Origin: Betaproteobacteria bacterium
Lineage (GTDB): Bacteria; Pseudomonadota; Gammaproteobacteria; Burkholderiales; Burkholderiaceae
Assembly: GCA_009927445.1 (NCBI GenBank)
Contig: RFMZ01000191.1
Location: forward strand, 1-64,000
Direction of reading: 5' to 3'
Length of the DNA stretch: 64,000 bases
Positions 1 to 64,000 of this stretch are shown in pieces; positions within the stretch are counted from its first letter, which is position 1; each line of letters opens with the position of its first letter. Below the pieces are notes generated by a model that saw only the letters and a program-made list of their open reading frames with translations, did not search any database and was not told the DNA's origin. A program made the translations under genes and the position numbers.

Positions 1-104
1 TAAAAGGCTGATGATTCAATAGGAATTTATATAATTATCTGATTGACATTTTCGAAGATAAATCAAAAAGGGACGTAGATTCGTTCAATAGGGATTCTTA
101 AAGG

Positions 105-110
105 TATAAT
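105..110 (+). promoter_or_regulatory. -10 box, possible leaderless start
   Basis: A perfect TATAAT ends six bases before the ATG of the cupin gene at 117, so a normal transcription start would fall at or next to the start codon. No Shine-Dalgarno sequence is present between the box and the ATG. The matching -35 region (cgttca) is weak. A leaderless mRNA is inferred. Confidence 0.4.
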
Positions 111-116
111 TTATCC

Positions 117-404
117 ATGAAAAAAGAAATTTTTACCAAATCGGTCCTTGATAAAGGCTACACCGAACCTGAGTTAGTTGTGCAGCAACCAAATGGTTAT
201 TTAGACTTTCACTCGCATCAATATGAGTCAGCAATTATGGTGATAGAGGGGCAGGTGAATATTACTGCCATGGGGCAAAAAAGTACTTACTTATCTGGCG
301 ATGTATTTCATTTACAAGCAAATCAACCTCACTGTGAGAGTTATGGGTCGAAAGGGGTGAAATATCTCCAAGCCACCAAAGATCGGGTTGAGGATATTTC
401 TTAA
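117..404 (+). CDS. Small cupin-domain protein
   Basis: This is a single-domain cupin of 95 residues. The first cupin motif is visible as 'HSHQYESAIMVIEG' (residues about 32-45), with two histidines and a glutamate placed to bind a metal. The second motif is 'NQPHCESYG' near residue 72. There is no signal peptide, so it should be cytosolic. Small cupins of this size bind a ligand or metal and often act as sensors or minor isomerases, but nothing here fixes a substrate. The gene stands alone. Its ATG directly follows a TATAAT box without a ribosome-binding site, which suggests leaderless translation. Confidence 0.75.
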   Translation: MKKEIFTKSVLDKGYTEPELVVQQPNGYLDFHSHQYESAIMVIEGQVNITAMGQKSTYLSGDVFHLQANQPHCESYGSKGVKYLQATKDRVEDIS

Positions 405-507
405 GAAAATTGCAGTAGTGTTTAATTGGATTAAGTCACAGCTTGGTTAACAAAATACAAAGACAAAATACATAGACTCGACCTGAATCTAGGAAAGTGT
501 TTTTTTG

Positions 508-1113
508 ATGGAAATTACTTCTGAAGAGCAATTAAGAGAGCACTGTGGTTTTGCTAAATTACGAGCCATACAAAAACAGCTAGATTATATAGATGAGCAC
601 ATTCATCGCTTTATTACGCTGTCACCTTTTTTAGTATTGTCCACCAGTAGTAATCGGATGGAAATGGACTCTTCCCCAAGGGGTGGCGCACCTGGGTTTG
701 TTAAAGTGCTTGATCCGAAAACGCTTCTTATGCCAGATGCCATGGGGAATAATCGCTTAGACTCCTACCGAAACATCATTGAAAATCAACAGGTCGGTAT
801 GTTATTTCTGATTCCAGGGGTGGATGAGACTGTGCGGGTAAATGGCAGCGCAATCATTAGCACAGATACTTCTTTTCTTGAGCAATTTGCAGATTTGCGC
901 AAACCACCTAAAGTTGTCTTGGCTATTCAAGTTCGAGAGGTATTTTTACACTGTGCTAAGGCTCTCATGCGCTCTAAATTATGGGCTAATGACTTCAAAA
1001 TTGACCGCAAGCACTTGCCAACGATGGGGGATATGCTCAAAGATCAAACAAACAATCAGGAAATTGCAGAATCGCAAGAAGCGATGTTAGCCAGATACCA
1101 GCAGGAACTATGA
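508..1113 (+). CDS. Pyridoxamine-phosphate-oxidase-like FMN flavoprotein
   Basis: The 201-residue product has the split-barrel layout of the PPOX superfamily. It resembles the subgroup known as MSMEG_1061-type flavoproteins, with 'STSSNRMEMDSSPRGGAPGF' in the N-terminal half and 'DAMGNNRLDSYRNI' near the middle, the latter typical of the FMN phosphate-binding strand-loop. The central 'VGMLFLIPGVDETVRVNG' is also characteristic. The ORF track starts at a TTG, and the next codon is ATG (508), which I take as the start. The protein is cytosolic. Members reduce small molecules with F420 or FMN, and the real substrate is unknown. It is probably monocistronic. Confidence 0.75.
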   Translation: MEITSEEQLREHCGFAKLRAIQKQLDYIDEHIHRFITLSPFLVLSTSSNRMEMDSSPRGGAPGFVKVLDPKTLLMPDAMGNNRLDSYRNIIENQQVGMLFLIPGVDETVRVNGSAIISTDTSFLEQFADLRKPPKVVLAIQVREVFLHCAKALMRSKLWANDFKIDRKHLPTMGDMLKDQTNNQEIAESQEAMLARYQQEL

Positions 1114-1147
1114 GTTGTTCGGGAGTTTTTTTACTTGAAAATCTCGC

Positions 1148-1294
1148 TTATTGATTATTTGCTAACTCTTCTCTAATCTTCATTTCATCTAGGATCAATT
1201 GCTTTCTTTTTTTCTCCATAGTTCGAGCGCCCATGAAGATAGCAAAAACGGTCAGGAGTACAAAAATTAAAAATATAAAGTAAATTAGTTGCAT
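1148..1294 (-). CDS. Small single-span membrane ORF, 48 aa
   Basis: This ORF is too short for the supplied track. It begins at an ATG whose complement lies at 1292-1294 and reads MQLIYFIFLIFVLLTVFAIF, followed by a basic, then mixed-charge tail ('EKKRKQ', 'EMKIREELANNQ') and a TAA stop. One hydrophobic helix (residues 2-21) followed by a charged amphipathic helix is typical of small accessory membrane proteins, with N-out/C-in expected from the positive-inside rule. I do not recognise the family. A purine-rich AAAAGAAAA precedes the ATG, a weak ribosome-binding site. It is divergent from the gene at 1495 and shares with it the intergenic region that holds a perfect FNR-type box. Confidence 0.45.
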   Translation of the reverse strand: MQLIYFIFLIFVLLTVFAIFMGARTMEKKRKQLILDEMKIREELANNQ

Positions 1295-1392
1295 TGATTT
1301 TCTTTTTAGGAAGGCATTTCAGAGCCTATATCTTTACTTTATATAAAGCTAGCTAATTTGTCTAGGGAATCCACATAAATTTATTTGGTTTA

Positions 1393-1406
1393 TTGATTTA
1401 AATCAA
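1393..1406. promoter_or_regulatory. Perfect FNR/CRP-family box
   Basis: The sequence TTGATttaaATCAA matches the FNR/ANR/DNR consensus TTGAT-N4-ATCAA at all ten defined positions. It lies 89 bases upstream of the ATG at 1495 and 98 bases from the divergent small ORF. Control by oxygen or nitric oxide through an FNR-family regulator is inferred from the motif only. Confidence 0.5.
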
Positions 1407-1494
1407 CTGTTTAAATAATCTTATCATCAGAGGATTGTAAATTGAGTCCCTCAGAAGGGGATTTACCCAGATGTGATTCATGTAAAATACCTAG

Positions 1495-1920
1495 ATGATT
1501 AATCGAATTTTTTTAGAAAATAAATTACCCGCGAGATTACTTCTAGGAATTAGTTTTTTAATCATCAGCATTTTAGGGACGCACTGGGCTGGCCTTACGC
1601 ATGCTATCGAGCATACTGAATTTAACAAAGAACATTCGTATCAGGTCAGTTATCAAGAGGGCACTCATCCTGCAGTCGATCTAGTAGGGCACCTCAATTC
1701 TTTACTAACAGCAACTGAATCGGATTCTAATCCGCATACAAAGTCAATTTGTACGATTTTTAATGCCATTAGCTTAGCTAGCTTCGTTAGTTGTGCAGAT
1801 CTTCCAAGTCGTTATGTTCAATTCTTACCCCAAATATATGTTCAAGTTTCGCATTTCTTTGAACTACAGGTAGTTCAGTCCCCATACCAGCCGCGGGCTC
1901 CCCCCTTCCATACTTTGTAA
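1495..1920 (+). CDS. His-rich exported small protein, DUF2946-like
   Basis: The 141-residue product has an N-terminal hydrophobic segment ('LLLGISFLIISILGTHWAG', about residues 15-33) that is either a signal peptide or an anchor. A His-rich stretch follows ('THAIEHTEFNKEHSYQ', 'EGTHPAVDLVGHLN') with two cysteines in the C-terminal half. The C-terminal 'YQPRAPP' resembles the ending of DUF2946-type proteins that accompany metal-related TonB receptors. The TonB receptor follows 90 bases downstream on the same strand. A role in periplasmic metal handling (zinc or copper) is inferred from the histidines and this neighbour. No enzyme motif is seen. Confidence 0.55.
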   Translation: MINRIFLENKLPARLLLGISFLIISILGTHWAGLTHAIEHTEFNKEHSYQVSYQEGTHPAVDLVGHLNSLLTATESDSNPHTKSICTIFNAISLASFVSCADLPSRYVQFLPQIYVQVSHFFELQVVQSPYQPRAPPFHTL

Positions 1921-2009
1921 ATTGATATTGCATTAGCTATTGGATTTTTTAATTCAAGGTTAATTTTTATTATTTTGTGGCCGATTATTTGGTCCTATTT
2001 ACGGAGTCA

Positions 2010-4037
2010 ATGATGCGTTATTTAAACGATTTAAAGATTAGTTTTGCCGTAATTTTGGCTGGTGTTTGTCAAATCACCTCAGCTCAAAATCAGGCTAGTG
2101 ATAGCTCTATGGAGATAGTTGTAAGTGGTCAGAGCGAAATTGGTAAAAGCATATTAAGTCCTAGTCATATTTTAAGTGGTGATGAATTACAAGTGAAGAC
2201 AAGAAGTAGTTTGGGTGATACTTTGGCAAATGAGTTGGGTGTTTCTAGTTCTGGGTTTAGTACCGGGTCTTCAAGACCCGTTATTCGCGGGTTAAGTGAT
2301 CAACGCGTTCAGATTCTACAAAACGGGATGTCAGTCAATGACTTATCTAGTTTATCCAACGACCACGGCGTCGCTAGTTCATTACAAAATGCTTCTCAGA
2401 TTCAGATTCTTCGGGGTGCTGCTGCTTTAATGTATGGCTCAGGATCAAGCGGTGGTTTAGTCAATATAATTAACGACCGTATTCCGACAGCACTACCCGA
2501 AGAAGCTACTGGCGAGTTTAATACCAGTTATGAATCGAATAACCAGGGTAAAACTGGTTCAGCAATGTTAGAGACATCTAGTGGTCCACTGGCTTTTCAT
2601 ATGGATACATCGGTGCGTAATGCGAATGATTACAAAATCCCGGGATATAGAAAAAGTGGCGACAAGAGTACTTACTCAGGTAAATTACCTGACACTTTTC
2701 ATTATCAAAATAATTTGGGTTTGGGGGCCTCTTTCATCGGCAAGTCGGGCTATACAGGAGTTTCGGTAGAGCGGCTTAATAGTCAGTACGGTGTTCCAAG
2801 TGAAAAGGGGAGTTCAATCGAAATGTCGCAAAATCGTTATGACTTGCAACATCAAACGCGTACACCTTTGAGCGGATTTTCTGAGTTAAACCTTGGGATT
2901 TCAAGAAGTGCCTATACGCACACCGAGTTTGAGAGCAGTGGTACAGCCGCATCTTTATGGAAGAACGATGGTTTAGAGTTCAGAGCGACCATGGAGCATT
3001 TACCTTTAAAGGGTTTTAAAGGGCTGTTTGGGATTCAATCCTCGCAAAATAAGTTAAGTGCTACAGCAGTTGAAACGAATCTATCGGCAATTGTTCCTAA
3101 AACATCAACCACCTCTAATTCTCTTTTTTGGGTTGAAGAGGGTGTGTTGGGACAATTTAGAAATAGTTTAGGCGTACGGTATAACCTTGTAGCTCAAAAT
3201 CCAGATGCAGCGAGTCGTTTTTCTACAGACGGAAATATCGCAACAGCTCTTCCTAGCCTCAGCGCCAAAAACTTTAATTTACTATCATATGCTGCAGGTA
3301 GTTCGTGGGAGTTTATGCCAAATTATAGCTTAGGTTTGTCATATACCCATTCGGAAAGAGCTCCTAACGCCCCTGAGTTATATGCCTATGGGGCGCATGA
3401 AGCGACAGCACAATTTATTATTGGCAATCCAAACTTACAAAAAGAAAAATCAAATAACCTTGAGTTGAATCTTCAGAAAAAAATGGGTTTAGTTCAGGGG
3501 CGAATGAATTTATATCTGAATCGATTTACGAATTTTATTTATGGATCTAGGACGGGTGAATCAAGTGGTGATGGCGATTCTGTCTATTTATCAAGTCAAA
3601 AAGATGCGGTCATTAAGGGTGCTGAAGCCGAGTTGACTCATAATTGGAAAAAGGTGGGAATTGGTTCTAGGATATTTGGTGACATATCACAAGGGACATT
3701 TACTTCGGGTGGAAATTTACCGCTACAACCGCCACCCCGAATCGGAATTGAGCTGGCGCACATCAAGAATCAATGGTTGATGAATACAACGCTAATTCAT
3801 GCATATGAGCAAACCAAGTTAGCTAGTTTTGAAACAACGAAAAGTCCTTCATATAACTTATTAAACGCCAGTGTTTCTTATAATGAGAAAATAGATCAGA
3901 TGAAGGTAACAGCTTACCTACGCTTGACGAATTTGCTGAATCAAGAAATTCGTTACTCTACAACTCCAGAAACAGTCAGGTTGTGGGCACCTCAAATGGG
4001 CAGAAGTATGATGGTTGGTGTGCGAGGGGCTTTTTAG
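2010..4037 (+). CDS. TonB-dependent receptor, ZnuD-like
   Basis: This is an outer-membrane receptor of 675 residues. The signal peptide ('LKISFAVILAGVCQITSA') is followed by a plug domain containing 'RPVIRGLSDQRVQILQNG' and 'LRGAAALMYGSGSSGGLVNI', then a 22-strand barrel ending in aromatic-poor 'MMVGVRGAF' with the terminal Phe typical of Bam substrates. The segment 'APNAPELYAYGAHEATAQF' followed by 'IGNPNLQKEKSNN' is the strand pair I associate with zinc (ZnuD) and heme receptors. The track starts at a GTG (1977), but ATG 2010 has a GGAG seven bases upstream and gives a normal signal peptide. It probably forms an operon with the His-rich protein at 1495. The zinc substrate is an inference. 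Confidence 0.8.
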   Translation: MMRYLNDLKISFAVILAGVCQITSAQNQASDSSMEIVVSGQSEIGKSILSPSHILSGDELQVKTRSSLGDTLANELGVSSSGFSTGSSRPVIRGLSDQRVQILQNGMSVNDLSSLSNDHGVASSLQNASQIQILRGAAALMYGSGSSGGLVNIINDRIPTALPEEATGEFNTSYESNNQGKTGSAMLETSSGPLAFHMDTSVRNANDYKIPGYRKSGDKSTYSGKLPDTFHYQNNLGLGASFIGKSGYTGVSVERLNSQYGVPSEKGSSIEMSQNRYDLQHQTRTPLSGFSELNLGISRSAYTHTEFESSGTAASLWKNDGLEFRATMEHLPLKGFKGLFGIQSSQNKLSATAVETNLSAIVPKTSTTSNSLFWVEEGVLGQFRNSLGVRYNLVAQNPDAASRFSTDGNIATALPSLSAKNFNLLSYAAGSSWEFMPNYSLGLSYTHSERAPNAPELYAYGAHEATAQFIIGNPNLQKEKSNNLELNLQKKMGLVQGRMNLYLNRFTNFIYGSRTGESSGDGDSVYLSSQKDAVIKGAEAELTHNWKKVGIGSRIFGDISQGTFTSGGNLPLQPPPRIGIELAHIKNQWLMNTTLIHAYEQTKLASFETTKSPSYNLLNASVSYNEKIDQMKVTAYLRLTNLLNQEIRYSTTPETVRLWAPQMGRSMMVGVRGAF

Positions 4038-4051
4038 TATCAAACTTTGTA

Positions 4052-4069
4052 ATCCCCTGCAATGGGGAT
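4052..4069 (+). terminator. Short hairpin after the TonB receptor
   Basis: ATCCCC and GGGGAT form a perfect 6-bp stem around a six-base loop, 15 bases after the stop codon. No T-tract follows, so it is at best a weak terminator or an mRNA 3'-end stabiliser. Confidence 0.3.
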
Positions 4070-4232
4070 CATGTATATCGTTCGTCTTCCTAGATGACTT
4101 TGTGCATGATCAAGTTTGCTGATATGACCGGGTGTAATTTCTTGTTGGTTCAAAACGGTTCTCGGATATGAAAGCTAGAAATTAATCCTGCAGTCGTTTA
4201 AAATAAAGATGAAATCTTTTAAAAGGAGATAT

Positions 4233-4382
4233 ATGATGCGCAGTTTGATTCGATATACCTTATTTGTAATTGCAATTTTTCAACTTTCAGCTTGTAATAC
4301 AATTGCAGGTATGGGGGAGGATATTAAGAAATCAGCTGATTGGACCAAGGAGAAAATTACTCCTGTAGAAATTAAAAAATAA
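4233..4382 (+). CDS. Entericidin-family small lipoprotein
   Basis: The ORF of 49 residues is missing from the supplied track. It starts at the first of two tandem ATGs behind a strong ribosome-binding site (AAAAGGAGAT). A hydrophobic stretch ends in the lipobox 'LSAC', followed by 'NTIAGMGEDIKKSADW', which is the hallmark segment of EcnA/EcnB entericidins. The mature peptide is about 29 residues, lipid-anchored and amphipathic. Entericidins were described as a toxin-antidote pair of bacteriolytic lipoproteins in E. coli. Only one is seen here, and in many Proteobacteria single copies are envelope-stress genes. It sits alone between the receptor and the convergent MFS gene. Confidence 0.8.
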   Translation: MMRSLIRYTLFVIAIFQLSACNTIAGMGEDIKKSADWTKEKITPVEIKK

Positions 4383-4420
4383 GTTCGGGATTCAAATCAT
4401 CTGCAACAATTCAGTTGGCT

Positions 4421-5662
4421 TTACTTTTTTAAGTGCCAGCCTTGTCTGTATTGATAAGCGATAAATATTACACTCCAAATCACTATCGAGCCATAGGCCA
4501 AAATCCACGAGATTGAAGTGGTTGGATTTCCAGAGGCATCTAAAACGAGGCCAAAAATAGCTGGCCCGAGTAGTCCTCCACCAAACCCAAGAAGTGAATG
4601 AAGTCCCATCGCTGCGCCTTTAATATGCTCTTGGGTACTTATTACTAATCCAGCTGTTAGGGTGGCTGAATCTGCCGTAATGAAAACTGCGTGGGCTATA
4701 GCTAGAGGGACAATAAGCCACCAACCAAATTCGGATGACGCACCTAGGCAAAGACCTAAAGTAGCGCTAGTAATCATCGCAAAAGTGATCCACTTTTTAC
4801 GACCAATTTTAAGTGCCATTTCATTCCCAAGAATAGAGGAGATTACACCGGATATATTTACAAGAGCTGCTAATGCGGTCGCACTGAGAAAAAAAACACT
4901 ACCTGAGCTAGCGGCGCAGAAAGTAAAAAAAGCGACTAACCAGCTACGTGATGCAAATAGCTCCAAATTGTGAACTGTATAACCAAAAATGAACTGCGTT
5001 GAGTTTTTGTTTTTTAAAACTTCGCGCCATTTATTGACTGGAAATAAATCAGTCCATGAAATTGCCCATGGGCTATGGGAGGAATGTTTCTTTATTGGTT
5101 GAATAGAGAAAAAAACTATGCATACAGAAACAAAGGGCCCTAAAGCTATGAGAATGAAAACATTGCGCCAGCCAAAGGCGTCCAGAAGTAGACCGGATAT
5201 TAAATAAGATAGCCCTGTACCTAAGCCAAAAAAAGCCGTATAAAAGGAGATATGTCGCGTTACCTCGCCACTATGAATTCGGTCTGAAAGTATTTTAAGC
5301 CCCGGCATGTAAGTGCCAGCAAGGCCAGCGCCTTGGATAGCCATAAATAAACTAGCAGAAAAGAAGCCTTGGGCAATAAATCCCATTCCCAGGAGGCCGA
5401 TAATTGCTAGAAATCCTCCTAAAATAAAAATCTGACGAGCATCAATACGATCAGTAAGTACAGTTGCAAATGGTACAAAAAGCATATAACCGAGAAAAAA
5501 AGCACTAGCAATGAGACCTGACTCGACGTGTAGTAATTGCCATTCTTGTTGGAGAATAGTCAGAAAGACGGCATAACAAGCGAAGCCAAGAAGGGCGCCG
5601 ATTTGTGCGATCAGCATGAGAATAGTTACGATGTTAGATGGGGGCATTCGCTGATAGTGCAT
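4421..5662 (-). CDS. MFS transporter
   Basis: This 413-residue integral membrane protein has about twelve hydrophobic segments and the MFS loop 2-3 signature in degenerate form ('GYMLFVPFATVLTDRIDAR', residues about 58-76). A second-half repeat is visible at 'ILGNEMALKIGRKKW'. It lies downstream of the amidohydrolase gene (69-base gap) on the same strand, the last of a three-gene set with the alpha/beta hydrolase. Export or import of the compound handled by those hydrolases is inferred, and the substrate is unknown. Two in-frame ATGs (codons 1 and 6) are possible starts, and neither has a clear ribosome-binding site. Confidence 0.8.
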   Translation of the reverse strand: MHYQRMPPSNIVTILMLIAQIGALLGFACYAVFLTILQQEWQLLHVESGLIASAFFLGYMLFVPFATVLTDRIDARQIFILGGFLAIIGLLGMGFIAQGFFSASLFMAIQGAGLAGTYMPGLKILSDRIHSGEVTRHISFYTAFFGLGTGLSYLISGLLLDAFGWRNVFILIALGPFVSVCIVFFSIQPIKKHSSHSPWAISWTDLFPVNKWREVLKNKNSTQFIFGYTVHNLELFASRSWLVAFFTFCAASSGSVFFLSATALAALVNISGVISSILGNEMALKIGRKKWITFAMITSATLGLCLGASSEFGWWLIVPLAIAHAVFITADSATLTAGLVISTQEHIKGAAMGLHSLLGFGGGLLGPAIFGLVLDASGNPTTSISWILAYGSIVIWSVIFIAYQYRQGWHLKK

Positions 5663-5731
5663 AAAAATAGACTGACGAATAATCCGTCGAAAAGTATATA
5701 AAGGTATATGCGTAAGCTGGTCGATTGCAAT

Positions 5732-7399
5732 TTATAGTTTGTTAAATACGATCTTACCTCCGACAACCGTTAGTAAGGGACGAATCAGGTGCAGATCATC
5801 CTCATGGACAGTGAGGTAGTCTCGATTTAATACAATAAAATCTGCTAGCATGCCAGGCTTAATAGAGCCCTTGCGATTTTCTTCCCAGGTAAACCATGCA
5901 CTACCTTTGGTATAAAGGTGAAGTGCTTGCTCTCTTGTGAGTCTTTCGGTCGGCCTGACAAGATCCCCGCGCCAATTTTTTCCTGTAACTAGCCACGCTA
6001 AAGAAATAAATGGTCGATATGATGCAGAGGTTGTACCGTCTGTGCCGCCAGCAAAAGGAATACCACTTTGGAAAACTGTTTTTACCGGGGCAGTTTCAAG
6101 ATCTCTATTTCCCCAATTCATTCGCATTTGATCACTACCTAGGGTTTGTCTATTTTGCATTTGTACTCCCATACCAAGTTTTTTCATTCGAGTAATGATT
6201 TCAGGTGTAATTTGTTCAGCATGTAAAAAGGTTAAGCGTAATTTCTCTAAACGATACAGCTCATTTGCACCCTCAATGGAATCTAGCATGGCATTCATGG
6301 TGGTTTCAAGAGTAGCGTGAAATTGAAAATTCACTTGGTTTTTAGCCCCCGCCGCAACTATTTTTTGTAACTCTTTTTTTGCTTCTAAGGAAATTGGGAA
6401 TTGCTTTGGAATATATCCATCTCCCATGGAACTAAGAACACCCTCACCGAGGCCATTTAAAAGAAGCATATCATCGCCAAAACTTGGGGCTGGAAAGTCA
6501 AGCCATTTTTTTGCTTGCTCATAATTCATCGTTGGGAAATGCGCCCCTACACGAACCGTCATTTGACGTCGCCGCCAAAGCTCAAAAAGAACTTGGTAGT
6601 CTGACTCATCCACTCCGATCCCAAAAGTTTCGCCAACACTAGTAAGGCCTGCTGCATTAAAGTCTTGCATGACAAGACGAAGACCTTCAACTTTGTCATT
6701 GAACGATTGTTTAGGAAAGCTTTTCTCGGCTAAAGTTTGCCCTGCAAAGCCTCTGATTAAGCCATTAAAATTGCCTTCTGAATCCTTACCAATGCTGACA
6801 CCAGCAGGAAGAATTGTGTTTTGATTAATGCCACTTAACCGGATCGCAGCAGTATTCATTTGGCCGACTTCCCTGAGTGCTTGAATATAAACAGGGTGAT
6901 TAGGTGCAATCGTATCGAGCTCTTTTAAAGTTGGCATGCGTCGATCTTTAATTTGACTATAGTGCCAACCACCCAGAGTAAGAATCCACGTTCCCGCAGC
7001 AGTCCTTTGAGCACGGTTTGAGATAATTTCTAAGATCTCAGCTATAGAGTGAGCCTCATCGAGTCGTGCTTCGTATTTCCACCAAAAACCTGCTCGAACC
7101 ATATGAATATGACCATCATTCAATCCTGGAAGAATTGTTCGCTCTTGTGCATCAATAATCTGGGTTTGAGAATTTCCTAAGGCAAGGATTTGCGCATTAT
7201 TTCCCACGGCCAAAAATTTTCCATCATGCATGGCAATCGCTTGGGCAAATGGCCGATCTGAATCAAGAGTTACAACTTTAGCGTTGATAACAATTAAATG
7301 CGGAACCACATGGGATTTATTGATTTGTGAACAGCTTACGCTCAAAAAAATAATAGAGCTTAAAAATAAATAGATAATTTTTATTTTGCCACTTTGCAT
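5732..7399 (-). CDS. Lipoprotein amidohydrolase, YtcJ/Amidohydro_3 type
   Basis: The 555-residue protein has a lipoprotein signal ('FLSSIIFLSVSC', Cys about 23) and should be membrane-anchored in the periplasm. Metal-binding motifs of the amidohydrolase fold are in order: 'NDGHIHMVRAG' (HxH on strand 1), 'FQFHATLETTM' and 'FLHAEQI' (metal histidines), and 'FAGGTDGTTSASY' (catalytic Asp). The C-terminal 'GSIKPGMLADFIVLNRDYLT' is the usual small-domain closing strand. Members hydrolyse amides, N-acyl compounds or cyclic amides with wide specificity. AAAGGAA precedes the ATG. A lipid anchor is unusual for this family, which is mostly cytosolic, and suggests hydrolysis before uptake. Confidence 0.8.
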   Translation of the reverse strand: MQSGKIKIIYLFLSSIIFLSVSCSQINKSHVVPHLIVINAKVVTLDSDRPFAQAIAMHDGKFLAVGNNAQILALGNSQTQIIDAQERTILPGLNDGHIHMVRAGFWWKYEARLDEAHSIAEILEIISNRAQRTAAGTWILTLGGWHYSQIKDRRMPTLKELDTIAPNHPVYIQALREVGQMNTAAIRLSGINQNTILPAGVSIGKDSEGNFNGLIRGFAGQTLAEKSFPKQSFNDKVEGLRLVMQDFNAAGLTSVGETFGIGVDESDYQVLFELWRRRQMTVRVGAHFPTMNYEQAKKWLDFPAPSFGDDMLLLNGLGEGVLSSMGDGYIPKQFPISLEAKKELQKIVAAGAKNQVNFQFHATLETTMNAMLDSIEGANELYRLEKLRLTFLHAEQITPEIITRMKKLGMGVQMQNRQTLGSDQMRMNWGNRDLETAPVKTVFQSGIPFAGGTDGTTSASYRPFISLAWLVTGKNWRGDLVRPTERLTREQALHLYTKGSAWFTWEENRKGSIKPGMLADFIVLNRDYLTVHEDDLHLIRPLLTVVGGKIVFNKL

Positions 7400-7462
7400 A
7401 TGAAATTCCTTTAGGTAACTTCTAAAACTTCAATCAAATATTGATCAATTGATAATCAGATA

Positions 7463-8548
7463 TTATAAAAATGATATTTTGCCATCTGCATCACCGAAGA
7501 ATTCTCCAGACTGGTGACCATCTACAGAGCCATTTTGAAGCCACTGTGCGGTAGCGCGGTAAAGTAGATGTCGATTTTTTTCAAATTGCATAAAGTGCGA
7601 TGAGTGCGCCACCTTAATAAACATTTTATGTGGGCAGTTCAGCGCATGCCAAGCTTCAATTCGTTTATCGTAATCATCAAACTCCCCAAGAAGCATTAAA
7701 GTTGGCGCTTTGATTTGCGCTAAATTGCTTTTCCAACCAAAGTTCATTCGATTCGGTGCGCGCACAATACCTTGCCCATTTCTTTCCCACTGAGCACCTA
7801 CTGGATCAATTGACATTGCCTCTTGCCAAAATGCTTCGCAGACTTGGGGGTCATCTAATTGATCTGGAGTTTTGACATGATCACGCCATCGATTATTGAG
7901 TAGAAAATCTTTTGTTTGTAATAAAGTCGGCGCGCCTTTTTCAGGGATTACTGTGGGAGGCTTTTCGGATGCAAAAAATGGCGCTATACCAAACATGACT
8001 ATTTTGTCGACTTTTGAGGGATTTTGAACAGCGTATCCTCCTGAGCGGGGTGTACCAGTTGACCAGCCGACGAGAGAGACTTGCGCTACTTGTCTTAATT
8101 CGCAAATAAAATCTACGATAGTCGCGATTTCATCCCATTCAGTTTGGCTGGAAACTAATTTATAGGGGTAGTGGGGTGGTGTTTTTTCTTTAAGGATATG
8201 AGGGATGAGTTCTGCCTGAAAGGAGTCGTCAACATTTGCTGGGTCGTCCATATAAGGTCTTGGAGATAAGGCGTAACCTGTATGGGACATGGCAAAGACA
8301 TCATATCCAGCAAGCGCTAAGTGCCTCATAAAGCTATAGTCTTTATATTGCAGATCATATGCCACGGTTGCTGGTGCAAAGCCACCATGGATCATTAAGA
8401 CCACTTTTTTATTTCGATCTTCAAGAGTTGCTGGACTGACACGTTCACGTAAGAATAGGCCAACAGTCTGGCCCTCATTCGCTGGTACTGTGGAAGTATG
8501 TGGTACAAATCGATCAATAGTTTTTGCTTGATTATTACTAATTATCAT
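7463..8548 (-). CDS. Alpha/beta-hydrolase
   Basis: The 361-residue product carries the nucleophile elbow 'VGWSTG', an acid at 'GEFDDYD' and the catalytic His at 'AHSSHFMQFE'. The oxyanion-side motif 'LMIHGGFAP' is near the N terminus. The track start (8593) adds 15 residues with no homology-like content. The internal ATG at 8548, which begins 'MIISNNQAKTIDRF', is preferred, although its ribosome-binding site is poor. There is no signal peptide. It is first of a minus-strand set with the amidohydrolase (63-base gap) and the MFS carrier, and divergent from the Bug gene at 8636. Esterase or lactonase activity is likely, and the substrate is not readable. Confidence 0.75.
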   Translation of the reverse strand: MIISNNQAKTIDRFVPHTSTVPANEGQTVGLFLRERVSPATLEDRNKKVVLMIHGGFAPATVAYDLQYKDYSFMRHLALAGYDVFAMSHTGYALSPRPYMDDPANVDDSFQAELIPHILKEKTPPHYPYKLVSSQTEWDEIATIVDFICELRQVAQVSLVGWSTGTPRSGGYAVQNPSKVDKIVMFGIAPFFASEKPPTVIPEKGAPTLLQTKDFLLNNRWRDHVKTPDQLDDPQVCEAFWQEAMSIDPVGAQWERNGQGIVRAPNRMNFGWKSNLAQIKAPTLMLLGEFDDYDKRIEAWHALNCPHKMFIKVAHSSHFMQFEKNRHLLYRATAQWLQNGSVDGHQSGEFFGDADGKISFL

Positions 8549-8635
8549 TTTGATTGTCTTTATTTTAAATTTGTTATAAAAACATGGTATCACTACTAGA
8601 AATGAGATGAAATGTTTATCAAAGGAGACTACTGG

Positions 8636-9631
8636 ATGGACTACGCAGACACATTAAGAACGCGCAGACAGTTTTTACTAGCAGGTCTTGGTTTAAGCCT
8701 ATCTGCTATTGCTAATTGTGAAGAGCCCTATCCCAATAGACCAATTAAAATAATCGTACCAGTTCCAGCAGGCGGCGGCGCTGACAACGTTGCTAGGAGT
8801 TTTGCCCTACATATGAGCAAGGTCCTTAATCAGCAAATAGTGATTGAAAATCGTGCTGGCGCCGCAGGTATTATTGCCATGGATACTCTTGCTAAATCTG
8901 CGCCTGATGGTTATACATTAATTCAAACAAATGTCTCGACAATTTCGATTAATCCATCAATATATAATAAATTGCCATATGATAGTTTGCGCGATTTTGT
9001 ACCTATTTCTCTGACATCCCTTGGTCCGATGCTATTAGTCATAAATCCCAAAATACCTGCTAGATCGATTAAAGAATTAATTCATTATGCAAAGAATAAA
9101 CCTGGCGGATTATCCTATGGGTCTTTAGGTAATGGGAGTATTCAGCATCTAGCTGGATATATGCTAGGAAAAGAAGCTGGTATACAGACCCTACATACTC
9201 CATATAAAGGTGCAGCGCCGGTTGCTGTGGATTTGTTGTCTGGTGTGATTGATATGGCTTTTAGTGGAACTGGGACTGTTGCAGGACATTTAAAGGCTGG
9301 TCGACTAATTGCACTTGGTCAAACAACCGTTACAAGGTCAAGTTTTTTTCCTTCTATACCAACCTTTACTGAGGAGGGTTTTAAGAAGATGGAGTTTGTT
9401 CTTTGGAATGGACTATTAGCTCCAACAGGGACTCCTAGTTATATTATTCAACACTTAAGTAACGTCACACGCGAAGTATCTAAATCAACTGAGTTAATGA
9501 ATCTTTTTGCGGCGAGTACAACCAATATTGCTTCCAATACTCCAGAAGATTTTTTGCAATTAATTAAGAAGGAGCAGCAAATATATTCTGCGATTGTCAA
9601 AGAATCTGGAATTAAATCTGAGATGATATAG
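8636..9631 (+). CDS. Bug/TctC binding protein with Tat-type signal
   Basis: This is a periplasmic solute-binding protein of the tripartite tricarboxylate transporter family (Bug). Family members grip carboxylates of small organic acids, and the same fold recurs ten more times in this window. Visible marks are 'PIKIIVPVPAGGGADNVAR', 'VIENRAGAAGIIAMD', 'APDGYTL' and 'HTPYKGAAPVAVDLLSG'. The start at 8636 is chosen over 8612 because AAAGGAG sits eight bases upstream. It gives 331 residues beginning with 'RTRRQFLLAGLGLSLSA', which has twin arginines and a hydrophobic core like a Tat signal, while the other Bug proteins here have Sec signals. It is followed at 16 bases by an RraA-like gene. Confidence 0.85.
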   Translation: MDYADTLRTRRQFLLAGLGLSLSAIANCEEPYPNRPIKIIVPVPAGGGADNVARSFALHMSKVLNQQIVIENRAGAAGIIAMDTLAKSAPDGYTLIQTNVSTISINPSIYNKLPYDSLRDFVPISLTSLGPMLLVINPKIPARSIKELIHYAKNKPGGLSYGSLGNGSIQHLAGYMLGKEAGIQTLHTPYKGAAPVAVDLLSGVIDMAFSGTGTVAGHLKAGRLIALGQTTVTRSSFFPSIPTFTEEGFKKMEFVLWNGLLAPTGTPSYIIQHLSNVTREVSKSTELMNLFAASTTNIASNTPEDFLQLIKKEQQIYSAIVKESGIKSEMI

Positions 9632-9647
9632 AAAGAGAGTTTTAAAA

Positions 9648-10196
9648 ATGGCCATATCAACTATGAAGAAAACCTCAGACCTCTGTGATGCCTGTGCAGA
9701 GATTATGGTCTGTAAGACCCCACTTCGAAGTTTTGGTCAGATTCGATCCTTTTCTGGAGAGGTAAGAACAGTTCAATGTGATGGTGACATCACAAAAATG
9801 AGGGAGGCAGTGAATTTGCCTGGTCGAGGAATGGTCCTCGTGGTCGATAATGCTGGGATTTTAGAGCATGCCGTTTTTGGTGATGTGATGGCTGGCTTGG
9901 CAATTCAAAACGAGTGGGCCGGATTGATTATTTATGGCGCGATTCGAGATGTGGCAATTATCGATGCAATGCCAATTGGAGTTAAAGCACTAGGAGCAAT
10001 TCCTTGCAGAGGTTCGCGTTTAGGAATTGGTAAAGCCAATGTGCCGGTCTCATTTGGTGGCGTAAGCTTTTCTCCTGGATGCTTTGTAGTGGCTGATGAG
10101 GACGGCGTTATTTTGCTACCAGCAGGTATGACTCCAGAAAGTATTTCAACAGAAGAAGCAATACGCGAGACATATCATTTTGCCGCCCAGAAATAA
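9648..10196 (+). CDS. RraA-like / HMG-CHA aldolase family protein
   Basis: The family includes the RNase E inhibitor RraA and the class II 4-hydroxy-4-methyl-2-oxoglutarate / 4-carboxy-4-hydroxy-2-oxoadipate aldolases. The 182-residue sequence has the shared core 'GDVMAGLAIQNEWAGLIIYGAIRDV' region, where the G-D and R-D residues bind the divalent metal and pyruvate enolate in the aldolases. Because it directly follows a Bug binding protein rather than housekeeping genes, an aldolase or decarboxylase acting on a 2-oxo acid is more likely than RNA metabolism. GAAAGAGAG serves as ribosome-binding site. It is likely co-transcribed with the Bug gene. Confidence 0.75.
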   Translation: MAISTMKKTSDLCDACAEIMVCKTPLRSFGQIRSFSGEVRTVQCDGDITKMREAVNLPGRGMVLVVDNAGILEHAVFGDVMAGLAIQNEWAGLIIYGAIRDVAIIDAMPIGVKALGAIPCRGSRLGIGKANVPVSFGGVSFSPGCFVVADEDGVILLPAGMTPESISTEEAIRETYHFAAQK

Positions 10197-10229
10197 ACAC
10201 TTTCTATTCAAGGCCCAAGCTTAACAGCA

Positions 10230-10263
10230 CTGTAACCAATTTGACACACAATTACCTTAGGAT
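10230..10263 (+). promoter_or_regulatory. Possible Pho box and -10 upstream of phoX
   Basis: CTGTAAC-caat-TTGACAC (10230-10247) resembles two direct 7-base PhoB repeats (consensus CTGTCAT) spaced by four bases, with two mismatches in each. TAGGAT (10258-10263), ten bases further on, could be the -10 element at the spacing usual for Pho promoters. The downstream gene is a phosphatase, which agrees with phosphate control. The assignment is tentative. Confidence 0.35.
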
Positions 10264-10296
10264 AAATAACTAATCTTTTTATTGGAGCAATACATC

Positions 10297-12204
10297 ATGA
10301 ACGAATTTGATCAAGTCATCGTTAATTCTAGGCATAACGAGGACCATATACTCTCGATTAGTCCCTCGCGAAGAACCTTTCTATCGACGTCGGTTGGATT
10401 ATTAGGCTTATTTTCTGTGCCAAGCGAATTACTTGCGCAATCAAAAAAGGCGGTAGCTTGGGGTGGTTTGACCAAGGCATTTACGTTTGAATCAGTGCCA
10501 ATGTCCCAGTCGCGGGATAATATTTCCTTGCCAATGGGATATCGCTGGTCAGTAGTAGCAGCCTGGGGGGATCCCATCAATGGCAAATTCCCGCACATTT
10601 CGTATGATGTGAATGAATCAGCGCAAAAGCAAGCAATGCAATTTGGTATGCATCATGATGGCTGTGCTTTTTTCGAAGACGCCAACTCTAAAACGAAGGG
10701 CTTGTGGGTAGTAAATCACGAGTACACCGATGATGGCTTACTTCATCCTGAGGGGATGCGGGTTTGGGGTAAAGAGCAAGTTACCAAGAGTCAAGCCGCC
10801 CATGGGGTGACGGTTGCGCACATTCAAAAGAGTTCTACTGGTATGTGGGAGGTGGTTGATGGACCCTATGCCAGAAGAGTTACAGGTTATAGCCCATGTC
10901 GTGTAAGTGGTCCAGCCGCTGGCCACGCGCTCATGAAAACTGCCGCAGACCCACAAGGACAATTGATTTTAGGTACTTTAAATAACTGTGCAAATGGAGT
11001 AACTCCATGGGGGACTTACTTAACCTGTGAAGAAAATATTAACGGCTATTTTGTTAAAACAGGTGAGCCTACCAAAGAAGAAGCTCGACTTGGTATTAAT
11101 AACAAAGGCTTTGGATATCGTTGGCAAGAATTTGACGAGCGGTTTAATGTGGATAAGACGCCTAACGAGCCAAATCGTTTTGGCTGGGTAGTTGAAATCG
11201 ACCCGCGAAATCCCCATACTGCGCCGACTAAGCGAACTGCGCTGGGTCGCTTTAAGCACGAAGGGGCTGAAGTGACTATTGCGAAGGATGGTCGAGTAGT
11301 GGTGTATATGGGTGATGATCAAGCAGGAGAATACGTTTACCGCTATGTTAGTAAAAAGAAGTACCTGCCGGGTAATGCCGAACATAATGCACAATTATTA
11401 GATGAAGGTACTTTGTTTGTTGCTCAGTTTGGTAAAGAAGGTAGTGGAACTTGGGTTGCGCTAGTGCACGGCCAAGATGGTTTAACTAAAGAAAATGGTT
11501 TTGAAGATCAAGCATATATCCTTATTAATGCGCGCTTAGCGGCTGATTTTGTGAAGGCTACGCCGATGGATCGAGCAGAGTGGGTTACTGTTCATCCTAA
11601 AACAAAAGAAGTGTATGTAGCTTTAACTAATAATGCACTACGTGGAGATCGTTTTCCGGTAGATGATGCCAATCCAAGAGCTAAAAATTCTTTCGGGCAT
11701 ATCGTGAGGTGGCGTCCACAAGATTTTGACGCCGCTAGTAAAAATTTCTATTGGGAGATATTTACTTTAGCTGGGGATCCTAAAAGCACTCAAGAAAACT
11801 TACAAGGTAATATTCGTGGAGATGTCTTTGGCTCTCCAGATGGTTTGTGGTTTGATAAGCGAGGAATTTTATGGACCCAAACCGATATATCCACAAGCGC
11901 ATTAGGAAAAGGTCCATACGCTGGCATTACTAATAATATGATGTTTGCCGCAGACCCTGTGACAAAAGAGTTTCGTCGCTTTTTAATTGGGCCAAATGGT
12001 TGTGAGATTACTGGTGTTGATATGACATCTGATTACAAGACGATGTTTATTAATATTCAGCATCCAGGTGAGACTGCTAGTGAGCGAAGTGATCCAAAGA
12101 GTCCAAAGGCGGTAAGCACTTGGCCTGATCAGGAAAAGTTTTCACGTCCTAGATCAGCGACGATTGCGATTTGGCGAGAGGATGGTAAACCGGTTGGAGC
12201 TTAG
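10297..12204 (+). CDS. phoX: PhoX-family phosphatase (DUF839), Tat-exported
   Basis: This secreted alkaline phosphatase of the PhoX type has 635 residues. The long Tat signal contains 'SPSRRTFLSTSVGLLGLF'. Family landmarks follow: 'WVVNHEYTDDGLLHPEG', 'NNCANGVTPWGTYLTCEEN' (residues about 235-255, including the conserved cysteine and glutamates of the Fe/Ca cluster), 'FKHEGAEVTI', 'VYMGDDQAGEYVYRY' and 'GSPDGLWFDKRG'. PhoX enzymes use an iron-calcium cofactor and release phosphate from phosphomonoesters in the periplasm. The track start is a TTG, and the ATG at 10297 has GGAG nine bases upstream. It is a single gene, convergent with azlCD, and a possible Pho box precedes it. Confidence 0.88.
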   Translation: MNEFDQVIVNSRHNEDHILSISPSRRTFLSTSVGLLGLFSVPSELLAQSKKAVAWGGLTKAFTFESVPMSQSRDNISLPMGYRWSVVAAWGDPINGKFPHISYDVNESAQKQAMQFGMHHDGCAFFEDANSKTKGLWVVNHEYTDDGLLHPEGMRVWGKEQVTKSQAAHGVTVAHIQKSSTGMWEVVDGPYARRVTGYSPCRVSGPAAGHALMKTAADPQGQLILGTLNNCANGVTPWGTYLTCEENINGYFVKTGEPTKEEARLGINNKGFGYRWQEFDERFNVDKTPNEPNRFGWVVEIDPRNPHTAPTKRTALGRFKHEGAEVTIAKDGRVVVYMGDDQAGEYVYRYVSKKKYLPGNAEHNAQLLDEGTLFVAQFGKEGSGTWVALVHGQDGLTKENGFEDQAYILINARLAADFVKATPMDRAEWVTVHPKTKEVYVALTNNALRGDRFPVDDANPRAKNSFGHIVRWRPQDFDAASKNFYWEIFTLAGDPKSTQENLQGNIRGDVFGSPDGLWFDKRGILWTQTDISTSALGKGPYAGITNNMMFAADPVTKEFRRFLIGPNGCEITGVDMTSDYKTMFINIQHPGETASERSDPKSPKAVSTWPDQEKFSRPRSATIAIWREDGKPVGA

Positions 12205-12226
12205 TTTTGAAGTCAAATGAAAACTA
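12202..12226. terminator. A/T hairpin between phoX and azlD
   Basis: TAGTTTT and AAAACTA form a 7-bp stem around an 11-base loop, spanning the phoX stop codon and located between two convergent genes. It could work as a weak terminator in both directions. Confidence 0.3.
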
Positions 12227-12231
12227 GGTTA

Positions 12232-12576
12232 TTAAATGACGGGTAAGAAGATTTTGAGTAGTGAATAAACGGCTATTCCCCCAAAAATAGTAACTAGGAC
12301 ACTTTTTGTAATTATGCAAGTCAGTACCGCACTTATCGTCGAGATAAGTTGCGGCCACTGCCACTGGAATGTATAGAGGGTAGTTGTTGGATCGCGGATA
12401 TAAAATACCTCAGGAATAACTATTGCAATTAATGCCGCTATAGGGGCATATTTTAGATATTCTTGAACACTTGCAGGTAACTGAAAGCGCGCCCCAAGTA
12501 GTAAAAAAAAGCTTCTAGTACACAAAGTAACGATACCTAGCCCAATAAATGCAAGCCACATATGAAATTCATTCAT
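12232..12576 (-). CDS. azlD: AzlD-type amino-acid exporter subunit
   Basis: The small membrane partner of AzlC has 114 residues and four hydrophobic segments, with the family marks 'RSFFLLLG' and 'YLKYAPIAALIAIVIPE'. The track start at 12642 is wrong. The ATG at 12576 overlaps the stop of azlC by four bases (ATGA), which is how the pair is usually arranged and implies translational coupling. AzlCD-type complexes (including YgaZH) export branched-chain amino acids. The protein acts in the inner membrane. Confidence 0.85.
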   Translation of the reverse strand: MNEFHMWLAFIGLGIVTLCTRSFFLLLGARFQLPASVQEYLKYAPIAALIAIVIPEVFYIRDPTTTLYTFQWQWPQLISTISAVLTCIITKSVLVTIFGGIAVYSLLKIFLPVI

Positions 12577-13304
12577 TGAGAGCCTTTTTTGAGTACTTTG
12601 TCTGATACCATCGCAGTGCTTATGCCGGCAATGACAGAGCAAATAATTGCTAAGCGATAGGGTAAATTAATTGTTAGGATACATGTCGCTATAGCGGCAA
12701 GTGCTGAAAGAATAGCGGTTGGAGATTTGATAGATGGGATGATCAGAGTCACAAGTGCTAAAGTTCCGGCAAATTCAAGGCCCCAAGAATTAGGAATTTG
12801 GCTACCAAATATCACGGCGACAACTAAGCCACTTTGCCAAACAACCCAATTTGTTAGCGAGGCCCCTAGAAAAAAATTCAACACATCTTGTTTATTATGT
12901 AGAGGAGATGGCTGGGGGTATTTTGTAATAAAGCGCACATAGCTCATATCGCCATTAAAGTACCCTAAGGTCATGCGTTGGTGTATCGGTAGATGTTTAA
13001 AATGTGGTTGTAAGGAGGCGCTAAATAATAAAAAACGAATATTGATAATCAGCGCTGTAATCCAAATCGTCCAAAAAGGATACTCCGCAAAAATAAGTGG
13101 TAGAACTGCAATTTGAGAGGATCCTGCATAAATCATCGTCGTCATGCCGACTGTCTCCCATGGCCCTAGTCCCATTTTGAGAATAGCCAGATTAGTGACA
13201 ACGGACCATGCAAATAATCCAACACTGAGCTCTAGCATGGATTGTATGCCTGCTAAAAACTCAGGAGGGAAATTGTATTGAGTGAGTCGAAAATTTTTCT
13301 GCAC
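12573..13304 (-). CDS. azlC: AzlC-type amino-acid exporter subunit
   Basis: The large subunit of the AzlCD exporter has 243 residues and about seven hydrophobic segments. Conserved blocks are visible: 'GLGPWETVGMTTMIYAGSSQ' near residue 45, 'INIRFLLFSASLQPHF' and 'LGASLTNWVVWQSG'. The second block, with the N-x-R-x-L pattern, is typical of the family. It pairs with azlD through an ATGA overlap and is divergent, across 261 bases, from the Bug gene at 13566. The physiological substrate is presumably branched-chain amino acids. No regulator gene lies next to it. Confidence 0.85.
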   Translation of the reverse strand: MQKNFRLTQYNFPPEFLAGIQSMLELSVGLFAWSVVTNLAILKMGLGPWETVGMTTMIYAGSSQIAVLPLIFAEYPFWTIWITALIINIRFLLFSASLQPHFKHLPIHQRMTLGYFNGDMSYVRFITKYPQPSPLHNKQDVLNFFLGASLTNWVVWQSGLVVAVIFGSQIPNSWGLEFAGTLALVTLIIPSIKSPTAILSALAAIATCILTINLPYRLAIICSVIAGISTAMVSDKVLKKGSQ

Positions 13305-13565
13305 GATAAGAATCTATAAAACTCTAATATACACACTAATTGTTGACAGCTAGATATTCAGAAGTACAAGAGTTAATTCAATAATTTTAAAAAATATTCT
13401 TGATATCGTTTGCCGGGTAATCATTACAAATTACTAGATTACTGCCCTAGAATGACATACCTGTCGTATTGTAAATGACTAAAAGGTCGGAATAAATAAT
13501 AGTCACTATGTAGAGAATTACGTACAATGGTGCAGAATATTATTTACCTAAAATAAGGAAGATTT

Positions 13566-14555
13566 ATGAGACTCATGCCTTGCGCTAATTTTTTTCGCAC
13601 TCTGCAGTTAATCAGTTTTTATATCCTACTGATCATGCCGCTCTGGTCATTTGCCCAGGGTTATCCGCAGAAGTCAGTGAAGGTTGTGGTGACTAATCCT
13701 GCTGGAGGAAGCTCAGATATTATGGCGCGGATTCTGGCGCAAAAACTTGGGGATTTGTGGAAGCAAACTGTCGTAGTCGAAAACCGTGCAGGTGCTGCTG
13801 GTTCGATTGGGATGGTTTATGCAGCAAGTCAGCCAGCAGATGGCTATACTTTTTTATTTGGAGCACAGGGTTCAACCATTGTTTCTCCATTACTCTCAAA
13901 GGTCCCATATGATATGGCTAGGGACTTTACACCAGTTGCCTTAATTGCTACTGGACCGAGTATTTTGATGGTTAATGCAGCAGCCCCGTATCGCACTGTT
14001 GCAGATTTAATTGCGGCAGCTAAAAATCAATCAGGTGGGATTAATTTTGGTTCGGGCGGAGTTGGAACTGCGGCGCATTTAGGTGCCGAGATGTTTAATA
14101 GTTTTGCTGGGATACAGACTGTGCACGTGCCTTATAAGGGCGGAATTGCTGCGATTAATGACTTGGCTGCAGGACAGATTCAGTTTCAGTTTACAGACGC
14201 TGCACCCGTGATGTCATTCATCAAGTCGGGAAAGTTACGTGCTCTAGCAGTCACTACCCCGAAGAGATTTCCATTATTGCCAGATGTCCCGACATTTGTC
14301 GAGAGTGGTTTAACGAATTTTGTAGCGGTAAACTCTTGGGGTGTATTTTTACCAGGTGGCGCCTCTAAAGAGGTTGTGCAAGATTTAGCGACGAGCATTC
14401 GTAAGGTGATGTTAGATCCAGAGATCATTCGACGTTTTTCAGAGATGGGATTTGAAGCCCAGAATTCAACCGTGGAGGAATATCGCTCCTTTTTGGCTGC
14501 TGAAAATAGTCGATATAGTAAATTGATTCGTGAGAATCGAATCAAAGGCGAATAG
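13566..14555 (+). CDS. Bug/TctC binding protein
   Basis: The 329-residue solute-binding protein has a Sec signal ('LISFYILLIMPLWSFAQG', cleavage about residue 30). Ligand-pocket strands are 'VVVTNPAGGSSDIMARILAQ', 'VENRAGAAGSIGM' and 'VHVPYKGGIAAINDLAAGQ'. The usual acidic 'GGxxD' is present as GGSSD. AAGGAAG precedes the ATG. A second Bug gene follows after 126 bases, and the two are clearly different in sequence, so they probably bind different acids. No partner transporter or enzyme is adjacent on the left, where the azlCD pair is divergent. Confidence 0.87.
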   Translation: MRLMPCANFFRTLQLISFYILLIMPLWSFAQGYPQKSVKVVVTNPAGGSSDIMARILAQKLGDLWKQTVVVENRAGAAGSIGMVYAASQPADGYTFLFGAQGSTIVSPLLSKVPYDMARDFTPVALIATGPSILMVNAAAPYRTVADLIAAAKNQSGGINFGSGGVGTAAHLGAEMFNSFAGIQTVHVPYKGGIAAINDLAAGQIQFQFTDAAPVMSFIKSGKLRALAVTTPKRFPLLPDVPTFVESGLTNFVAVNSWGVFLPGGASKEVVQDLATSIRKVMLDPEIIRRFSEMGFEAQNSTVEEYRSFLAAENSRYSKLIRENRIKGE

Positions 14556-14681
14556 ATTAGGATAAGATAGTCTCGAACATTTCAATTTTTAGGGTAGGTT
14601 TTTGCTTAGTTAGGTAGTGCACGAGAACTGATTGTCCGCTCTAGGCACTGTATTAGAACAAATAATTTGGAGAATGTATCA

Positions 14682-15662
14682 ATGAGGTTCATTTCTTTTA
14701 CAAGTATTTTAGGGTTTTGTCTGGCATTGATGCATGCTTTTGGTGGGTCTATTTTGGCTAATGAATATCCCGATAAGCCTATAAAAATACTAGTACCTGC
14801 AGCCCCTGGTGGTGGAGCTGATTTTATAGCACGTACGATGAGTAATCGTTTAACAGAGGCCTTTGGTCAAAATATTGTGATTGAAAATCGTGCTGGGGCG
14901 TCAGGGACAATCGCAGCAGAATTAATGACCAAGTCTGCACCAAATGGTTACACGATTTTATTAGCACAATCCACTTTAACGGTGATTGCCCCTCACTTAT
15001 ATAAAAAACTGAATTACGACACATTAAAAGATATGGTGCCAGTAACGATGGTGGCCCAAATGCCTTTTATGATGGTTGTGCATCCAAGTATTCCAGCCAA
15101 TAATGTCAAAGAGTTGATTGCTTATGCCAAGGCAAAGCCAGGTGAGCTCAATTTTTCTTCCTCAGGTAATGGTGCTGGGAGTCATTTAGCTGGAGAGATG
15201 TTTAATGGGGCAACAGGTCTCAAATTAACGCATGTCCCTTATAAAGGTGCTGGGCCTGCTATCAATGCGGCTGTCGCTGGCGAGGTACAAATAGCATTTG
15301 CACCAATTGTGGCAGTTTTACCTCTAGTAAAATCAAATCGTCTGAAGGCTATCGCTGTAACCACCATGAATCGTTCGCTAGCAAGTCCTGAAACTCCGAC
15401 TTTATCTGAGTCAGGTTTAGCCGGCTTTGATATAAATACTTGGTTTGGATTGTTTGTTCCAGCGAATACTCCGCAAGAAATCGTGGACCGGATTTATCGT
15501 GAAGCGGTAAAAGTTATTAAGCACCCCGAAGTTGCGGAGCGATTTATTCGAGAAGGAGCGGATCCAGTTGGGAATACATCGGCAGAATTTGGAAAAATAG
15601 TCCGGAGTGAATACATTAAGTTTGCCAAAATTGTTAAGGATTCTGGCGCAAAAATCGATTAA
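14682..15662 (+). CDS. Bug/TctC binding protein
   Basis: This is a second, paralogous binding protein of 326 residues when started at the ATG at 14682 (GGAG nine bases upstream). The track start at 14667 is a TTG. The signal peptide is 'FISFTSILGFCLALMHAFGG'. The mature part begins 'NEYPDKPIKILVPAAPGGG' and contains 'IENRAGASGTIAAELM', 'APNGYTIL' and 'THVPYKGAGPAINAAVAGE'. It is followed at 15 bases by a cupin and then by an alpha/beta hydrolase on the same strand, suggesting a three-gene uptake-and-hydrolysis unit for one substrate. Confidence 0.87.
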   Translation: MRFISFTSILGFCLALMHAFGGSILANEYPDKPIKILVPAAPGGGADFIARTMSNRLTEAFGQNIVIENRAGASGTIAAELMTKSAPNGYTILLAQSTLTVIAPHLYKKLNYDTLKDMVPVTMVAQMPFMMVVHPSIPANNVKELIAYAKAKPGELNFSSSGNGAGSHLAGEMFNGATGLKLTHVPYKGAGPAINAAVAGEVQIAFAPIVAVLPLVKSNRLKAIAVTTMNRSLASPETPTLSESGLAGFDINTWFGLFVPANTPQEIVDRIYREAVKVIKHPEVAERFIREGADPVGNTSAEFGKIVRSEYIKFAKIVKDSGAKID

Positions 15663-15677
15663 ATAAGGAGAAGTGCG

Positions 15678-16139
15678 ATGCAATCTGCAATACAGGCAAC
15701 AGACAATACCAAAACTGCTGGCGCTTTAAAGGCTGGCGATGGAAAATATATATTTCCGATGTCCCAGTTAGCCGGAATTGATGCGGGTATTGGGTACTCA
15801 ACGGCATTTGGCCCAGTTGTTGAGGGTGAAAGAATGCAAGTGGCCTTAGTCACGAAAGCTAAAGGAACTGGCGCTAAACCACACACACATCCCAATGAGC
15901 AGTGGAATTATATTGTTCAGGGGACATTACGAGTGCAAGTTGGAGATCAGCCAGAACAGCTTTGCGGGCCTGGTACTCTATTGTATTTTCCAGCAAATAT
16001 TGTGCACTCTACAGTTGCCACGCAAGATGGTGATGTGGTGTTTTTAGCTGTGAAAGATTTATCGCATGGCATCCATGGTAGTCCAGTTGATGGCAAGATG
16101 GAGAAGGGCTTCTTTGATCCGGGATTTGAGAAGCAATAA
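15678..16139 (+). CDS. Cupin-domain protein
   Basis: The 153-residue single-domain cupin is preceded by AAGGAG. The first cupin motif is 'KPHTHPNEQWNYIVQGTLRV' (residues about 74-93), with H-x-H and a Glu/Gln metal-binding pattern. The second motif is 'PANIVHSTVATQDGDVV'. It is cytosolic. The place between a Bug binding protein and a hydrolase suggests that it acts on, or senses, the imported compound. Reaction types in this fold (dioxygenase, isomerase, decarboxylase) cannot be separated from sequence alone. Confidence 0.75.
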   Translation: MQSAIQATDNTKTAGALKAGDGKYIFPMSQLAGIDAGIGYSTAFGPVVEGERMQVALVTKAKGTGAKPHTHPNEQWNYIVQGTLRVQVGDQPEQLCGPGTLLYFPANIVHSTVATQDGDVVFLAVKDLSHGIHGSPVDGKMEKGFFDPGFEKQ

Positions 16140-16147
16140 CTTAAAAA

Positions 16148-17107
16148 ATGAAAAAAGTACCCACGACTTCGGCCCTTAGATCATCGAAAACCAAGCCCAA
16201 GCTAGTCAAGCAGCTTGACAGCTCGGAGTCGGTTTATTTTTATAGTGATGGTCTTCGGTTGTCTGGGCGCTTTACTGTAGCTGTCAATGCAAAAAGAGGC
16301 CAGCGGTTACCTACGATTATTTGTTTGCATGGGTACTCTGGCCGAAAAGATATTTATATGCCAAGTTACGTTCGTGAGTTAACTCAGGCTGGGTATAACA
16401 CGCTAGATTTTTTTCATCGCGGCTTTGGTGACAGTGCTGGGATTCGTTTACGCAATAATCCTTGGGAGCAGGTTGCGGATACGATGAGTGCTTTGATTTA
16501 TCTCCAGCAACGCGCGGAGGTTGATCCGCAGCGCATTGCTTTATATGGGACTAGTTTTGGGGGCACTATTGCGATCCAAGCTGCGGCTCAGTCAACTGAC
16601 TTTAAATGCGTCGTATCGGTTGGTTCACCAGCAAATGTTGGGCGATCCTTTCGATCAAAAAGAACTTATGGAGAGTGGTTAGACTGGGAGGAAGAATTAA
16701 AAGAAGATCGGATTCGTCGAGTGATGACTGGTCAGTCTAAGCGTGTACCCTATGGCACTTTAGTCCCCTCGGGAAGAGCCGAGCGAGATGCCATTGATAC
16801 GATGTATAAAACAGCAGAAGGATATCCAGAGGGATATCCGATGGAAAGTTATGATTTGGGGACTGTCTTTGTGCCAGAAGAAAAAGCCAGTTTAATTGCC
16901 CCAAGGGCTTGTTTATTTATTCATGCAGAGCGCGATACGATGGTTCCCCTGTCTGAAGCGCAAAGCTTTTACGATCACGCTCAAGAGCCTAAAAGATTGA
17001 TCGTCTTACCAAAGGCTAATCATGTCGATGTGTATGAGCCACGCAATCCAAAGACTTTTTTGGTGGTTATTGGACATATGAAAGCTTTTTTTAAAGAATA
17101 TTTATAA
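16148..17107 (+). CDS. Alpha/beta-hydrolase, S9/dienelactone-hydrolase-like
   Basis: The 319-residue cytosolic hydrolase has 'IICLHGYSGRKDIYMPSY' (oxyanion region), the nucleophile elbow 'LYGTSFGGTIA' (Ser about 140), an acid at 'HAERDTMVP' and the catalytic His at 'PKANHVDVYEP'. The order and spacing match dienelactone hydrolases and BAAT/S9-like esterases. The start lies only eight bases after the cupin stop, so translation probably depends on coupling. Its stop is two bases from the stop of the convergent Bug gene, leaving no room for a separate terminator. The substrate is unknown. Confidence 0.75.
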   Translation: MKKVPTTSALRSSKTKPKLVKQLDSSESVYFYSDGLRLSGRFTVAVNAKRGQRLPTIICLHGYSGRKDIYMPSYVRELTQAGYNTLDFFHRGFGDSAGIRLRNNPWEQVADTMSALIYLQQRAEVDPQRIALYGTSFGGTIAIQAAAQSTDFKCVVSVGSPANVGRSFRSKRTYGEWLDWEEELKEDRIRRVMTGQSKRVPYGTLVPSGRAERDAIDTMYKTAEGYPEGYPMESYDLGTVFVPEEKASLIAPRACLFIHAERDTMVPLSEAQSFYDHAQEPKRLIVLPKANHVDVYEPRNPKTFLVVIGHMKAFFKEYL

Positions 17108-17109
17108 AG

Positions 17110-18174
17110 TTATTCAGCCAATTTAATGCTTAAGGCTTGGATCAGTGGTGTTAATTTATTGATTTCATGTTTAATGAAGTCCGTTGCTTTCGTATCTGTA
17201 ATATCAACCGTTGGTTGAATCGATAAAGAATTGAGTTTTTCGATCATTACCGGATCGGAGAGGGCTTTATTTGATGCAATAGTTAGCTCAGTCATTATAT
17301 TGCTGGGTAGCCCAATGGGTGCCATGATGACATACCAAGCCATTGTTTCAAAATTCTTTAAGCCGAGAGCTTCATTCACTGTTGGAATATCTGGGGCAAT
17401 CAAAAGGCGCTTACTTGATCCAAGTCCTAGGATACGTATTTTGCCAGCGCGGTGTTGATGAATTAAAACACTTAATGTATCCGCAGTCATACTGACTTCG
17501 CCGGCCATCAGAGCAGGTAAGGACTGGCCGCTCCCCCGATAGGGGATATGTTGGATAGGAAGATTTCCATTAGCCAACTTGAGTTGTTCCCCAGCTATAT
17601 GAAGGAAAGTTCCTTCGCCTGCTGAGCCGTATTGGTATTTAGTAGGGTTACTTCGGACGAGTTGGACAAATTCTTTCAGCGTATTGGGCATCGATGGGTG
17701 AACCGCAAAACCGACAGGTGCTTCGCCGATCATCGCGATATGACTAAAATCTTTTACAGCATCGTACTGTGGTTTACTATTTAAAAGATTGTATAGACCA
17801 TGGGTAGAAATGGTTCCAAACAAGAGCGTATAGCCATCTGGTTTACTACGTTTTACTTCTGCGGAGCCAATTGCACCTGCTGCCCCACCTTTATTTTCAG
17901 CAACTACGGGATTATTCAGTGCGATTGACATGGACTGCGCATATTGTCTGCCAAATAAGTCAGTAGGGCCGCCTGGGGGAAATGGAATAATGAGTTTAAT
18001 TGGCCGATTCGGATATGGTTGCGCCTGGGCGATAGAAAAACAGGATGTGACAAATATGAGTAAGGGTAGCCCAGCTTGAAGAAGTTTACACAGGCGGCTG
18101 GAAACTCGATTTAAAAATAAATGAGGCGTGAAAAGATTACATGCACTAAATGGGAGTCGAAAATTTTTGTTCAT
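17110..18174 (-). CDS. Bug/TctC binding protein
   Basis: This is the longest Bug protein here, with 354 residues. It has an extended basic N-region before the hydrophobic core 'LLQAGLPLLIFVTSCFSIAQA'. GGAGG six bases upstream of the ATG supports this start, so the long signal is probably real. The mature protein has 'IKLIIPFPPGGPTDLFGRQY', 'ENKGGAAGAIGSAEVKRSKP' and 'QHIPYRGSGQSLPALMAGE', in which the usual YKG is YRG. It is transcribed away from the HisD-family dehydrogenase, and their shared 190-base region holds palindromes, so binding protein and enzymes may be co-regulated. Confidence 0.87.
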   Translation of the reverse strand: MNKNFRLPFSACNLFTPHLFLNRVSSRLCKLLQAGLPLLIFVTSCFSIAQAQPYPNRPIKLIIPFPPGGPTDLFGRQYAQSMSIALNNPVVAENKGGAAGAIGSAEVKRSKPDGYTLLFGTISTHGLYNLLNSKPQYDAVKDFSHIAMIGEAPVGFAVHPSMPNTLKEFVQLVRSNPTKYQYGSAGEGTFLHIAGEQLKLANGNLPIQHIPYRGSGQSLPALMAGEVSMTADTLSVLIHQHRAGKIRILGLGSSKRLLIAPDIPTVNEALGLKNFETMAWYVIMAPIGLPSNIMTELTIASNKALSDPVMIEKLNSLSIQPTVDITDTKATDFIKHEINKLTPLIQALSIKLAE

Positions 18175-18228
18175 ATAGCCTCCATGGAATATATTTTTAG
18201 ACCATTTCTACTACCTATTACTTGCTTA

Positions 18229-18243
18229 GTCAATCAAATTGAC
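18229..18243. promoter_or_regulatory. Palindromic operator candidate
   Basis: GTCAAT-caa-ATTGAC is a perfect inverted repeat with 6-base arms in the divergent region between the Bug gene and the HisD-family gene. No regulator gene is adjacent. Function as an operator is inferred from symmetry and position. Confidence 0.35.
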
Positions 18244-18250
18244 TTAATTT

Positions 18251-18262
18251 AGCAGTAAATAC
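18251..18262. promoter_or_regulatory. AGCAGTAAATAC motif, shared with 43.9 kb
   Basis: This 12-base word recurs exactly at 43879-43890, inside the perfect palindrome upstream of the ThDP-enzyme gene. Both copies are intergenic and upstream of catabolic genes next to Bug genes. A common regulator is a guess. Confidence 0.3.
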
Positions 18263-18364
18263 AGTTTATTGAGGATTTTGATTATCATAGAAGCTTACAA
18301 TGCCGGTGGGCATCGTTTTTAAATTTGTTAGGATAGTAAGATTTAGTAGGTACAAGGAGATGAG

Positions 18365-19684
18365 ATGATTCGGTATTTAAAACGTGGTAAAGACATTGGT
18401 ATCAAGGCGCAAGATGACGCGAAGGTAAAAATAACTGTCGAAAATATTATTCAAGATATTGAATCCCGAGGCGATAGTGCCGTAGTTGAATATAGTAAAA
18501 AATTTGATAACTGGGATCCGGTCGATTTTCGGTTATCGCAGGCAGACATTGAAAAAGCGCGTAAAGCTCTAACAGAGCGAGAGATTGCAGATATTACGTT
18601 TGCCCAAAAGCAAGTCCGAAATTTTGCACAAATTCAACGCAACTCGATGCAAGATGTTGAAGTAGAAACCTATCCAGGAGTCGTGCTTGGGCATAAGCAT
18701 ATCCCTGTTAATGCTGTTGGCTGCTATATTCCAGGAGGTAAATACCCACTTTTAGCTTCGGCTCATATGAGCGTATTAACGGCAAAGGTAGCGGGTGTTA
18801 AGCGAGTAATATCCACTGCGCCACCATATCAAGGGACACCCCATCCCGCCATTGTGACGGCGATGTCAATGGCTGGGGCAGATGAGATTTATGTTTTAGG
18901 GGGTATTCAAGCGGTTGTAGCGATGGCTGTTGGCACACCGAGTATTGCGCCAGTTGACATGCTAGTCGGACCAGGCAATCAATACGTCGCAGAAGCTAAA
19001 AGACAACTGTATGGCCGCGTTGGCATTGATCTCTTTGCAGGCCCCACTGAAACCCTGATTATTGCTGATGAAACAGTCGATGCAGAAATTTGCGCAGTCG
19101 ACTTACTAGGACAAGCTGAGCATGGTCCGACATCCCCAGCTATCTTGTTAACCAACAGTGAGGCTCTAGCAAAAGCGACCATGCAAGAGGTTGAGCGGCA
19201 ATTAACGATATTACCAACAGCGCACATTGCAAAAGAGAGTTGGGCTACTTATGGTGAGGTTATTGTTTGTGACACTTATGAAGAAATGTTACACAAAGCG
19301 GATGAGTTAGCTTTTGAGCATGTGCAAGTGATGACTAAAGATCCAGATTATTTTTTAAATAATATGACTAATTTTGGTGCCTTATTCTTAGGACCTCGGA
19401 CAAATGTGAGCTTTGGCGATAAGGTAATTGGCACGAATCATACCTTACCAACAAACCGAAATGCCCGGTATACCGGTGGTTTATGGGTTGGTAAATTTTT
19501 AAAAACATGTACATATCAACGTGTTTTAACCGATGAAGCGAGTGCTTTAATGGGTGAATATTGTTCCCGTTTATGCCATATGGAGAACTTTGCTGGTCAT
19601 GGTGAGCAAGCAAATATTCGGGTCAGACGATATGGTAAACGTGCCGAAGTACCTTGGTATCAACCCATACCGGCTTTGGAGTAA
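18365..19684 (+). CDS. Histidinol-dehydrogenase-family enzyme, probably catabolic (HpsN-like)
   Basis: The 439-residue protein has the HisD fold with the zinc ligands retained: '[15 protein letters not shown]' (Gln, His), '[15 protein letters not shown]' (Asp) and '[11 protein letters not shown]' (His). The catalytic Glu-His pair is present in 'AFEHVQVM'. HisD oxidises an alcohol twice to a carboxylate with NAD. This copy is not among histidine genes: it lies opposite a Bug binding protein and is followed by an SDR. HisD paralogs in that setting include sulfopropanediol 3-dehydrogenase (HpsN), which makes sulfolactate from dihydroxypropanesulfonate. I regard a related alcohol-to-acid oxidation as likely, but the substrate is not proven. 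AAGGAGATGAG precedes the ATG. Confidence 0.8.
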
Positions 19685-19686
19685 GG

Positions 19687-20445
19687 ATGCTAAGTGCGCC
19701 TAATTTTCGTTTAGATGGCAAACGTGCTTTAGTCACGGGGGGTAGTCGCGGAATTGGTTTTGCCTCTGGGCTTGCCCTAGCGCAAGCTGGGGCAGCAGTA
19801 ACATTAGTCGCTCGTGACTTAATCAAATTAGAATTAGCAGCTGAGGAATTTTCTCAACTTGGATTTAATTGTGCAATTCTTCAATTGGACGTTACAGACT
19901 CGGTTGCTGTGCGCCAAGTCATTCAGCAAGCTGAACCATTTCAGATTTTAGTGAATAATGCTGGCATGAATCGTCCCATGCCTTTGATTGAATTAAAAGA
20001 TGATGACATCGATGCTGTTTTTGATTTAAATGTGAAGGCGGCCTTTTATGTGACTCGTGAGGTCACCAAGCGAATGCTTGCAACGCAGCAAGCTGGTTCG
20101 ATCATTAATGTATCCTCACAAATGGGTTTAGTAGGCAGTCCTCGAAGAACTCTATATTGTGCAAGTAAGCATGCCCTAGAGGGGATGACTAAATCCTTGG
20201 CTTGGGAGCTTGGTCCTGCCAATATTCGAGTGAATACAATTTGTCCCACCTTTATAGAGACGGACATGACAGCGGTCATGTTTGCAGACCAAGAATTCAA
20301 GGCTTGGGTATTACAAAAGATTGCTCTTGGGAGGCTTGGAAGGCCTGACGAGATTATGGGGGCGATAGTATTTTTAGCAAGCGAGGCGTCAAGCTTGATT
20401 ACTGGGAGCGCGTTAATGCTGGACGGTGGTTGGACAGCAGTTTAA
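19687..20445 (+). CDS. SDR-family oxidoreductase
   Basis: This classical short-chain dehydrogenase has 252 residues when started at the ATG at 19687, two bases after the HisD-family stop. The track start (19654) would overlap the previous gene. Cofactor site 'VTGGSRGIGFASG', structural 'VNNAGMNRPMP', catalytic Ser in 'INVSSQMG' and 'YCASK' (Tyr, Lys) are all present. The C terminus 'SSLITGSALMLDGGW' is typical. The tight spacing makes an operon with the upstream dehydrogenase near certain. In hpsNO-type loci an SDR interconverts diol and ketone forms, and a similar role is inferred here. Confidence 0.85.
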   Translation: MLSAPNFRLDGKRALVTGGSRGIGFASGLALAQAGAAVTLVARDLIKLELAAEEFSQLGFNCAILQLDVTDSVAVRQVIQQAEPFQILVNNAGMNRPMPLIELKDDDIDAVFDLNVKAAFYVTREVTKRMLATQQAGSIINVSSQMGLVGSPRRTLYCASKHALEGMTKSLAWELGPANIRVNTICPTFIETDMTAVMFADQEFKAWVLQKIALGRLGRPDEIMGAIVFLASEASSLITGSALMLDGGWTAV

Positions 20446-20574
20446 TCACCACCATGATCTAGTAAAGCTTCGACATGCGAGGTAAAGAACTCGCCAAGCA
20501 CATCAGCCACGCATGTTTACTGCAATAGTTCTGCTGTAAAGATGAGTTGAAAAAGAATTGCCCAGGCGATAATT

Positions 20575-21432
20575 TTATCTACGAACGCCGTTTAAAGAGT
20601 TCCAAGAGCTTATGCCACCTTTTTCTTCACCTTTCAATTGTGAACCTTCGACGACTGCATTGATAGAGCGGTACATTTTATCTTTATCGAAGTATCCAAA
20701 ACGTAGTTGATTACCTTCCAGCGTTGGGCTAATCAAGATATGTGAATCTTTACCGACGGTAATGCTACCCCCCAGTTTTTGGAAGCGCTGGACAAGATTG
20801 AGAGTTACTTTTGAGACGGGATCTTTCTTATCAATGAGCCATTCGCCAGCCACGTCAGCCGGTACAATCCAGTGGTAAATTTTCGCCCGTGAGTCCATCT
20901 CTTTATCAGGCTCCCATTCGCCCATATTAAAGGCATGGGCAACAATTCGAGTACCTGGTTTCATTTTGAGTAAAGTTGGGCGAAGTTGCAGATTTAAATC
21001 AGGCAATAAGTAGAGTGTGACAACATCTGCTTTGCTAAAGTCTTCAACAAAAATATCTCCATGAATAATTTTGACTAGATCAGCTACACCAGCTTTTTGA
21101 GCATTACGCTGGGCTAATTTAGCCATATCTTCATTAAATTCAATCCCAACAGCTTTAGCGCCAAATTCTTTTGCAGCGGCAATAGCGATTTTTCCATCCC
21201 CAGCACCAAGGTCATAAACCAAGTCTTTTGAAGTAACTTTTGCAATTTTGAGCATATCGGTAACCATCTCACTTGCAGTCGGAATCCAGATCACGTCCTT
21301 GCCACTTTGCCCCCACTTGGGTTGATACTGCTCATCACCTAGATTAGAAAACTGGTTTTGCGCAAGGCTAGGTAGAGCGATACTAAGCGAGCACAGCATA
21401 GATAGAAAACAGATACGATTAAATAGTTTCAT
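20575..21432 (-). CDS. Exported SAM-dependent methyltransferase-like protein
   Basis: The ATG at 21432 gives a 285-residue protein with a clear Sec signal, 'FNRICFLSMLCSLSIALPSLAQ'. The mature part has a class I methyltransferase core with 'VYDLGAGDGKIAIAAAKEFG' (motif I), the acidic 'VGIEFNEDM' and 'IHGDIFVEDF'. The fold resembles the DOT1-like group. After it comes a C-terminal beta-rich domain ('GSITVGKDSHILISPTLEGN'). A methyltransferase directed to the periplasm is odd because SAM is cytosolic. The 25 upstream residues of the track ORF look like untranslated leader. It is an isolated gene, convergent with the SDR. Confidence 0.7.
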   Translation of the reverse strand: MKLFNRICFLSMLCSLSIALPSLAQNQFSNLGDEQYQPKWGQSGKDVIWIPTASEMVTDMLKIAKVTSKDLVYDLGAGDGKIAIAAAKEFGAKAVGIEFNEDMAKLAQRNAQKAGVADLVKIIHGDIFVEDFSKADVVTLYLLPDLNLQLRPTLLKMKPGTRIVAHAFNMGEWEPDKEMDSRAKIYHWIVPADVAGEWLIDKKDPVSKVTLNLVQRFQKLGGSITVGKDSHILISPTLEGNQLRFGYFDKDKMYRSINAVVEGSQLKGEEKGGISSWNSLNGVRR

Positions 21433-21590
21433 AAATAGGTCATCAAATGAAAAAGTGTATGGATAGAAATTGTAACAATTGTTGTGCTCAGGATAAAAAT
21501 ACTTCAATAATCATTTTTTAAAAATGGCAGAAGGATAGTGACATAATATGATGGACTTTGACTACAAAAATTAATTATAAAAGACAAATT

Positions 21591-23273
21591 ATGCATAAAT
21601 TTTATGACTACATCATCGTTGGTGCTGGAGTTGCAGGATGTGTATTAGCAACTCGGTTAACGGCCCAGGCTAAAACAGTTCTATTAATTGAGGCGGGTAA
21701 GGATACCTTACCCGGTCAGGAGCCAGCCGATATTTTAGATAGCTACCCAACCTCCTATTACAACAAATCTTATACCTGGCCAGGCTTAAAAGCTGCTTGG
21801 AAAAAAACAAATCAGGGTACGAGTCATTTTCCTCAAGGCCGGGTGATGGGAGGTGGTGGATCTGTCATGGGTATGGTTTCATTACGTGGAACTCCTGAGG
21901 ACTATTCTGAATGGGTCAAGCAAGGTGCGATAGGGTGGTCATGGGAAGATGTTTTACCTTTTTACTGTAAGCTTGAGCAGGATTTAAATTTTCAGAATGC
22001 GTGGCATGGTCAAACGGGACCAATTCCGATTCGTCGCTTAGAGCGTGCGCAGTGGCAACCTTTAACAAAAGCAATTAGTGCGTATGCCGGTTCCATAGAT
22101 ATGCCATATATTGCTGACATGAATGGTGATTTTCGAGATGGTTTTGGATCTGTTCCGATGTGCAATACGCCAACGCGAAGAGCTTCAACGGCGCTTTGTT
22201 ACTTAACTGCACAAGTTCGAACTCGGTCTAACTTGACGATGGTTCATGAGGCCTTAGTGGAGCATATTATTTTTGAAGGATCAAAAGCTGTTGGGGTGCA
22301 CGTAAAGACGAAAACTGGCCTAGAAGACTATTATGGAGCCGAGATTATTATCAGTGGGGGAGGTATTTTTAGCCCCAGTTTGTTAATGCGGTCCGGTATC
22401 GGTGATGCCCAGTTATTACAACAATTACAAATTCCGGTGTTAGTAAACCGTAAGGGCGTTGGCCGTAATTTACAAAATCATCCTATTTTATTTATTGGCT
22501 TTCATTTAAAGAAGCATGCCAGACAGTCTCTGGAGTTAAGGACTCATCCGAGTGCAAGCATGCGGTATTCTTCGAAGTTACCGGGTACTGCGCCAGGCGA
22601 TTTATACATCAATATTCAGAGTAAAACTTCATGGAATGCGATGGGGCAGCAAATTGGTAATTTAGCCCCTTGTCTTTTAAGGCCCAAATCAGTGGGCCAT
22701 GTGAAGATAAAAAGTTCTCAGGCAGAGATTGCACCCGAGATTGAGTTTAATTTTTTAAGCGAAGAAATTGATTTACAACGGATGATGATGGTCTTTACCC
22801 AAGCAGTGCATATTTTAGAGGATCAGTCTGTTAAATCATTATGTGGGACGCCGTTTCCTGTGCGCTTTTCTGACCGCTTGCGCCTCTTAAATGAATACAC
22901 GCCACAAAACGCTCGAAAGGCCAATGTCCTAGCTACCTTACTCAACTTGTTTCCTGGGATCAGTGATTTTGTTCTTAGTACCTTGACTGGCGATCGACTG
23001 GATTTATCTGCGCTTGTTAAAAATCCCCAAGACCTGGCTGAGCATGTGCGGTCGAATATTGCCGGTATGTTTCATCCTGTTGGGAGTTGTCGAATGGGTT
23101 TTGAATCAGACCCTGGAGCGGTAGTAGATAATCAGTGTTGCGTTTATGGGGTGCAAAATTTACGCGTGATAGACGCCTCGGTAATGCCTAATTTAATGGC
23201 TGGAAATACCAATATTCCAACGATTATGGTAGCAGAGAAGATGGCTGATGCACTCTTAAATAGTTCGGTCTAG
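21591..23273 (+). CDS. GMC-family FAD oxidoreductase
   Basis: This glucose-methanol-choline family flavoprotein has 560 residues from the ATG at 21591 and no signal peptide. The ADP-binding motif is 'YIIVGAGVAGCVLATRL', with the second FAD contact 'GRVMGGGGSVMGMVSLRG'. 'IISGGGIFSPSLLMRSGIG' is the PROSITE-type GMC signature 2, and 'MFHPVGSCRMG' carries the catalytic His. 'GNTNIPTIMVAEKMAD' closes the C terminus. Family members oxidise alcohols to aldehydes or ketones and pass electrons to oxygen or a quinone. The neighbouring Bug gene is convergent, so a shared substrate is only possible. The choline or aryl-alcohol subtype cannot be chosen by eye. Confidence 0.85.
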   Translation: MHKFYDYIIVGAGVAGCVLATRLTAQAKTVLLIEAGKDTLPGQEPADILDSYPTSYYNKSYTWPGLKAAWKKTNQGTSHFPQGRVMGGGGSVMGMVSLRGTPEDYSEWVKQGAIGWSWEDVLPFYCKLEQDLNFQNAWHGQTGPIPIRRLERAQWQPLTKAISAYAGSIDMPYIADMNGDFRDGFGSVPMCNTPTRRASTALCYLTAQVRTRSNLTMVHEALVEHIIFEGSKAVGVHVKTKTGLEDYYGAEIIISGGGIFSPSLLMRSGIGDAQLLQQLQIPVLVNRKGVGRNLQNHPILFIGFHLKKHARQSLELRTHPSASMRYSSKLPGTAPGDLYINIQSKTSWNAMGQQIGNLAPCLLRPKSVGHVKIKSSQAEIAPEIEFNFLSEEIDLQRMMMVFTQAVHILEDQSVKSLCGTPFPVRFSDRLRLLNEYTPQNARKANVLATLLNLFPGISDFVLSTLTGDRLDLSALVKNPQDLAEHVRSNIAGMFHPVGSCRMGFESDPGAVVDNQCCVYGVQNLRVIDASVMPNLMAGNTNIPTIMVAEKMADALLNSSV

Positions 23274-23296
23274 CAGCCTCACTAGGTGGCCGCTAG
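23270..23296. terminator. Hairpin between convergent GMC and Bug genes
   Basis: CTAGCAGCC and GGCCGCTAG pair with one mismatch around a nine-base loop. The hairpin overlaps the GMC stop codon and lies between convergent genes. No T-tract follows. Confidence 0.35.
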
Positions 23297-23314
23297 TTAA
23301 ACAAGTGCTGGCAA

Positions 23315-24307
23315 TTAATTAGATTCTTTGAGCAGACCTGCTTTAGCCATAATTTCTTTGACCACTTCGCGCCGCTTTTCCATTGTAGGAATAATTTTTT
23401 CTGGTGCGATATAGTCCGGTCGCGCATCCCGCTCTTGGGCAAATTTAATAAATTCTGGTTCCTTTGCAGCTTGTTCAACTGCCAGGGCAATTTTGGCAGC
23501 AATATCTTTAGGCATACTCGGCGGGCCGATAATAAGATTGGTTGATTCCCAGCTCACTGGATAGCCAAGTTCTTTTACGGTAGGAAGTTTATCGTAGGGG
23601 GGCGGAGCTCTGTTTTCAGAAAGTGCCGCTAAAAAGCGGACTTGTCCACCGTCCAAAAGTGCTTTAGAAGAAGCAAGACCTGCTACGCCGACTTCAGCAT
23701 GACCACCGGCGACCAAAAGTGCTACATTGGCACCTGCGCCAGTGACCGGAATACTTGCCATACTTAAATTAGTACCTGTTAAGAAAGTTTGGGCACCGAC
23801 CCACCAGCTTTGGCCAACTCCAGCGGTAGCAAGATTCACTTTACCAGGGTTCGCTTTTGAATAAGCAATCGCTTCTTGAATCGTATTGAATTTTAGGTTA
23901 CTTTTATTCGATCCAATGAGAATTGGAAAGAATGTTGCAAAGGCTCCGAGATGGGTAAAGTTGTTATAGTCTATGGGGGATACGCCTTGGAGTTTGTTTG
24001 TAATAATCGTTGCCGAGGCCCAGCCAAGAGTGTAACCATCAGGTTTTGCTTGATGAATTTCTCGGTAGCCAATTGAGCTACCTGCTCCAGGCTTATTGAT
24101 GACAGTAATTGGTTGGCCGAGTATACGAGCGACGCGGTCCATGAGTGGGCGACCTAATACATCACCATCGGCCCCAGCCTCGACTGCCATGATAAAAGTA
24201 ATGGGTTTAGAGGGGTATTTATCTTGGGTAAACCCTCCACTTGCAACTGTCATCGCAACGAGGACACTGATTGATTTAACCACGGAATAGATTAATTTGT
24301 TTGGCAT
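23315..24307 (-). CDS. Bug/TctC binding protein, IclR-linked
   Basis: The protein has 330 residues from the ATG at 24307, which GGAG precedes by six bases. The track start upstream overlaps the IclR gene. The signal is 'VVKSISVLVAMTVASGGFTQ'. The pocket strand is unusual, 'ITFIMAVEAGADGDVLGRPL', without the common PxxPGG loop. The partner segment 'TVINKPGAGSSIGYREIHQ' is conserved, and the YKGA motif is replaced by 'SIPVTGAGANVALLVAGG'. It lies 17 bases downstream of an IclR-family regulator on the same strand, so the regulator and binder are co-transcribed and the ligand may also be the inducer. Confidence 0.85.
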   Translation of the reverse strand: MPNKLIYSVVKSISVLVAMTVASGGFTQDKYPSKPITFIMAVEAGADGDVLGRPLMDRVARILGQPITVINKPGAGSSIGYREIHQAKPDGYTLGWASATIITNKLQGVSPIDYNNFTHLGAFATFFPILIGSNKSNLKFNTIQEAIAYSKANPGKVNLATAGVGQSWWVGAQTFLTGTNLSMASIPVTGAGANVALLVAGGHAEVGVAGLASSKALLDGGQVRFLAALSENRAPPPYDKLPTVKELGYPVSWESTNLIIGPPSMPKDIAAKIALAVEQAAKEPEFIKFAQERDARPDYIAPEKIIPTMEKRREVVKEIMAKAGLLKESN

Positions 24308-24324
24308 ACTTGGCTCCTTTTTTT

Positions 24325-25086
24325 TCATATTGTTTGTAATTCATAGTCTACTTTTTTTGCTGCTGTAATTAATGATTCTCTACAAAGTCTCTCAAGATTT
24401 GCATGAAAGCGCACTTCTGGAACAACGATACTGAGTGCTCCTATGGGTGCTTGATCTTCCCGCAAGATCGGAATTGCCAGAGCAATAACACCAACAGAAT
24501 TTTCGCCATACGAGATTGTGACATTGTTTGTAGTATCCACCATAATTTTTTTACGTATCGCTGCCTCCGTAGTTGCAGTCTGGTTCGTAAGCGCTTTGAG
24601 GGGCGTTTTTTTAAAGTAAGTCACTTTTTCAGATTCGGATAAGCAGTTGAGAATTGCTTTACCAGCAGCCGCTGCGTAGAGGGTAAATTGCACGTTTGGG
24701 GTCATCCGATAACTCAGGGGGTAACTTGCTTCTTCCCCGAGGACTCGTTCAATATGGTCCCCTTTAAAGAGATAAAAAGCTGAGGCTTCTTTGGTTTTTT
24801 CGGTAAGCCATCCAAGCTGGATTTTAGCTATTTTTAATATATTTTTTGCTGTTTTACCCTGCTTACTTAAAGCAAAAAATGCTGCCCCTAAGTGGTAGGT
24901 GTTGGCGCTGAGATTTTTTTCTAAGTAGTTACGATTAACTAAATTTTTTAATAAGGCAGATAAGCTACTTTTGGGAATGTCTAAGGTATATGCAATTTCA
25001 GAATGTGACGCAGAGTTACCGCGCCGGCATAAGAGTTCGAGAACATCAAGAACGCGATCAGCTGATTTGATGGCTGCATCCGTCAT
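24325..25086 (-). CDS. IclR-family transcriptional regulator
   Basis: The 253-residue protein has the IclR winged helix-turn-helix at the N terminus ('RVLDVLELLCRRGNSASHSE' to 'DIPKSSLSALLKNLVNRNYL', residues about 10-60). An effector domain follows, with 'YAAAAGKAILNCL' and the closing 'GALSIVVPEVRF', both typical. IclR regulators bind small organic acids. This one is co-oriented with the Bug gene at 23315 and divergent from the nine-gene operon beginning at 25257. The 170-base intergenic region contains a palindrome (25156-25173) of the kind IclR proteins bind, so it is the likely switch for both sides. Confidence 0.88.
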   Translation of the reverse strand: MTDAAIKSADRVLDVLELLCRRGNSASHSEIAYTLDIPKSSLSALLKNLVNRNYLEKNLSANTYHLGAAFFALSKQGKTAKNILKIAKIQLGWLTEKTKEASAFYLFKGDHIERVLGEEASYPLSYRMTPNVQFTLYAAAAGKAILNCLSESEKVTYFKKTPLKALTNQTATTEAAIRKKIMVDTTNNVTISYGENSVGVIALAIPILREDQAPIGALSIVVPEVRFHANLERLCRESLITAAKKVDYELQTI

Positions 25087-25155
25087 CTTCGAGGCATCTT
25101 TTTTAAAGATTTGATATATTTGACCATGGGATAGGGAAGTGCTAGAATATAAACA

Positions 25156-25173
25156 AGTTCATATGTGTGAACT
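25156..25173. promoter_or_regulatory. IclR-type operator candidate
   Basis: AGTTCA-tatgtg-TGAACT is a perfect inverted repeat with 6-base arms, 69 bases from the start of the iclR-like gene and 83 bases from the Bug gene start at 25257. IclR family sites are often of the GTTC/GAAC palindrome type, which supports the assignment. Confidence 0.5.
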
Positions 25174-25256
25174 ATCATAAATTAAAGTCACTCATAAATC
25201 AATCAAAACAATCGGTTTATTGCGAACATTGACTAGTACATGAAGGAGATAAATTG

Positions 25257-26216
25257 ATGCATCAAAAAATTGCACAGCTAATCATTTTTGGATTAATTAG
25301 CACTTTTTCAGCGCACGCGGCATATCCTGAAAACACCATGAATCTCGTTGTATCTTTCGCGCCTGGAGGAGCAACTGATATTACTGCCCGGATAGTAGCG
25401 GCAGCGATGTCTAAAAATATTGGTCAACAAATTGTAGTCGAAAATCGCCCTGGCGCAGGTGGTGCAGTGGCAGCGGGAATTGTACGAGCCAATAAGCCAA
25501 ACGGTTACACCTTAATGCTGACATCGAGCGTTTATGTAGTGACTCCCAGTTTAAAAAAGCCTTCTCCCTATGATCCTTTAAAAGATTTCATACCCATTTG
25601 CGAAATTGGCGATGCTCCAAACGTCATTGTTGTTAAAGCTGATTCGCCGATTAAAAATTTAAATGATCTGATTATGATGGCCCGTAAAGATCCAAAATTA
25701 GTTAGCTATGGCAGTCCTGGCCCAGGGACTACTCCGCATTTGGCTGGGGAAGTATTAAAGATTCGTGAAAATATCATGATGACCCATATTCCCTATAAGG
25801 GCGCGGGGCCGGCGATGACCGATTTGCTGGGTGGTCAAACACAAGTTCTTTTTGGTAGTTTAGCCTCCGTCATGGGACAAATTCAGGGTGGACTGGTTCG
25901 CCCTATTGCGCAAACTGGAGAACGTCGATGGCCTGATTTAGCCAATTTACCGACTTTGGCCGATTTGGGCATTAAGGACGCGGTTTCGAGTACTTTTCAG
26001 GCAATTTTTGTCAATGCTGGAACGCCACCGGAGATTGTTAATTATTTGTCTAAACAGTGTGTTGCCACAATCAAGCAGCCTGAGGTGGTGGAGAGTTTAA
26101 AGCAAGCCGGACTTGCTACAACAGCATTAGACTCGCAGGGTTTACGGGGGCGTATCATGCGCGAAGTCCCATATTGGGCAGACGTGATTGAAAAAGGTGG
26201 TATCAAAGGTGAGTAG
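25257..26216 (+). CDS. Bug/TctC binding protein, first gene of CoA-pathway operon
   Basis: The ATG at 25257 is preceded by GAAGGAGAT, giving 319 residues with signal 'IAQLIIFGLISTFSAHA'. Ligand-binding strands are 'NLVVSFAPGGATDITARIVA', 'VENRPGAGGAVAAGIV' and 'THIPYKGAGPAMTDLLGG'. It opens a run of co-directed genes (racemase, CitE-like lyase, acyl-CoA dehydrogenase, CoA-transferase, MaoC, hydroxyacid dehydrogenase, SDR, cupin), so its ligand is probably the carboxylate those enzymes degrade. An IclR regulator is divergent. Confidence 0.87.
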   Translation: MHQKIAQLIIFGLISTFSAHAAYPENTMNLVVSFAPGGATDITARIVAAAMSKNIGQQIVVENRPGAGGAVAAGIVRANKPNGYTLMLTSSVYVVTPSLKKPSPYDPLKDFIPICEIGDAPNVIVVKADSPIKNLNDLIMMARKDPKLVSYGSPGPGTTPHLAGEVLKIRENIMMTHIPYKGAGPAMTDLLGGQTQVLFGSLASVMGQIQGGLVRPIAQTGERRWPDLANLPTLADLGIKDAVSSTFQAIFVNAGTPPEIVNYLSKQCVATIKQPEVVESLKQAGLATTALDSQGLRGRIMREVPYWADVIEKGGIKGE

Positions 26217-26266
26217 AAATACTCGGTGTAGTTAAAAATAAACTGGCTACAGTTAAAGGGGGCATT

Positions 26267-27064
26267 ATGAAAATATGGTGGCAAAGTAGTACGGCGATAC
26301 ATCGTTTAGATGATTACCGGAACACACTGACTAAAAATTTAAACGATTTAAAAAGATCCGATGTCGAAGTCCATGTGAACGGGGTTGATGACGGCTCAAT
26401 GGATTTACATTACAACGCGGTAGTGGCGATCAATAGTTATGGCGTCGGTGGTGTTTTAAATAAAATGATGCAAGCCCAAGATCAGGGTTATGACGCAATT
26501 GCGATTGGATGCTTCTTAGATCCAGCGATGCAAGAAGCGAGAGAATTACTATCTATTCCAGTATTTGGTTTAGGTGAGACGAGTATGTTGATGGCATGTA
26601 GTTATGGCCATAAATTTTCTGGCATTGCTTTTCATAAAAAACAATCGCAATATTACGATCGCAAAGCCTTTGAGTATGGCTTGAGTTCTCGGCATATTCC
26701 ATTTGGTGATTTAGGCATTGACTTTAATGAAGTCCAAAAAGCCTTCACTGATCCAGGGCAGATGACTGAAAATTTCTTAAAAGAATCCAGGAGATTAGCA
26801 GCGGCTGGGGCAGAAGTGATTCTTGCCGCATGTGCGACTGTAAACGCTATTATTCGTAGGGAAAATATTAAAGAGGTTGATGGTGCTTTGATTATGGATT
26901 GTAATGCGGTGTTATTAAAAACGACTGAGGCCATGGCCGAATTAAGTAAAACTATTGGCTTATCATCAAGCCGAAGTTTGTTATATCAATCGCCCAGTAA
27001 AGCCTCGGTGGATCAATGGAAGCAGATTTACGGGTTTCGGTCCAGTCCACAATTAAAGAAGTAA
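26267..27064 (+). CDS. Asp/Glu/hydantoin racemase-family protein
   Basis: The 265-residue protein belongs to the cofactor-independent racemase superfamily, which uses two cysteines on opposite faces of the substrate. Both are visible: 'AIAIGCFLDPAMQEA' (Cys about 83) and 'ILAACATVNAII' (Cys about 186). Length and pattern are closest to hydantoin racemase and related isomerases. In this operon it would invert the alpha-carbon of an imported acid, or isomerise it, so that the next enzymes can act. AAAGGGGG lies upstream of the ATG. The exact substrate is not derivable. Confidence 0.78.
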   Translation: MKIWWQSSTAIHRLDDYRNTLTKNLNDLKRSDVEVHVNGVDDGSMDLHYNAVVAINSYGVGGVLNKMMQAQDQGYDAIAIGCFLDPAMQEARELLSIPVFGLGETSMLMACSYGHKFSGIAFHKKQSQYYDRKAFEYGLSSRHIPFGDLGIDFNEVQKAFTDPGQMTENFLKESRRLAAAGAEVILAACATVNAIIRRENIKEVDGALIMDCNAVLLKTTEAMAELSKTIGLSSSRSLLYQSPSKASVDQWKQIYGFRSSPQLKK

Positions 27065-27068
27065 GTGC

Positions 27069-27947
27069 ATGAGGTATATTAGAACAGCATTATTTGCGCC
27101 TGGAATTAATCCAAAGGTGATGGCTAAGGCAATTGCAAGCGATGTAGACGCCGTGATTCTCGATCTAGAGGACTCTGTTTCAAATAGTTCAAAGGTTGAG
27201 GCGAGGCAATTAGTTCGACAAACAATTTTGGATTTACATGATTCTGCTGCAAAAGATAAGCCCTATGTCATGGTACGAGTAAACGCCGCTGATACGGGTC
27301 TTTTAGCCGAGGATGTTGAAGCAATCACGGTGGCTGGTTTAGGGATGGTATTTATTCCAAAAGCTGAACACCCTCAGGATATTGAAAAAGTCTCCAAACA
27401 ACTAGATCGTCTAGAGCAGGCTCAAGGGATTTCCGGAGTAGCGATTGGTTTACAAATTGAGACAGCATTGGGTGTATATCGATGCTATGACTTAATTAAA
27501 GCATCTGCGCGAGTCCAGCTAACCTCTTTAGGGACTGCCAAGGATGGCGACTTACAAAATAATTTGGGTTGTGGATGGTCGGTTGACGGCCCAGAAATGT
27601 TATACGCTAGGTCCAAGGTTCTATTAGATTCCCGAGCGGCTGGCAACGTTACACCGATTGACGGCGTATTTGCAAATTTAAATGATGAACCTGGATTATT
27701 AATTGAGTCAACCATGTCTGCAAGTTTGGGTTATGTTGGCAGAACAATTATTCATCCTAAGCAGATTGAAATCGTTGAAAAAGCTTACGGAATTTCGCCA
27801 GCATTAATCGCTTATTATGAGCAAATCATCAGCGAATTTGAAGCAGCAGAAAAAGAGGGTATTGCTGCGATTACGATTAATAATCAACTCATTGATTATG
27901 CAATGTATCGCCAAGCAAAACGTGTCATAACTACAATGAAAAAGTAA
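27069..27947 (+). CDS. CitE-like CoA-ester lyase (HpcH/HpaI family)
   Basis: The 292-residue TIM-barrel lyase has 'RTALFAPGINPKVMAKAI', 'AVILDLEDSVSNSSK' (acidic metal site), 'VMVRVNAAD', 'VFIPKAEHPQDI' and 'GLQIETALGVY' (second metal Glu), ending in 'IHPKQIEIVEKAYG'. CitE relatives cleave malyl-CoA, citramalyl-CoA or beta-methylmalyl-CoA to acetyl-CoA or propionyl-CoA plus a 2-oxo acid. The gene is separated from its neighbours by four bases on each side. With a class III CoA-transferase and a MaoC hydratase in the operon, a 3-hydroxyacyl-CoA dicarboxylate such as citramalyl-CoA is the likely class of substrate. Confidence 0.85.
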   Translation: MRYIRTALFAPGINPKVMAKAIASDVDAVILDLEDSVSNSSKVEARQLVRQTILDLHDSAAKDKPYVMVRVNAADTGLLAEDVEAITVAGLGMVFIPKAEHPQDIEKVSKQLDRLEQAQGISGVAIGLQIETALGVYRCYDLIKASARVQLTSLGTAKDGDLQNNLGCGWSVDGPEMLYARSKVLLDSRAAGNVTPIDGVFANLNDEPGLLIESTMSASLGYVGRTIIHPKQIEIVEKAYGISPALIAYYEQIISEFEAAEKEGIAAITINNQLIDYAMYRQAKRVITTMKK

Positions 27948-27951
27948 AGCA

Positions 27952-29094
27952 ATGAATTTTGAATTAACAGCAGATCAAAAAAATATCCAAAACCACTTAT
28001 CGGAATTACTAAAAGATGTTTGTAGTCAGGAGTATGTTCGAAAATGTGATGAAACTGAGACCCCTCCTCGAGAGGCTTTTAATGCCTTAGCCAAAAATGG
28101 CTGGCTTGGTTTAATTGGTCCTGAAGAATACGGTGGTGCCGGGGGTACGGCGACAGACCTCGCTATTATGTTAGATGTCTTGGGGTATCACTTTGAAGAG
28201 TTGGGTTTATGGGTATTTCGTAATTTGACATACGGCTGTGTTGCGGTATTAAAACATGGCAGTAAAGAGCAAATCGAGCATATGGTCCCTAAAGTTTTGC
28301 GCGGCGAGTTGTCATTTTGTTTTGGATTAACGGAGCCAGACTCTGGGTCGGATGCCAGTGCTTTGAAAACACGGGCAATTCATCAGGGCGATCATTTTCT
28401 GGTCAATGGCCGAAAAGTCTATACCTCTGGGATGGATATTAGTGACTACTGTATCTTAGTAACTCGAACGAATTTGTTAGAAAAGAAACAGCAGGGTATT
28501 ACTAATTTCTTGGTGGATACAAAATTACCCGGTATAGAAGTGAAGAAATTAGCAACCCTAGGACAGCGGTCGATTGGGACAACCGAGGTGCTATATAGCG
28601 ATGTTAAGGTGCCGGCAAATGCTATTTTAGGAGAGCTCGATCAGGGTTGGAAGGGCGCAGATACTTATTTGTGCTACGAGCGTTTATGTTTATCTGCAGC
28701 TCGAACAGGAGCTGCTAGAGCAGCGTTTGATTTTGCATTAGAGCATGCGAAGACGCGCGTACAGTTTGGTAAACCAATTGGTAAGTTTCAAGCTGTTTCA
28801 CATAAGTTAGCTGATATGAAAGCCATGTTAGATATTGCGCAGACCATGGTTTATCGATATGCTTGGTTAGTAGAGCAGGGTAAAGACACGCGCCAAGATG
28901 CGGCGATCTTAAAGCTGTATACGAGTGAATCGTATAAATCGATTGCAGATATGAGTTTACAGATTCTTGGTGGTTATGGGTACTGTATGGAATATCCATT
29001 ACAACGTTTTTTCCGAGACTCACGCTTAGCAACAATTGGTGGCGGTACCTCCGAAATTCAGCGCAACATCATTGCAACTAGTTTAGGTCTGTAG
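27952..29094 (+). CDS. Acyl-CoA dehydrogenase, IVD-type active site
   Basis: The FAD enzyme has 380 residues, the usual length. It shows 'FGLTEPDSGSDASALKT' and 'VQFGKPIGKFQAVSHKLADM', and ends with 'GGGTSEIQRNIIATSLGL'. In short- and medium-chain enzymes a catalytic Glu precedes the G-T of that last motif, and here it is Gly. A Glu is present in 'CYERLCLSAART', the place used by isovaleryl- and long-chain-type dehydrogenases. A branched or substituted acyl-CoA is therefore more likely than a straight short chain. Translation is probably coupled to the lyase gene four bases upstream. Confidence 0.87.
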   Translation: MNFELTADQKNIQNHLSELLKDVCSQEYVRKCDETETPPREAFNALAKNGWLGLIGPEEYGGAGGTATDLAIMLDVLGYHFEELGLWVFRNLTYGCVAVLKHGSKEQIEHMVPKVLRGELSFCFGLTEPDSGSDASALKTRAIHQGDHFLVNGRKVYTSGMDISDYCILVTRTNLLEKKQQGITNFLVDTKLPGIEVKKLATLGQRSIGTTEVLYSDVKVPANAILGELDQGWKGADTYLCYERLCLSAARTGAARAAFDFALEHAKTRVQFGKPIGKFQAVSHKLADMKAMLDIAQTMVYRYAWLVEQGKDTRQDAAILKLYTSESYKSIADMSLQILGGYGYCMEYPLQRFFRDSRLATIGGGTSEIQRNIIATSLGL

Positions 29095-29102
29095 AGACTG
29101 TT

Positions 29103-30305
29103 GTGACACATTCCTTAACTGGTGTTCGAATTATTGAGCTTGGCCAAATTATCGCTGGAACCTATGGTGGGCAAATATTGTCGGATATGGGCGCAGAGGT
29201 CATTAAAGTTGAAGCGCCGCATGGTGACCTTGGGCGTAATCCATCGGTAGCACCTTATTTAGGCGTTAGTGGATTATTTTTAACATTTAATCGCAATAAA
29301 AAGAGTGTGGTTATTGATTTAAAAAATCCCCAAGGTAGAAATATTTTTTTGGATTTAGTTAAAAGTGCAGACGTGATTGTAGATAATTTTCGACCAGGGG
29401 TAATGCAACGTTTAGGGATTGACTATCCTCAGTTAGTTCAGGTGAATCCTAAAATTATTCACTGTTCGATTACTGGTTTTGGATCCGCTGGCGACTACAA
29501 AGACTATCCTGCTTTAGATATTATTATTCAGGCGATTAGCGGTCATATGGCGATTACCGGTGAGCCTGGTCGTCCACCGGTTCGACTTGGGATTCCGTTA
29601 GCCGATTTAAGTGGTGGGTTGTTTTCTAGTCAAGGGATTCTAGCAGCACTATACGAGCGAGAAAAAACTGGTCAAGGGCAGCATATGGAGTTAGCCATGT
29701 TTGACGCTATGTTGAGCTTACTGACCTATCTTGGCACGATGTGGTTAAGTAATGGCGAGTTACCTAAGCCTCCGGGTTCTGCGCACGAGTACTCAGTGCC
29801 TTGGCAAGCTTTTAAAACAAAAGATTCTTATATCGTGGTCGCAGCTCGTGAAGAGGTTCATTGGAAGAACTTCTGTAAATCCTTAGGATTAACTACGGTT
29901 TTTGACGATGAGCGATTTAAAACGAATGCTTCTCGGGTAGCGCATCGACATGCTTTATTAGCTATTTTAGAACCATTTATCGCTTTAAATTCAACGCAAT
30001 ATTGGATGGATAAATTTCGGGATGACGATGTGCCGGCTAGTCCAGTCAATCATTTTGATGCGGCTTTTGCAGAACCACCGGCGATTCAAAATCAGGCCGT
30101 AGTTGAATACGATCATCCGGTTGTAGGAAAAGTGCGTATGCCGGCTTATCCAGTAAAAATGGGGCATGATCGGCCAGTGATTTCTAATCCTGCCCCTGAA
30201 CTTGGGCAGGATACTAGAACAGTCTTAGCTGAATTATTGTCTTATAGCCAAGAGCAGATTAATGGCTTAAGAACAAGTGGTGCGATTTTTTGTCAGGGGG
30301 AATAA
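29103..30305 (+). CDS. Class III CoA-transferase (CaiB/BaiF)
   Basis: The 400-residue protein has the family N terminus 'VRIIELGQIIAGTYGGQILS', 'GAEVIKVEAP' and 'VDNFRPGVMQRLGID'. The catalytic Asp is expected in 'ELAMFDAMLSLLTYL'. Class III transferases move CoA from a donor such as succinyl-CoA to a carboxylate through an aspartyl-CoA anhydride. This is the likely activation step for the acid captured by the operon's Bug protein. The start codon is GTG, eight bases after the dehydrogenase stop. The family includes itaconate, mesaconate and succinyl-CoA:glutarate transferases. Confidence 0.87.
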   Translation: MTHSLTGVRIIELGQIIAGTYGGQILSDMGAEVIKVEAPHGDLGRNPSVAPYLGVSGLFLTFNRNKKSVVIDLKNPQGRNIFLDLVKSADVIVDNFRPGVMQRLGIDYPQLVQVNPKIIHCSITGFGSAGDYKDYPALDIIIQAISGHMAITGEPGRPPVRLGIPLADLSGGLFSSQGILAALYEREKTGQGQHMELAMFDAMLSLLTYLGTMWLSNGELPKPPGSAHEYSVPWQAFKTKDSYIVVAAREEVHWKNFCKSLGLTTVFDDERFKTNASRVAHRHALLAILEPFIALNSTQYWMDKFRDDDVPASPVNHFDAAFAEPPAIQNQAVVEYDHPVVGKVRMPAYPVKMGHDRPVISNPAPELGQDTRTVLAELLSYSQEQINGLRTSGAIFCQGE

Positions 30306-30307
30306 AG

Positions 30308-30757
30308 ATGGTTGGACTATATTGGGAAGAGTGGCAAGTTGGTAAAACATTTGAGAGTGCTGCTAGGACGATTACAGAAACAGACATTGTCAATTTTGCT
30401 GGCATATCCGGTGATTACAATCCATTACACATCAATGAAGAGTATTGCAAAAATACGCAATTTGGAACACGTATTGCGCATGGTCCATTGATTTATGCCA
30501 TTGCCGCGGGGCTATTATTCCAGTTACATTTATATGATGACACATTAATAGCATTTTTAGGATTTGAAAGTTTGAAATTTACCAAACCGACCAAGATTGG
30601 AGATACGATTCACGCCAAGATTACTGTGACGGAGTTAAGTGAAACATCCAAGTCAGACCGGGGCGTGATGAAACGTCAATTACAGGTTATTAATCAGCGC
30701 GGAGAAGTAGTTCAAGAGGGTATTCAAGCTTTTTTAATGAAACGTAAACCAGCATGA
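30308..30757 (+). CDS. MaoC-like hot-dog hydratase
   Basis: The single-domain R-specific enoyl-CoA hydratase has 149 residues from the ATG at 30308. CAGGGGGAA gives a good ribosome-binding site, and the track start is an upstream TTG inside the CoA-transferase gene. The hydratase-2 motif is 'FAGISGDYNPLHINEEYCKN' (Asp and His pair), followed by 'FGTRIAHGPLIYAIAAG'. Members include mesaconyl-CoA and itaconyl-CoA hydratases, which are of this short MaoC type in some bacteria. The stop overlaps the next ATG by four bases (ATGA). Confidence 0.85.
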   Translation: MVGLYWEEWQVGKTFESAARTITETDIVNFAGISGDYNPLHINEEYCKNTQFGTRIAHGPLIYAIAAGLLFQLHLYDDTLIAFLGFESLKFTKPTKIGDTIHAKITVTELSETSKSDRGVMKRQLQVINQRGEVVQEGIQAFLMKRKPA

Positions 30758-31647
30758 AAACTCCGAAAATTGGCTTTATTGGCCTAGGGTTAATGGGTGG
30801 GTGGCTAGTAAAGCATTTATTGGCTGCAAAGTATACGGTTCACGCTTTCGATCTTGATCAAGAAAAAATTGCAGCTGTTGCGAAGCACGGGGCAATTCCG
30901 GTATCTGATCTGAGAGATTTACCCGCACTTGTGGATGTCATTATCCTGTCTTTACCCAATTCAAAAATTGTCCGACAAGTCGTTCAAACAGATTTAAATT
31001 TATTTGCCCAATCAAAAAAAGATTTAATCATTTTAGATAGTTCAACTTCTGATCCTGAATTATCGATCGAGTTAGCTCAAGAGCTAGCTAATCGAGGAAT
31101 ACATTTTTTAGACGCATCGATTAGCGGCACGAGTGAAATGTGTGCTATCAAAGATACGATATTTATGGTGGGTGGGCAAGAGTCGATCTATGAGCAATGT
31201 TGTCCTATCTTTGCCGCCATGGCACGCGAGTCAGTTTATATGGGGCCAAGTGGAACTGGCGCAGCAATTAAGTTAGTCGTTAATTTAGTACTGTCGATTA
31301 ATCGGATGGGGATGGCCGAAGGGCTAACCTTAGCGAAAAAAGCTGGCATCGATCAGCTAAAAGCTTTAGAGGTATTAAAAAAATCCGCCGCTTTTTCGAA
31401 GGCGATGGATCAGAAGGGTTATCGGATGGTAAATAGAGATTTTTACCCTCCTATCGGTCACTTAACAACGCACTATAAAGATGTGCAATTAATGGTATCT
31501 TACGCCGCTAGTTTGCATTGTCCAGTCCCGTTAATAAGTCTTAATGCGCAGGCACTGGCCTCTGAGCTAAGTAAAGGTGCAGGTGATCGTGATAGTTCAG
31601 CAGTGATTTGCTTTTATGATGGGTTGATTGCTAAAACGCAGTCCTAA
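30754..31647 (+). CDS. 3-hydroxyisobutyrate dehydrogenase-family enzyme
   Basis: The beta-hydroxyacid dehydrogenase has 297 residues. It shows 'IGFIGLGLMGGWLVKHLL' (Rossmann NAD(P) site), the substrate motif as 'DASISGTSEMC' (usually D-A-P-V-S-G-G) and the catalytic Lys in 'GPSGTGAAIKLVVNLV'. Changes in the substrate motif suggest an acid other than plain 3-hydroxyisobutyrate. It would oxidise a hydroxyl group beside the carboxylate to an aldehyde or ketone. The ATGA overlap with the MaoC gene indicates coupled translation. Confidence 0.85.
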   Translation: MKTPKIGFIGLGLMGGWLVKHLLAAKYTVHAFDLDQEKIAAVAKHGAIPVSDLRDLPALVDVIILSLPNSKIVRQVVQTDLNLFAQSKKDLIILDSSTSDPELSIELAQELANRGIHFLDASISGTSEMCAIKDTIFMVGGQESIYEQCCPIFAAMARESVYMGPSGTGAAIKLVVNLVLSINRMGMAEGLTLAKKAGIDQLKALEVLKKSAAFSKAMDQKGYRMVNRDFYPPIGHLTTHYKDVQLMVSYAASLHCPVPLISLNAQALASELSKGAGDRDSSAVICFYDGLIAKTQS

Positions 31648-31651
31648 GCTG

Positions 31652-32410
31652 ATGCAATTTTCTGGTGTAATTGTGTTAGTAACAGGGGCTAGTCAGGGTA
31701 TTGGTAAAGAGATTGCCCTCCAATTTGCGCGCGAGGGAGCACATGTTTGTGCGCTCGCCAGAAATAAAATAGACTTAGATGCTTTAGTCGAGAAAATTCG
31801 AGCTACAGGGGGGCATGCAAGTGCCCATGCTGTAGATGTTACACAGGCTGTCTCGATTCGAGCGACTATCAATGAGATTGGCCAGAGATATGCGCATATC
31901 GATATTTTAGTTCATGCGGTGGGTGGTTTTAAGCGTTTATTACCGGTGGATGAAATTACTGAAATAGAATGGGATGAAGTCTTCAATGTAAATCTCAAAT
32001 CGGTTTTTTTATGTACCCAAGCGGTAATTCCCTGGATGAAAATCCGGCCATCAGGGCGAATCATTTTGCTAGGATCAATTGCTGGCGTATCACCTAACCC
32101 GCACGCCAAGTCATACTTACCATATGGCGCAGCAAAGGCAGGGGTTCTTGGCTATACAAAACATTTAGCAAAAGAACTGGGTGGCTTTGGTATTACTGTT
32201 AATGCTGTATCACCAGGCACAACCGCGACTGAACGTGTCATGCAAATTCGGAGTGCAAACGATTTACAAAAATTAGCGGCCGCCAATCCATTGAATCACC
32301 GGATTGAGCCTAGCGATAGTGCGGCTGCTGTTTTATTTTTAGCTTCACCGCAGGCCAAAGGGATTACCGGAGTTAATTTAAATGTTAATGCAGGAAGTGT
32401 CATGCTCTAG
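31652..32410 (+). CDS. SDR-family oxidoreductase
   Basis: The protein has 252 residues from the ATG at 31652, four bases after the previous stop. The cofactor motif is 'VTGASQGIGKEIALQFA', and the catalytic set is Ser in 'LLGSIAGVS' with 'YGAAKAG' (Tyr, Lys). The usual NNAG is replaced by 'HAVGGF', a change seen in some SDR subfamilies. It ends in 'GITGVNLNVNAGSVML', where the canonical V-D-G-G is N-A-G-S. Together with the upstream hydroxyacid dehydrogenase it supplies alcohol or ketone redox steps to the operon. Confidence 0.83.
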   Translation: MQFSGVIVLVTGASQGIGKEIALQFAREGAHVCALARNKIDLDALVEKIRATGGHASAHAVDVTQAVSIRATINEIGQRYAHIDILVHAVGGFKRLLPVDEITEIEWDEVFNVNLKSVFLCTQAVIPWMKIRPSGRIILLGSIAGVSPNPHAKSYLPYGAAKAGVLGYTKHLAKELGGFGITVNAVSPGTTATERVMQIRSANDLQKLAAANPLNHRIEPSDSAAAVLFLASPQAKGITGVNLNVNAGSVML

Positions 32411-32431
32411 TCAACTAAAGAAGGAGAAAAA

Positions 32432-32896
32432 ATGGAATTAAAAGCAACCTTACAAGTCCTCAATCAAGCGGATTATCCTGGTCGACGAGGCGTCACTGAT
32501 GGACAAACCTATCAACGATTGATTGGTTGGCCTGAGGTAAATGAAACAGACCGAGTACGTCTTGGTAGAGCTACTTATGCGCCGGGTACTTATGAACAGT
32601 TACACTGGCATCCGATTGAGGCATGTTATTACGTGATTGCTGGCAGTGCGACTGTGCGTAATGTTTCTGGGGAAGAGTTTGAGGTGGGGCCAGGATCCAT
32701 GATTTATGCCCCGCCTGGCATCGCTGGGGCACATGAGTGGGAAGTTAAGGAGCATCTAGAAATCCTTGATATTCGGGCTTGTAATGAGACTAATCGTAAG
32801 ATGCAATATACCGTTGATAAGAAGACTATGCGATCATTTATTGATTTAGAGGATATTCACTATCGAGATGCGATTAGTTTTAAATCGCATTATTAA
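32432..32896 (+). CDS. Cupin-domain protein
   Basis: The 154-residue cupin starts 21 bases after the SDR gene behind AAGGAGAAAAA and is probably the last gene of the long operon. The metal motif is 'EQLHWHPIEACYYVIAGSAT' (residues about 50-69, H-x-H with Glu), and the second motif is 'PPGIAGAHEWEVKE'. Its last thirty residues are polar and lie outside the barrel. It could decarboxylate or isomerise a pathway intermediate, or sense one. Confidence 0.72.
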   Translation: MELKATLQVLNQADYPGRRGVTDGQTYQRLIGWPEVNETDRVRLGRATYAPGTYEQLHWHPIEACYYVIAGSATVRNVSGEEFEVGPGSMIYAPPGIAGAHEWEVKEHLEILDIRACNETNRKMQYTVDKKTMRSFIDLEDIHYRDAISFKSHY

Positions 32897-32954
32897 TAGA
32901 GAATAGATCGGAATTTGGCAAATTTTGGTGAGTTCGCACCAATCAATATAATGA

Positions 32955-32976
32955 ACTATAACGATACTATAACGAT
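32955..32976 (+). repeat. Tandem 11-base repeat in promoter region
   Basis: ACTATAACGAT occurs twice, head to tail and without a gap, 17 bases before the cupin ATG at 32994. The spacing places both copies on one face of the helix (about one turn), a layout typical of direct-repeat regulator sites. The repeats also contain TATAAC, a possible -10 element. Confidence 0.4.
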
Positions 32977-32993
32977 AGATAAGGAAAATTTTT

Positions 32994-33569
32994 ATGGAAC
33001 AAACTAAAGGGTATGTTCGCCGGATTGTTACTGGGCATGATGAGCATGGTCAATCCATAGTAACCGAAGATTGTGCTGCACCAGCGGTTCATACGAACCC
33101 TAAACGCGTTGGATTTTATTGTACCAACTTGTGGATTACGCATGAGACCCCGGCTGTCGTGAATAATGGTCCCGACCCAACGACTGGGCCAATGGTGCTA
33201 GAGCCACCTAAAAGTGGTTCCGTAGTTCGGATTATTGAATTTGGCCCTGAAGGTGACTGGACAAAGGAATTGGGCTCAGAAGGAGCAAAAGCTGCCTTTG
33301 GTGCGATGGGGACGGATAAGGCCTCAACCTTTAAGCAGGGTGGTCATCCTTTAATGCACCGTACAGAGTCGGTTGATTATGCTTTGATTTTAGAGGGGGA
33401 GATTTACCTGGTCCTGGATCAAGAAGAGTGCCTCATGCGGCAAGGGGATTTTTTAGTCGAACGTGGGACAAGTCATGCATGGGCAAACCGGTCTGGTAAA
33501 CCCTGTAAGATTTTATTTGTATTAATTGACGGTAAGTTTGATCCTGAATTAGCAAAACATTTTGGATAA
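32994..33569 (+). CDS. Cupin-domain protein
   Basis: The 191-residue protein has one C-terminal cupin barrel. 'HPLMHRTESVDYALILEGEI' (residues about 120-139) carries the histidine and acid ligands, and 'VERGTSHAWANRSGKPCKIL' is the second motif. The N-terminal part ('RRIVTGHDEHGQSIVTED') is typical of cupins annotated near gentisate or salicylate genes, but no ring-cleaving enzyme lies nearby. TAAGGAAAA precedes the ATG. It has its own promoter region with a tandem repeat and is not tightly linked to either neighbour. Confidence 0.75.
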   Translation: MEQTKGYVRRIVTGHDEHGQSIVTEDCAAPAVHTNPKRVGFYCTNLWITHETPAVVNNGPDPTTGPMVLEPPKSGSVVRIIEFGPEGDWTKELGSEGAKAAFGAMGTDKASTFKQGGHPLMHRTESVDYALILEGEIYLVLDQEECLMRQGDFLVERGTSHAWANRSGKPCKILFVLIDGKFDPELAKHFG

Positions 33570-33646
33570 TTTTTGAGTAACGTATATCTGTTCTAATGTG
33601 TCAAGTGATAATCGTTTAAATAGATTTTGCATGGGACTCTAAAAAT

Positions 33647-34003
33647 ATGGGCTCTTACGTTAATAAAAACTTAATTAGTCAAGAATTAGTGATTTATGAA
33701 GCCAGAAATCATTGGCTTTATTTTTTTGCACATCCCATTGCTTACCTATTTAAATCGAATGAATATGTCCTTACGAATAAACGGGTAGTAGTCAAGGAGG
33801 GAATTATCTCTCGTAGAAGTGTTGAGATGAATTTATCAAAAATAGAATCGATTAATGTTGATCAAACAATTTTGGGTCGTATTTTAGGCTATGGAACATT
33901 TACGATTATTGGTTCTGGTGGGACAAGAGAAACATTTTTTTATGTATCAAATCCCTTGAAGATTCGGAGAACTTTTCAAGAAGTAGTCAGTCAAACAGAA
34001 TAG
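33647..34003 (+). CDS. Bacterial PH-domain protein (bPH2/YdbT-like)
   Basis: The 118-residue protein is almost entirely one bacterial PH domain: 'YFFAHPIAYLFKSNEYVLTN' followed by 'RVVVKEGIISRRSVEMNLSK' and 'GRILGYGTFTIIGSGGTRET'. The Y-x-L-T-x-x-R-V pattern and the ending 'NPLKIRRTFQEVV' are typical. It has no clear transmembrane helix, unlike many YdbS/YdbT proteins. The function of these domains in bacteria is largely unknown, and membrane association is possible. The next gene begins nine bases downstream. Confidence 0.8.
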   Translation: MGSYVNKNLISQELVIYEARNHWLYFFAHPIAYLFKSNEYVLTNKRVVVKEGIISRRSVEMNLSKIESINVDQTILGRILGYGTFTIIGSGGTRETFFYVSNPLKIRRTFQEVVSQTE

Positions 34004-34012
34004 GAGTTTTTG

Positions 34013-34762
34013 ATGGTTCGTAAGCAATTTAAATTGATTTTTATTGGAATTTTTCTTGGGGTGTTTCATTTGCAGGCTGTCGAGTTACAAGTAATGAGTG
34101 CGGGCGCGGTCGAGCCTGGACTTGTATTAGCAGTAGCACAATACACCAAGACTTCAGGTCATCAAGTAAAAATTCGTTTAGGAACAGCCCCACAACTTTC
34201 CAGGTTACTTGCAGATCAACCAGTTGCTGACCTTTTAATTGCACCTGTATCGTTGATTAATGAGCAAATTCACATAGGGACTTTAGTGACTGAAAAAGGC
34301 GTTTTAATTGGGAAAGTTGGCGCTGGTGTGACTGTACGAAAAGCGTTAAAGAGTCCACAAATTTCAACCGTGGAGAGTTTTAAGGCAGCATTATTACAAG
34401 CGGATTCTTTAGTTTATAACCAAGCTTCGACGGGGAATTATTTAGCGAAATTATTTGAAAAGTTAGGCATGAGTGAGCAGTTACAGGGAAAAACCAAACG
34501 ATTTGTCAATGGGGATTTAGTGATGGAACAAGTCATCCATGGAACGGGTAATGAAATTGGTTTTGGGGCTATTACCGAAATTAAGATGTTTGAATCCAAA
34601 GGATTGAAATATGTTGGGCCATTACCACGGGAACTGCAAAACTATACGACTTATTCAGCTGGCGTTATGAAGAGTGCTAAGTATCCCAACGAGGCTAGAG
34701 ATTTTTTAGTATTTTTAGGCGGGAGCGCTAAACCTTTTTTTGAACAAGTTGGCATTGAGTAA
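34013..34762 (+). CDS. ModA-like periplasmic substrate-binding protein
   Basis: The ATG at 34013 (AGGAG eight bases upstream) gives 249 residues with signal 'FKLIFIGIFLGVFHLQA'. The fold is that of type II binding proteins of the molybdate or extracellular solute-binding class: 'LQVMSAGAVEPGLVLAVAQY', 'ADLLIAPVSLINEQ' and 'VGAGVTVRKA'. 'VNGDLVMEQVIHGTGNEIGF' follows near residue 170. No ModB or ModC follows, so the molybdate assignment is doubtful. Stand-alone proteins of this kind are common in Burkholderiales. Translational coupling to the PH-domain gene is likely. Confidence 0.75.
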   Translation: MVRKQFKLIFIGIFLGVFHLQAVELQVMSAGAVEPGLVLAVAQYTKTSGHQVKIRLGTAPQLSRLLADQPVADLLIAPVSLINEQIHIGTLVTEKGVLIGKVGAGVTVRKALKSPQISTVESFKAALLQADSLVYNQASTGNYLAKLFEKLGMSEQLQGKTKRFVNGDLVMEQVIHGTGNEIGFGAITEIKMFESKGLKYVGPLPRELQNYTTYSAGVMKSAKYPNEARDFLVFLGGSAKPFFEQVGIE

Positions 34763-34844
34763 CACCTTTAATCCACAGGTTGCCTGAGCAAAGCCCTAAA
34801 GACTGAACTGTCATACGGGGCTTGCTGTTGGTCTGAAGATGAAG

Positions 34845-34872
34845 AGGATCTCAAATTGATCAATGAGATCCT
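34845..34872. terminator. Hairpin between convergent genes
   Basis: AGGATCTCA and TGAGATCCT form a perfect 9-bp stem around a ten-base loop. The right arm runs into the stop codon of the VOC gene. There is no T-tract, so termination efficiency is uncertain. Confidence 0.4.
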
Positions 34873-35362
34873 AGTTAGTAACTGTTTGACCGCTATCAGT
34901 CCAAGATGCTACACGGCCAGCACGTAGGGCCTCTTCAGCAGCAAAATTGAGCTCTACTTTAATCCCATTAATAGGCTCTCTTAAAAATAATTGATACAAA
35001 TGCGAATTATGTGCTTTGCGTTCACTAAACTCAATGCCATTTTTTTGAAAGCGCTCTAAGAACTCTTCAATTTTTTCGCAGTTAAAACAAACATGATCAA
35101 TGCGAGCTGAGCCAAGTGCACCCGCACTGTTATCGACGGGTTTGGAATCGTCTGGTGTGCTCAGATAAGCAATTTGATGTTCGGAGTATTTAGCCTTACC
35201 TACATGAATTACATCCTGGTCACCGATATAAAGCCAGTAAACCGGAAATCCGAATTCTGGGTGGTAGCCATCCCGAAAACCCAAGTTTTGGCAAAACCAA
35301 TCTCTAGTACCCTCAGGGTCATGGGTCAAAATCAAAATATGTTCCATAAACTTTAGTCCCAT
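34871..35362 (-). CDS. VOC-family (glyoxalase-like) protein
   Basis: The 163-residue protein has one vicinal-oxygen-chelate domain made of two beta-alpha-beta-beta-beta modules. The first starts 'EHILILTHDPEGTRDWFCQN' (metal His), and the second has 'IDHVCFNCEKIEEFLERFQK' (metal His) and 'GIKVELNFA' (metal Glu). GGAG lies upstream, and the ATG at 35362 directly follows an in-frame GTG. Members include dioxygenases, isomerases and lyases for small oxo compounds. It is convergent with the ModA-like gene, with no operon partner. Confidence 0.8.
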   Translation of the reverse strand: MGLKFMEHILILTHDPEGTRDWFCQNLGFRDGYHPEFGFPVYWLYIGDQDVIHVGKAKYSEHQIAYLSTPDDSKPVDNSAGALGSARIDHVCFNCEKIEEFLERFQKNGIEFSERKAHNSHLYQLFLREPINGIKVELNFAAEEALRAGRVASWTDSGQTVTN

Positions 35363-35402
35363 CACGAATCTCCTTTAATTAATCTTTTTATTTGATGAAG
35401 CA

Positions 35403-35642
35403 TTATTCAATCGCAATAAATCGACCGTCGAGCATTTCAGAAGCAGGCCGAACCCAATGGCTTTGATTAGAAAGGGCCTGATAAACGTATACCTGTTCAA
35501 GGGTTGCCTCGATATTTGCTTGGCAAATAATCTGATAAAGTCCCCCAGTTTTGAGGTGTTGCAGTTTTTGGCCTGGCTGAAAAACGGTCTTATTTTGCAT
35601 GAATGGCTGAATCTTTTTTGAGCTATCCGTAAATATTACCAT
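35403..35642 (-). CDS. DUF1653-domain protein
   Basis: The protein has up to 79 residues. 'GQKLQHLKTGGLYQIICQA' and 'EQVYVYQALSNQSHWVRPAS' followed by 'MLDGRF' match the pattern of DUF1653, a small beta-rich domain with the Y-x-H-x-K-x-x-x-Y and V-Y-x-x-x hallmarks. The true start is unsure: ATG 35642 is used here, and ATG 35600 would still leave the whole domain. The function of the domain is unknown. It lies 40 bases upstream of the VOC gene on the same strand. Confidence 0.7.
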   Translation of the reverse strand: MVIFTDSSKKIQPFMQNKTVFQPGQKLQHLKTGGLYQIICQANIEATLEQVYVYQALSNQSHWVRPASEMLDGRFIAIE

Positions 35643-35746
35643 TTTTCTTTTTATTTTTATCAATTACTTGATCTGAGCCGTGGAATTAGATTTTCTGGGT
35701 CAGACCAATATTTAATCTAAAATGATTTTTTATTTAAGTAAACTTT

Positions 35747-36784
35747 ATGACACTTCAACATCAAATTATTTCAGAAAAAGACCTCACGCAGTTAGGCATA
35801 GATGCTTTTATTCAATTGGGTTTAAAGCCCAATGATGCCAGAGATGTCGTACAAATCTTAGTACTTGCAGACCTATTTGGTTTATCAACGCATGGTTTGA
35901 GTCGGATTGAATCTTATGGTGAGCGATTACGTATTGGTGGCATAAATCCACAGCCTCAAATTGTTGTTGAACGTATTGCTTCGGCCATGGTTCGAGTGAA
36001 TGGCGACAATGGCGTTGGCCCTTTAGTAGGGATGCGAACGCTGGAGGCGGCTATGGCTGTTGCTAAGGACTGTGGAATTGGTATTGCATTAGCTCGGGGG
36101 AGTAACCATTTTGGACCTATTTCACCCTACGCATTATTAGCTGCTGAGCAAGGTTTTGCAACGATCATCGGTAGTAATGCGACAACAACTATTGCGCCAT
36201 GGGGTGGAACTGATGCACGGTTGGGTAATAGTCCTCTTGGTTTTGGGGTGCCAAATCCTGGTGGGCGACCATTTCTATTAGATATGGCCATGAGTGTTGT
36301 AGCGCGGGCCAAGATTCGTAATGCACTTAAAAGAGGGGAGTCCATTCCCAACACTTGGGGTACAGACGCTATGGGTGTGCCAACGACTGATCCGAAAGCC
36401 GCTTTGGATGGATTCTTATTACCAATTGGTGGGCACAAGGGATACGGTATTGCATTATTAGTCGATTTATTTGCTGGATTATTGTCCAATGCAGCCTATT
36501 TAACCCATATTAAGTCGTGGCAAGACGCGCCTGATGAGCCGCAAAATTTAGGGCACTTTTTTATCCTCATTGATACGAAGGTATTAGGTTCTCCAGAGTG
36601 GCTTGCGCAGCGCATGAATGACTTTGCGAGTATCCTCATGGATAGTCCGCCAATTGATCCAAGTAAGCCGGTTATAGTACCTGGCTCTATTGAATTAGAT
36701 AGAATGGCCCAGCAACGCCAATCAGGTATTGAGATTAGTTTAGAGACGATTAAGCAATTACAAAAATATACGAACGGATCATGA
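35747..36784 (+). CDS. Ldh-family malate/L-lactate-type dehydrogenase
   Basis: The 345-residue NAD(P) enzyme belongs to the LDH2/MDH2 family, which is unrelated to classical lactate dehydrogenase. Landmarks are 'FGLSTHGLSRIESYGERLR' (catalytic His), 'ARGSNHFGPISPYALLAAEQ' and 'PLGFGVPNPGGRPFLLDMAM', with 'GGHKGYGIALLVDLFAG' near the C terminus. Known members oxidise malate, ureidoglycolate, sulfolactate or 2,3-diketogulonate. Its stop overlaps the ATG of the next gene, a Bug-type binding protein, by four bases, so the enzyme and the binder probably serve one 2-hydroxy acid. Confidence 0.85.
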   Translation: MTLQHQIISEKDLTQLGIDAFIQLGLKPNDARDVVQILVLADLFGLSTHGLSRIESYGERLRIGGINPQPQIVVERIASAMVRVNGDNGVGPLVGMRTLEAAMAVAKDCGIGIALARGSNHFGPISPYALLAAEQGFATIIGSNATTTIAPWGGTDARLGNSPLGFGVPNPGGRPFLLDMAMSVVARAKIRNALKRGESIPNTWGTDAMGVPTTDPKAALDGFLLPIGGHKGYGIALLVDLFAGLLSNAAYLTHIKSWQDAPDEPQNLGHFFILIDTKVLGSPEWLAQRMNDFASILMDSPPIDPSKPVIVPGSIELDRMAQQRQSGIEISLETIKQLQKYTNGS

Positions 36785-37775
36785 TTATTATGAAAACAAA
36801 GTTATTTCAGGGAGTATTCGTCGGGTTATGGACCTTACTAGTAGGTTTACCATTGTTGGCTAGTGCGCAAAAAACCTATCCAGAAAAAGCATTAGGATGG
36901 TTGTTCCATACGTGGCTGGCGGTGCAGCAGATATTACAGCTAGGCTGATTGCGCAGAGTTTTTCTGAGAGCATGGGTCAATCGGTAGTGGTTGAAAATAA
37001 GCCCGGAGCTAATGGTTCCATTGGGACAGAGCTTGTTGCTAAATCTGCGCCGGATGGGTATACCCTGTTATTGACTGCAAGTGGCCCACTTGTGGTTAAT
37101 CCTAGTATGGGCAAAAAACTTAACTATGACCCTATTAAAGACTTTGCTCCAATTAGCTCGGTCATTAGTTACCAGTACGCTGTTGTGGTGACGGCTACTT
37201 CTCCCTTGCAAAATTTAAATGAGATTGTTTCGGAGGCAAAATTAAAACCAAAACAAATAAGTTATGGCTCTACTGGTATTGGTGGTGGCGGGCACTTAGC
37301 TGGGGAGCTATTTGCTTTAATAGCTGGGGTAGAAATGACGCACGTGCCGTATAAAGGAGCTGCTCCAGCGTTAGCAGATTTATTAGGTGGTCATCTAAGC
37401 TTTACTTTTGAGCCATTAGTAACGGCTGTGCCTTTAATTAAGGCTGGAAAATTAAAGGCCTTTGCTGTTTCAGCGAGTAATCGCAGTAAAGCTTTACCGC
37501 AATTGCCAACGATGCAAGAAGCAGGATTTAAAGGCTTTAACATTGCACAATTTCAAGGATTATTGGCTCCGGCAGGGACTGATCCAGTGATTATTGCGCG
37601 CCTTTACAACGAAGTAGTAAAAGCGCTTAAAGCCCCGGGCACTGTAAAAAGATTAGTCGATGATGGTGGTAATGAAATTATCGGAAGTAGTCCAAAGGAT
37701 TTTTCTACGCAAATACAAAATGAATTAAAGATGTATGCAAAATTATTACAGGATGCCAAAATCCAAGCCGAGTAA
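36781..37775 (+). pseudogene. Bug/TctC binding protein, frameshifted near the signal peptide
   Basis: The track lists only 292 residues from 36897, but the signal peptide lies upstream in another frame. From the ATG at 36781 or 36790 one reads 'KTKLFQGVFVGLWTLLVGLP' and then 'LASAQKTYPEKAL', and the frame must change at about 36892-36898 to continue 'MVVPYVAGGAADITARLI'. One missing base (gcatta-ggatgg) explains this, since 116 bases separate the two starts instead of 117. The rest ('VENKPGANGSIGTELV', 'THVPYKGAAPALADLLGG') is intact. It is either a sequencing error or a recent loss, because without the signal peptide the product could not reach the periplasm. It overlaps the Ldh-family gene by ATGA. 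Confidence 0.8.
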
Positions 37776-37802
37776 AACGGGCGGTCATTCTATAGCAGTT
37801 TC

Positions 37803-39197
37803 TTATTGCAGTAAGTTGGTTAACGTTTGAATATCAGTTAATGTGGAGAAATTTTTCACTAGGCTAATCATTTCTTGGGTAGTCGATTTGGAGTACCTTC
37901 GCCCAAGCTCTGTCATTGCCCCAAGCTGATGGTCAAGAGTACTATAGGGTCTAGACGGACTTCCTTTTGGGGCATTTACTTGCGTAAAAAGAGTTTGGCC
38001 ATTTTTGAGTTGCATAGTTAGCTTCGCACTGACTGACTCATTTGTGCTAGTTTTTTCTACATCTGGGTCTAACTGACATTGCACAAGTTCACAAAGTCGC
38101 ATTACTTCTGGATGGTGTAAGCCCTGCTCTACATCATCTACATTAATAACTAATTGTGAGGACGGGGTTGATTTAAAAATACTTAACGCCACACAAAATG
38201 GAGCGCTCATTTGAGCAGATTGAATATCTTTTGGTGAATTGGATGTCAGACGTCCTTGGATTACTTTTGGTATACCCAAAGTAATCGCTATTATTTGACC
38301 ACTTTGAATAGCATGTTCTAAACACAGAGTATTTGCTGCTTCGATAGCGGAAAGAACGCGCGCACTTGTGGCATGTGGCTTAATCGCCACCTCAGTTATT
38401 TGATAGTCCTTTCCAAGACCTTCAAGAGCTTGTAAATTTATTGAATCTGAGTAGGCTCTCGCAAAGCCATCTTGACCTTCAAAAATATCTGTTGGCCCAG
38501 AAAATCCTGAGTGGACTAATAATGCGGCTTTTACACCCGAACTTGCAGCTTGGGCGGCGTGTAGTCTTTTGACGGTTGAGCCAGAATGAAAAAACTGCAC
38601 AAGACCACCAGCAAATGACGCGGCCACCCCTAAAGTTTGGGCAATTTTTAAGGCTTTCTTTGCGGGAGGCTCTTCATTAAATAATAGGCTTGCGGCAGTA
38701 AGGGCAGAACCTAGAACGCCAATGGTTGAAGTACTTTGAAAGCCACGTTTAAAATGGCTGGGCTGGATACACAGTCCTAATCGAATCATTGTTTCATAGC
38801 CGGCAATAATCGCAGGTAGTAACACATGGCCACTAAGTTTTCGACTATGACCAATTGCTAGAGCACTTGAAAAGATAATACAACCGGGGTGTAGCATAGC
38901 GCCAACATGAACATCGTCTGCATCGATACTTCCAGCGTAAATAGCGTTGATGAAGGCGGCGCTAACAACATCATAGGATTTTTTGGAAAAGAGGATGGGA
39001 GCTGGGCCTAAAGCAGCTGTTTGAAGCGCATATTGTTGCGCCCAGCTACTCCAAGGCATTCGTTGGCCAACCGATGCCACCCGCAAATAATCTAAAAAGA
39101 GATCTGTACTTAATTCAGTAATTGATTTTGGGATATCTTCAGCAGATATTTTTGCTGCAAACTCTGACAAAAACATCGTAGTTTGAGAATAATTCAA
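37803..39197 (-). CDS. MmgE/PrpD-family protein, paralog 1
   Basis: The 464-residue protein belongs to the family of 2-methylcitrate dehydratase (PrpD), cis-aconitate decarboxylase and related enzymes. The conserved 'SIDADDVHVGAMLHPGCIIF' (residues about 93-112) and 'HSGSTVKRLHAAQAASSGVK' are typical, as is 'VAIKPHATSARVLSAIEAA'. It follows its paralog by seven bases and is the last gene of a five-gene minus-strand operon with two Bug genes and an isopropylmalate-dehydrogenase-like enzyme. Dehydration, decarboxylation or isomerisation of a tricarboxylate-like acid is the plausible role. Confidence 0.82.
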   Translation of the reverse strand: MNYSQTTMFLSEFAAKISAEDIPKSITELSTDLFLDYLRVASVGQRMPWSSWAQQYALQTAALGPAPILFSKKSYDVVSAAFINAIYAGSIDADDVHVGAMLHPGCIIFSSALAIGHSRKLSGHVLLPAIIAGYETMIRLGLCIQPSHFKRGFQSTSTIGVLGSALTAASLLFNEEPPAKKALKIAQTLGVAASFAGGLVQFFHSGSTVKRLHAAQAASSGVKAALLVHSGFSGPTDIFEGQDGFARAYSDSINLQALEGLGKDYQITEVAIKPHATSARVLSAIEAANTLCLEHAIQSGQIIAITLGIPKVIQGRLTSNSPKDIQSAQMSAPFCVALSIFKSTPSSQLVINVDDVEQGLHHPEVMRLCELVQCQLDPDVEKTSTNESVSAKLTMQLKNGQTLFTQVNAPKGSPSRPYSTLDHQLGAMTELGRRYSKSTTQEMISLVKNFSTLTDIQTLTNLLQ

Positions 39198-39204
39198 AGT
39201 GGCT

Positions 39205-40620
39205 TTATTGAGCTAAGGGTTGGAGGGTTAGTAATGCCTGTACGGATTTTAAATCTTTGGCATGCATTGCGTGATTTAACCAGTCATCACATGCGGCTGA
39301 ACCAAAAAGGGGCTGAGCTACACTTATAAATCGTTGAGCAACCTCTAGTTGAGTAATAGGGTTTTGTGGACAGCCTTTAGGAAATTCAATGAAATGTTCT
39401 AGGCGCTCGTTATTGTGCAGGATACAAACTACGCGGGCCGGTACAGCCTCAGTGGTCGTTTTGGCTTCGACCTCGGGGTCAATCATGCACTGACAGAGTT
39501 TTGCAAGATTAATAATTGCATGATTGGACAAGGACTGTTCGTAATCATCGATTGATAAGGCAATGGGGCCTTTGCGCTGTGGTGTGATTGTTAATGCCAT
39601 AGCTACTGCAAAGGGTGTACTTAGCTGCGCTTGTTGAAAGTCCACGGGCGTATTGCTAGTTAATTTTCCAAGCATTGCGCCGTGCACTCCAATTTCAATC
39701 GATTTAATTTGCTCAGTATTCGAAATTTTCGTTGATAGAAAAGCGGCAGCCTCTATTGCTGCTTGCATTCTAACGCTACTTGCATGTGGCTTTAGGGAGA
39801 TCCAGGCAGTAGGAAAATAGGTTCCAAGTCGATCAATAACCAGCTTTGGATCAAAACGGTCTGAAAAAGCCCTAGCAAATCCTTGGACGCCCTCTATCGC
39901 GTCTGGTGGGCCAGTTAGACCAGCTTGCGCCAATAGTGCTGCCTCAATACCATTAGCGCCCGCCTTACCCGCATGAAAACGTTTAATGTCAGATCCGGAA
40001 ACGAAAAATTGTGATAGTCCGCAAGCAAACGTTGCGGCAATTCCGAGCGCATTTTGGGTTTGAGGGATTGTTAATTGCAGTAGTTTGGCACACGCAGCGG
40101 CAGCACCAAAAACTCCACAAGTAGGTGTTCCTTGAAAACCTCTCAGAGAATGTTCTGGTTGAATACTCATCCCAATCCGAATAGCTGTTTCGTAGCCTGT
40201 TAGAACAGCGAGTAAGAGTTCTTCACCGCTTGCTTGCGTTATTTCAGCCATTGCGATAGCTGCTGGCCAAATACAAACTCCTGGATGAATGATTGCCGCC
40301 ACGTGTGAATCATCCCAATCTAGGCCACCGCTAGCAACGCCATTAATAAATGTAGCTTGATTGATATTGACTAATTCTTTTGAAAACCACAAATGAGAAT
40401 TCATGGAGGACCGATGATTTGCGTATAAGCGCTTAATTGACTCAGTCCAAGGTCTCTTAAATCCAACGGCTGCAGCGCGAAATATATCGATTAAAAGAAT
40501 TGGCATCAATTCTTGAATATTTTTTGGTACCTGTGACCACTGTAATTGCACGATAAATTTTGCTAATTCAGCCGTGACAGGAACTTGGCTATGAGAGATT
40601 ATTTGATTAGGAGTCATCAT
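39205..40620 (-). CDS. MmgE/PrpD-family protein, paralog 2
   Basis: The 471-residue homolog of the preceding gene is clearly diverged. Equivalent motifs are 'GLDWDDSHVAAIIHPGVCIW', 'VSGSDIKRFHAGKAGANGIE' and 'ISLKPHASSVRMQAAIEAAA'. Two adjacent PrpD-type genes could encode a heteromeric enzyme or successive steps. The ATG begins directly after the stop of the Bug gene at 40621 (zero spacing). In PrpD and in eukaryotic cis-aconitate decarboxylase the equivalent Asp/His/Lys positions line the active site. The reaction cannot be told from sequence alone. Confidence 0.82.
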   Translation of the reverse strand: MMTPNQIISHSQVPVTAELAKFIVQLQWSQVPKNIQELMPILLIDIFRAAAVGFKRPWTESIKRLYANHRSSMNSHLWFSKELVNINQATFINGVASGGLDWDDSHVAAIIHPGVCIWPAAIAMAEITQASGEELLLAVLTGYETAIRIGMSIQPEHSLRGFQGTPTCGVFGAAAACAKLLQLTIPQTQNALGIAATFACGLSQFFVSGSDIKRFHAGKAGANGIEAALLAQAGLTGPPDAIEGVQGFARAFSDRFDPKLVIDRLGTYFPTAWISLKPHASSVRMQAAIEAAAFLSTKISNTEQIKSIEIGVHGAMLGKLTSNTPVDFQQAQLSTPFAVAMALTITPQRKGPIALSIDDYEQSLSNHAIINLAKLCQCMIDPEVEAKTTTEAVPARVVCILHNNERLEHFIEFPKGCPQNPITQLEVAQRFISVAQPLFGSAACDDWLNHAMHAKDLKSVQALLTLQPLAQ

Positions 40621-41613
40621 TTAATTCTTCAATAGACCCATGTTGATAACTTTACCCCATTTGTTATAGTCATTGCGCATATAGTTGGTTAGATCTTCAG
40701 GTTTGCCGCCAAGTAAAAGGATTGACTCATCAGCAAATCTTTTTTGCATTTCTGAAAGCTTCAGTATTTTATTGATATCTGTATTGAGTTTCAGAGTAAT
40801 CTCTTGCGGAAGATTGGCTGGGCCATATAATCCCCACCATTGGGTAGATTCAAAACCATGAAGACCAGTTTCATGAAGAGTTGGGATATTTGGGGCAATT
40901 GAAATTCTTTTTAGGCTTGTAACACCAAGGGGTTTTAATTTGCCAGCCTTAATCATTGGAGCAACGCTGGCATAGGCGGCAAATAACGCATTGACTTGGC
41001 CACTGGCCACATCGACAACGGCCGGGGCGGCCCCCTTATAGGGCACGAGTAAAAATTCTACATTAGCAGTTTGCTTAAAAAGGTCTCCAGTTAAGTGGCT
41101 TAAAGTTCCCGCCCCGTTCGAGGCAAAATTAAAGTTACCCGGTTTGGACTGGAGTAATGCAATGAGTTCTCGGATATTTTTCGCAGGAAATTCTGGGGAA
41201 ACCACAAGTACATTAGGGGAGTACCCAATTAAAGAAATAGCGGTGAAGTTTGTGAAGGGATCATAAGTTGGTTTAGTTTGTTGATGTGGATTAATTGCCA
41301 TAGCGCTACTCGAAGTGAGTAGGAGTGTATAACCGTCTGGTTCGGCGGACATGACAAATTGTGATCCAATCGCACCACCCGCACCTGGCTTGTTGTCAAC
41401 AATGAAGTTAACTTTCGAAGTCTCGGTCATTTTTTGGGAGATTAAGCGCACAACAATATCTGCTGCTCCACCGGGCGGGAATGGACTAATTACACGAACA
41501 GTTTGTAAGGGATAGTTTTGAGCAAAGCTAGCGCAGCTCCAAAAAAATAACAGCAAAAATGGTAACACTGCCTGAGTTAGGGTTTTTATTTTTAAGTATA
41601 GATAATTCATCAC
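40621..41613 (-). CDS. Bug/TctC binding protein
   Basis: The 330-residue protein has signal 'LTQAVLPFLLLFFWSCASFA'. The mature part shows 'TVRVISPFPPGGAADIVVRL', 'VDNKPGAGGAIGSQFVMSAE' and 'LVPYKGAAPAVVDVASGQ'. It is third in the minus-strand operon, after a first Bug gene and an isopropylmalate-dehydrogenase-like gene, and directly before two PrpD-type genes. Two different binders in one operon suggest either two related substrates or a hand-over between acids. Confidence 0.87.
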   Translation of the reverse strand: MMNYLYLKIKTLTQAVLPFLLLFFWSCASFAQNYPLQTVRVISPFPPGGAADIVVRLISQKMTETSKVNFIVDNKPGAGGAIGSQFVMSAEPDGYTLLLTSSSAMAINPHQQTKPTYDPFTNFTAISLIGYSPNVLVVSPEFPAKNIRELIALLQSKPGNFNFASNGAGTLSHLTGDLFKQTANVEFLLVPYKGAAPAVVDVASGQVNALFAAYASVAPMIKAGKLKPLGVTSLKRISIAPNIPTLHETGLHGFESTQWWGLYGPANLPQEITLKLNTDINKILKLSEMQKRFADESILLLGGKPEDLTNYMRNDYNKWGKVINMGLLKN

Positions 41614-41663
41614 ACGATTCTCTGGATATGAGTTAACAAGTATTAAGAAAAATAGATAGGAAT

Positions 41664-42725
41664 TTACTGCTTCAGTAAACGACTGATTAGAGCTTGGCCA
41701 GTGGCTTTGGTGCCAAGCGTGCCCCCAACATCTTTAGTCATCTCTTTGGCATCAATTGCATCAGCCATGGCTTGATTAATCGAATGGCTTGCCATAATAA
41801 AATTCGGTTTTTTCTGCTGTTGACCGAACCACGCTAGGAGCATCGCTGCCGAGGCGACTAAAGAAAAGGGATTAGCTAAATCTTGACCAGCGATATCCGG
41901 TGCACAGCCGTGCGCCGCCTGGCCCATGGCGTATTGATCGCCAGCATTGAGGGAACCGCCAAGGCCTATACTGCCTGATAATTCGGAGGTAAGATCAGAC
42001 AAAATGTCACCGAACATATTGGTAGTTACAATCGTGTCAAAAAATTCTGGCCGACGAACGACGTGAGCCATCATTGCATCTACAATAAAATCATCCACTT
42101 GTACTTCGGGGTAATTTTTAGAGATGTCATGACAAATTTGAATAAACATGCCATCACCTATTTGTAAAACATTGGCTTTGTGAACAATCGTCACGTGTTT
42201 TTTTCTAGTCATTGCGATTTCAAAAGCGGCTTTAGCAATTCGTTCACAACATAAGCGCGTTATACGCCGAAGTGAAATGACGACATCTTTTGTTACAAGT
42301 ATTTCACTATTGCCCGATTCAACATTTCGGTCTGCATAAAACCCTTCAGTATTTTCACGAACCACCACTAGATCAAAAGGATTCATTCGGGTCGGTACTT
42401 GAGGAAAAGTTCTTGCTGGTCGGATGTTGGCGTACAGGTCTAAATTGATTCTAAAAAATTTGGAAGGATTAATTTCTCCCTTTGACTCGTCCTTAAAATC
42501 ATAGGTTGCCATTGGTCCAAGAATAAGTCCATCAGCCGCTTTGACTTTCTCAAGCAGATTAGGAGAGATGGTTGAGCCATATTTTTGCAAGCTGGCATGA
42601 CCAGCTATTTCTGGCAGCAGTTTCAGTTTTAGATCATGTTGAACCGAAACAGTATTTAAGATGGCGGTTGTGACAGCCATTGTTTCTGGTCCAATCCCGT
42701 CACCGGGTATTGTAACGATATTCAT
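41664..42725 (-). CDS. Isocitrate/isopropylmalate dehydrogenase-family enzyme
   Basis: The 353-residue beta-decarboxylating dehydrogenase has 'VTIPGDGIGPETM' at the N terminus, 'YANIRPARTFPQVP' (substrate arginines), 'VVRENTEGFYADRN' (loop that selects the malate side chain) and 'TTNMFGDILSDLTSELSGS' (metal Asp cluster). Leucine-pathway LeuB normally sits with leuCD, which are absent here, and the neighbours are Bug and PrpD-type genes. A tartrate-, homoisocitrate- or 3-alkylmalate-type catabolic role is more likely. It starts three bases after the stop of the upstream Bug gene. Confidence 0.85.
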   Translation of the reverse strand: MNIVTIPGDGIGPETMAVTTAILNTVSVQHDLKLKLLPEIAGHASLQKYGSTISPNLLEKVKAADGLILGPMATYDFKDESKGEINPSKFFRINLDLYANIRPARTFPQVPTRMNPFDLVVVRENTEGFYADRNVESGNSEILVTKDVVISLRRITRLCCERIAKAAFEIAMTRKKHVTIVHKANVLQIGDGMFIQICHDISKNYPEVQVDDFIVDAMMAHVVRRPEFFDTIVTTNMFGDILSDLTSELSGSIGLGGSLNAGDQYAMGQAAHGCAPDIAGQDLANPFSLVASAAMLLAWFGQQQKKPNFIMASHSINQAMADAIDAKEMTKDVGGTLGTKATGQALISRLLKQ

Positions 42726-42728
42726 TTT

Positions 42729-43691
42729 TTACTCTACTTTCAGATCAATTGCTTTGACAATTTTTGCATACTTAGTAAACTCACTTTTCATGAAGTCACC
42801 AAATTCAATTCGGCTATTACGCCTAACTAAAATGCCATCTTTTTCAAGATTCTTTTTAAAGCTAGGATCCTCTAAGATCATATTGATGTTTGTATTTAAG
42901 TAATTGAGGATTTCTTCAGGAGTTCCTGTTGGAGCATATACACCGCCCCATAATGTAAAACTAAAGTCTTTTATGCCCTCTTCAGCGACTGTTTTTACAT
43001 CCGGTAGGGCTGTAGTTCGTTTGATTGATGAGACTGCCAAGGCGCGTATTTTTTTAGATTCTACAAATTGTAGTATTGAAGGTGTGCTAGGGAAGAACAT
43101 ATCAACATGTCCTCCTAGGACATCGGTCATTGCAGGCCCTGCTCCTTTGTATGGGGCGTGAGCCATGTCAATCCCAGCTGCTTGGCTAAGTGCGGCAGCA
43201 GCAAGATGGCCTGGCGTTGCAGTGCCAGAAGAGGCGTAAGTCATTTTCCCGGGATTTGCTTTTGCACCTTTGATTAGTTCTGATAAATTAGTATAGGGAG
43301 AATTGGCTGGTACCACTAAAGTCAGTGGAACTTCACCAATGATGGCAATCGGCTTTAAATCCTTGTTTGGGTCATAGCCGAGATCTTTGGTCACAAAGGT
43401 ATTGATGACCATTTCACCTGTTTGTCCAAGTAAAAGTGTATAGCCATCTGGCTTTGATTTGGTGACATAACGGCTTCCTAGTGCGCCTGTGGCACCTGGC
43501 TTGTTTTCTACGATAAAACTTTGTTTTGTTCGAGTAGTTAATTGCTCTGCAATTTGTCTAGCTAGAAGATCTCCAAGGCCACCTGGGGCATAGGTCACAA
43601 CAATAGTAACTGTTTTATTTGGGTAAGTACCTTGGGCAAATAGGCAATAGGGTAAAAAAAAGAGGGCAAGTAGCAAGATATGCTTTTTCAT
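42729..43691 (-). CDS. Bug/TctC binding protein, first gene of PrpD operon
   Basis: The 320-residue protein has signal 'HILLLALFFLPYCLFAQG'. The pocket is 'TVTIVVTYAPGGLGDLLARQ', where the acidic residue of the GG loop is shifted (GGLGD). 'VENKPGATGALGSRYVTKSK' and 'HAPYKGAGPAMTDVLGGH' follow. It opens the five-gene operon and is divergent from the ThDP enzyme gene. The 265-base region between them contains the perfect AGTATTTACT palindrome, so the two units may share a regulator. Confidence 0.87.
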   Translation of the reverse strand: MKKHILLLALFFLPYCLFAQGTYPNKTVTIVVTYAPGGLGDLLARQIAEQLTTRTKQSFIVENKPGATGALGSRYVTKSKPDGYTLLLGQTGEMVINTFVTKDLGYDPNKDLKPIAIIGEVPLTLVVPANSPYTNLSELIKGAKANPGKMTYASSGTATPGHLAAAALSQAAGIDMAHAPYKGAGPAMTDVLGGHVDMFFPSTPSILQFVESKKIRALAVSSIKRTTALPDVKTVAEEGIKDFSFTLWGGVYAPTGTPEEILNYLNTNINMILEDPSFKKNLEKDGILVRRNSRIEFGDFMKSEFTKYAKIVKAIDLKVE

Positions 43692-43865
43692 AGATAAACT
43701 TTCTTAATGTGGATTGTTACAACTTAAACATTTGAACTTATTTGACCGGTAGCGTATTTCCATGATTATATGTTTAATATTCTTGGCACCCGAAATAGGG
43801 CATATTTAAGAAGCAGACGTGATACCGAGAGTTCTGAGGATATTCGCTAAAATTGAAATGTAAAT

Positions 43866-43891
43866 AGTATTTACTATCAGCAGTAAATACT
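43866..43891. promoter_or_regulatory. Perfect 10-base palindrome, operator candidate
   Basis: AGTATTTACT-atcagc-AGTAAATACT is a perfect inverted repeat in the divergent region, 65 bases before the GTG start at 43957. AT-rich arms and a 6-base spacer suit a dimeric repressor or activator. Twelve of its bases recur at 18251. Confidence 0.5.
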
Positions 43892-43956
43892 TTGTTTTAT
43901 GATGTTGAATGGCAGAAGTAATTAGAGAACAATAAAATCATATTAAGGAGATATCC

Positions 43957-45638
43957 GTGTCAGAAAAAATGACAGGTGCAAAATACTTTGCACGATTATT
44001 AGAGGCTTATGGCGTAACCCATGTTTTTTTCATGGACGCTGTCCTTCGTCGAGCTTTAGCCGAAATGGAAGATACAAACATTATGCGTGTACTTGGCCAT
44101 TCAGAAAAAGGGGTAGGTTACATGGCGGATGGCTATGCGCGGATTTCTGGTAAGCCCGGGTTGTGTTTTGCGCAGTCTGTGGGCGCTGCTAATTTGGCGG
44201 CTTCCCTGCAAGATCCTTATTTGGGGCATTCCCCAGTAATAGCCATGACTGGGCGTCATGTGTCGGCGATGCAGTACCGTAACTCATATCAAGAAGTGGA
44301 CCATGCCCCGTTATATGCGCCAGTTACTAAATTTCATGGGCAGATGGAGGTCATTGAACAAATGCCCCATTTAATTCGGCAGGCTTTTCGGGAGGCGACT
44401 AGTGGGACACCCCGACCAGTTCATCTGGATGTTGCAGGGTTTACTGGAGACGCTATTACTCCCTTAGAAATTAACCAGCCAATTGATGTTGATTCGGCGC
44501 ACACGATTTACCCAGCCTTTAGACCAGCCCCTGACGCACGCGTAGTTCAACAGTCGGTCGATGCCATTGCTAAAAGTAAAAGACCGGTATTATTGGAGAT
44601 CGTGGCGTAACTATATCCCAGGCTGGATCAGCTATGTGTGCCCTTGGCGAAAGAATTGGTGCTCCAGTTACCACCACACTAGATGCCAAATCAATGATCC
44701 TAGAGACGCATCCGTTATTTAGAGGGATGGTAGGCACTTACGGTCGAAGTTGTACAAATCATATAGTTGATGAAGCTGATTTAATCATTTATTTAGGAAG
44801 TAACACAAGCGATCATACGACAGCAGGTTGGACTATGCCTAAATCTGGGACACCGATTATTCAGATAGATATTGACCCAGTCGAGCTGGGTAGAAATTAC
44901 CCCAATACGATTGGAATGTTATGCGATGTCCGAACTGGCTTAGAGGTCTTAACAAAGGCTGTACAAGGTAGTCAGCACGATGACTGGCTAGCTTATACCA
45001 AGAAATTGGTAGACGACTGGTGGCAAGAACAAGCTGTTGATCTGAATCGCCAGACTAGTCCTATTCGTCCACAACAACTTTGCAGAATGCTTACGGAGGT
45101 ATTGCCAAGTAATGCAATTGTGGTCGCAGATACGGGTTATTCAGCATTGTGGTCTGGTAATTTTGTTGAAATGCGCCATCCTGGACAAACCTTCATAAGA
45201 GCTGCAGGTTCTCTAGGTTGGTCATTTCCAGCTGCCATTGGAGCTAAAGCTGCGGCGCCTGATCGGCCGGTAATTTGTTTTACTGGAGACGGTGGATTTT
45301 CTTATCACTTACCTGAGTTAGAAACCGCCCGAAGGTGTGGCTTAAAGACAATCACCATCGTGAATAACAACCATTGCTTATCTCAGGGACTTAAGAATTT
45401 AAACATTGCTTATGGATCGCGTGAGCAGGGGAGAAAATCCGAGTGTTATGTTTATTTAGAAACTGATTTTGCGAAGATTGCTCAATCTTTTGACTGCTTT
45501 GGCATTACTGTAGAAAAGCCAGGCGACTTTAAGGCCGCCTTTGCTGCTGCTCTTGCAAGTGAGCTTCCAGCCGTGATCGACGTCAAGACAGAATTTGCTT
45601 ACCAAGCTGAAATGGCTTGGATCCCGGGGGCTAAGTAG
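43957..45638 (+). pseudogene. ThDP-dependent acetolactate-synthase-like enzyme, frameshifted
   Basis: Two adjacent ORFs (217 and 334 residues) make one protein of about 560. The N half has the ThDP-activating Glu in 'LGHSEKGVGYMADGYARISG', and the C half has the ThDP-Mg motif 'FTGDGGFSYHLPELETARRC' with 'IVNNNHC'. The first ORF stops right after 'KSKRPVLL'. Shifting frame at about 44595 (tta-tt-ggagat) continues 'GDRGVTISQAGSAMCALGER', so a single base is missing. The 677-base offset of the two starts agrees. GTG start with AAGGAG upstream. ThDP enzymes of this shape decarboxylate or condense 2-oxo acids. Separate halves would not be expected to work. Confidence 0.82.
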
Positions 45639-45657
45639 AGTGCTTTAGTATTATCCA

Positions 45658-45695
45658 CATTGAACATGCCATAGTTTTTTGTGGCATGTTCAATG
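45658..45695. terminator. Long perfect hairpin between convergent genes
   Basis: CATTGAACATGCCA and TGGCATGTTCAATG form a perfect 14-bp stem around a ten-base loop containing six Ts. It lies 20 bases after the ThDP gene stop and 35 bases from the convergent amidohydrolase stop. The stem is long enough to end transcription from both sides, although a trailing T-tract is missing. Confidence 0.5.
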
Positions 45696-45730
45696 ACGGA
45701 TTGCATTACCTAGGAAAAGCTTTATTTGCT

Positions 45731-46594
45731 TTAAAAGCCAAATAACCTAGCTGGGTTATCAGTCAAAATTAACCTTCTAATATGTTCGTCTGATGTCCAT
45801 CTACCTAGTAAATTAAATAACTCTACTGAACTATGTTCTGCAAATGACAAGTGTGGATAGTCACTGCCCCAAATAATCCGATCTGGAGCGCAAGCAATCA
45901 AAGCTTTTACTAATGGATCAGCATCAATAAATTGAGGAACTTTTGACATTCTATAAATTCCAGTTAGTTTGACATATGCTAGGCGATTGCCATGGTTCAT
46001 CAGTTCTAATAATGCTTTAAAGCCCGGTGTATCCACCCCATCTTTTGCTAAATTCATACCTAAATGAGCCAATGAAAAAGGGATAGTCAAGCGTCGCATT
46101 ACAGGCAGTAATTCAGCAGTTAGCCATCCAGGAAGGAGAAAGTCAAGATGCCAACCAATTTCTTGACAGCGCTGCGCTATTTTTTCAATTCTTGGAATCA
46201 TTTTGTCTGCAAGTCCTGGTGTCAGAGGGAAAATTGGACTTACATTAATCCTGACTCCTCGAACACCCAGCGCATTCATTTTTAAAATTTCTAAATCAGT
46301 GATGTTTTCATCGATGTCTACCACACCTCGACAACTATTTTTATCAAGTGTTTGCATGACATCTAACATGCAGCGATTATCTCTACCATAAGCGCTTGGC
46401 TGGACTAAGACAAAACGACTAATACCAAGAAGTGTAGCTAATTCTTGGTATGAATTCCATGGTGCTTCTGGAGGGGCATAGCGTAACTCGCTACCATATG
46501 GGTATTTTTCTGCTGGCCCAAAAATATGAAAATGGGAGTCACAAGCATCCGCTGGTGCAATAAAAGATACTTTTTCTCCTAAATGAAAAGACAA
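45731..46594 (-). CDS. Amidohydrolase, PDC-hydrolase-like (COG3618 type)
   Basis: The 287-residue TIM-barrel hydrolase shows 'ADACDSHFHIFGPAEKYPYG' (HxH metal site, residues about 15-34), 'PFSLAHLGMNLAKDG' (His) and 'RIIWGSDYPHLSFA' (catalytic Asp). This layout matches 2-pyrone-4,6-dicarboxylate hydrolase and related lactonases or decarboxylases. It is last in a minus-strand operon of BNR protein, maleate-isomerase-like protein, Bug binder and this enzyme. Ring opening of a lactone, or hydrolysis of the acid imported by the Bug protein, is inferred. Confidence 0.8.
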   Translation of the reverse strand: MSFHLGEKVSFIAPADACDSHFHIFGPAEKYPYGSELRYAPPEAPWNSYQELATLLGISRFVLVQPSAYGRDNRCMLDVMQTLDKNSCRGVVDIDENITDLEILKMNALGVRGVRINVSPIFPLTPGLADKMIPRIEKIAQRCQEIGWHLDFLLPGWLTAELLPVMRRLTIPFSLAHLGMNLAKDGVDTPGFKALLELMNHGNRLAYVKLTGIYRMSKVPQFIDADPLVKALIACAPDRIIWGSDYPHLSFAEHSSVELFNLLGRWTSDEHIRRLILTDNPARLFGF

Positions 46595-46619
46595 AATAAA
46601 TACTCCTTATCGTTAAAAG

Positions 46620-47606
46620 TTAGTTTAGATTTACTTTGATGTCAGCCCGTTTGATGACTTCTTGCCATACCATGATTTCATCTTTTATTTGTTTGGAGAA
46701 GTTAGCGGGAGTTGTGGCGACTGGTCGAACACCCGCTCCTGAAAAAACCTCCTGTACTTTTGTAGTATTAATCGCAAAAGATATTTCCTGTTGCATGGCC
46801 TCGATGATCGCTATCGGAGTTCCGGCTGGGGCCATCATGCCAAACCAGTACATCATTTGATAGTTAGGAAAACCAGATTCAGCAAATGTTGGTAAATTAG
46901 GAAATTGTGGATGCCTATTAGGACTACTGATTGCTATACCAATCAGTCGACCATCTTTAATGTAAGCACCTGTCGAACCAATACTACCAATGGCTAGATC
47001 AATTCGCTCTGCTGCAACATCAATTACTGCGCCAGCGATACCTTTAAATGGTATATGTGTCATCATGATTTTGTTTTGATTTAAAAAACCCTCCATTGCC
47101 ATATGCGCTGAAGAACCAATTCCGCCAGAGCCAAATGTAAAATGATTTGGATGTTGTTGGGCATACTGTACGATCTCTTTTAATCTTTTTTGAGGTAAGT
47201 TAAGTCTCCCAATCAGGATAGCGGGAGAGTCGGCCAATAAAGAGACTTGGACTATATCTTTTTGAGGCTGATAGGGTAGTTTGTCATATAAGGCGGCTGA
47301 GACTGCAAATGAATTATCAGTAACTAAAAAGGTATAGCCATCAGGATTTGCTTTAGCAACTGTATCGGTACCAAGAGTGCTACCGGCGCCCCCTTTGTTT
47401 TCAATAAAAACTGTTTGACTTGTACGTTTTGCGATTTCTGAGCCCACGACTCGTGCTGCTGTATCTGTAAAAGATCCTGGTGCAAATGGGACGATAACTC
47501 GAATACTCTTTTGTGGCCAATTACTCGTTTGAGAATACGTCTGATTAATACCTGTCCCGAGTAATGTCAAAAAAATTAAAGATGGTATTTTTTTAAAGAA
47601 TTGCAT
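46620..47606 (-). CDS. Bug/TctC binding protein
   Basis: The 328-residue protein has signal 'IPSLIFLTLLGTGINQTYSQ'. The binding loop is 'VIVPFAPGSFTDTAARVVGS', in which the usual GG is G-S-F-T, a change in the pocket relative to the other copies. 'IENKGGAGSTLGTDTVAKAN' and 'MTHIPFKGIAGAVIDVAAE' follow, with YKG changed to FKG. It lies between a maleate-isomerase-like gene (7-base gap) and an amidohydrolase (25-base gap). The pocket changes suggest a ligand different from those of the other binders. Confidence 0.86.
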   Translation of the reverse strand: MQFFKKIPSLIFLTLLGTGINQTYSQTSNWPQKSIRVIVPFAPGSFTDTAARVVGSEIAKRTSQTVFIENKGGAGSTLGTDTVAKANPDGYTFLVTDNSFAVSAALYDKLPYQPQKDIVQVSLLADSPAILIGRLNLPQKRLKEIVQYAQQHPNHFTFGSGGIGSSAHMAMEGFLNQNKIMMTHIPFKGIAGAVIDVAAERIDLAIGSIGSTGAYIKDGRLIGIAISSPNRHPQFPNLPTFAESGFPNYQMMYWFGMMAPAGTPIAIIEAMQQEISFAINTTKVQEVFSGAGVRPVATTPANFSKQIKDEIMVWQEVIKRADIKVNLN

Positions 47607-47613
47607 AGGAATC

Positions 47614-48294
47614 CTAGTTTGTTGAATATTGCATTAAGTATTTAGCGGTGACTTGGATAGATGATAAGACAGGTTTACTAAATTCTTCACTAAGTAGTTC
47701 ATTAATTTCAAAAGTTGGTAATTGTGAGCAAGCTATAAATAGCGCATCAGCATCCGGCCGCCAAAGTTTTTGAGCACGTAATTTGACTTCGGTGGCAGTG
47801 ATTTGACCGAGTGCTGTTACGTTAGCAGCATAAAAGCTATCAAAATACTTTACTGAAATTCCTGCACAACCGAGAAAATACTTCAGTCGCGTATTGACAT
47901 CCTCCTGGTAGGGCGTCAACAGCGCAATTGATTTAGCTTGGATTGCTTGCAAGGCTAAGACCATTGATTTTGCTGTTGTGACGACGCGTTTCCCAGTTAC
48001 TTGAGATATTCTCATTGACATTTCTGCATCACCATCAGGCCCTAAAATAAAGCCAGCAGCAGTGCAACCATAAGCAACAGCATCATAACAAGCATCAGCC
48101 GCTTGTGCGCAAAGTTCAATAGTTGTTTCTTTATATGCTGGTAGCGTATCTTTATTTAATAAACCAGGACCACGCGGGATGCGCACTAACGAACAACTTG
48201 AGCCCGCAGGTAGCCAAGCTAGTAGCTCGCTTGACATCGTGGTGTTATTGGCTGGGATAATCAGCATAATTTTTAGGGGTTGCTTAATTGTCAT
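47614..48294 (-). CDS. Asp/Glu racemase superfamily, maleate-isomerase/AMDase-like
   Basis: The 226-residue protein begins 'IMLIIPANNTTMSSELLAW', the N-x-T pattern that holds the carboxylate in maleate isomerase and arylmalonate decarboxylase. The two catalytic cysteines are expected in 'AVAYGCTAAGFILGPDG' (Cys about 77) and 'ALFIACSQLPTFEI' (Cys about 187), and both are present. It would isomerise or decarboxylate a dicarboxylic acid. It sits between the BNR gene and a Bug gene, with short gaps. It differs from the racemase at 26267, which has another N terminus. Confidence 0.8.
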   Translation of the reverse strand: MTIKQPLKIMLIIPANNTTMSSELLAWLPAGSSCSLVRIPRGPGLLNKDTLPAYKETTIELCAQAADACYDAVAYGCTAAGFILGPDGDAEMSMRISQVTGKRVVTTAKSMVLALQAIQAKSIALLTPYQEDVNTRLKYFLGCAGISVKYFDSFYAANVTALGQITATEVKLRAQKLWRPDADALFIACSQLPTFEINELLSEEFSKPVLSSIQVTAKYLMQYSTN

Positions 48295-48319
48295 AGGGCA
48301 GAATATTTTTTACAGAGGA

Positions 48320-49360
48320 TTACCGAAAGATTGTTAGTGGTGGGCGTGTTGTAACTGCGTGCGGTGGGCGGTCGTCAGGATAATCTGTTGTCCGCCAATG
48401 AAGGGCTCGGATTTCGCCAAACTGATGTGGTAGAAGAAGCCATTTATTTCCTGCATCATCGCTCCGAAAGACCTGACCTAAATTGGTTGCCAGGAAGATT
48501 AGTTGAGGGTTAGTGGGGTGTATAGCGATACACCATGGGGTGCTATGGAGTTGATTTGGCAATTTGATTTCACTAAAACTCTCTCCAAAATTTTCGCTTC
48601 GAAGCAATTTACCTGAGTCTCCCGGCGGCCCATTACCATTTGTCAGCCAAATCACGCTAGGATTATTTTCTTGTCGAGTGATTGCTCTAGTATATTGCCA
48701 TGGAGATTGTAGTGGAGTCATTTCCCATGTTTGTCCCGCATTTAAACTTCGGTGAAGACCTCGGTTCGTAGTCGCTAAATAGATTTTTTCTTGGGCGGTA
48801 TTTTTTGTAATTAAAATACCATGAACATCAATTGAAACTAGGCCTTGTACCTTCATTTCCCAGGTTTGGCCAAAGTCTTTGCTATGAAAAATGCCACCGA
48901 TTTCTACTGTTAACCAAATTTGAGCAGAGTCGTAGGGATCTATTAATAGTTGGGTACAACGCGTGGGACCCATGTTTACATCAGAAAAATCGACTAAATT
49001 AGGTATTGGTATATGTTGCCAGTTTAGTCCACCATCTAAGGACTTGTAAAAGCTAGCAGGCCGAGTACCTGCATATAGAATCTGCGCATTATTAGGGTCT
49101 TGAGTAAGCGCCCAAACTTCTTTCATTGGCGATGGAAGACTAGTCCACCTAGTAGTGTATTCATCCCAGCGAAACAAGCCCATATCAGTGCCAGCATAAA
49201 GAAATTGCTTATCCTTTAGATGACTTGAAAAACACCAGACACGAGCTTCTAAGTACATTCCCGAATGGCTATTAGGATGTAACCATGAGGTACCTTGGTC
49301 GGAACTAAACCAGGCAGAGTGTCCGGCTGTGCCTATATAGACTTCAACTCGATTAGTCAT
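48320..49360 (-). CDS. BNR/Asp-box beta-propeller protein
   Basis: The 346-residue protein is built from repeated Asp-box hairpins: 'SSDQGTSW', 'SLDGGLNW', 'SKDFGQTW', 'SLNAGQTW', 'SENFGESF' and 'SDDAGNKW', six to seven blades about 45-55 residues apart. This is the sialidase/sortilin/YCF48-like propeller. The catalytic arginines of sialidases are not evident, so it is not a sialidase. No signal peptide is visible, so it appears cytosolic, unusual for this fold. It is first gene of the operon with an isomerase, a Bug binder and an amidohydrolase. A scaffolding, lactonase-like or binding role is possible, and none is proven. Confidence 0.78.
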   Translation of the reverse strand: MTNRVEVYIGTAGHSAWFSSDQGTSWLHPNSHSGMYLEARVWCFSSHLKDKQFLYAGTDMGLFRWDEYTTRWTSLPSPMKEVWALTQDPNNAQILYAGTRPASFYKSLDGGLNWQHIPIPNLVDFSDVNMGPTRCTQLLIDPYDSAQIWLTVEIGGIFHSKDFGQTWEMKVQGLVSIDVHGILITKNTAQEKIYLATTNRGLHRSLNAGQTWEMTPLQSPWQYTRAITRQENNPSVIWLTNGNGPPGDSGKLLRSENFGESFSEIKLPNQLHSTPWCIAIHPTNPQLIFLATNLGQVFRSDDAGNKWLLLPHQFGEIRALHWRTTDYPDDRPPHAVTTRPPLTIFR

Positions 49361-49555
49361 TGCGCCCTAGAAGGAATAGTCATACGATATAGGTTGAATT
49401 GATCTTTATTATATGCAAAAGTGTGTCTCAGTAATATTAGGTTAAGTATGGAGATATGGCTAGTTAAGGATTTATCTTTGGGGATATTTTTGACGCTGGT
49501 AAAGTAATCGGTTGGCTAATTCAAGGTTGCAGTCCAAAAATTGCTGCATGATGTT

Positions 49556-49569
49556 GATTAAAATCAAAC
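49556..49569. promoter_or_regulatory. Perfect FNR/CRP-family box
   Basis: TTGATtaaaATCAA matches the FNR consensus at all ten defined bases, 70 bases upstream of the Bug gene ATG at 49640. It is the second perfect copy in the window. Redox or NO control of this binding protein is inferred. Confidence 0.5.
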
Positions 49570-49639
49570 GCCTCAGGATTAAACGACATACCATACAATA
49601 ATTTTTTACAACAAGTTACAACAATAATCTGGAGGCCTC

Positions 49640-50620
49640 ATGTTTTTTCGAGCACTTTTTGTAAAGATATTAATTATCATACAAAGCTTATTTTTGATTC
49701 AAATTTCAAATCTTCATGCACAAAGTTATCCTAATAAATCAATTCATATCACTATTGGTTTTCCGCCTGGAGGAGCAATCGATACCATCATGCGAGTGAT
49801 GGCTCCAAAAATGTCTAAACAATTGGGACAATCTGTTGTGGTTGAAAATAAAGCTGGCGCCGGAGGTATTATTGGTATGCAGTACGTTGCTAGAACCGAG
49901 GCTGACGGCTACAACTTGTTTATGGGGACAATGGGGAACTTTAGTATTACACCTGCTTTAGTCAAAGATTTACCATATCAGGTATATAGAGATTTTCAGC
50001 CTATTACTCAGGTAGCTGCATCTCCTTTTATTATTTTTATTAATCCACAACTACCTGTCAAGACCTTAGCGGAATTGATTGCATTCGCTAAAGCAAACCC
50101 AAAGAATGTTTATTTTTCTTCAAGTGGTAATGCAGGCCTACCGCATATGGCTGGTGAGATGTTTAATCAAGCTACGGGTACGCAAATGATCCATGTGCCT
50201 TATAAAGGTAGTGCTCCGAGCATTACGGACCTGATGGGTGGGCAAGTTCAGTTAACTTTTGAGGCGATTGCTATTGGTTTGCCACATTTAAAAAGTGGCA
50301 GACTGAAGGCGCTTGCCACTACAGATAACAAAAGATTAACGATACTGCCTGATTTGCCTGCTGCGGCGGAGACGGTTCCGGGATATGTGGTGAAAAATTG
50401 GTTTGGATTAGCCGCACCTAGTGGCATTCCAATGGATAGGGTTTTACTAATCCAAAAGGTTGTATCACTTGTGTTACAGGACCCCGAGGTTCTGAAAACA
50501 TTAGTGGATTTAGGCGTTGAGCCCATAGGAGATTCACCTAATCAGTTTGGGGCTTTAGTTCGGCAAGAGACTGAGCGATGGCAAAAACTGTTACAAAACT
50601 CAGGCATCAAGTCGGATTAG
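49640..50620 (+). CDS. Bug/TctC binding protein with FNR-type box
   Basis: The 326-residue protein has signal 'KILIIIQSLFLIQISNLHAQ'. It shows 'SIHITIGFPPGGAIDTIMRV', 'VENKAGAGGIIGMQYVARTE' and 'IHVPYKGSAPSITDLMGGQ'. It is a single gene: the BNR gene is divergent upstream and amtB convergent downstream, so no enzyme partner indicates its ligand. CTGGAGG precedes the ATG. Alone among the Bug genes here, it has a perfect FNR-type site in its promoter region. Confidence 0.87.
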   Translation: MFFRALFVKILIIIQSLFLIQISNLHAQSYPNKSIHITIGFPPGGAIDTIMRVMAPKMSKQLGQSVVVENKAGAGGIIGMQYVARTEADGYNLFMGTMGNFSITPALVKDLPYQVYRDFQPITQVAASPFIIFINPQLPVKTLAELIAFAKANPKNVYFSSSGNAGLPHMAGEMFNQATGTQMIHVPYKGSAPSITDLMGGQVQLTFEAIAIGLPHLKSGRLKALATTDNKRLTILPDLPAAAETVPGYVVKNWFGLAAPSGIPMDRVLLIQKVVSLVLQDPEVLKTLVDLGVEPIGDSPNQFGALVRQETERWQKLLQNSGIKSD

Positions 50621-50622
50621 AG

Positions 50623-50641
50623 TTTCCAATCTGATTGGAAA
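50623..50641. terminator. Inverted repeat between convergent Bug and amtB genes
   Basis: TTTCCAATC-t-GATTGGAAA is a perfect inverted repeat. A realistic hairpin would pair seven bases with a five-base loop. It fills the 25 bases between two convergent stops and could serve both genes. Confidence 0.4.
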
Positions 50642-50645
50642 AGCC

Positions 50646-51849
50646 CTACCAGTTTGTTTCGCGGTCTGGCGTGGCAGAAATTTTATGGATCGTTAGATCC
50701 GCGCCCTCAAACTCATCTTCGGCGCTCATCCGAATTCCCATGGTTGCCCTGAGGATACTATATAAGATCGTGCTGCCAATGACTGCGATTAGAACTCCGA
50801 GGCCGCTGCCGATCAATTGTGCTGTGAAATTGACTCCGCCCATACCACCAAACTCTGGTGTTCCAAAGATTCCTGCGGCCAATCCGCCCCAAAGGCCACA
50901 AAGACCGTGGAGGGGCCAGACACCAAGTACGTCATCAATTTTCCAACGATTTTGAACGAGGATAAACATATATACAAATAGTCCTCCAGCAATTAGCCCC
51001 ACAGCTAATGAGCCCAGAGGGTGCATGATGTCGGAGCCAGCACATACTGCAACTAGACCAGCTAATGGCCCATTGTAGGTAAAACCGGGATCGTTTCTAC
51101 CAATTAACCAAGCTGAGAGGGTACCTCCTACCATTGCCATTAATGAGTTAATAGCAACTAAGCCACTGATCTTATCGATCGTTTGTGCACTCATGACATT
51201 AAAGCCGAAACCAGCCCACTGCCAAGATCCATGCACCTAAGGCCAAGAATGGGATATTGGAAGGTGGATGAGAGGCAATACCGCCATTTTTTAAGTAACG
51301 TCCTTGCCTAGCGCCTACCAATAGGATGGCTGGAAGAGCAATCCAACCCCCGACTGCATGAACCACAATCGAGCCTGCAAAATCATGAAATTCATGACCG
51401 GTTTTTGCAAGTATCCAAGCTTGGATACCATAATGCTGATTCCATGCAATGCCTTCGAAGAACGGATAGATAAAGCCGACAAGAATGAAACTAGCGATTA
51501 ATTGAGGGTGAATCTTGGCACGTTCAGCGATACCTCCAGAGACGATAGCAGGGACAGCAGCTGCAAAGGTTAGCAAAAAGAAGAATTTAACCAATTCAAA
51601 GCCGTTTTTTTCTGACAAGGTACTTGCGCTCGAGAAAAAGTCAACGCCGTAAGCAATGCTATAGCCAATAAAAAAATAGGCAATCGTTGAAACAGCAAAA
51701 TCAACTAGGATTTTAACGAGGGCATTGACTTGATTTTTCTTTCTAACTGTCCCAAGTTCTAGAAAAGCAAATCCTGCATGCATGAACAACACTAGGATAG
51801 CCCCTAATAAAATAAATAAAACATCGGTACCAATCTTTACTTGTTCCAT
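50646..51849 (-). pseudogene. amtB: AmtB-type ammonium transporter, frameshifted
   Basis: Two overlapping reading frames (216 and 196 residues) together give a normal Amt protein of about 400 residues. The first runs from 'DVLFILLGAILVLFMHAGFA' to 'GAWILAVGWF', and the second continues 'GFNVMSAQTIDKISGLVAIN' to the C terminus. The pore is visible in both parts ('FAGSIVVHAVGGWIAL' with the first pore His, and 'VWPLHGLCGLWGG' with the second). One extra C at about 51203 (TGGTTT-C-GGCTTT on the minus strand) explains the break. Otherwise conservation is intact, so a sequencing error or a very recent mutation is likely. No glnK lies next to it. NtrC-like sites precede it. Confidence 0.85.
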
Positions 51850-51892
51850 AACTTTCTCACTATTTTTATTGATGCATCATTATGGACAAACT

Positions 51893-51931
51893 TGCACCAA
51901 AACACTTCTAGTTGTGCCCAATATTGGTGCA
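51893..51931 (-). promoter_or_regulatory. NtrC-like binding sites upstream of amtB
   Basis: TGCCCAATATTGGTGCA (51915-51931) differs from the NtrC 17-mer TGCACYNNNNTGGTGCA at two positions. A second, half-type site, TGCACCAAAA, is at 51893-51902. Both are 44-82 bases before the amtB ATG. No convincing sigma-54 -24/-12 element was found between them and the gene. Confidence 0.45.
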
Positions 51932-52110
51932 AGCCGTGGTTGTCATTTATTTTTCTCTAGGATGGATTTTGCTTAATACATTGACCCGGTCTATTTCTTC
52001 TTTGTGGTCTAAGTTTTTGCGGATGATTTGATACAAGCTTAGACTTAGTTGCTAGTAAACCCTTCAAAGTTGATCGATGCGGTATATGTCTTAGGGACTA
52101 TCTGAATTTA

Positions 52111-52138
52111 GACAAGGATGGTTTGACAAGGATAGTTT
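52111..52138 (+). repeat. Tandem 14-base direct repeat
   Basis: GACAAGGATGGTTT is followed directly by GACAAGGATAGTTT, one mismatch, in the gene-free region 143 bases upstream of the small ORF at 52282. It may be a regulator site or a slippage duplication. Confidence 0.4.
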
Positions 52139-52281
52139 TAACAGTTCATATGATTCAAATCTAAAAAATTAATAAGATCATTGGTTTGGATTGCACTAAA
52201 TCAGATTTTTCGTACAGCAATTCGCAACGCATCATCGGATAAAAAACTCTAATATATTTGTATAAATATGAAGGAGTTTAT

Positions 52282-52563
52282 ATGGAATATCTCGTCAGTA
52301 TTTTGACTAGAAAAACGGTAATAGATTTAATTTATTTAGTGGGCTGTAATTACAACTACAACTCGCCATTAAAGAATCGGGTGCGCTTGAATTTGGGTAA
52401 CTATACAGATACTGAATTAGCTGCTATTTGGTTTAAAAACTTTGGAGAAGTAGTGATTGTGGGTGACAGTAAATTTCACCATCTCATCAGCTGGCAAATT
52501 GCAACAAGTTATCGGCAAGCCAAGTTGTTGATTCGTCAGTGGAAAAAATCTCAAAAGGATTAG
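52282..52563 (+). CDS. Small protein of unknown function
   Basis: The ATG at 52282 is preceded by AAGGAG, which decides the start over the upstream TTG of the track, and gives 93 residues. I do not recognise the family. The sequence has an N-terminal hydrophobic stretch ('ILTRKTVIDLIYLVGCNYNY'), a central 'NLGNYTDTELAAIWFKNFGE' and a basic C terminus ('SYRQAKLLIRQWKKSQKD'). It contains one cysteine and no signal peptide. The predicted protein is small, basic and probably soluble. It has its own promoter region and no linked genes. The good ribosome-binding site and protein-like composition support a real gene. Confidence 0.6.
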   Translation: MEYLVSILTRKTVIDLIYLVGCNYNYNSPLKNRVRLNLGNYTDTELAAIWFKNFGEVVIVGDSKFHHLISWQIATSYRQAKLLIRQWKKSQKD

Positions 52564-52692
52564 ATAATCTCTGGGGTAAACAGAGTATTAGCTAATATCC
52601 ACAATAAAATTAGGTTAATTAATGTTCGTAATGACAAAAGGCAAAAATTAGTATCTAATAAGGTATGTTTTTATAACGGAGAGAACTAAAAC

Positions 52693-53721
52693 ATGAGATC
52701 TAAACTTTTGACAAAAGTACTTGCTAGTTTTGTTGGTTTAATTGCTTTGATAATGTTTACAAGCATTCCTGCCGAGGCTAAAAAAATGGGTAGTGGTAAC
52801 AGTGTTGGCAAACAGTCTAATACCGTCACTAAAAATCAAAGCAGCTTGCCGGCTAAACCAGACGCAGCTCCAGTCAATAGCGCTGGTGCTGCAAAACCTG
52901 CTGCGCCAGCTGCAGCACCGGCTGCTCCAGCAGCTCAACCAAGTCGCTTTGGTGGAATGGGTGGCATCTTGGGCGGTATTGCAGCCGGTATCGGCTTGAG
53001 TTATCTCTTTTCCCACATGGGCTTAGGTGGACTTGGTGACGGCATTGCGTCGATGGTGAGTGGTTTATTAATGTTTGGCCTTCTGGCACTAGTCGGATTG
53101 TGGCTTTACAAAAGGTTTGCGAATAAAGCGCAAGGTGGTCTAGGTATGACTCCTGCTCCAGCTGGCATGAGCTCTTCTTCGAGTAGTCAGTCAGCTTGGG
53201 AAACGCAATCTGCCCCCCCCCAGCATGCTATTCAAAATACGGCAGTTGAAAGTCATACTGCCGCCAGTAATCCTTCATCCTTAGGTATTGGCAGTCAAGT
53301 TGGTGGCGTGCCCCCAATCTCTAGCCCTATTCAAGCACAATTGATGCCTGGTTCTTGGGCCGATCAAGAGTCCTTCTTGCACAATGCAAAGAGTTTATTT
53401 TTGCAATTACAAGAAGCGTCTGACAATCAAAATATCGACGTCCTCAAGGAATACACTACTCCAGAGTTATTCAATCATCTTCGTCAAGATATGTTGGGGC
53501 GCCAAACAGCTACTAGCTATACCCAAGTTCTCACCTTGGCGGCTGATTTAATCGCGGTCGAAGAAGAAAATCAAGAGTACTTAGCTAGTGTTCGTTTCTC
53601 TGGCTCCATCCGTGAAGAAAAAGACGGTCCTGCTGCAGATTTCCAAGAAGTGTGGAATTGGGTCAAGCCAGTTAATGGTCAAACAGGATGGCTACTTTGT
53701 GGGATTCAGCAGTTAAACTAA
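52693..53721 (+). CDS. Tim44-like domain protein, exported or membrane-linked
   Basis: The 342-residue protein starts with a signal peptide ('VLASFVGLIALIMFTSIPAE'). A low-complexity Ala/Pro linker ('AAKPAAPAAAPAAPAAQPSR'), a Gly-rich segment and a transmembrane helix ('MVSGLLMFGLLALVGLWLYK', about residues 119-138) follow. The C-terminal part ('QASWADQESF'-like region at about 222, then 'LFLQLQEASDNQNIDVLKEY' and 'VWNWVKPVNGQTGWLLCGIQ') is a Tim44/TIM44-like NTF2 fold. In bacteria such proteins are of unknown role at the inner membrane. A run of nine Cs lies inside the gene. It ends before a strong terminator. Confidence 0.8.
   Translation: MRSKLLTKVLASFVGLIALIMFTSIPAEAKKMGSGNSVGKQSNTVTKNQSSLPAKPDAAPVNSAGAAKPAAPAAAPAAPAAQPSRFGGMGGILGGIAAGIGLSYLFSHMGLGGLGDGIASMVSGLLMFGLLALVGLWLYKRFANKAQGGLGMTPAPAGMSSSSSSQSAWETQSAPPQHAIQNTAVESHTAASNPSSLGIGSQVGGVPPISSPIQAQLMPGSWADQESFLHNAKSLFLQLQEASDNQNIDVLKEYTTPELFNHLRQDMLGRQTATSYTQVLTLAADLIAVEEENQEYLASVRFSGSIREEKDGPAADFQEVWNWVKPVNGQTGWLLCGIQQLN
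53213..53221 (+). repeat. Nine-base C tract inside the Tim44-like gene
   Basis: Nine consecutive Cs encode part of Ala-Pro-Pro-Pro in the linker region. Such tracts slip during replication and are also difficult to sequence. The frame is open at nine Cs. Confidence 0.85.
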
Positions 53722-53735
53722 ATCTTCAACAGTCA

Positions 53736-53769
53736 AAAAAACCAGACGATAATTTCGTCTGGTTTTTTT
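53736..53769. terminator. Rho-independent terminator, bidirectional
   Basis: CCAGACGA-taatt-TCGTCTGG is a perfect 8-bp G/C-containing stem with A-run on the left and T-run on the right. It therefore works for both the Tim44-like gene and the convergent flavin reductase gene, whose stop is at 53768. Confidence 0.85.
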
Positions 53770-54388
53770 ATTTGGGCCTAGACATTCTAAATAGTTGTTC
53801 AGGACCAATATTGAAATAATCAGCGGGGCCACCACCTCTCAAAATGATGCCTGCCTTTGCGGTATTAAAGATGCCATCTTCCAGTAGATCTTTTGATATA
53901 TGTACGCCAATAACTTCGCCAAGAGTCAGCCAAGAATCAATAGATTGACTTGCACTTGTTTGTAATTGAATAATTTGGGTAACTACACATTCAAATGCCA
54001 CTTTCGCTTCTCCAACTCTGGGAACTTTGACCTTCAGTGAGGGGGTCGCTGTCAAACCAGCAAGGTTAAATTCATTGATTTCTGGGGCAACTTCAGCGCA
54101 GGTTTGATTCATGGCTTGAGCTAATTCCTTGGTGACTAAATTCCAAGTAAATTGGCCGTTTTGCATGAGGTTGCTGACAGTATCTTTTTGGGTGGTGCTG
54201 CAAAACCCGATGATTGGGGGCGATGCATGAAAGGCATTAAAAAAACTGTAGGGTGCCAAATTAAGGATACCTTCTTCACTAGAGCTTGCAATCCAACCAA
54301 TTGGGCGAGGCCCAACAATTGCCTTGAATGGATCATGTGGTAGTCCATGTCCGCTGCGTGGCTCATAGTAATAATAATTATCTGACAT
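53768..54388 (-). CDS. Flavin reductase family protein
   Basis: The 206-residue FMN-binding split-barrel protein belongs to the DIM6/NtaB family: 'DPFKAIVGPRPIGWIASSSE' (residues about 20-39), 'NLAPYSFFNAFHASPPIIGF' and 'KDTVSNLMQNGQFTWNLVTK' are the standard blocks. Family members reduce flavin for partner monooxygenases or act as flavoproteins on their own. No monooxygenase lies nearby, so the partner is unknown. It is a single gene, convergent with the Tim44-like gene. Confidence 0.85.
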   Translation of the reverse strand: MSDNYYYYEPRSGHGLPHDPFKAIVGPRPIGWIASSSEEGILNLAPYSFFNAFHASPPIIGFCSTTQKDTVSNLMQNGQFTWNLVTKELAQAMNQTCAEVAPEINEFNLAGLTATPSLKVKVPRVGEAKVAFECVVTQIIQLQTSASQSIDSWLTLGEVIGVHISKDLLEDGIFNTAKAGIILRGGGPADYFNIGPEQLFRMSRPK

Positions 54389-54713
54389 AGAATGCTCCGA
54401 ATCTACAATATTTTTAAGAACGACTATTTCCTAACTAGTATAAGACTTCTATTTAGATCATTTAGACAATGAACTCAGCTGCTTTCTTCTATTCAAGTCC
54501 TAATTCTCTTGCAGAAGCTTTTTCATAAGTAACCCCCAATTTTTGAGGATGAAATTCTCGGGTTGTGATGTAACTTCAGGGGGCTTATATTGATTAAGCG
54601 TATGATGAACAGTTATTCAATTGTTAAGTTTATGACAAGTCATTACGATGACATAGTAATTGGACGATTTAGTTGATTAATGGTAACCTGCGAAATTAGG
54701 TTTTCTATGACAG
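54389..54713. other. Gene-free region before the CYTH-CHAD gene
   Basis: These 325 bases hold no ORF that I can support. On the minus strand 28 codons, ending 'GVTYEKASARELGLE' before a TAG, look protein-like but have no start codon after the preceding stop. It may be a gene remnant or chance. Confidence 0.4.
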
Positions 54714-56315
54714 ATGAGCTATCGAGCTATAAAATACACAAAAAAGAGGGATTTAAATATTTTGGCTACCGAGACTGAACTGAAATTGACCGTAACGGCG
54801 GATGATTTGGTTCATTTACTTAAACATCCTTTACTAGCCAACCTTAGCCGGCGAAAAAAGTTATACAACATTTATTACGACACTCCGGAACTGGCATTAA
54901 TGAAAAATGCCATTGCCGTTCGGGAGAGAATTATTCTTCGTAAGACGCTTTTAACTGTGAAGTTAGATCAAAATAAGTTAGATCCCAATAATTTTGGCGG
55001 ACTAAGTCAGCGATCGGAGTGGGAAGGGCCTTCAATACCAGGCCAATTTGATTTTCAAACTTTAATTGACGATGTTGCCACTTTGAATTTTTTAAGTCAG
55101 TTAACCCCGCAATTAAGCCCTATTTTTACAACTGATTTTTATCGTAGGACTTGTATAGCAACTTTTCGTGGCGCTAAAGTTGAAGTGGCTATTGACCAAG
55201 GTTTAATCGTTACTAAGCGTGCTGGAAGTTTTTTTCAAGAGCCTATTTGTGAAGTTGAGCTTGAGTTACTAGAAGGCAAGCCCAGCGCGCTATTCGGGTT
55301 AGCTCGCGTCTTAAGTCGTCGGGCCCGACTTCACCCTAGCGCCGCCTCCAAGGCGCAGCGTGGTTATGACCTATATCTTGATAGAAAATTAGGGCCCATC
55401 AAGCCAGCAGCCATTACGCAAATTCCAGAAGCTAGCTTGCAACAAACTTTTGTCCACATTAATTTAGAATGCTTGACGCATTTACAAGTAAATGATGTTG
55501 GCCTATTGCTAGATCAGGATGATGAATATATTCATCAAGTACGAGTTGCTATTCGAAGAATCAGGGTTTCACTGAAACTATTTGCGAAAATACTACCCCT
55601 CGATTTTGTAAGTCATTGGAGTATGGTTTGGAGGGGGATAGCCAAACGACTAGATGATGCGAGAAATTGGGATGTTTTTGTCGCTGAATTACTTCCCTTG
55701 ATCGTTCGTGATTTATCTAGTTCGGCAGCGCTAAATAACTTGCAAGAGTTTGTAAAGATGCAAAGATTCCTTGCGCATGACCAAGTTATTCAATACATTG
55801 GTAATCGATCGTATTCTGTTCAAGTTATTTCGTACACCGAGGCTCTCTTAAATTTAGATGTCATGAAAGACACAACTGTTCAGAGTGATTTAATGCAGCA
55901 AACTGGGGTTGTAGAAAAAGAATTACTACAGATGAAGCCTAAAGAATTTGCCACTAAAATTTTGCAGCGACGACATCGTCAATTACATAAAAAATTAATG
56001 ATTTCTAGGCATACTTCAGAGCAATTTCATGAATTGCGATTAGAGTTAAAAAAGCTACGTTACGCAATGGATTTTTTTAATAGCTTTTATCAGGCTAAAA
56101 AAGTATCTGCGTATTTAAAACCTTTAACAAAAATTCAAGAACTGTTAGGGCAAATGAATGATATGGTGAGTGCTCAAGCCCTTTTAGCAACAAGTGATCA
56201 GTCTTCTTTTGAAATTTTTACTGCTTGGATTAAAGGTCGTGAAAGTGGTTATTTTGTCATATTACCAAGAGCTGTTAAAGGTCTTGTTCAATTACCAGAG
56301 CCCTGGAAAAAGTAA
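54714..56315 (+). CDS. CYTH and CHAD domain protein
   Basis: The 533-residue protein has an N-terminal CYTH domain (about residues 18-215) starting with the canonical acidic strand 'ATETELKLTV', with 'NIYYDTPELALMKNAIAVRE' and 'CEVELELLEG'. A C-terminal CHAD domain (about 250-520) has its conserved histidines and basic residues: 'DEYIHQVRVAIRRIRVSLKL' and 'FHELRLELKKLRYAMDFF'. CYTH acts on triphosphates and CHAD binds polyphosphate, so the protein probably associates with polyphosphate granules or hydrolyses short-chain polyphosphate. The start is uncertain, and no good ribosome-binding site is seen. Confidence 0.85.
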   Translation: MSYRAIKYTKKRDLNILATETELKLTVTADDLVHLLKHPLLANLSRRKKLYNIYYDTPELALMKNAIAVRERIILRKTLLTVKLDQNKLDPNNFGGLSQRSEWEGPSIPGQFDFQTLIDDVATLNFLSQLTPQLSPIFTTDFYRRTCIATFRGAKVEVAIDQGLIVTKRAGSFFQEPICEVELELLEGKPSALFGLARVLSRRARLHPSAASKAQRGYDLYLDRKLGPIKPAAITQIPEASLQQTFVHINLECLTHLQVNDVGLLLDQDDEYIHQVRVAIRRIRVSLKLFAKILPLDFVSHWSMVWRGIAKRLDDARNWDVFVAELLPLIVRDLSSSAALNNLQEFVKMQRFLAHDQVIQYIGNRSYSVQVISYTEALLNLDVMKDTTVQSDLMQQTGVVEKELLQMKPKEFATKILQRRHRQLHKKLMISRHTSEQFHELRLELKKLRYAMDFFNSFYQAKKVSAYLKPLTKIQELLGQMNDMVSAQALLATSDQSSFEIFTAWIKGRESGYFVILPRAVKGLVQLPEPWKK

Positions 56316-56380
56316 TACAAATTTGTTGGCTGCGGCGTTTTAAGGCAAAATAGCTTGATATCTATTTTGAATGTTGCGTG

Positions 56381-56800
56381 ATGCCTATTTGTGACAGTTT
56401 TTTCCGAAGGATTGCCTTTCGATACGCGAGTAGTATTGTATTTTGTATTTTTACAAACTTAGCTTATAGTCAAACTCCAGATAATTTAGAGCAGGGATGG
56501 AGAATTATAAATGACGGTAATCTGGGTAATTGTGGGACTTGTCATCAGTTACGATCAAGTAATTACTCTCAACCAACGCAAAAGCAGGGTAATTTTGGAC
56601 CTTCTCTGGTTGGCGTTGGACGACGTTATTCACGCGAAATTTTATTGCAGTGGGTAACGGATGCCAGACAAATATCTTCTGGAACTTTGATGCCTCCATA
56701 TGGTAGTCTAGAGGGGATTGAACAACCGATTGTGCCAAGAACCATATTGTCTGCTGAGCAAATAAAAAACGTTGTAGATGTATTACAAACTCTTAGATAA
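56381..56800 (+). CDS. soxX: SoxX cytochrome c subunit
   Basis: The 139-residue c-type cytochrome has a hydrophobic signal region ('YASSIVFCIFTNLAYSQ', cleavage about residue 32) and one heme motif in 'NLGNCGTCHQLR'. 'GNFGPSLVGVGRRYSREILL' and the axial-Met region 'GTLMPPYG' follow. SoxX pairs with SoxA to link thiosulfate to the SoxY cysteine in the periplasm and accepts the electrons. The ATG at 56381 directly follows the GTG used by the track. It is the first gene of soxX-Y-Z-A. Confidence 0.87.
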   Translation: MPICDSFFRRIAFRYASSIVFCIFTNLAYSQTPDNLEQGWRIINDGNLGNCGTCHQLRSSNYSQPTQKQGNFGPSLVGVGRRYSREILLQWVTDARQISSGTLMPPYGSLEGIEQPIVPRTILSAEQIKNVVDVLQTLR

Positions 56801-56812
56801 GGATTAGAGCCA

Positions 56813-57274
56813 TTGAAATACTTTGCTTCAAAAAAAGGGATGGTGAAGAGACGATTTTTAAAATGGTCTATTGGCGTATTTTCAATGACTTGGGCTGGCG
56901 TGCTAATTGCCCAAAATAAAAATGAAGCATATTCTGAGTTAGCGTTAAAGTCTTTTAAGTTCAATCCGGAAGGCGTTGAATTAGATTTGCCTTCGCTAGT
57001 AGAGACAGGTAATTCAATCCCATTTCGATTTGCCATAAAAGCCCCACCAAGACAAAAAATTCAAAGTGTTGATATGGTGGCTCCAGAAAATCCTAATCCG
57101 CTTCTAATGCGCTTAAAGATGTCCTCTCAGACGGAGCATTTGCGTTTTGCTACGCGGATTCGTTTAGCAACAAGCCAAGATGTATGGGTTATTGCGACTT
57201 TGGATAATGGTCAAAAAATAGGTAAATCAATTCCTGCGGTTATTACCCTGAGTGCTTGTTTTGATGCGAGTTAA
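56813..57274 (+). CDS. SoxY-like carrier without the GGCGG arm
   Basis: The 153-residue protein lies in the soxY position. A Tat-like signal ('KRRFLKWSIGVFSMTWAG') is followed by the SoxY immunoglobulin-like domain. SoxY carries sulfur intermediates on a cysteine in a C-terminal GGCGG swing arm. Here the C terminus is 'ITLSACFDAS': a single cysteine, the only one in the protein, remains four residues from the end, but both glycine pairs are gone. This is like the SoxY-related 'AACIE arm' group known from protein-family models. The TTG start at 56813 is kept because AAGGA precedes it by eight bases. An alternative ATG at 56840 is too close to its AGGG. Confidence 0.82.
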   Translation: MKYFASKKGMVKRRFLKWSIGVFSMTWAGVLIAQNKNEAYSELALKSFKFNPEGVELDLPSLVETGNSIPFRFAIKAPPRQKIQSVDMVAPENPNPLLMRLKMSSQTEHLRFATRIRLATSQDVWVIATLDNGQKIGKSIPAVITLSACFDAS

Positions 57275-57276
57275 TC

Positions 57277-57624
57277 ATGGCCACTATTAATCCTTTTCCA
57301 ATTCGTATTGGTATTATTGGCGAGTCAGCACCTGGCAAAGAAGTAGAAGTTCGGATTTTAATTGGTCATCCGATGGAAACGGGTTTTCGCATTGGTATTA
57401 ATGGCATGGATAAAATTCCGAAGAATATTATTGAAAAGATGGTGGTAAAGATCAACCAAGATATTCTGTTTATGGCTGATGTGGGTACGGGTATTGCTGC
57501 CAATCCTTTATTACAGTTTTTTGTGACTATTCCTGCAACAGGGGGCGTTATTTCAGTGGAATGGTTCGATGATCAGGGTGTATCTAGGAAGGCGGAAAAA
57601 GAGTTAATTAGTCCGAGGTCATGA
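57277..57624 (+). CDS. soxZ: SoxZ carrier subunit
   Basis: The 115-residue protein has no signal peptide, as usual, because it is exported with SoxY through the Tat route. 'GKEVEVRILIGHPMETGFRI' is the SoxZ N-terminal strand pair, and 'NPLLQFFVTIPATGGVISVE' and 'WFDDQGVSRKAEKEL' close the beta sandwich. SoxZ forms the stable dimer that presents the SoxY arm. Its start is two bases after the SoxY-like stop, indicating coupled synthesis. Confidence 0.88.
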   Translation: MATINPFPIRIGIIGESAPGKEVEVRILIGHPMETGFRIGINGMDKIPKNIIEKMVVKINQDILFMADVGTGIAANPLLQFFVTIPATGGVISVEWFDDQGVSRKAEKELISPRS

Positions 57625-57634
57625 TTTTTCCATC

Positions 57635-58429
57635 ATGCACTGTATAAATAGATTAACTCAAGTCGGGGTTTTTGTAATTGCTTGGTTAGCAGTTCTAGGG
57701 CATGCTCAAAATACTCCCAATAGTCATGTTCGGCAAAGCGGTAGTGCTTTTTTGTCATCTGATCTTCTGAATCTTCAAAATGACGAATTTACAAATCCCG
57801 CACTTTTATGGGTTGATCGGGGTGAGGCACTTTGGTTCAATAACTGCTCTCAATGCCATCCCAAGGCGCTTGCATTAGCAGGCGCTGTTGTTGCATATCC
57901 AGTTTGGAGAAAATCTCTAGACCGAGCAAGTGGCCAGTTAGTTAATCTTGAAGATCAAATTACTAGTTGTATCAGTCGTAATACTAGAACACAGCCAAAT
58001 ATCGAAAGTAATGAGGTTTTATCACTATCAGCATATTTATCTAGTTTGGCTAAGGGTTTAAAAGTCCAAGTGATACAGCCCAGTGAAACTTTTGCTAAAC
58101 AAGAGTGGCAAGCATTTTTGGATAGAGGGGCGAACTTATATACGACAAGAATCGGTCGTATGAATTTATCTTGTACACAATGTCATGATGGCAAAGTTGG
58201 GATAGCATTACGCGCAGAATTAATTAGTCCTGGGTTTTTGACCGGATTTCCAATTTATCGCCAAAGTTGGCAGACCCTCGGATCCACTGATCGGCGCTTA
58301 AGGGCTTGTTATTCTGGAGTACAAGCTAGAATTCCAACGCCAGCTCACACTGATCTGCGCTCTTTGGAACTGTTTTTAAAGATACGTTCAGAGGGCATGA
58401 CATGGGAAGGGCCATCGATTCGTCGGTAA
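57635..58429 (+). CDS. soxA: SoxA diheme cytochrome c subunit
   Basis: The 264-residue c-type cytochrome has signal 'VGVFVIAWLAVLGHAQ'. The first heme site is in 'FNNCSQCHPKAL' (about residue 72), the second in 'LSCTQCHDGKVG' (about 182). The C-terminal 'RLRACYSGVQARIP' (Cys about 227) supplies the cysteine that becomes a persulfide heme ligand and forms the bond to thiosulfate in known SoxA. Having both heme motifs makes it the diheme type. It starts ten bases after soxZ. The catalytic cysteine is retained although the SoxY partner has an altered arm. Confidence 0.88.
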   Translation: MHCINRLTQVGVFVIAWLAVLGHAQNTPNSHVRQSGSAFLSSDLLNLQNDEFTNPALLWVDRGEALWFNNCSQCHPKALALAGAVVAYPVWRKSLDRASGQLVNLEDQITSCISRNTRTQPNIESNEVLSLSAYLSSLAKGLKVQVIQPSETFAKQEWQAFLDRGANLYTTRIGRMNLSCTQCHDGKVGIALRAELISPGFLTGFPIYRQSWQTLGSTDRRLRACYSGVQARIPTPAHTDLRSLELFLKIRSEGMTWEGPSIRR

Positions 58430-58447
58430 CACGAACCGATGGTTTTT
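58412..58447. terminator. Terminator after soxA
   Basis: CCATCGATTCG and CGAACCGATGG pair with one G-T-like mismatch around a nine-base loop and are followed by five Ts. The hairpin overlaps the soxA stop and sits before the convergent molybdoenzyme stop. Confidence 0.6.
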
Positions 58448-58452
58448 CAGGT

Positions 58453-60681
58453 TTAAGCGAGCGTTAGTCCTTCTTTAACTAGTGGGAAATTTCTGAGCGG
58501 TTTACCAAGCGCCGCAGAAATTGCGTTGATGATTGCGGGGCCAACGACACAAATTGTTGGCTCACCTACACCGCCCCAAAAATCCATTGTTGGGACTAGC
58601 ACCGATTCTACTTTAGGGACTTGGGCAAGTTTGAGCAGTGGATAGGAGTCGAAATTTTGCTGCTTAATCCGGCCATTTTCTAGAGTAATTTCTTGATTAA
58701 AGATCGCACCGAGAGCCATCACCACAGACCCTTCAATTTGCTCTCGAACTAAGTAGGGGTTTACCACGTGTCCACAATCGAGTGCAAATACCAAGCGTTT
58801 AATCTTCACAAGGCTGCCACCTGTGACAGAGACTTCCGCCACGCAGGCTGAGTAGCTGCCATATCCCATAAATTGTGCTACTCCCCGATGGACCCCGCTC
58901 GGCAGTGGTTTACTCCAATTTGCTTTTTTGGCGGCAGCGTTGAGTACACCTAAATGTTTTGGATGATTTTTCATGAGCACCTGTCTGAATGCCACAGAAT
59001 CTTTTCCAGCTGCGCGCGCGCATTCTTCGATAAAGCACTCCATGAATAGGCCATTTTGATTGGTATTGACTCCCCGCCATGGACCAACAGGAACATGGGA
59101 GTTACGCATGACATATTCAGTTAGTAAGTTGGGGAATGTATAGCCTAATTGCGCTCCTACTGGTTCAACACCTACATCAAACCCTTGTAATTGACGAGCA
59201 TCCTTATTATTTTTGATGGCCATGGGGTTTAGGGTGGCATTAATTGACGGCCCGGATGTCCTAATATGCATACCCGTTAAATTGCCATTACTGTCCAGAC
59301 CTGCTTGCATTTTAGCCATAGCAGTTGGATGGTAATAATCATGCGTCATATCCTCTTCACGACTCCAAATCATTTTGATTGGAATACCGGGAAATTGTTT
59401 TGCAATACGGATGGCTTGCGCAACGTATTCTTGGGTGCCACCACGACGACCAAGTCCCATGCCTGGGTCAAGCTTATAGATTTCGCATTGATTGAGAGGT
59501 AAACCCGAGGCTTCTGCTAAAGTGGCGTGGGAAGCTTCACCATTTTGTGTTGGTACCCAAGCCTCTGCTTTTTCATTGGTATAGCGTGCTGTAGCATTCA
59601 TTGGTTCCATCGTGGCATGGGCTTGGAATGGTGTGCTATAGATCGCCTCAACTATTTTGTTAGAAGCTTTGATTGCGGCTGGCGCATCCCCTTCTTTGCG
59701 TCCCCAAAAATCGCCCTCAGCTTGTAAACCTTCTTCCATCTGTTTTTTAATTTCCACGCTAGAAATAGACCCATTGCCCATTTCATCCCATTCAATAGGA
59801 AGCGAGTCTAGAGCAACTTTTGCGCGCCACCAAGTATCAGCAACAACTGCAACGGCATTATCGCCAACCTGAACAGCTGCCCTTACACCTCGAAAATTTT
59901 TAACCTTATTGGCATCAAAGCTTTTTACTTTTCCGCCAAATACAGGACTCTGTTTAATGGCAGCACAGAGCATACCGGGCAATTGTAAGTCAGTACCATA
60001 GATTTTAGTACCATTGACCTTATCAAAAGTATCTAGGCGGGCAAGCGGTTTACCAGCGACTTTCCAATCTTTGGGGTTTTTTAATTGAATTGATTTAGGA
60101 TCTGGTGGCGTTAATTTAGCGGCGGCTTCAGCAACCTTACCATAACTTATTTTACGTCCACTTGCCTTATGTGAAATGATACCTTTGTCGACACTGAGTT
60201 CACTCGGCGAGACATTCCATTGGTTTGCAGCTGCTTGCACGAGCATGATTCGTGCACCTGCAGCGCCACGTCTCACGTAATCTTCTGAGATACGAATTCC
60301 TCTACTACCACCGGTACTAAATTCTCCCCAGACACGTTTACGGGAGAGGCTTTGACCTGGAGTGGGTGATTCCGTAATAATTTTTTTCCAGTTGCATTCA
60401 AGCTCTTCGGCAACTAATTGCGCTAAACCAGTTCTAGTACCCTGGCCCATTTCTGATCGGACGATCCGAATCACGACGGTATCGTCAGGTTTGATATTTA
60501 CCCATGCATTCACCTCTGGGGAGCTGGCTGACATCATTATGTTGGGATCATGGGGACTTGCACTTGCTGAAAAGCTGCCAATACCCAGCATAAGGCCTGA
60601 TCCAACGATGGATGTATCAATAATGAAACGACGGCGAGATGCATTTTCTACGACTTGATTATTTTGTGTGGTGGTTGTCAT
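58453..60681 (-). CDS. Molybdopterin subunit, isoquinoline oxidoreductase beta-type
   Basis: The 742-residue xanthine-oxidase-family protein has a Tat signal ('ENASRRRFIIDTSIVGSGLM'), so it acts in the periplasm. Domains in order are an N-terminal aldehyde-oxidase-like part ('RIVRSEMGQGTRTGLAQLVA'), the hammerhead ('IYGTDLQLPGMLCAAIKQSP') and the molybdopterin-binding domains ('PMNATARYTNEKAEAWVPTQ' and 'GLGRRGGTQEYVAQAIRI'). 'GVGEPTICVVGPAIINAI' near the end carries the catalytic Glu. IorB-type enzymes hydroxylate N-heteroaromatics or oxidise aldehydes and pass electrons through the 2Fe-2S subunit to cytochromes. It is convergent with soxA. Confidence 0.87.
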   Translation of the reverse strand: MTTTTQNNQVVENASRRRFIIDTSIVGSGLMLGIGSFSASASPHDPNIMMSASSPEVNAWVNIKPDDTVVIRIVRSEMGQGTRTGLAQLVAEELECNWKKIITESPTPGQSLSRKRVWGEFSTGGSRGIRISEDYVRRGAAGARIMLVQAAANQWNVSPSELSVDKGIISHKASGRKISYGKVAEAAAKLTPPDPKSIQLKNPKDWKVAGKPLARLDTFDKVNGTKIYGTDLQLPGMLCAAIKQSPVFGGKVKSFDANKVKNFRGVRAAVQVGDNAVAVVADTWWRAKVALDSLPIEWDEMGNGSISSVEIKKQMEEGLQAEGDFWGRKEGDAPAAIKASNKIVEAIYSTPFQAHATMEPMNATARYTNEKAEAWVPTQNGEASHATLAEASGLPLNQCEIYKLDPGMGLGRRGGTQEYVAQAIRIAKQFPGIPIKMIWSREEDMTHDYYHPTAMAKMQAGLDSNGNLTGMHIRTSGPSINATLNPMAIKNNKDARQLQGFDVGVEPVGAQLGYTFPNLLTEYVMRNSHVPVGPWRGVNTNQNGLFMECFIEECARAAGKDSVAFRQVLMKNHPKHLGVLNAAAKKANWSKPLPSGVHRGVAQFMGYGSYSACVAEVSVTGGSLVKIKRLVFALDCGHVVNPYLVREQIEGSVVMALGAIFNQEITLENGRIKQQNFDSYPLLKLAQVPKVESVLVPTMDFWGGVGEPTICVVGPAIINAISAALGKPLRNFPLVKEGLTLA

Positions 60682-60693
60682 GAGCAGATCCTC

Positions 60694-61191
60694 TTAAGCG
60701 CGAGATTGTGGAGTGGCTTCATAAAAAGCTAAAACATCAGCTAATTTCTTTTGGCCGGATGCTACGTGAATACCATCTCGAATTTTTTGATAGGTTCCGC
60801 AACGGCAGATATTAGACATCGCATTATCGATATCTGAGTCCGTTGGTTTTGGAATTCTTTTTAGGAGAGCTGCTGCTGCCATCACTTGACCTGATTGGCA
60901 ATAGCCACATTGGGGAACGTCAAGAGCGATCCAAGCTTTTTGAACAGGGTGAGAATTGTCTGGGGATAGGGCCTCGACAGTTGTAATTTTCATAGCTCCA
61001 ACTGCAGACACAGGAATTGAACAGGAACGCACGGGCTCACCATTCATATAGACTGTACAAGAACCACACTGGGCAACGCCACAGCCGTATTTTGTGCCAG
61101 TCAGACCAATGATTTCACGGATGGCCCACAGCAGGGGCATATTTGCTTCTACATCAATATTATGGACTTTGCCATTTACGGTCAATTGCAT
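60694..61191 (-). CDS. 2Fe-2S subunit, isoquinoline oxidoreductase alpha-type
   Basis: The 165-residue protein has two [2Fe-2S] centres: plant-ferredoxin-type 'YGCGVAQCGSCTVYMNGEPV' (Cys about 40-60) and the helical C-terminal site 'QCGYCQSGQ' with 'NICRCGTYQKIRDGI'. It is typical of the small subunit of IorAB-type enzymes, which lack an FAD subunit. No signal peptide is seen, as expected for a subunit carried out by the Tat signal of its partner. GGAG precedes the ATG. The large-subunit gene starts 12 bases downstream. Confidence 0.88.
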   Translation of the reverse strand: MQLTVNGKVHNIDVEANMPLLWAIREIIGLTGTKYGCGVAQCGSCTVYMNGEPVRSCSIPVSAVGAMKITTVEALSPDNSHPVQKAWIALDVPQCGYCQSGQVMAAAALLKRIPKPTDSDIDNAMSNICRCGTYQKIRDGIHVASGQKKLADVLAFYEATPQSRA

Positions 61192-61428
61192 TGCGTGTCT
61201 CCAATTTGAGAAGTAGGTTGATAAACTTTTTTTAGTTTATCTCGAAAATGGAAATTATGAAAATAATTCAATTTATTTGAACAAATAAATAATTTAACAT
61301 GAATAAACAGCAACTTACATTGATTAGGGTTAGTACTAATTGGTGCATCAATTACTCAGTTTTAGTCCAATACGCCACAAAAAATCGGGTTGTCAGCAAA
61401 GTTATTTGGCATCCACTATCCTTGCAAG

Positions 61429-62856
61429 ATGACTAATTTTCGCTCTGAATTTCCTGCTTTTGCTTTTGTAGATATTGAAACGACTGGTGGTAATTTGGAG
61501 AGGGATCGAATCACCGAAGTTGGTATTGTATCCTTGCAAGATGGGGTTGAATCGCGTTGGGAGCATTTGATAAATCCCGAAACTTTGATTCCGTATAACA
61601 TTCAAGTCCTCACTGGAATCTCTCCAGCAATGGTGCAAGAGCAACCAACTTTTAAGGAGCTCGCTCAGTTAATTCTGGATCAACTGCAAGACAAGATTTT
61701 TGTGGCGCATAACGCCCGGTTTGATTATGGTTTTTTGCGGGTAGCATTCAAGAGAATAGGGATTGATTTTCGGCCCAAAGTTCTATGCACTGTCAAATTA
61801 TCCCGTTTTTTATTTCCCGAGCAGCCAAGACATAATTTGGATACTTTAATTACAGTGCATCATTTAAAAGTTCATGCTCGACATCGTGCGCTTGGTGATG
61901 CTGAGTTACTGCGACAATTTTGGTATTGTTGTATTGATCAATTTGGTATTTCAAAAATGCAGGAGGCAATTGATCAATTGCTACCCCAGCAGTCCTTACC
62001 GCCAAATATTGACGAAGCGATGATTAAGGATTTACCCGATACGCCTGGGGTTTATCTGTTTTATGCAGATAATCGCCGACTTTTATACATTGGTAAAAGT
62101 AACTCGATTCGTGGGAGAGTTTTAAGCCACTTTAGTAGTGCTTTGCGGATTCGTAAAGAGATGAAGTTAGCTATGCAAATAAAAGATATTGATTGGATTG
62201 AGACTGCCGGTGAGATAGGGGCTTTATTATTAGAGTCAAAATTAATTAAAGAAAAACTGCCTAGTATGAATGTTCGGCTAAGAAAATCTACGGATTTATG
62301 TGCCTGGCAATTATTACTCAATAATGATGGCATATTAGTACCTAAGTTAGTTCGTCATCAGGATTTATCGCCTGGTCGTCAAGAAAATTTATATGGACTG
62401 TTTTACAGTCGTAGCGAAGCGATTAAAACATTGCAAGCACTAGCAAAAAAACACACTCTTTGTGAGGGCTTGCTTGGCCTAGAAAAGTTATTACCTCAAA
62501 AATCGTGTTTTGGTTATCAAGTAAAGCAATGCTTAGGCATTTGTATCGGTCAAGAATCAACTTTGAGTTATCACGAAAGACTATTGCATGCCTTGTATAA
62601 ATATCGAGTTGGTATTTGGCCATATAAAACGGCCATTGGTATTCGCGAGGCTCAAGTTGTGCATGTCATTGATCATTGGTGTTATTTAGGGACTGCAATA
62701 GATGAATCGGAGGTCTTTGAGTTGTTAAACTCTGGTGTCCCAGAGTTTGATTTAGATATTTATAAAATTGTCAAAAAATCCTTAGGAAAAATGGGATCAG
62801 GTAGGATTGTTCCTTTACCAAAGCCTGCCCAAGCTGCCGAGTACGAGTCTTATTAA
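61429..62856 (+). CDS. DEDDh exonuclease fused to UvrC/Cho-type GIY-YIG nuclease
   Basis: The ATG at 61429 gives 475 residues, against 488 from the TTG in the track. The N-terminal exonuclease (residues 8-180) has the DEDDh residues: 'FAFVDIETTGGNL', 'HNARFDYGF' and 'HRALGDAELLRQF'. The C-terminal part (from about 205) is a GIY-YIG domain, 'DTPGVYLFYADNRRLLYIGK', followed by a cysteine region ('CFGYQVKQCLGICIG') as in UvrC and Cho. This fusion is known in many bacteria and is thought to act in DNA repair. The gene overlaps the GST gene by one base (TAATG). Confidence 0.85.
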   Translation: MTNFRSEFPAFAFVDIETTGGNLERDRITEVGIVSLQDGVESRWEHLINPETLIPYNIQVLTGISPAMVQEQPTFKELAQLILDQLQDKIFVAHNARFDYGFLRVAFKRIGIDFRPKVLCTVKLSRFLFPEQPRHNLDTLITVHHLKVHARHRALGDAELLRQFWYCCIDQFGISKMQEAIDQLLPQQSLPPNIDEAMIKDLPDTPGVYLFYADNRRLLYIGKSNSIRGRVLSHFSSALRIRKEMKLAMQIKDIDWIETAGEIGALLLESKLIKEKLPSMNVRLRKSTDLCAWQLLLNNDGILVPKLVRHQDLSPGRQENLYGLFYSRSEAIKTLQALAKKHTLCEGLLGLEKLLPQKSCFGYQVKQCLGICIGQESTLSYHERLLHALYKYRVGIWPYKTAIGIREAQVVHVIDHWCYLGTAIDESEVFELLNSGVPEFDLDIYKIVKKSLGKMGSGRIVPLPKPAQAAEYESY

Positions 62857-63500
62857 TGTCAGTTATCTTGTACTCGTATCGTCGATGTCCATATGCAATG
62901 AGAGCTAGAAGTGCGTTAATATTAGCAAAGGTGATATTTGAGGTTCGTGAAATTAGTTTACGAAATAAGCCACCAAGCTTTTTAGTCTATTCATCAAAGG
63001 GTACAGTCCCTGTTTTAGTCATGCCAGATCAGTCAGTCATTGATCAAAGTATAGACATCATGAAATGGGCTTTGCAGCAGTCGGATGCACCAAATTATTT
63101 GCCAGAAGATGAAGAGTCAAAATTATTTACTCAGAAATGGATTATGACTAATGATGATAGTTTCAAAAATCTGCTTGACGCCTACAAGTATCCCGAAAGG
63201 TCTGTGGAAATTACACAAGAAAATTCTCTAGCCTGCGCCCTCGAAACGTATTTATTACCCTTGAATCAACTCCTTGGGCAACAACCATTTTTATTAGGTA
63301 GTTATTTTCAATTAGTCGATTTGGCTATTTTTCCTTTTATCCGACAATTTGCCATGGTAGATTTGGAGCGATTTAAACAGTTACCGTTACCAAATCTACA
63401 AAAGTGGTTAAACTTTTTCTTACAATCCGAATTATTTGAACAGGTCATGACAAGATACCCTTTATGGATCGATCCGAAATTAACCCTAACCAATTCTTGA
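62856..63500 (+). CDS. Glutathione S-transferase-family protein
   Basis: The 214-residue protein has a thioredoxin-like N domain beginning 'VILYSYRRCPYAMRARSALI', with a Cys-Pro-Tyr pattern like omega or GrxB-type members. The cis-Pro segment is 'KGTVPVLVMPDQSVIDQSID' (glutathione-contact Ser). The C domain is helical, with 'FLLGSYFQLVDLAIFPFIRQ' giving the N-capping box and hydrophobic staple motif. It starts on the stop of the exonuclease gene. A role as thiol-dependent reductase is more likely than conjugation. Confidence 0.83.
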   Translation: MSVILYSYRRCPYAMRARSALILAKVIFEVREISLRNKPPSFLVYSSKGTVPVLVMPDQSVIDQSIDIMKWALQQSDAPNYLPEDEESKLFTQKWIMTNDDSFKNLLDAYKYPERSVEITQENSLACALETYLLPLNQLLGQQPFLLGSYFQLVDLAIFPFIRQFAMVDLERFKQLPLPNLQKWLNFFLQSELFEQVMTRYPLWIDPKLTLTNS

Positions 63501-64000
63501 GTATTCCTTTATTTCCTCTTGGAACCACTTTATTCCCTGGAGGCATAATGCCGCTCAAGATTTTTGAGGTTCGTTATTTAGATATGGTGAAGGCTTGCTT
63601 TAGGGATCACAAGCCATTTGGTATTGTCACAATTGCTCAGGGCAATGAAGTTCGCAAGCCGAATGAGGCGGTCACATTTTCACAAGTTGGAACTCTCGCG
63701 TCTATTGAGCAATTTGAAGCAGTGCAGCCAAGCCTCTTTGTTATTCAATGTTTGGGTAAGTTGAGATTTAAGATCATTTCTAGTGAGCTTCACAAGAATG
63801 GTTTGTGGGAGGCGCAGATACAAACTTTAGAAGATGATGTTCATATGCCAGTTCCTGATGAGTTGCAAAGTGCGTCACAATCATTGAAAAAAGTGATTGA
63901 ATCACTGGTTGACCAGGGATTAACCAAGGAGCAAATGCCATTTTCAAAGCCGTTTGCGCTAAATGACTGTGGCTGGGTAGCTAATCGATGGAGTGAGTTA
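63464..64000 (+). CDS. Lon N-terminal-like protein, cut by the window end
   Basis: The reading frame is open from the ATG at 63464 to the last base (179 codons) and is missing from the track. It contains 'IPLFPLGTTLFPGGIMPLKI' and 'VRYLDMVKACFRDHKPFGIV', the signature of the LON substrate-binding domain. Stand-alone versions of about 200-220 residues are common next to unrelated genes and have no protease domain. The start overlaps the GST gene by 37 bases. A full Lon protease cannot be excluded from the visible part, but 'LFPLGTTLFPGGIMPLKIFE' in a short gene fits the YcaC/LonN2 type. Confidence 0.75.
   Translation, partial: MDRSEINPNQFLSIPLFPLGTTLFPGGIMPLKIFEVRYLDMVKACFRDHKPFGIVTIAQGNEVRKPNEAVTFSQVGTLASIEQFEAVQPSLFVIQCLGKLRFKIISSELHKNGLWEAQIQTLEDDVHMPVPDELQSASQSLKKVIESLVDQGLTKEQMPFSKPFALNDCGWVANRWSEL

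Follow-up and report, generated by a model that had tools for sequence, protein, structure and literature searches.

Four genes lie together on the minus strand of the window, i.e., the whole stretch of 64,000 nucleotides that was analyzed. They are separated by gaps of 25, 7 and 25 bp, and their order is BNR (the Asp-box propeller), isomerase-like protein, Bug/TctC and Amidohydro_2. The first-pass annotation had described the propeller gene as the head of an operon with an isomerase, a Bug binder and a lactonase-like enzyme, and the common strand and short gaps bear out this arrangement, with an amidohydrolase as the last gene. A promoter scan at the locus found fewer sites than in shuffled sequences, so we claim no promoter.

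The propeller protein and its operon partners

The first operon gene (48320..49360, minus strand) is an intact ORF with an ATG start, and its product is an Asp-box (BNR) propeller of 346 amino acids, whose orthologues, from several families of the order, are 43-60% identical. Six good Asp-boxes are present, namely SSDQGTSW (residues 19-26), SLDGGLNW (107-114), SKDFGQTW (160-167), SLNAGQTW (205-212), SENFGESF (255-262) and SDDAGNKW (300-307), together with one degenerate box, WDEYTTRW (65-72), which agrees with the earlier count of six or more. These S-x-D-x-G-x-x-W repeats occur at blade spacing, about 45 residues apart, and they do not arise by chance, because the Pfam models BNR, Sortilin-Vps10 and PSII_BNR each score above their cut-offs. 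The PF14870 match, though above cut-off, covers part of the protein only. Judging from the box spacing, the propeller is probably seven-bladed (a single-sequence AlphaFold2 model, at pLDDT 33.6, was unusable), and the C-terminus would close it in the usual way by supplying the last blade's inner strand. The first residues of the seven inner strands are R, V, R, H, R, W and R, where the arginines are R40, R134, R225 and R318.

Known Asp-box propellers serve as exported glycosidases, sorting receptors or assembly factors. The propeller studied here has no signal peptide, as had been noted at the outset; its N-terminal hydropathy maximum is 0.42, versus 2.25-2.95 in the neighboring Bug proteins, and its start position is common to most orthologues. 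The first-pass annotation also stated that sialidase arginines are absent. This is correct insofar as no sialidase-domain match was found using the Pfam and NCBIfam profiles and the translation contains no FRIP; however, the protein has arginines of its own at four inner-strand starts, for which no triad is claimed. The solved relatives found by sequence are GH74 enzymes, 3b7f, Ycf48 and sortilin, in each case as partial matches only. The propeller scores 44 bits against the Ycf48 equivalog NF010237 (cut-off 326) and 92.5 bits against NF045728, the F510_1955 family glycosylhydrolase (cut-off 175), and its filing as a glycosidase or sialidase was rejected on model cut-offs. Family members in databases are annotated as "sialidase family protein" or "hypothetical protein", names that hide the subfamily described below.

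The second gene (47614..48294, minus strand) encodes an isomerase-like protein that matches the Pfam families Amdase and Asp_Glu_race, i.e., the superfamily of Asp/Glu racemases, maleate isomerases and arylmalonate decarboxylases (AMDases). Its closest solved structure is maleate isomerase (2xec/2xed). Residues C77 and C189 are invariant across eight orthologues. Maleate isomerases and Asp/Glu racemases have this two-cysteine layout, while AMDase has one cysteine. The score is 73.6 bits against the AMDase equivalog (cut-off 225) and 67.8 of 318 against EutA. We thus predict a member of the two-cysteine isomerases, an assignment at the level of the superfamily only.

The third gene (46620..47606, minus strand) encodes a Bug/TctC periplasmic substrate-binding protein with a signal peptide, based on its match to Pfam TctC (PF03401; 4e-64) and its hydrophobic N-terminus. 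A second Bug protein, also matching TctC, is divergently transcribed (49640..50620, plus strand), and a divergent counterpart also adjoins the propeller gene in two other genomes, at L036 (65%) and L039 (47%).

The fourth gene (45731..46594, minus strand) begins with a TTG start preceded by AAGGAG and encodes an amidohydrolase (Amidohydro_2) of the cog3618 type, which includes LigI and sulfomuconolactone hydrolase. It matches the PDC hydrolase structures 2ffi and 4d8l, and scores 181 bits against the 4-sulfomuconolactone hydrolase model SlmHylase (NF042924), below the cut-off of 500. Residues D19, H21, H23, R115, N117, H177, R215 and D245 are invariant in nine homologues. We take the D-x-H-x-H motif, the catalytic His and Asp, and the substrate arginines, including a second arginine, to be the functional residues of LigI. 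The metal or catalytic set of cog3618 lactonases is kept, and the LigI arginine that is six residues past the counterpart of R115 is not. The protein therefore appears to be cog3618-like, again as a superfamily assignment only.

Six conserved residues outside the Asp-boxes

Conservation in the propeller was analyzed first with 12 orthologues and eight distant members, and then with 29 sequences, consisting of 17 orthologues and 12 distant members. Six residues outside the Asp-boxes are kept down to 23% identity. R134 (codon at 48959..48961, minus strand, as for all codons given here) is the first residue of an inner strand and is found in 28 of the 29 homologues, with His in the other. E153 (48902..48904) lies in a loop 2-3, and the pairs D178-x-H180 (48821..48829) and Y223-x-R225 (48686..48694) each span a loop 4-1 and the start of an inner strand; each of these five residues is present in all 29 sequences. 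S273 is also conserved (28/29), and R40 and R318 are lost in most distant members.

In Asp-box propellers and enzymes, the functional, ligand-binding face is the top face (PMC2716378). We defined top-face segments as the loops 4-1, the loops 2-3 and the first residue of each inner strand, which were placed by their distance from the Asp-box. Invariant residues occupy 41 of 110 positions in these segments, versus 18 of 152 other non-box positions (p = 2e-6); as the blade segments were drawn by hand when the alignment had already been seen, this p value is indicative and not blind. We infer that the six signature residues are on the top face, by blade register rather than coordinates. A lack of conserved surface residues had been named as a finding that would speak against the original proposal; in fact, the signature is kept in 28-29 of 29 sequences, in top-face segments.

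To see how specific these residues are to the family, one can consider the 20 BNR loci recovered by genome searches. Five of these have the complete signature, three of which (L017, L021 and L034) are outside the alignment that defined it, and a further copy, truncated at its 5' end, shows all four signature residues left in its remaining part. The other 14 have at most two of the six. Some of them (e.g., L011, L015, L016 and L020) have export-like N-termini, and the "GTRKG" type, a single-propeller type that has at most two of the six residues in related genomes, is also among them. No signature member has an evident signal peptide, though some start sites are uncertain. The signature is therefore all-or-none: it is complete in the family, with at most two of six residues in 14 other Asp-box proteins. 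We read the propeller as a member of an undescribed Asp-box subfamily that is defined by R134, E153, D178-x-H180 and Y223-x-R225. The signature allows real members to be sorted from other BNR proteins, and points to residues for mutation.

Recurring gene neighborhoods

Homologues of the propeller are sporadic, being found in 16 of 300 genomes of the order at 1e-20 (some of them distant) and in 15 of 399 at 1e-40. A class-wide search, in which close matches only were considered, found no close orthologue outside the order. A search of genome contigs with the propeller protein as the single query gave one distant Gemmataceae match only, and a scan of viral contigs with the propeller alignment gave no match.

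Neighboring genes were compared by tblastn. Three families of the order, f1 (the same genus), f3 and f13, share the linkage of the propeller gene to those for the isomerase and the amidohydrolase. This count comprises 11 genomes including that of the window, and one of them, G270, has a contig that ends after the propeller and amidohydrolase genes. The order in f13 is isomerase-propeller-amidohydrolase, and a Bug gene is additionally present in f1 and f3. The set is looser in f3, where a VOC gene and an acyl-CoA-dehydrogenase-type gene (G111) or MFS and IclR genes (G155) occur between the members. An HpcH/HpaI-family aldolase gene adjoins the amidohydrolase gene in G046, G239 and G724. It is important to consider that genomes have 4-50 PF04909 genes each, so that a chance neighbor within 3 kb is expected in a few per cent. 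The linkage is thus not unique to this genome, which would have counted against the original idea. The suggestion of a cytosolic propeller in an organic-acid operon gains support from this conserved linkage and from the conserved residues in top-face segments.

Other members of the family occur in other catabolic contexts. In Caballeronia-type genomes, members that are approximately 52-54% identical lie beside GMC oxidoreductase and SDR genes, and at four of five such loci a different type of amidohydrolase is divergently encoded. (One of the five is on the plasmid of Caballeronia sp. NK8; G1044, seemingly nearly the same strain, was left out.) The gene order in G350 is MmgE/PrpD-BNR-Bug-TauD, a TauD gene adjoins the BNR gene in two further members, and PhyH genes are beside it in G297 and G268. 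In G065, a BNR member adjoins an amidohydrolase gene at two sites of the genome.

Distant members (23-33% identity) are in operons with the order TPP-SDR-BNR-VOC-AA_synth-alpha/beta hydrolase-flavin hydroxylase-NIPSNAP-aldehyde dehydrogenase (Burkholderia; three Burkholderiaceae genomes; and, for part of the operon, family f4). A distant member in Rhodococcus JS3073 adjoins SDR and aldehyde dehydrogenase genes, and members in Novosphingobium US6-1 and Caballeronia grimmiae occur with VOC, amidohydrolase, SDR and FAH genes. Operon layouts of this kind are VOC-BNR-amidohydrolase with FAH, and BNR-aldolase-binding proteins-VOC-amidohydrolase-FAH. The distant members, whose catabolic operons are unrelated to the one in the window, also appear to be cytosolic.

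Proposed function and comparison with known systems

Our preferred reading, to which we assign a probability of roughly 0.5, is that the propeller is a cytosolic enzyme on a seven-bladed Asp-box fold, belonging to the subfamily defined by the signature. Such enzymes would most likely act on carboxylated catabolic intermediates. Going by blade register, the signature residues would be grouped around a single pocket at the top end of the central channel, where the arginines might hold the carboxylate group of the substrate, and E153, D178/H180 and Y223 might perform the acid-base chemistry of an isomerization, lyase or hydrolase reaction. The putative substrate would be an unsaturated or lactone-forming carboxylic acid. 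Outside the cytoplasm, this acid could be bound by the Bug protein. Its breakdown may then proceed in successive steps, with the propeller, the two-cysteine isomerase and the cog3618 hydrolase as the catalysts. We extend this idea only tentatively, and with somewhat less than even confidence, to a new class of cytosolic Asp-box propellers that share an R-E-D-H-Y-R active site and, in many different catabolic pathways, catalyze one undescribed step whose substrates are carboxylated intermediates, either from ring cleavage or lactone-forming. A cytosolic subfamily that keeps such polar residues and recurs in several unrelated sorts of catabolic operon would fill a gap, as an enzyme or as a binding step, in the use of plant-derived or aromatic acids by soil and water bacteria.

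The main rival is that the propeller is a non-catalytic cytosolic helper: a sensor, scaffold or Ycf48-like assembly factor that works by binding to the substrate, a pathway intermediate or a partner enzyme. Ycf48/HCF136 proteins are among the propeller's sequence matches and, as assembly factors, are conserved without being enzymes. Moreover, because partner genes vary by operon class, a single chemistry is hard to name, and a role in coping with toxicity has been proposed for COG4447 proteins in aromatic regulons (PMC6449761). However, the partner enzymes change across a family in which the six polar residues persist down to about 23% identity, which suggests a shared ligand chemistry and not a shared protein partner, and the RND exporters and DUF1302 genes that accompany the regulon COG4447 genes were not seen beside the signature family. 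We regard a helper role as less likely than an enzymatic one.

Two other enzymatic roles seem improbable. The propeller could be a cytosolic glycosidase that prepares an imported plant phenolic or glycoside for breakdown by stripping off its sugar or sugar acid, given that the GH33 and GH74 glycosidases are Asp-box propellers and that GH74 enzymes are its best solved relatives. Sialidases use an inventory of Tyr, Glu, Asp and several Arg, which the conserved residues recall. Yet no glycoside hydrolase model scores above its cut-off, neither R134 nor E153 is conserved in the alignments with GH74 or 3b7f, and organic acids are what the Bug and cog3618 partners suggest. Less probable again is a role of the propeller itself as a lactonase or lactonizing cycloisomerase. 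The adjoining amidohydrolase is of a lactonase family, and other propeller folds do perform lactone chemistry, i.e., 6-phosphogluconolactonase, SMP30 and the fungal carboxymuconate cyclase; but the propeller has no sequence match to these families, and the operon already has a dedicated lactonase-like enzyme. Where the first-pass annotation proposed a new propeller enzyme or a lactonase, an enzyme is thus the most likely reading, while "lactonase" fits the cog3618 amidohydrolase better than the propeller, for which nothing indicates lactone hydrolysis.

Although the fold class is known, searches of a literature set that covered few subscription papers turned up neither a cytosolic, signature-bearing subfamily in catabolism nor a BNR protein with isomerase, Bug and amidohydrolase partners. 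The fde, ifc and asd pathways for plant phenolics combine a flavin hydroxylase, a glyoxalase-type dioxygenase (VOC) and an alpha/beta hydrolase, and in this they resemble the class III operons, in which distant members are found; the published descriptions of the ifc and asd pathways do not mention a BNR protein.

Among proteins with solved structures, the best relatives by E-value are the GH74 xyloglucanases and oligoxyloglucan cellobiohydrolase (1sqj, 2ebs and 2cn3). These are, however, secreted, polysaccharide-active enzymes with tandem double propellers, and the signature is not kept in the aligned part. Ycf48/HCF136 (PF14870, COG4447) is also a seven-bladed Asp-box propeller, but in a different setting, and Ycf48 is exported. 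Ralstonia eutropha, the source of 3b7f (YP_299179.1), is a member of the same order. Like the propeller studied here, 3b7f is a single seven-bladed Asp-box propeller, and it has no known function (PMC2716378); the similarity is local only, with its best stretch at residues 82-173, and 3b7f has Met at the R134 position and does not keep E153. The nearest precedent is provided by the COG4447 genes of the AphR, AphS and AphT aromatic regulons in Betaproteobacteria, which are also of the Asp-box type. While their RND exporter, PF07044 and DUF1302 partners set them apart from the signature family, beside which none of these was seen, these genes have been grouped with those partners and proposed to function in tolerance to stress or toxicity (PMC6449761).

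Genes flanking the propeller operon

Three genes encoding Bug/TctC binding proteins lie within 8 kb (window 42729-50620), at 42729-43691, 46620-47606 and 49640-50620. No TctA/TctB transporter genes were noticed among the ORFs listed for this interval.

Beside the operon, the gene for an acetolactate synthase-like, thiamine-diphosphate enzyme (43957-45638, + strand) is divided between two ORFs in different frames, one of which encodes the N-terminal domain and the other the central and C-terminal domains. The frame break, around 44608, may be either a real frameshift or an assembly error. Two overlapping ORFs in different frames at 50646-51849 (- strand) look like a single ammonium-transporter-type gene that is apparently split. 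Given two broken genes within 8 kb, the draft genome may contain indel errors.

Propeller neighborhoods in other genomes

Besides amidohydrolases, iron dioxygenases of the TauD or PhyH type are a second recurrent partner of signature propellers, i.e., homologues carrying the six-residue signature; their genes adjoin in loci L044, L045, L046, L081 and L083. In genome G198, one small contig (L048) carries two signature-type propeller genes (569-1063 and 3271-4239) with a Bug gene between them, which suggests local duplication.

In five further loci (L053, L077, L078, L079 and L049), the propeller gene is one of roughly ten that form a conserved operon and encode a TPP enzyme, an aldehyde dehydrogenase, SDR, BNR, VOC, AA_synth, an alpha/beta hydrolase, a flavin hydroxylase, NIPSNAP and another aldehyde dehydrogenase. 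This operon appears to encode an unassigned meta-cleavage pathway.
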